Shown here: piece after piece, positions 1 to 14,056 of the stretch
Numbering within the stretch: the stretch's first letter is position 1
How the letters are laid out: the number at the start of each line of letters is the position of its first letter
Assembly: GCA_001797815.1 (NCBI GenBank)
Contig: MGQK01000049.1
Coordinates: 10,891 to 24,946, forward strand
Direction of reading: 5' to 3'
Source of the DNA: Deltaproteobacteria bacterium RBG_13_61_14
GTDB lineage: Bacteria > RBG-13-61-14
Length of the DNA stretch: 14,056 nt
Position numbers and translations under genes: made by a program
Notes under the pieces: model-generated
Database searches by the model: none
The model's input: only the letters and a program-made list of their open reading frames with translations
What the model was told of the DNA's origin: nothing

Positions 1-1268
1 TGCACCCGCTCGGCCACGTCCTGCTCACTCAGGCCGTAGTTCTTCGGCCCGAAGGCCACCTCATCAAAGACGCGGGGCGAAAAGATCTGGTGGTCCGGGT
101 TCTGGAACACGAACCCGATCTCCCGGCCCAGTTCCGCCACCTTGCGGCCGAAGAGGTCCCGGCCGTCCAAAAAGACCGCGCCCGAGCTCGGCCGGAGCAG
201 TCCGTTCAGGTTCTTGACCAGGGTGGTCTTACCCGAGCCGTTCTGGCCCACGATCGCGACAAAGTCGCCCTGCCGGATGCGGAGATCCACGCCGGAAAGC
301 GCTTCCACACCGTTGGGATAGCGGTAAACTAAAGACTCGACCCGCAGGACTTCGGCGCCCAGGCCCTGCTCGCGGCGCTTATCCTCCGCCTCGATCGCGC
401 GCTTCTTCTCTTCGGAAAAAATAAAACCCGCTTCGCGAATCGCTGAAATAGGAGTAGCACCGGTTTTCAACTCAGTGGCACCGGTTTGAAACCGGTGGCC
501 CTTCAATCCGAGTCGCAGAGCGACCAGCACCGCATCCGCCGGCCTTACCCCCGCGCGCTCGAGCAACTCCGCGTCAGTTAGGATCGCCTCGGCCGGGCCC
601 TCCGCAACTAGTTTCCCCTGATCCAGGACCACGATCCGGTCCGCCGGCTGAAGCTCCTCCGCCTCGTGCTCCACCAGAATGAGCGTCGTGCCGGCCTCCG
701 CCAGTTTCCGCACCACCGCCATCACTTCCAGCTTGCCTAAAGGGTCCAGGTCGGTGGTAGCCTCGTCCAGGCAGAGGATCTGGGGCTTTAGCGCCAACAC
801 CGAGGCAAAAGCCAGCCGCTGCTTCTGGCCGCCGGAAAGGGTGGCCGGGTCGCGGCCGGCAAGACCGCTCAGCCCGACCGTAGCCAGCGCCTCTTCCACC
901 CGCCGGCTGATCTCCTCCCGCGGCAGACCCAGGTTCTCAGGCCCGAAGGCCACGTCCAGGTCCGCCGCGGTGGAAAAGAGCTGGCTCTCAAAGTCCTGGA
1001 GCACCACGCCCACTTGGCCGGCCAGCTCGCCGGTATTTCGTCCGGCAATGTCCTCCCCGAAGAGCCGCACCCGGCCGGTAAAATCTCCCGGAAAAAAGTG
1101 GGGGATGATCCGGTTCAGGCAGAGCACCAGAGAGCTCTTGCCCGCGCCGGCCCGGCCGATGATCCCCACCACCTCGCCCTCGCGCTGAGTGAAATTGACG
1201 TCGGCCAGCGCCGGCCGCTCGGTGCGGCGGTAAGTGAAAGAGAGGTCCTTGATCTCGATTGCTTTCAT
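1..1268 (-). CDS. Fused double ATPase of an ECF-type transporter (partial, 3' end beyond window)
   Basis: Translating the minus strand from the ATG at 1268 gives 422 residues with no stop before the window edge. Two ABC ATPase domains follow one another. The first has Walker A GRAGAGKS (38-45), Q-loop LQDFESQLF (90-98), signature LSGGQKQRLAF (144-154) and Walker B ILCLDEAT (164-171). The second has Walker A GQNGSGKTT (341-349) and QNPDHQIF (389-396), and is cut before its signature. QNPDxQIF is typical of EcfA ATPases, which drive vitamin or metal uptake with an S-component and EcfT. The fused layout resembles YkoD (about 490 aa or more). The linker (about 250-305) holds a dispersed palindrome at residues 257-272. 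No Shine-Dalgarno is visible: the upstream stretch is pyrimidine-rich on the coding strand. The substrate cannot be told, because EcfT and the S-component would lie off the left edge. Confidence 0.9.
   Translation of the reverse strand, partial: MKAIEIKDLSFTYRRTERPALADVNFTQREGEVVGIIGRAGAGKSSLVLCLNRIIPHFFPGDFTGRVRLFGEDIAGRNTGELAGQVGVVLQDFESQLFSTAADLDVAFGPENLGLPREEISRRVEEALATVGLSGLAGRDPATLSGGQKQRLAFASVLALKPQILCLDEATTDLDPLGKLEVMAVVRKLAEAGTTLILVEHEAEELQPADRIVVLDQGKLVAEGPAEAILTDAELLERAGVRPADAVLVALRLGLKGHRFQTGATELKTGATPISAIREAGFIFSEEKKRAIEAEDKRREQGLGAEVLRVESLVYRYPNGVEALSGVDLRIRQGDFVAIVGQNGSGKTTLVKNLNGLLRPSSGAVFLDGRDLFGRKVAELGREIGFVFQNPDHQIFSPRVFDEVAFGPKNYGLSEQDVAERV
453..500. repeat. Dispersed palindromic repeat inside the ECF ATPase linker
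   Basis: Two direct copies of AGTRGCACCGGTTT start at 453 and 473. The second runs into a perfect 8+1+8 palindrome, ACCGGTTTGAAACCGGT, at 480-496. On the coding strand this encodes GHRFQTGATELKTGAT, a low-complexity peptide between the two ATPase domains. The unit looks like the intergenic repeats elsewhere in the window, yet here it sits in frame in a gene. Confidence 0.75.
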
Positions 1269-1306
1269 TGAATGCAAAGAAGAAAGAAAGAAGGAAGAAA
1301 AGACTT

Positions 1307-1402
1307 ATCCGCAGATTGCGCAGATTGACGCAGATTTCAGTAGAGAATATGAAAACTTTTTACTCTTTTTCTTAATCTGCGTAATCTGCGTAATCTGTGG
1401 AT
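1307..1402. repeat. Large inverted repeat built of CAGATT units
   Basis: The left arm (1307-1336) contains three CAGATT units spaced about 10 bp apart. The right arm (1374-1402) is its near-perfect reverse complement, with one bulged base and two or three mismatches. The loop is about 37 bp and AT-rich. This type of intergenic repeat is familiar from environmental bacterial genomes, where it is often mistranslated as ICVICG-like peptides. It fills the gap between the cyclase stop and the ECF start and could form a transcript hairpin acting as an attenuator or terminator. No U-tract follows, so that role is inferred. Confidence 0.85.
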
Positions 1403-1417
1403 CTCTTCGTTTTTTTC

Positions 1418-2194
1418 CTATTCTTCGATAATCGCCACCGCCCGGATCCAGCCCGCGCTCGCCTTCTTGATCTTGATCGGGAAACATGCAAAAGTGAAAC
1501 CAGTCGCCGGCACCTGGTCCAGGCGGGCCAGCTTCTCGATGTGGCAGTAGCCGCGCTTGATCGAGGCGAAATGGCCCTCCCAGATGATGCTCGGGTCCTT
1601 GCTCTGCTGGAACTCCTTGGCGATCAGCGGCAGCGGCCGGTCCCAACTCCAGGCGTCGGTGCCCACCACCTTGATCCCCTGTTCGACCAGCCAGAGCGTG
1701 GCCTCCCGGCCCATGCCGCAGCCCCGGATCAAATACTCGGGCTTGCCCCAATACTTATCCGCGCCGGTCATGACCAGCACGATCTCCCCGGGCTTCAAGG
1801 TATGCCCGATCTTCTTGAGCGCGGCCTGGAGGTCCACCGGCATCACCTTGTAGCCGTCGGGCTTGTCCCGCAGGTCCAGCACCACCCCCGGGCCAAAGCA
1901 CCACTCGAGCGGGATCTGGTCAATGGTCAGCGCCGGCAGGCCGGCGTCCATGTAGGGGTGGTAGTGCCAGGGCGCGTCCAGGTGAGTGCCGGAATGAGTG
2001 GCAAGGGTGACCATCTCCACCGCCCAGCCCAGGCCCTGGGGCAAATCGCCCTCCGAGATGCCCGGGAAAAAAGCCCGCATCGAGAGCGCCCCGGCCTTGT
2101 GGTCCATATACTGGATCTGCGGGATCATCCCCGGCGGGTCCGAAGGCAGACCGTGCTCAATGGCGATGCTTAGGTCAATAAACTTTCGCGCCAT
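1418..2194 (-). CDS. Cyclase-family metal-dependent hydrolase (kynurenine formamidase-like)
   Basis: The 258-residue protein is the usual length for the cyclase/KynB family (PF04199). The family's metal-binding signature is present as HSGTHLDAPWH (67-77), in which H67, H71 and D73 are the expected ligands. Further family motifs are GTDAWSWD (178-185) and WEGHFA (205-210). There is no signal peptide, so it is probably cytoplasmic. Members hydrolyse N-formylkynurenine, cyclic amides or isatin-like substrates. No tryptophan-degradation gene lies nearby, so the substrate stays open. The start at 2194 has AGGAG six bases upstream. The AGGAG overlaps a candidate -10 box, so depending on the true transcription start the message may be nearly leaderless. 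Confidence 0.88.
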   Translation of the reverse strand: MARKFIDLSIAIEHGLPSDPPGMIPQIQYMDHKAGALSMRAFFPGISEGDLPQGLGWAVEMVTLATHSGTHLDAPWHYHPYMDAGLPALTIDQIPLEWCFGPGVVLDLRDKPDGYKVMPVDLQAALKKIGHTLKPGEIVLVMTGADKYWGKPEYLIRGCGMGREATLWLVEQGIKVVGTDAWSWDRPLPLIAKEFQQSKDPSIIWEGHFASIKRGYCHIEKLARLDQVPATGFTFACFPIKIKKASAGWIRAVAIIEE

Positions 2195-2202
2195 GTAATC
2201 TC

Positions 2203-2231
2203 CTTATAATGTTTCAGGTGTCAAGTGTCAG
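2203..2231 (-). promoter_or_regulatory. Candidate promoter of the cyclase gene, -35 inside a tandem repeat
   Basis: On the minus strand CTGACA (2231-2226) is followed by 17 bp and TATAAG (2208-2203). Each hexamer matches the sigma70 consensus at five of six positions. The predicted start, about 2196, is two bases before the ATG at 2194. The -35 hexamer is one unit of the TGTCARG array. Confidence 0.45.
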
Positions 2232-2239
2232 GTGTCAGG
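2212..2239. repeat. Tandem 7-bp TGTCARG repeat, four units
   Basis: TTTCAGG, TGTCAAG, TGTCAGG and TGTCAGG follow one another without gaps. A related 8-bp array in the opposite orientation lies at 5977-6004. A shorter GGTCACG doublet follows at about 2262-2275. Confidence 0.8.
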
Positions 2240-2270
2240 GCATAAAGCCGCAACCGCCCCTGGTCACGGG

Positions 2271-4163
2271 TCACGGTTCTTCCTTCAAAGGCTCGGGCAA
2301 GATCTCGATCACAATCGTGCCCAGGTCAGCAACCGGGTTTTCATTGGAAAGCTCGATCCGGCCGGGAGGATTGTGGATTGCCACCAGAGCATAATTAGAA
2401 GGGATGACTTCAGGGTCAGCCATCAGGACGAGGTAGTAAAACCCATGTCCCAAATGATCAAATATAAACCGACCCTTTTCGTCAATGGAAGCTGTATCAA
2501 CTAAATGATTGGTAACTTTGAAAGCTTCCCATCTTAAAATCCATTTCTGAGACCACTCGGCTTGTCTTAGAGAAGTGAACCCCAAAATCCCGACCCTGAT
2601 CTTGCCCTTGTTGGGAGAAACTGTCTTTACCTCTCCCACGATAGTTCCTCGGAGAAGTGGAATATCGAGTGCTAGATTGTTGTCTTTGAATTTGCTTTCG
2701 CACTCTGACCGATATTCATCAAGATACTTTTCAGCCAGCTCTCTTTCTCCGAAATGATTCAGGCAGAAAGCTAATTTATTTTTCATGCAAGGTCCAATTT
2801 TCCATTTTGACTCGTCAAGGTAATCCATAAGATAGCTGATGTAGGGTTCTCTAACGGGAGATATCCGGAGGCGGAAGGTCTCTAGGGTTCTTTGGAGGTT
2901 TTTGGGCGGAATCGTGGCCGCCTGGTGTAGCCACATTGAGCCTTGTTCCGGCTCCATCAACAGGTAGTATCCATAACCGAGAAAAACTCTGGCAGAATTT
3001 GTATACGCTCCCTTTCCGTTCATTTTTTCCAGATAATTTTTCGTTTTCACCAGGTTGGCTTTGTTGTAGGAAAGGTTGGGATTCTCGTAACGGCCAGTAT
3101 ACAAGAATGGTTTTTCGCTGAAGGATTGATTAAGACTTACTTCTTCAATTGTTACTGAAGAAGGAGATTCTAAGAGGTCGAAATAAATCATGGTCTTTTC
3201 GTTCGTCTCCACGGTTTCCAGCGAAGCAGCTTCTTGAAGATTTAGCTTGCCGGTATCGTAATTCCTCTTTAGATAGGAATCGAAATATTGGATAATACCA
3301 AGCGGGACAATAATTGCTAGGAGGCCAAAGGCGAAGGTTTTTTTAGGAAGGATAGGTCTATTGGCTATGGGAATAAGGCGATAGAGAAATGGCAAAATAC
3401 CGATCATGACTATTCCGATCAACATTGCCTCAGCCAAATGAATAGGAAAGCATAGCGGGCGGAAATACTCAAGCTCACCCTGATTCAGTGCAATGCTTGC
3501 GTTCCAGCCTATTTTAACAATATAGCCATAAGCTTTTCCGGCTACAAAAGTGATGGGAAGGACCAGGATTGCAAAGAGAACTTCTCTGAGGAGATAGTCT
3601 TTCTTAATGGATCTAAGATTAACGGAATAAATCTCCTTCGTGGCACGATCCCACTCTACGGATAGGATAAAAGCCACAAAATATATTAGAAGGAGAAGAA
3701 AGTTTTGTTGGTTATAGAGGTTAAGAAGCTTGAGAGTATCCTTAGAGAAAACAATAGAGTTAATCAGCCCTAACTGCGCGTTGGAACCTGCAACGGCGGC
3801 CTCAAATACAATGAACAGCAGGAAGAAATAACCTGCCAGCGATGGATATTTAATGGGATGGACATAAATGAATAAAAACTCTCTCAAATTGATGAAACCA
3901 GTTACCAGCAGGTAGAACATTGCCAGGAAAGCAAAGACCAATGAATATATTAAGATATCGGAATTTTGCGCCAAGAGACTAACGAATTGATAAATTTGAT
4001 AATCCCGGGCGGGCAAGATACTGAATTCGATACTCGGAGCCCAGATCATTCCGGTAATAGCGAGGTAAGCCCATTTCGACAGCAGGGCAAGTCCGAAGAT
4101 GGCAAATGCGATTCTGGCTAGTTTGGGCCTTTCCCGCCAAATGCTCTTGACTTGATCTTGCAT
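2271..4163 (-). CDS. Seven-TM membrane protein with TPR-like and beta-sandwich-like C-terminal part, unknown function
   Basis: I do not recognise this 630-residue protein. About seven hydrophobic segments occupy residues 14-36, 70-92, 108-127, 153-169, 193-216, 241-265 and 275-294. A soluble part follows from about 300. Residues 385-495 contain helical, TPR-like stretches (for example LGYGYYLLMEPEQGSMWLHQA). Residues 505-618 look beta-rich with a carboxypeptidase-regulatory-like flavour (GTIVGEVKTV, DEKGRFIFDHLGHGFYYLVLM). The start at 4163 has AGGAGG nine bases upstream. The gap to the phosphodiesterase gene is only 16 bp, so they should be co-transcribed and probably translationally coupled. 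The gene is clearly more AT-rich than its neighbours (some 60-base lines near 30-35% GC against 60-75%), which suggests separate origin. It is probably a cell-envelope protein. Confidence 0.8.
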   Translation of the reverse strand: MQDQVKSIWRERPKLARIAFAIFGLALLSKWAYLAITGMIWAPSIEFSILPARDYQIYQFVSLLAQNSDILIYSLVFAFLAMFYLLVTGFINLREFLFIYVHPIKYPSLAGYFFLLFIVFEAAVAGSNAQLGLINSIVFSKDTLKLLNLYNQQNFLLLLIYFVAFILSVEWDRATKEIYSVNLRSIKKDYLLREVLFAILVLPITFVAGKAYGYIVKIGWNASIALNQGELEYFRPLCFPIHLAEAMLIGIVMIGILPFLYRLIPIANRPILPKKTFAFGLLAIIVPLGIIQYFDSYLKRNYDTGKLNLQEAASLETVETNEKTMIYFDLLESPSSVTIEEVSLNQSFSEKPFLYTGRYENPNLSYNKANLVKTKNYLEKMNGKGAYTNSARVFLGYGYYLLMEPEQGSMWLHQAATIPPKNLQRTLETFRLRISPVREPYISYLMDYLDESKWKIGPCMKNKLAFCLNHFGERELAEKYLDEYRSECESKFKDNNLALDIPLLRGTIVGEVKTVSPNKGKIRVGILGFTSLRQAEWSQKWILRWEAFKVTNHLVDTASIDEKGRFIFDHLGHGFYYLVLMADPEVIPSNYALVAIHNPPGRIELSNENPVADLGTIVIEILPEPLKEEP

Positions 4164-4179
4164 GGATCATAGCCTCCTT

Positions 4180-4971
4180 CTATTTTGGAAGCAATTTCGG
4201 CTCATCGGTTTGGAGGACATCGAGCCCGATTTGTTTTTGCTGGAGGAGTTTGGCTTGGTCGTCCACCGGCATGGTCGCGACTTTGAGGCCTTTTTTGTGG
4301 GCCTTGGCGATGCGATGTTTGGTGGCAAAGCCGGCCAAGGTGCCGAAGCCGTCTGCCCCGGTGCGGCGGACCTGGCCCATGGTCAATGCCGGGTAGGGCC
4401 AGGAGACAAAAGTGACGAGATCCGGCCAGCGGCGCTCCAGCTCGCGGGTGAATTGCTTCTGGTAGGTCCCCACGATCCCCCGGTCGCGCATGCCATACTG
4501 ATCGAGCAAGGCCACCAGCTTCTCTCCGCGGTCCGGAGGCGCGCTCTTCATGTCCAGGTAAACCGCCAGACCCCGCCCCTGGGCAAGCTGTAAAACTTCT
4601 TCCAGGGTCGGAACCTCTTCCCCGTTCTTGGTGCGCAAGGATTTGATCTCGGAGAGCGTCATCTCCGCCACCTTGCCGCTCCCGTCGGTAGTCCGGTCCA
4701 CCGTGAAGTCGTGCATAATGACATAGACGCCATCCCGGGTGAGCTTGGGGTCGCACTCGATCGCGTCCACCCCCAGATCGGCCGCGCGGGAAAAAGCGGC
4801 CAGGGTATTCTCGTCGAACTCGCGGTTGGCGCCCCGATGGGCGAGGGTCAGCGGCCGGCCCTCGGGCCAGACCTCGGTCCAAGCTGGAATAGCCATCAAG
4901 AGCAAGAAAATGAGCAATCCTGAGAACAGACCAACCCGGCTTGGTGATTTTGCAAAATTGCGTATTTTCAT
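4180..4971 (-). CDS. Secreted glycerophosphodiester phosphodiesterase
   Basis: The enzyme would hydrolyse glycerophosphodiesters to glycerol 3-phosphate and an alcohol. GDPD-family signatures are clear: LAHRGANREFDENT (43-56, catalytic H45 and R46, acidic E54), IECDPKLTRDG (71-81, metal ligands E72 and D74), catalytic H87 in MHDFTVDRTTDGSG, and the C-terminal QTDEP. I place the start at 4971, giving 263 aa and an export signal (KIRN followed by a hydrophobic stretch to about residue 28, then IPAWTEV). The open frame continues upstream to 5124, but that part is the CTCTGTG repeat and the 3' end of the upstream gene read in another frame. No strong ribosome-binding site is seen; GAGAG eight bases away may serve. 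It lies 35 bp after the TPR gene and 16 bp before the membrane gene. It is probably periplasmic and involved in phospholipid or teichoic-type diester turnover. Confidence 0.9.
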   Translation of the reverse strand: MKIRNFAKSPSRVGLFSGLLIFLLLMAIPAWTEVWPEGRPLTLAHRGANREFDENTLAAFSRAADLGVDAIECDPKLTRDGVYVIMHDFTVDRTTDGSGKVAEMTLSEIKSLRTKNGEEVPTLEEVLQLAQGRGLAVYLDMKSAPPDRGEKLVALLDQYGMRDRGIVGTYQKQFTRELERRWPDLVTFVSWPYPALTMGQVRRTGADGFGTLAGFATKHRIAKAHKKGLKVATMPVDDQAKLLQQKQIGLDVLQTDEPKLLPK

Positions 4972-4981
4972 TTTTTCATCT

Positions 4982-5005
4982 CTCTGTGCTCTCTGTGTCT
5001 CTGTG
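4982..5005. repeat. CTCTGTG (CACAGAG) repeat between two genes
   Basis: CTCTGTG occurs at 4982-4988, 4991-4997 and 4999-5005. Read on the minus strand this is the ACACAGAGACACAGAG-type dispersed repeat often mistranslated as TETQRAQR. It abuts the stop codon of the upstream TPR gene (5007-5009) and supplies the only purine-rich sequence before the phosphodiesterase start. Confidence 0.75.
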
Positions 5006-5006
5006 T

Positions 5007-5777
5007 TTAATCTTGATCTTCGCCCCCAAATTCCTTTTGCAGCAGTTCCCTGGCCTGGCGCTGGTAGAGGCGGTTTTCCGGGACAGCCTCGGGCAAAAGG
5101 TCGGGCGAATGGCTCACCACCCATTCCAACTGTTTCTTCGCTTCCTCCCGCTTCCCGTCCTCCAGAAAGCTCTCGGCCATGTAGAGCCGGGTCATGAAAA
5201 AGTTAGGCTCGACTTCCAGTGACCTCTTGTAGAGATCAATCGAGTCCTCCAAGGTGAAGCGGGCCATCCGCCGGCCCAGGCTGGGGATTTCGTGGACAAA
5301 CCTCCCCCAGTAGCGATAGACCCCGCCGTGGTAATACTTGTAATCCTGGCGGGTCACCTCGGTCATGGCCTTGATGCAAAGCCCGAAATCAAAGGTGCCG
5401 GAGAGCAGGCCCTTGATCTCGGTGACCCGGCCGTTGTTGACCGTGGCCCAGAAGTTGCCCCCCACGCTTTGGGGGTTGACCTTCATCGCCTGCAGGGCCG
5501 CCTCCTTGCCCTCCTCAAATGCCTGGAGCCGCGGCTCTTTTTCCTTGAGCGGGATCAACTCGCCCAGGTAATAGCCGGCCAGCGCGGTCTTGACCCACAG
5601 CTCTTCGCTCCGGGGATTGGCCCGGGCCGCCTCCGCGTAACAGCGGAAAGCCTGCCCGGCAAAAGTTCGCTCTTCCCGCTTGGCCCAAAGCTCGTCGCAG
5701 GTGTCGCTAACGGCCGCGGAATGTCCTTGATCGCCCATGACCAAAAGCAGCATGATCATCGGCCAAGCCTTTTTCAT
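5007..5777 (-). CDS. Secreted TPR-type protein, possibly related to TRAP-transporter TatT components
   Basis: From the ATG at 5777 the protein is 256 aa with an N-terminal signal peptide (KKAW, then a hydrophobic run to about residue 14, likely cleavage near HSAA-VS). No lipobox cysteine is present. Helical repeats follow. Residues 38-72 and 172-225 are the most TPR-like: LEDSIDLYKRSLEVEPNFF, then TRLYMAESFLEDGKREEAKK. The middle (105-160) has NFWATVNNGR and YYHGGVYRYWGRF, reminiscent of the TatT/T-component family of periplasmic helical proteins. That assignment is tentative. The start is supported by GAGGGGG seven bases upstream; the longer frame to 5810 adds only a non-conserved 11 residues. 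It is first of the three-gene unit with the phosphodiesterase and the 7-TM protein, so it probably acts as a periplasmic scaffold or binding partner. Confidence 0.75.
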   Translation of the reverse strand: MKKAWPMIMLLLVMGDQGHSAAVSDTCDELWAKREERTFAGQAFRCYAEAARANPRSEELWVKTALAGYYLGELIPLKEKEPRLQAFEEGKEAALQAMKVNPQSVGGNFWATVNNGRVTEIKGLLSGTFDFGLCIKAMTEVTRQDYKYYHGGVYRYWGRFVHEIPSLGRRMARFTLEDSIDLYKRSLEVEPNFFMTRLYMAESFLEDGKREEAKKQLEWVVSHSPDLLPEAVPENRLYQRQARELLQKEFGGEDQD

Positions 5778-5861
5778 GATTAACCCCCTCGCTGGGTGAC
5801 CGGCCCCCAACCTCAGGCCATGGACATGGGACTGCGGCAGTGATCCGCGACGACTCGACTG

Positions 5862-5897
5862 CCTTCGACAGGCTCAGGCCCCGAGCTTGTCGAGGGG
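5862..5897. repeat. Palindromic repeat of the TTCGACAAGCTC type
   Basis: The left arm CCTTCGACAGGCTCAGG (5862-5878) and right arm CCGAGCTTGTCGAGGGG (5881-5897) are imperfect reverse complements with a 2-bp gap. The right edge continues into CGAGGGGAGCTC (5891-5902). Its reverse complement GAGCTCCCCTCG recurs twice at 12676-12728, so this is one family with copies at two places in the window. Confidence 0.75.
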
Positions 5898-5902
5898 AGC
5901 TC

Positions 5903-5928
5903 GCCGAAGTCCGAAGAGCGGCTTCGGC
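5903..5928. repeat. Short hairpin GCCGAAG...CTTCGGC
   Basis: The perfect 7-bp arms at 5903-5909 and 5922-5928 enclose 12 bases. It lies immediately after the TTCGACA palindrome and may be part of the same mobile unit. No T-tract follows on either strand. Confidence 0.6.
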
Positions 5929-5942
5929 TACCCTATTAGATT

Positions 5943-5962
5943 GACAGACAGGAATGTCTGTC
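5943..5962. repeat. GACAGACA-GGAA-TGTCTGTC palindrome
   Basis: Perfect 8-bp arms enclose a 4-base loop, followed by CCCACC. This looks like a further dispersed hairpin unit. It lies downstream of the lipid kinase (minus strand) and upstream of the TPR operon, so it could act as an mRNA 3'-end structure. No U-run supports intrinsic termination. Confidence 0.65.
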
Positions 5963-5976
5963 CCACCACCCTACTA

Positions 5977-6004
5977 CCTTGACACCTTGACACCCTGGCA
6001 CCTT
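5977..6004. repeat. Tandem 8-bp CCTTGACA repeat
   Basis: CCTTGACA, CCTTGACA, CCCTGGCA and a partial CCTT are adjacent, ending two bases before the lipid-kinase stop codon. On the minus strand the unit reads TGTCAAGG, close to the TGTCARG units at 2212-2239. Confidence 0.75.
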
Positions 6005-6005
6005 C

Positions 6006-6932
6006 CTATGGCCGACGCATCAAAATTTTTCCGGGCAAGACCTCGAAGCTCGCCGGCAGCAGGCCGGGTTGCTCGCCGTCCACGTCCAGGAGCACGCGCT
6101 CGCTGGAAGTCGCGACCACTTTTTTGCCGCGCAGGAACTCGACCTTGGCCATGCTCAGGTGCCGGCCGGAGTAGATCAGCCCGCCGAACTGAAGTCGCTC
6201 CAGGAAGGTAAGGTCGCCGACGATGACCACGTCAAAGAGGCCGTCGTCCAGGATGGCCTGGGGCGCGGTCTGCATGCCGGCGCCGAAGAAGCGGCCGTTG
6301 GCCACGGCCACATTGAAGACGGTGCGCTCGAGGAGAGGGCCATCGTCCACCTGGAGGCGCACCGGCTGGTTGGTGTAGCTGAGGGTGGCCCGCACCGAGC
6401 CCAGGATAAACGACACCTTGCCGCCCAGTGCCTTGGTGGTGTTGTTGACCACGTTGTCGGCATGGCCGCCGATGCCGAAGCTGGCGATGTTGATGTAGTA
6501 GCGCTCCACGTCGCGGCCCTGGTGGTCCCGTAGGGTCATCCGGCCGCAGTCGGTGGGCTTGGCCCGGGCCTCGGCCAGGATCTGCAAAGCCTCGGCGTAG
6601 GCGCGCGGGATCTGGGCGGTCTTGATGAAGTCCGAGCCGGTGCCGGAGCAGACCACCCCGAACTGGGCCTCTGGGTTCACCAGCTTCCCGTCGGCAAAGA
6701 AACCGTTCACCACCTCGTTGTTGGTGCCGTCGCCGCCCAGGCTGACGATCAGCTCGGCCCCGGCATGGAGCGCGGCGCGGGTGAGCTCGACCGCGTGCCA
6801 GGTGCGCTCGGTCAGCGAGAAGCCGATCGGGCCCAGGAGCTTCTCGGCGCTTTGCTTGATCTCCGGCCAGACCCGGCCGGTGTAGCCCCCGGCCGAATGG
6901 GGATTGACGATGAAGTGGATTTGGGCGGGCAT
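6006..6932 (-). CDS. Diacylglycerol kinase-family lipid kinase (YegS/DgkB-like)
   Basis: The 308-residue protein carries the DAGK catalytic signature. It opens with IHFIVNPHSAGG (5-16), then has the nucleotide-binding SLGGDGTNNEVVNG (64-77), GVVCSGTGSDF (92-102), and the C-terminal lobe ILDDGLFDVVIVGDL and LLDVDGE. Length is normal for bacterial soluble lipid kinases, which phosphorylate diacylglycerol, ceramide or related lipids at the membrane face. I chose 6932 because it aligns with the conserved beginning of the family. The frame runs upstream to 7049, but the extra residues come from a TTTCCG tandem repeat (an ETETET peptide) and a hydrophobic stretch. An alternative start at 6989 is possible. 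No ribosome-binding site precedes 6932, but a promoter is placed exactly for a leaderless message. Confidence 0.9.
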   Translation of the reverse strand: MPAQIHFIVNPHSAGGYTGRVWPEIKQSAEKLLGPIGFSLTERTWHAVELTRAALHAGAELIVSLGGDGTNNEVVNGFFADGKLVNPEAQFGVVCSGTGSDFIKTAQIPRAYAEALQILAEARAKPTDCGRMTLRDHQGRDVERYYINIASFGIGGHADNVVNNTTKALGGKVSFILGSVRATLSYTNQPVRLQVDDGPLLERTVFNVAVANGRFFGAGMQTAPQAILDDGLFDVVIVGDLTFLERLQFGGLIYSGRHLSMAKVEFLRGKKVVATSSERVLLDVDGEQPGLLPASFEVLPGKILMRRP

Positions 6933-6938
6933 GGGGAA

Positions 6939-6967
6939 ACTATAAATAAAAAGCCAGAAAAAGTAAA
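6939..6967 (-). promoter_or_regulatory. Candidate leaderless promoter of the lipid kinase gene
   Basis: On the minus strand TTTACT (6967-6962), a 17-bp spacer and TATAGT (6944-6939) match sigma70 spacing. Six bases lie between the -10 and the A of the ATG at 6932, so transcription would begin at the start codon. This agrees with the missing Shine-Dalgarno. Confidence 0.5.
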
Positions 6968-6991
6968 CGAGGGGTTGATGGCCTGCCATCT

Positions 6992-7009
6992 TTTCCGTTT
7001 CCGTTTCCG
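6992..7009. repeat. Three tandem TTTCCG hexamers
   Basis: TTTCCG is repeated exactly three times, in the region between the divergent lipid kinase and methyltransferase genes. If the long lipid-kinase frame were used it would encode an alternating Glu/Thr tract. Confidence 0.8.
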
Positions 7010-7040
7010 TGAATGCGAACGAAGACAAAGGTTGCGCGGG

Positions 7041-7083
7041 TGAGGGCACCCACGCCCCTAATGAGGGCGCCCGCGTCCCCTAA
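7041..7083. repeat. Two tandem copies of a 21-22 bp GC-rich unit
   Basis: TGAGGGCACCCACGCCCCTAA (7041-7061) is followed at once by TGAGGGCGCCCGCGTCCCCTAA (7062-7083). They differ at about four positions. It is non-coding and looks like a small dispersed element. Confidence 0.7.
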
Positions 7084-7099
7084 GAAGCTGAAAAAATTA

Positions 7100-7180
7100 A
7101 ACCACTAAGACACGAAGAACACAAAAAATACTTACACAATTTTCTTTCTTCACACTTTGAGCCTTAGTGTCTTTGTGGTT
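7100..7180. repeat. Inverted repeat AACCAC(W)AAGACAC(K)AAG
   Basis: The left arm AACCACTAAGACACGAAG (7100-7117) and right arm CTTAGTGTCTTTGTGGTT (7163-7180) pair at 16 of 18 positions across a 45-bp AT-rich loop. It lies upstream of the methyltransferase gene and accounts for the false N-terminal extension of that frame (from 7167). Confidence 0.8.
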
Positions 7181-7202
7181 ATCCAGATTTTTTCGGTTGG
7201 GC

Positions 7203-7231
7203 TTGAGTTCCTGCTCGGATGCTTGCACAAT
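7203..7231 (+). promoter_or_regulatory. Candidate near-leaderless promoter of the RNA methyltransferase gene
   Basis: TTGAGT (7203-7208), a 17-bp spacer and CACAAT (7226-7231) each match four of six consensus bases. The predicted start falls on or next to the ATG at 7239. A GAGGG lies only two bases before the ATG, too close for a normal ribosome-binding site. Confidence 0.3.
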
Positions 7232-7238
7232 AGAGGGA

Positions 7239-8405
7239 ATGTCAGGCCAGGTTTACCGGGTGGAGAAGCTGGTGGCCGGGGGCGACGGGATCGTGCGGGA
7301 CCGGTCGCAGACGATCTTTGCGCCGTTCGTGATCCCGGGCGAGCAGGTTCGGATTGAAGTCCTGGCCGGCAGCCGCCGGCCGGTGCGGGCCAAGGTGACG
7401 GAGCTGGTCTCGGCCTCGCCGGACCGGGTGGAACCGCACTGCCCGCTGTTTATGACCTGCGGGGGCTGCCAGCTCCAGCATATTGCCTACGGCCGGCAAT
7501 TGCGACTCAAGGAAGAGATCCTCGCCGAGAGCTTGACCAGGATCGCCAAGATCGAAACGGAAGTGAAGCCGATGCTGGCTTCCCCCCTGCCCGATCACTA
7601 CCGGAGCCGGATCAAGCTGCAGGTGCGCGCCGGCCGGGCGGGTTTCTTCGGGGTGGATCACCGGAGTTTGGTGCCGGTCACATATTGTTATCTGGCTTAC
7701 GAAGGCATCAACCTCGCCATTCCCCAGGCAGCGGAGTTGATCGCGGCCGAGCGTCCGAAGACCGTGGAGTTGATCGAAGATGCCGACGGGGCCCTGGTCG
7801 CGGTGGTGGAGTCCGGGCGAAAGGAAAAAATTTTTTATCGCCGCGAAACCGGCTGGTGCCATGACCCCGCGCGCCAGGTTGCGTTCCGACAGGTGAACCC
7901 GGCGCAGAACGAGGTTTTGCGGAGCATCGTTGCCGAAGCCGTCGGGCGAATCCAGCCCGAAGGCGTCATCGAACTTTACGCCGGCGCGGGCAACCTGACC
8001 GGGGAGCTGATGCGGCATTGCACCTGGATCGTGGCGGTGGATTCGGACCGGGCCGCGGTGGCCCTGGCCCAGGAGCGCTTTTCCTTTGCTTCGCCGGCGC
8101 CGGTGAATTTTCTCTGGCAGAAGGCCGAGGACTTCCTGGCCTCGGAATGGGCGCAACGGATGCGACCGGAGCTGGTGGTCCTGGACCCGCCCCGGACCGG
8201 GGCCAAGCCGGCCATCCCCGGCGTTGTCCAGCTCCGACCGGAGCACATCCTCTACGTTTCCTGCGACCCGGCCAGCCTGGCCCGGGACCTCAGGGAACTG
8301 GCGGACGGAGGCTATCACCTGGAACAGGTGATTCCTTTGGACATGTTCCCGCAGACTTCGCACATTGAATCGGTGGCTTTGCTCTCGAAATTAGAAGGAG
8401 GTTGA
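7239..8405 (+). CDS. RumA/RlmD-type RNA m5U methyltransferase
   Basis: The 388-aa enzyme transfers a methyl from SAM to C5 of a uridine, most likely in 23S rRNA. A TRAM-like RNA-binding domain comes first (about 1-58). The Fe-S cysteines follow with spacing C68-x5-C74-x2-C77-x72-C150, very close to the [4Fe-4S] site of E. coli RumA. The Rossmann domain shows the SAM motif ELYAGAGNLTGEL (245-257). Catalytic motifs are VVLDPPRTG (313-321), nucleophile C342 in VSCDPASLARD, and general base E377 in SHIESVALL. The TrmA/RlmC/RlmD paralogues cannot be separated by eye; the cluster and TRAM domain favour RlmD-like activity. I start at 7239 because the frame upstream to 7167 is repeat-derived. The stop overlaps the ribosome-binding site of the next gene. 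Confidence 0.93.
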   Translation: MSGQVYRVEKLVAGGDGIVRDRSQTIFAPFVIPGEQVRIEVLAGSRRPVRAKVTELVSASPDRVEPHCPLFMTCGGCQLQHIAYGRQLRLKEEILAESLTRIAKIETEVKPMLASPLPDHYRSRIKLQVRAGRAGFFGVDHRSLVPVTYCYLAYEGINLAIPQAAELIAAERPKTVELIEDADGALVAVVESGRKEKIFYRRETGWCHDPARQVAFRQVNPAQNEVLRSIVAEAVGRIQPEGVIELYAGAGNLTGELMRHCTWIVAVDSDRAAVALAQERFSFASPAPVNFLWQKAEDFLASEWAQRMRPELVVLDPPRTGAKPAIPGVVQLRPEHILYVSCDPASLARDLRELADGGYHLEQVIPLDMFPQTSHIESVALLSKLEGG

Positions 8406-8408
8406 TCC

Positions 8409-9305
8409 ATGCCGATCATTCGCACTCCGGAGGACCGATTTGCCAACTTGCCCGAATTCCCCTATCCACCCCATTACCTGGAAATCGAAGGCGTGCGCAT
8501 CCATTACCTGGATCAAGGCCAGGGCGAAGTGGTCCTCTGCCTGCACGGCGAGCCGAGCTGGTCGTTCCTCTATCGCAAGATGATCCCCATCCTCACGCCC
8601 CAACACCGGGTGGTGGCGCCGGACTTCATCGGCTTCGGCCGCTCGGATAAATATACCGAGATCAAGGAATACAGCTTTGCCATGCACCGGGACATGCTCA
8701 TTCAGTTGATCAAGGCACTCAAGCTGGAGGGGATCACGGTGGTGGTGCAGGACTGGGGCGGGCTGATCGGGCTTCGGGCGGCGAGCCTCAAGCCGGAGCG
8801 CTTTGCCCGCCTGGTGATTATGAACACCGGACTGCCCACCGGCGAGAGCAAAATGACCGACGCTTTCCACGCCTGGCGCAAGTTTGCCGAAACCGCGGCA
8901 GACCTGCCCATCGGCAAGATCGTGCAGTCGGGCTGCGCTCAGGGCAAGGAGATGCCGGCAGAAGTGATCGCAGCCTATGACGCGCCGTTCCCCGGGCCGG
9001 AATACAAGGCCGGCGCCCGGGCCTGGCCGCTTTTGGTGCCGGTCACGCCGGATGACCCGGCCGCTCAGGAAATGCGAGAGGCGCGGGAGGTCTTGAGGAA
9101 GTGGACCAAGCCGGCGCTGGTGATGTTCTCGGACGGCGATCCGATCACCAAGGGAGGGGACGGGTTTTTCCGGGCGTTGATCCCTTCTGCCCGGGAGCAG
9201 CCGGAGATCACGATCCAGGGCGCGGGGCACTTTTTGCAAGAGGACAAGGGCGAGGAAGTGGCCCGAAAGGTCCTCGACTTCATGGCGCGCACACCGCTGA
9301 AATAA
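8409..9305 (+). CDS. Haloalkane dehalogenase, DhlA-like (HLD-I) alpha/beta hydrolase
   Basis: The 298-aa protein would hydrolyse a carbon-halogen bond to an alcohol and halide in the cytoplasm. The strongest clue is [15 protein letters not shown] (46-60), which closely follows the DhlA oxyanion-hole region. The nucleophile is D115 in VVQDWGG, followed by halide-binding W116. The cap contains FHAWRKF with W156, matching the second halide-binding Trp of DhlA (W175, in AWKYD). Acid D244 (SDGDPI) and base H274 (GAGHFLQED) complete the triad. An epoxide hydrolase is less likely because the Asp-Trp and cap Trp are both kept. AGGAGG at 8397-8402 lies seven bases before the ATG, within the last codons of the methyltransferase gene, so translation is probably coupled. 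Confidence 0.88.
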
Positions 9306-9313
9306 GGTTTGGC

Positions 9314-9338
9314 TTGACCGATAAGGGTTAAATTTTTT
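9314..9338 (+). terminator. Weak candidate intrinsic terminator after the dehalogenase gene
   Basis: TTGACC (9314-9319) can pair with GGTTAA (9326-9331), including one G-U pair, around a 6-base loop. Six T residues follow at 9333-9338. The stem is AU-rich and short, so efficiency would be low. Confidence 0.35.
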
Positions 9339-9340
9339 GG

Positions 9341-9370
9341 TTTCAAGCTTGATAAAAATGATCGGATAAT
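9341..9370 (+). promoter_or_regulatory. Weak candidate promoter of the DUF1571 gene
   Basis: TTTCAA (9341-9346), 18 bp and GATAAT (9365-9370) form a plausible sigma70 promoter in a locally AT-rich stretch. The leader would be about 37 nt and includes the AAAGGAGGG ribosome-binding site at 9398-9406. Alternative hexamers overlap, so the exact start is uncertain. Confidence 0.35.
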
Positions 9371-9413
9371 GTTACCATTGGGGCACACCGGGAACCTAAA
9401 GGAGGGAAAAACG

Positions 9414-10634
9414 ATGCGAAGGATGAAGAGTCGGAGAGGGGTCTTGCTTGCGGCTGCATTGCTGATGGCCATCATCTGTCTGGGCCCGAAGATGCGGGCG
9501 GAGGAATCCAAGCAGTGTTTCGGCCACTCCATTCCTCCTTTCCCAGAGGTCTTCCTCAAGCTGTTCAAGGCCACGGCGGATCAAATGAGCCTGGATCAGT
9601 TGAAGACCACCTCAACCCAGCTCTCGGACCGGGAGCGGGCGGCGATCAGCTATTACCTGGGGGACGAAGGCCATAAGCGGCTTCTGGAGGGGTATCCCCC
9701 GGGAAAGAAAGACGTGGAAGAAAAGAGGGCCTTCCTGGAGGATAAATACATCCTTCACACCGAGATCTCGCCGGATTACGATTTCAAGGGCCTCTATCCC
9801 CATATTCTGGCGGTTTCCAATAACAACCTGACCCTGGAGCAGTTGCAAAAGACCCTGGACGCCCTCACCGCTGCAGACCTGGCCAGCCAGAGTTTTTACA
9901 TGGGCGAGGAGGGTCGCAAGGCGTTATTTTCCGAGATGACCTTGGATCGGGTGGCAGAGGTCTTGAACCGCACCGAGGACTGGGTGTTGATCGAGACCGG
10001 GAAAAGAAGATACGACCAGATCTCGGACTATACCAGCATTCTGTATAAACAAGAACGCTTGGGCGATAAACTCCAGGGCGTGGAAAAAATCCTGCTCAAG
10101 TATCGGGAAAAGCCGCACGGCATTTACATGAAATGGCTGGAAGGGCCGTGGGCCGGCCGGGAACTGGTTTACAGCGAGAAGGCCCTGGGCGCGGGCAAGG
10201 TCCGGGTCCGGGAGAGCGGGTTTTTGGGAATAATCCCGGTGACCCTGCCGGTGGACTCGGAACTGGCCAAGCGCGGGTCCAACCACATGGTCACCGAGAT
10301 CGGCTTGAAATACCTGCTGGGCATGATTGAGAAGGATTATCGGAGCGCGGCGCCCAAAGGCGAGTTGCAACGGATCAACCGCGGCATGGTGGAGGTGGAT
10401 GGCCGCAAGGTCTTCCAGACCGAGAGCATCCTGCCCCAAGATCCGGTCAAGGGCTATTACTGTTACCGGATGGAGCACTACATTGACTTTATCCGCTCGC
10501 TGGAAATCAAGGCGGTGGTCTATCGGTGGGACAACCAGCTCTACGAGTCCTATACTTACACCCAGATCAAAATCAACTCCGGTCTCACCGACCGCGACTT
10601 TGATCCGGAGAACCCGGATTATGATCTGGATTAG
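9414..10634 (+). CDS. Exported DUF1571-type protein with a duplicated helical N-terminal motif
   Basis: The 406-aa precursor has a signal peptide (RRMKSRRG, then a hydrophobic core 10-23, likely cleavage near MRAEE). The C-terminal half (about 190-400) resembles DUF1571: YTSILYKQERLGDKLQ, then GIYMKWLEGPWAGRELVYSE, and later the VYRWDNQLYESYTYTQIKIN ending. This lipoprotein-carrier-like family is common in Planctomycetes and some proteobacteria, function unknown. The N-terminal half contains a repeated helical motif, 58-92 and 139-173, with about 13 of 35 identical residues. The start at 9414 has AGGAGG eight bases upstream; the open frame begins at 9369, but its first 15 codons precede this strong ribosome-binding site. 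The gene is convergent with cutA. An outer-membrane or periplasmic lipid-handling role is only an inference. Confidence 0.72.
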   Translation: MRRMKSRRGVLLAAALLMAIICLGPKMRAEESKQCFGHSIPPFPEVFLKLFKATADQMSLDQLKTTSTQLSDRERAAISYYLGDEGHKRLLEGYPPGKKDVEEKRAFLEDKYILHTEISPDYDFKGLYPHILAVSNNNLTLEQLQKTLDALTAADLASQSFYMGEEGRKALFSEMTLDRVAEVLNRTEDWVLIETGKRRYDQISDYTSILYKQERLGDKLQGVEKILLKYREKPHGIYMKWLEGPWAGRELVYSEKALGAGKVRVRESGFLGIIPVTLPVDSELAKRGSNHMVTEIGLKYLLGMIEKDYRSAAPKGELQRINRGMVEVDGRKVFQTESILPQDPVKGYYCYRMEHYIDFIRSLEIKAVVYRWDNQLYESYTYTQIKINSGLTDRDFDPENPDYDLD

Positions 10635-10638
10635 CGCG

Positions 10639-10675
10639 GCCTCGTAAAAGTCCGCCGGAGAAGGCGGAAAGAGGC
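10639..10675. terminator. Compound hairpin between convergent genes
   Basis: TCCGCC (10651-10656) and GGCGGA (10663-10668) form a 6-bp inner stem. GCCTC (10639-10643) and GAGGC (10671-10675) form an outer stem. It sits between the stop of the DUF1571 gene and the cutA stop and could act as a shared 3'-end structure for both. No U-tract follows on either strand, so intrinsic termination is not certain. Confidence 0.4.
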
Positions 10676-11023
10676 TTATCCGGTCACTTCATTAATCCAG
10701 TCCAAGTAAGCCGGGTTGCCGTCGGTGATGGGGAGCGCGATGATCTCCGGCACGTCGTAGGAATGGAGCGCCTTGATCCGCGCCAAGAGCGCCGGGATCA
10801 ACTCGCTCCGGGTTTTGATGATCAAGAGGCATTCCTCGGCCTGGTCCACCGCCCCTTTCCAGGTAAAGATGGAGGTCACCCCCTGGATAATGTTCACGCA
10901 CGCGGCCAGGCGGTCCTCCACGATCTGCCGGGCAATCTTTTCCCCTTCCTCCTTGCTCCCGGTCGTGCAAAAAATTACAAAAAATTTAATCTCCTCTTCA
11001 TACTCCTGATATTCTGTTACCAT
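10676..11023 (-). CDS. cutA: Divalent-cation tolerance protein CutA
   Basis: The 115-aa protein is the usual length for CutA, a trimeric ferredoxin-like signal-type protein originally linked to copper tolerance. Family motifs are in order: VIFCTTGSKEEGEKIARQIV (16-35), LAACVNIIQGVTSIFTWKG (39-57), EECLLIIKT (63-71) and SYDVPEIIALPITDGNPAYL (88-107). A short charged N-terminus (MVTEYQEYEEEIK) precedes the core. The start at 11023 is preceded by GGAGCAGGAGCC. No metal-resistance genes are nearby. A DnaA-box cluster and a TATATA element lie immediately upstream, so the promoter may overlap those boxes. Confidence 0.93.
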   Translation of the reverse strand: MVTEYQEYEEEIKFFVIFCTTGSKEEGEKIARQIVEDRLAACVNIIQGVTSIFTWKGAVDQAEECLLIIKTRSELIPALLARIKALHSYDVPEIIALPITDGNPAYLDWINEVTG

Positions 11024-11053
11024 GGCTCCTGCTCCTTTTTGGCCACTATATAT

Positions 11054-11091
11054 TGTGGTTATTCACAGTTCTATTCACAATATGTGGATAA
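11054..11091. promoter_or_regulatory. DnaA-box cluster upstream of cutA, 12-bp periodic
   Basis: TTATTCACA (11059-11067, plus) and TGTGGATAA (11083-11091, which is TTATCCACA on the minus strand) both match the consensus TTATNCACA. CTATTCACA (11071-11079) differs by one base. Starts are exactly 12 bp apart (11059, 11071, 11083). A degenerate inverted box, TGTGGTTAT (11054-11062, 7 of 9), overlaps the first. A possible minus-strand -10 (TATATA, 11052-11047) lies just downstream, so the boxes would cover about -14 to -50 of a cutA promoter. Confidence 0.55.
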
Positions 11092-12702
11092 CTAATTTTT
11101 GGGAATTTCCATTAAAATCAAGGCCGGATATCCCTCCCTTTCATAAAGGGCCTTTTCTTTAAACACCCATTCTTTCAGCTCCGGCCAGTTCTCCGGCGCG
11201 CGGCTCCGGAGGTGGGCTTCTTCAAAGAGGAAATAGTGGATATCTTTCAGAACGGCAAATTTTTCCAATTGCTCCGGGGTTTGAATCTCGGGCGGAAGGG
11301 GAATCCATTGATAGGGCAAATGAAATCCATACAAAGTCGCAAGATTGGAAATAATTTTTATCTCTCCTGCCGGGTTTTGGTTGAGGATGGCCGCGTCCAC
11401 CTCTTTCACCCGGCATTGGAATCTTTCCAGGGTCACGTAAAAGCCCCAGGTTGAGAGCAAGGCCAGGGTGAGCGCGAGAAAAGCGGCCATCATGTATTTC
11501 CTTGCGCCGGCCGGCTGAAACCATTCGGTGATTTTAACCAGGGCGATGGCGGCGATCGGCAGCAGGGGCAGAAGGAGGCGGAACGAGCTAACGGCCATGG
11601 CCCCGGCCGCGGCGTGGAGCGCGGCGTATCCGATCAAGAAAAAGGCAGGGGCCGAGAACCGGCGGGCCCGGAGCCGGCCGGGCTGCCACGCGAGCCCGGC
11701 CAGGATTCCGAGCCCGAGGATAGCGAGGATAAAGAAGAAGATCAGGCGCAGCTTGGGCCCCGGCTCCAGGGTGATCAAGACCGGCTGGATGCCCAGGGCG
11801 AGCAGGGGCAGGCGCAGGGCCAAGATCGCGGCTTCCCTGGTCCAATGATGTAAGAACCGCTCCTTGTCCTGCTCAATGATCTCGAGCAAGTTGTCATGCT
11901 GGTCGGCCTCGGCCCAGTTTTGCGCCCAGTTGCCTTCTCCGTGCATTCCCATCCAGATATTTTTGGCATGGCCGGTAGGAAAGAGGGCATGCTGCTGCGA
12001 GAGGTTGAGAGCCAGTTGCGGGGAAGCGGCTGCAAAAAAGCCGAGGACGAGCATGATCGCGCCGAGCGCGCCCTTGATCCGGCTCTTTTTCGAGTTGGGC
12101 GCTATGGCCATGAACACGGCCATCCAGGGGAGTGCGATCAGGGCCTGGTAGCGGAGATCATAGGCGAAGCCGGCGGCAAGCCCGGCCAGCAGGGGCGCTT
12201 CCAGGTCGGCATGCCGGAGCGCTCGAAAGAGGAGGACAAAACTCGCGAGCTCTAGGGTGGTCCAGGGCAGGTCGGTTCCGCACAGGATCCCGTATTGGGC
12301 AAAGTGCCAGTTGGCCGCGCAGAAGACCTGGGCCAGCACCGCGGGCCCGGGCGGCAAAAAGATCCGGGCCAGCGCATATACCAAAACCAGACAGACGACC
12401 GCGGAAAGAGCGGCCAGGATCTGCCCGGCGGCAAAGAGCGAGATCCCCAGCTTGGACAGCAGCCAGAGGAGAAAGGGATAGCCCAAGGGCACGAACTGCT
12501 CCCAGGTCAAGACCCTGCTCAAGGAGCTCGCATGGTCTGCGTAGCGGGGAAAGTCAATTTCCACGGTGAAGGTGAGGTAGTTGTGAAGCGGGGCCAAGGC
12601 CAGGATCACCATGCCGAAGACCATCGGGACCAGGGCCGGGAGCAACAAAGGTGAGCGGGTGAGGCTTTCGGCCGTGAGCTCCCCTCGGCTATCTCGGGGC
12701 AT
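11092..12702 (-). CDS. GT-C-fold membrane glycosyltransferase (GT39/PMT-like), uncertain start
   Basis: The protein has many hydrophobic segments and a short C-terminal soluble part. Features typical of the GT39/PMT_2 superfamily are a first-loop acidic motif EIDFPRYADHASSL (compare the DE-ARYA loop), GYPFLLWLLSKLG in the second segment, and DLRYQALIALPW, close to the TRYEALL motif of this group. Such enzymes transfer sugar from a lipid-phosphate donor on the outer face of the membrane. The ORF is open to 12927, but that overlaps the next gene (stop at 12822) and runs through dispersed repeat sequence. I place the start at the ATG at 12702 (536 aa), itself inside a repeat and without a clear ribosome-binding site. 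A start near M at about 12627 in ALVPMVFGMVIL is also possible. Acceptor and donor are unknown. Confidence 0.72.
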   Translation of the reverse strand: MPRDSRGELTAESLTRSPLLLPALVPMVFGMVILALAPLHNYLTFTVEIDFPRYADHASSLSRVLTWEQFVPLGYPFLLWLLSKLGISLFAAGQILAALSAVVCLVLVYALARIFLPPGPAVLAQVFCAANWHFAQYGILCGTDLPWTTLELASFVLLFRALRHADLEAPLLAGLAAGFAYDLRYQALIALPWMAVFMAIAPNSKKSRIKGALGAIMLVLGFFAAASPQLALNLSQQHALFPTGHAKNIWMGMHGEGNWAQNWAEADQHDNLLEIIEQDKERFLHHWTREAAILALRLPLLALGIQPVLITLEPGPKLRLIFFFILAILGLGILAGLAWQPGRLRARRFSAPAFFLIGYAALHAAAGAMAVSSFRLLLPLLPIAAIALVKITEWFQPAGARKYMMAAFLALTLALLSTWGFYVTLERFQCRVKEVDAAILNQNPAGEIKIISNLATLYGFHLPYQWIPLPPEIQTPEQLEKFAVLKDIHYFLFEEAHLRSRAPENWPELKEWVFKEKALYEREGYPALILMEIPKN

Positions 12703-12774
12703 CGGTTTCGACCCGAGCTCCCCTCGGCCTGAGTGCTCGGGACCGAAGGCACCGTCGAGGGTGAGCTTGTCGAA
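12676..12774. repeat. Dispersed repeat region at the glycosyltransferase 5' end
   Basis: GAGCTCCCCTCGGC occurs twice as a direct repeat (12676-12689 and 12715-12728). At about 12750-12774 GTCGAGGGTGAGCTTGTCGA shares GAGCTTGTCGA with the palindrome at 5881-5893. The block looks like rearranged copies of the same dispersed family. It covers the presumed start codon of the glycosyltransferase gene. Confidence 0.6.
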
Positions 12775-12821
12775 TGCAGCCGAACGGGCGCCCACTCCCC
12801 CCGGGACAGAGGGATCGGAGG

Positions 12822-13562
12822 TCACCAGGATTCCTTGAGCAATTGGGTGATCACTTTGTCCAACCGCTCTTGCAGGTGCTGGGGCGAGGAGGAGGCGCCC
12901 TTGTTCACATACATGGCCGGCCGACAAAAGGTCAGCACCTTCTTGAAGCTCTCATCGCAGCGCTTGCTGGTGAAAAAAAGGATCGGCGCCGGGGACAGGT
13001 TGCGGCCCTTTTCGTGAGCGCGGAGCGCCACTGCGGCGCTGACCCCGTTCAGGACCGGCATGATCACGTCCAGGATCACCAGGCCCACGGCCTGCTCATT
13101 CTGCCGCGAGCGCGCGTAGGCGGACAGGAACTCGTAGCCGTTGCGGCAGGAAATGACCCGGCGGGAAAGCCCTCGTTCCACCAGGGAATCCTTGAGCATC
13201 TCCCGCAAGAGCGAGACGTCTTCGGCGAGCACGATCGTCTCGATCGGCGGCTCCGGCGCCTCGGTCAGATTTTCCTCCAAGAGCGGGGCCGGCGCCGGCG
13301 CGGCGAATTCGCCGGGCATCTCGGCCATCACGCTGTCAAGGCCGGTCGCATCATCCATCGAGAAATCCCCGGGCTCCGGCTCCGGCGGTTCCACCAGGTG
13401 CAAGGGAAACGCGGGCGCCGGCTGGGAAAGGGTCTGCGGACTTTTTTTGCTGCCCAGGAAGGAGTTGCAATGCGGGCACTTGAGCAACTCCTCCCCCGCG
13501 ATCCCGATGCTGATCTCCCGGGCTTCCACCTCTTCGCCGCAGGATATGCAATAGACCTTCAT
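12822..13562 (-). CDS. Zinc-ribbon plus receiver-domain response regulator
   Basis: The 246-aa protein begins with a CxxC pair (C5, C8) and a second pair (C29, C32), a zinc-ribbon-like module. A Pro/Glu-rich linker follows (about 45-105). The C-terminal half is a receiver domain: acidic pocket E114-D115 (VLAEDVSLL), phosphorylated D165 (LVILDVIMPVLNG), T198 (ILFFTS) and K221 (YVNKGASS). It has no DNA-binding or enzymatic output domain, so it may be an adaptor or signal-terminating receiver. No histidine kinase is nearby. The start at 13562 has AAAGGA five bases upstream; the frame extends upstream to 13604, but that part overlaps the promoter and adds MCYNGFHSGALKGN. It precedes the glycosyltransferase by about 120 bp. 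Confidence 0.85.
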   Translation of the reverse strand: MKVYCISCGEEVEAREISIGIAGEELLKCPHCNSFLGSKKSPQTLSQPAPAFPLHLVEPPEPEPGDFSMDDATGLDSVMAEMPGEFAAPAPAPLLEENLTEAPEPPIETIVLAEDVSLLREMLKDSLVERGLSRRVISCRNGYEFLSAYARSRQNEQAVGLVILDVIMPVLNGVSAAVALRAHEKGRNLSPAPILFFTSKRCDESFKKVLTFCRPAMYVNKGASSSPQHLQERLDKVITQLLKESW

Positions 13563-13592
13563 GTTTCCTTTCAAGGCTCCGGAATGAAAGCC

Positions 13593-13623
13593 ATTATAGC
13601 ACACGCTCCGCCGGGAATGTCCA
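13593..13623 (-). promoter_or_regulatory. Extended -10 promoter of the response regulator gene
   Basis: On the minus strand TGCTATAAT (13601-13593) is a perfect -10 with an extended TGN element. A weak -35 TGGACA (13623-13618) lies 19 bp upstream. Transcription would start about 13586, giving a 24-nt leader with the AAAGGA site. It lies in the start of the longer alternative reading frame, which supports 13562 as the real start. Confidence 0.6.
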
Positions 13624-13645
13624 TCGCTTTCTGGAAATCCATAAT

Positions 13646-13669
13646 CCCCCCCCCCTTCTTCACGGGGGG
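13646..13669. repeat. C10 tract with G6 pairing partner
   Basis: Ten C residues (13646-13655) are followed after TTCTTCAC by six G (13664-13669). This can form a G-C hairpin. The rest of 13605-13826 shows no convincing gene. Confidence 0.5.
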
Positions 13670-13826
13670 CAGTTCAGGGTTTGCGGCGGGGCCGTGCCCG
13701 AAGGAAGTCGGGCGGACCAGTTTTCCAAACCACCTTTCCCCTCCCCGAAAAAACTATCGCGCCCAAACCTGTGCCCAAGAGCTGCGTCCGGTTGATCCGG
13801 ATGATCCACTTTTTTTCATTTTTCTC

Positions 13827-13855
13827 TTGACAAGCTTCGGAAAATCCTCTATATA
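13827..13855 (+). promoter_or_regulatory. Near-consensus sigma70 promoter for the candidate small RNA
   Basis: A perfect -35 TTGACA (13827-13832), a 17-bp spacer and TATATA (13850-13855, five of six) make this the strongest promoter in the window. Transcription should begin about 13862. Confidence 0.7.
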
Positions 13856-13861
13856 AAGAGG

Positions 13862-14027
13862 CACTAACGAAGTCAGCCAGAACCTTAACCAGGCCCTCAC
13901 GCCCTGTCCAAGAAAAGGGCAGAAAAGAGCACGGCAATGGAGAGGCCGCCGTCTCTAAATCAGGATCCCAGGATCCGCGACCAATCAAGCCGCATCATGG
14001 CCCAAAGAACAAAGTGCGGCTTTTTTT
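13862..14027 (+). ncRNA. Candidate structured small RNA or riboswitch-like leader, family not recognised
   Basis: From the predicted start at about 13862 to the T-run at 14027 is roughly 165 nt. A GCCCT/AGGGC hairpin (13901-13905 with 13916-13920) is nested in a stem formed by GGCCCTC (13892-13898) and GAGAGGCC (13940-13947). That outer stem competes with another: GAG-C-ACGGC (13927-13935) with GCCGT-CTC (13948-13955). A tandem CAGGATCC occurs at 13961-13976. The transcript ends in an intrinsic terminator. I do not recognise 6S, tmRNA, SRP RNA, RNase P or a known riboswitch consensus. An open frame from ATG 13937 runs to the window edge with no stop (40 codons), so a leader preceding a gene beyond the window is possible. 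Confidence 0.55.
13987..14027 (+). terminator. Intrinsic terminator with possible pseudoknot
   Basis: AAGCCGCA (13987-13994) pairs with TGCGGCTT (14015-14022), followed by more T residues to 14027. The 20-base loop contains GCCCAAA (14000-14006), which is complementary to TTTGGGC (14025-14031) just beyond the T-run. That can form a pseudoknot or a competing anti-terminator-like stem. Confidence 0.65.
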
Positions 14028-14056
14028 GGGCTGAAAATTTTTGCGGAAGATATCGG

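Follow-up and report, generated by a model that had tools for sequence, protein, structure and literature searches.

A multicopy promoter-to-terminator unit in Deltaproteobacteria bacterium RBG_13_61_14, a candidate 5' leader RNA of secreted repeat-protein genes

Among the described systems closest to the unit reported here are transcription-attenuating leaders and riboswitches, including the c-di-GMP-I (GEMM) riboswitches, which often precede genes encoding extracellular or surface proteins, and multicopy small RNAs (sRNAs) in a Qrr-like arrangement. The unit lies at the end of the window, the whole stretch of 14,056 nucleotides analyzed in this study (contig MGQK01000049.1 of Deltaproteobacteria bacterium RBG_13_61_14). 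It resembles attenuators and riboswitches in having its own promoter, a structured and conserved core, and a terminator shortly before a ribosome-binding site, as well as in occurring in several copies per genome ahead of related genes; it differs from them in being found in one genome only, in the putative nature of its switch, and in having neither covariation nor an Rfam match. Like GEMM riboswitches, it is present in several copies per genome before secreted-protein genes, but it yields no GEMM match at the gathering or permissive Rfam threshold. With Qrr-type sRNAs it shares the presence of several similar promoter-to-terminator units, whereas the units reported here are located shortly before genes and on the same strand. 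No account of a leader of this kind ahead of these secreted proteins was found in a literature search. Judged from its sequence, the unit on balance probably encodes a 5' leader RNA with its own sigma-70 promoter, which controls read-through into genes encoding large secreted repeat proteins.

All features of the window copy lie on the plus strand. The unit begins with a sigma-70-type promoter that can be read directly in the sequence (TTGACA-17-TATATA, 13827-13855), comprising TTGACA at 13827-13832, a 17-nt spacer, and TATATA at 13850-13855. The pattern TTGACA-16/18-TATWWW occurs once in the window, compared with 0.01 occurrences expected in Markov-shuffled sequence; a promoter scan requiring the -10 hexamer to end in T skips TATATA. 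The predicted non-coding leader transcript of about 165 nt (13861-14027) has its presumed start ~7 nt past the -10 hexamer. The fold of this 167-nt transcript has an energy of -50.3 kcal/mol (z = -2.5 relative to dinucleotide shuffles), and 4 of 200 shuffles were equally stable, which makes the excess stability of the leader moderate only. The transcript ends in an intrinsic terminator (13987-14027; AAGCCGCAT...GTGCGGCTT, then T7), composed of a 9-bp stem (13987-13995/14014-14022), a weak inner stem, and the T7 run at 14021-14027. The promoter and the terminator were thus found as given in the preliminary description, and its statement that the ~165 nt hold no clear gene agrees with the codon-position counts and broken frames presented below.

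Seven copies of the unit were identified in the genome, designated here by contig as C49 (the window), C82, C36, C96, C124, C31, and C22. In C31, a 124-nt near-perfect hairpin is inserted at approximately the position matching 13930, while C22 reaches only the start of a hairpin insertion of the C31 type, the remainder of the unit being missing; the six-copy alignment of the leader was made without the C31 insertion. Leader identity among the six copies is 79-93%. In the full alignment, mean pairwise identity rises from 38% in the 60-odd upstream columns to 71% in the promoter and 72% in the first leader bases, reaches 92% and 90% in the core, and then drops to 84% for the terminator and 62% for the sequence past it. 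Identity thus peaks in the promoter, core, and terminator, which indicates that what the copies retain is the promoter together with the transcribed unit, chiefly its core. CTTGACAA is the same in 7/7 copies, and the -10 hexamers vary (TATATA; CTTAAT, TTAAAT, and TTAAGT, by eye) with the spacing about kept. The copies in C49, C82, and C22 sit at contig ends, and their downstream DNA is absent from the assembly. The window itself ends with its contig at 14056 (contig position 24946; C49 of a 132-contig genome), so that its copy cannot be linked to a downstream gene; the counterpart in C31 of the post-terminator segment (14028-14056) runs on to GGAGGGG and the start codon (ATG) of a secreted-protein gene, and the window and C31 share 46 of 46 bases over 14011-14056.

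The conservation profile bears on a reading in which the promoter and 5' untranslated region were duplicated along with the secreted-protein genes and have no regulatory RNA function. Such passive spread would fit the dispersed intergenic repeats present in the genome in tens of copies, some of them adjoining leader copies, the disruption of two copies by the hairpin insertion, and the identity of the repeat upstream of C82 and C96 (84.5%), which is comparable to that of their leaders (83%). However, across all copies conservation is much higher in the core than in the flanks, and among the six copies variation is less frequent at paired than at unpaired columns (13/68 and 34/101 variable columns, respectively), and we regard this explanation as quite improbable.

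Two of the dispersed intergenic repeat families were observed in the vicinity of leader copies. The first, at L014:3845-3984 (C31), is ~140 nt long, comprises several tandem ~22-nt units (CAACCACCCCATTCTGCACGC...), and has about 25 further copies, 78-96% identical between places. The second, represented by L012:3413-4100 (C96, minus strand) and some ten similar sites, extends up to about 700 nt, is 69-85% identical, and lies upstream of some leader copies. The hairpin insertion at L014:4199-4322 has a folding energy of ~ -58 kcal/mol, and its arms resemble ACACAGAG-type repeats at other genome places; partial relatives of the C31/C22 insertion occur elsewhere in the genome.

The preliminary description had also proposed that competing stems form upstream of the terminator. 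Stem 1 (13892-13947), in which 13892-13898 pairs with 13940-13947 around a hairpin (13904-13909/13917-13922), is present in the RNAalifold consensus, and the alternative stem 2 (13926-13956), in which 13926-13935 pairs with 13948-13956, is present in the minimum-energy fold of the window copy. Since the loop of stem 2 contains the 3' arm of stem 1, the two stems are mutually exclusive. Across the cells of the six copies, pairing is kept in 97.6% for stem 1, 85% for stem 2, and 96% for the outer stem of the terminator, and a GGATC-CCAG-GATCC hairpin (13963-13976) is paired in 6/6 copies, with one U-G variant. Both stems can therefore be drawn, but the proposed switch between them gains no support from covariation, which had been named as a check: neither stem shows a compensatory (two-sided) change among the six same-genome copies, and the relatives contain no acceptable copy. 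With identities of 79-93%, the copies are too similar for the six-copy comparison to choose between stem 1 and stem 2. Imposing stem 1 on the fold requires 1.6-7.1 kcal/mol, against 0-3.7 kcal/mol for stem 2 in five copies and 16 kcal/mol in C124, so the favored stem varies from copy to copy. Inspection by eye revealed no antiterminator pairing with the terminator that is conserved across the copies, and neither core stem overlaps the terminator in a manner conserved across them. According to the preliminary description, the terminator loop can also pair with sequence beyond the T-run (GGCCCAAA with TTTGGGCT). By eye, this pairing can be seen in closely similar copies (the window, C82, and, in part, C31), but it is missing in C36 and C124 and is thus not a conserved feature.

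In three of the four copies with assembled downstream DNA (C36, C96, and C31), a secreted-protein gene follows shortly past the terminator on the same strand, with about 20-85 nt between the terminator and the start codon. The C36 T-run gives way to AATTCAGGAGGAGGATTGGGC-ATG, where the gene for a large signal-peptide protein starts (signal peptide assigned by eye), and AGGAGGAGG begins about 6 nt past the T-run, too close to leave room for a second promoter. In C96 and C31, ~80 nt past the T-run end in GGGAGGGGAAATCC-ATG, likewise of large signal-peptide proteins. According to Pfam, LVIVD and TSP3 repeats occur in the C96 protein and a MopE metal-binding motif in the C31 protein; TSP3-like stretches are common to the C36 and C31 proteins, and all three are members of a single paralogous family that recurs at about 20 places in the 4.7-Mb genome. 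A covariance model run over the surroundings of the other family members, some of whose upstream regions contain runs of N, gave one weak match (in C42) and otherwise nothing significant. Most of the paralogous genes are thus without a nearby leader, and the leader would serve a subset of the secreted-protein family. In the C124 copy, the next gene encodes a sulfatase-superfamily protein and is located ~170 nt away, with promoter-like sequence between; given this distance and the intervening sequence, the C124 copy need not be a leader.

The C124 arrangement, the complete promoter-to-terminator unit, and the drop in conservation past the terminator would all suit a multicopy trans-acting sRNA, in which the ~165-nt RNA would itself be the final product, termination would be unconditional, and nearby genes would rely on other promoters or leaky read-through. 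We consider an sRNA of this kind rather unlikely, as three of the four assessable copies stand shortly before the ribosome-binding site of a member of one gene family and C36 has no space for another promoter. Between the two readings left open by the preliminary description, leader or sRNA, the leader is better supported by the secreted-protein genes behind the terminators of C36, C96, and C31, although the switch it requires shows no compensatory change.

These three copies have the anatomy of an attenuator, namely a promoter, leader, and terminator 5' of a same-strand gene. Since the gene lies directly behind the terminator and C36 has no room for a promoter, read-through is needed, and from this we infer that termination is conditional; the position before ribosome-binding sites, the anatomy of the unit, and the conservation profile together favor a cis-acting leader with a conditional terminator. 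In the mechanism that we propose, transcription would start near 13862, the leader would fold, and RNA polymerase would by default stop at the terminator (13987-14027). A signal, which may be a small molecule, a protein, or another factor, would govern terminator formation through the highly conserved core (about 13880-13976). If no terminator formed, the gene behind it, which has its ribosome-binding site a short distance downstream, would be expressed. We infer transcription, conditional termination, and a secreted-protein gene behind the window copy too. More tentatively, the unit might represent a new riboswitch class or RNA-based attenuator restricted to a poorly sampled phylum, setting the expression of large TSP3/LVIVD-type secreted proteins. 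Should the terminator prove conditional, this uncultivated lineage would possess an undescribed RNA switch for secreted or surface proteins, whose seven natural variants could serve as a starting point for structural analysis; if the unit is not a switch, it still constitutes a clear multicopy promoter-to-terminator unit absent from Rfam.

Control of read-through by translation of the leader was also considered, with the frame from ATG 13938, the likeliest start codon, encoding a leader peptide or an in-frame N-terminal extension of the secreted protein. This frame runs stop-free into the main gene in C31 and C96; however, by eye it is broken in C36 and meets an early stop in C124, C31 and C96 are mutually frame-shifted between the terminator and start codon, and variable sites show no codon-position bias (8, 9, and 7). 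On the codon-position counts and broken frames, a protein-coding leader was rejected, and we consider this explanation highly improbable.

The earlier assignment of the leader to no known family held in an Rfam scan at gathering and permissive thresholds, in which no family reached threshold; the single permissive match, to a snoRNA (E 9.1), is attributable to chance, and by Rfam the leader contains no riboswitch aptamer of a described class. No tRNA or tmRNA was found near the copies. The phylum sample comprised three genomes, the two others belonging to the same order (TatC 56-57% identical), and blastn and covariance models of the whole unit and of the core recovered no acceptable copy in these two or in more distant genomes; a match in G002 (E 0.83), which appears to lie inside coding sequence (a SecA-like C-terminus, by eye), was rejected as chance. 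The reference genomes, in which the nearest relative by TatC is a 'delta proteobacterium' bin from lake sediment (54% identical), contained no match to a core pattern specifying 30 bases; because this pattern demands exact matches, diverged copies would escape it. Viral contigs searched by exact pattern, and plasmids and phages searched by blastn, gave no match, and the similarity edges differ from copy to copy, on which grounds a mobile genetic element was rejected. The element is so far known from one genome.

The weak match in C42 was not accepted as a further copy (E 0.16 genome-wide). At C42:16935-17126 (L133:936-1127), it corresponds to a second promoter-to-terminator-like unit with TTGACA-17-TAAAAT and hairpins, including a GCCGC...GCGGC stem enclosing a GGCC-GAAA-GGTC hairpin; the leader model gives this unit a weak score. 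Past a run of N, the next gene on the forward strand encodes another TSP3-family protein. This unit may be distantly related to the leader or resemble it by chance. A short 5' region of another kind (CTTGACTYGGTT...AAATCTTGGATYCAAGCGAAGGAGGAGCCAATG) is common to three further secreted-protein paralogues, at L124:180-270, L128:2500-2640, and L129 (minus strand).
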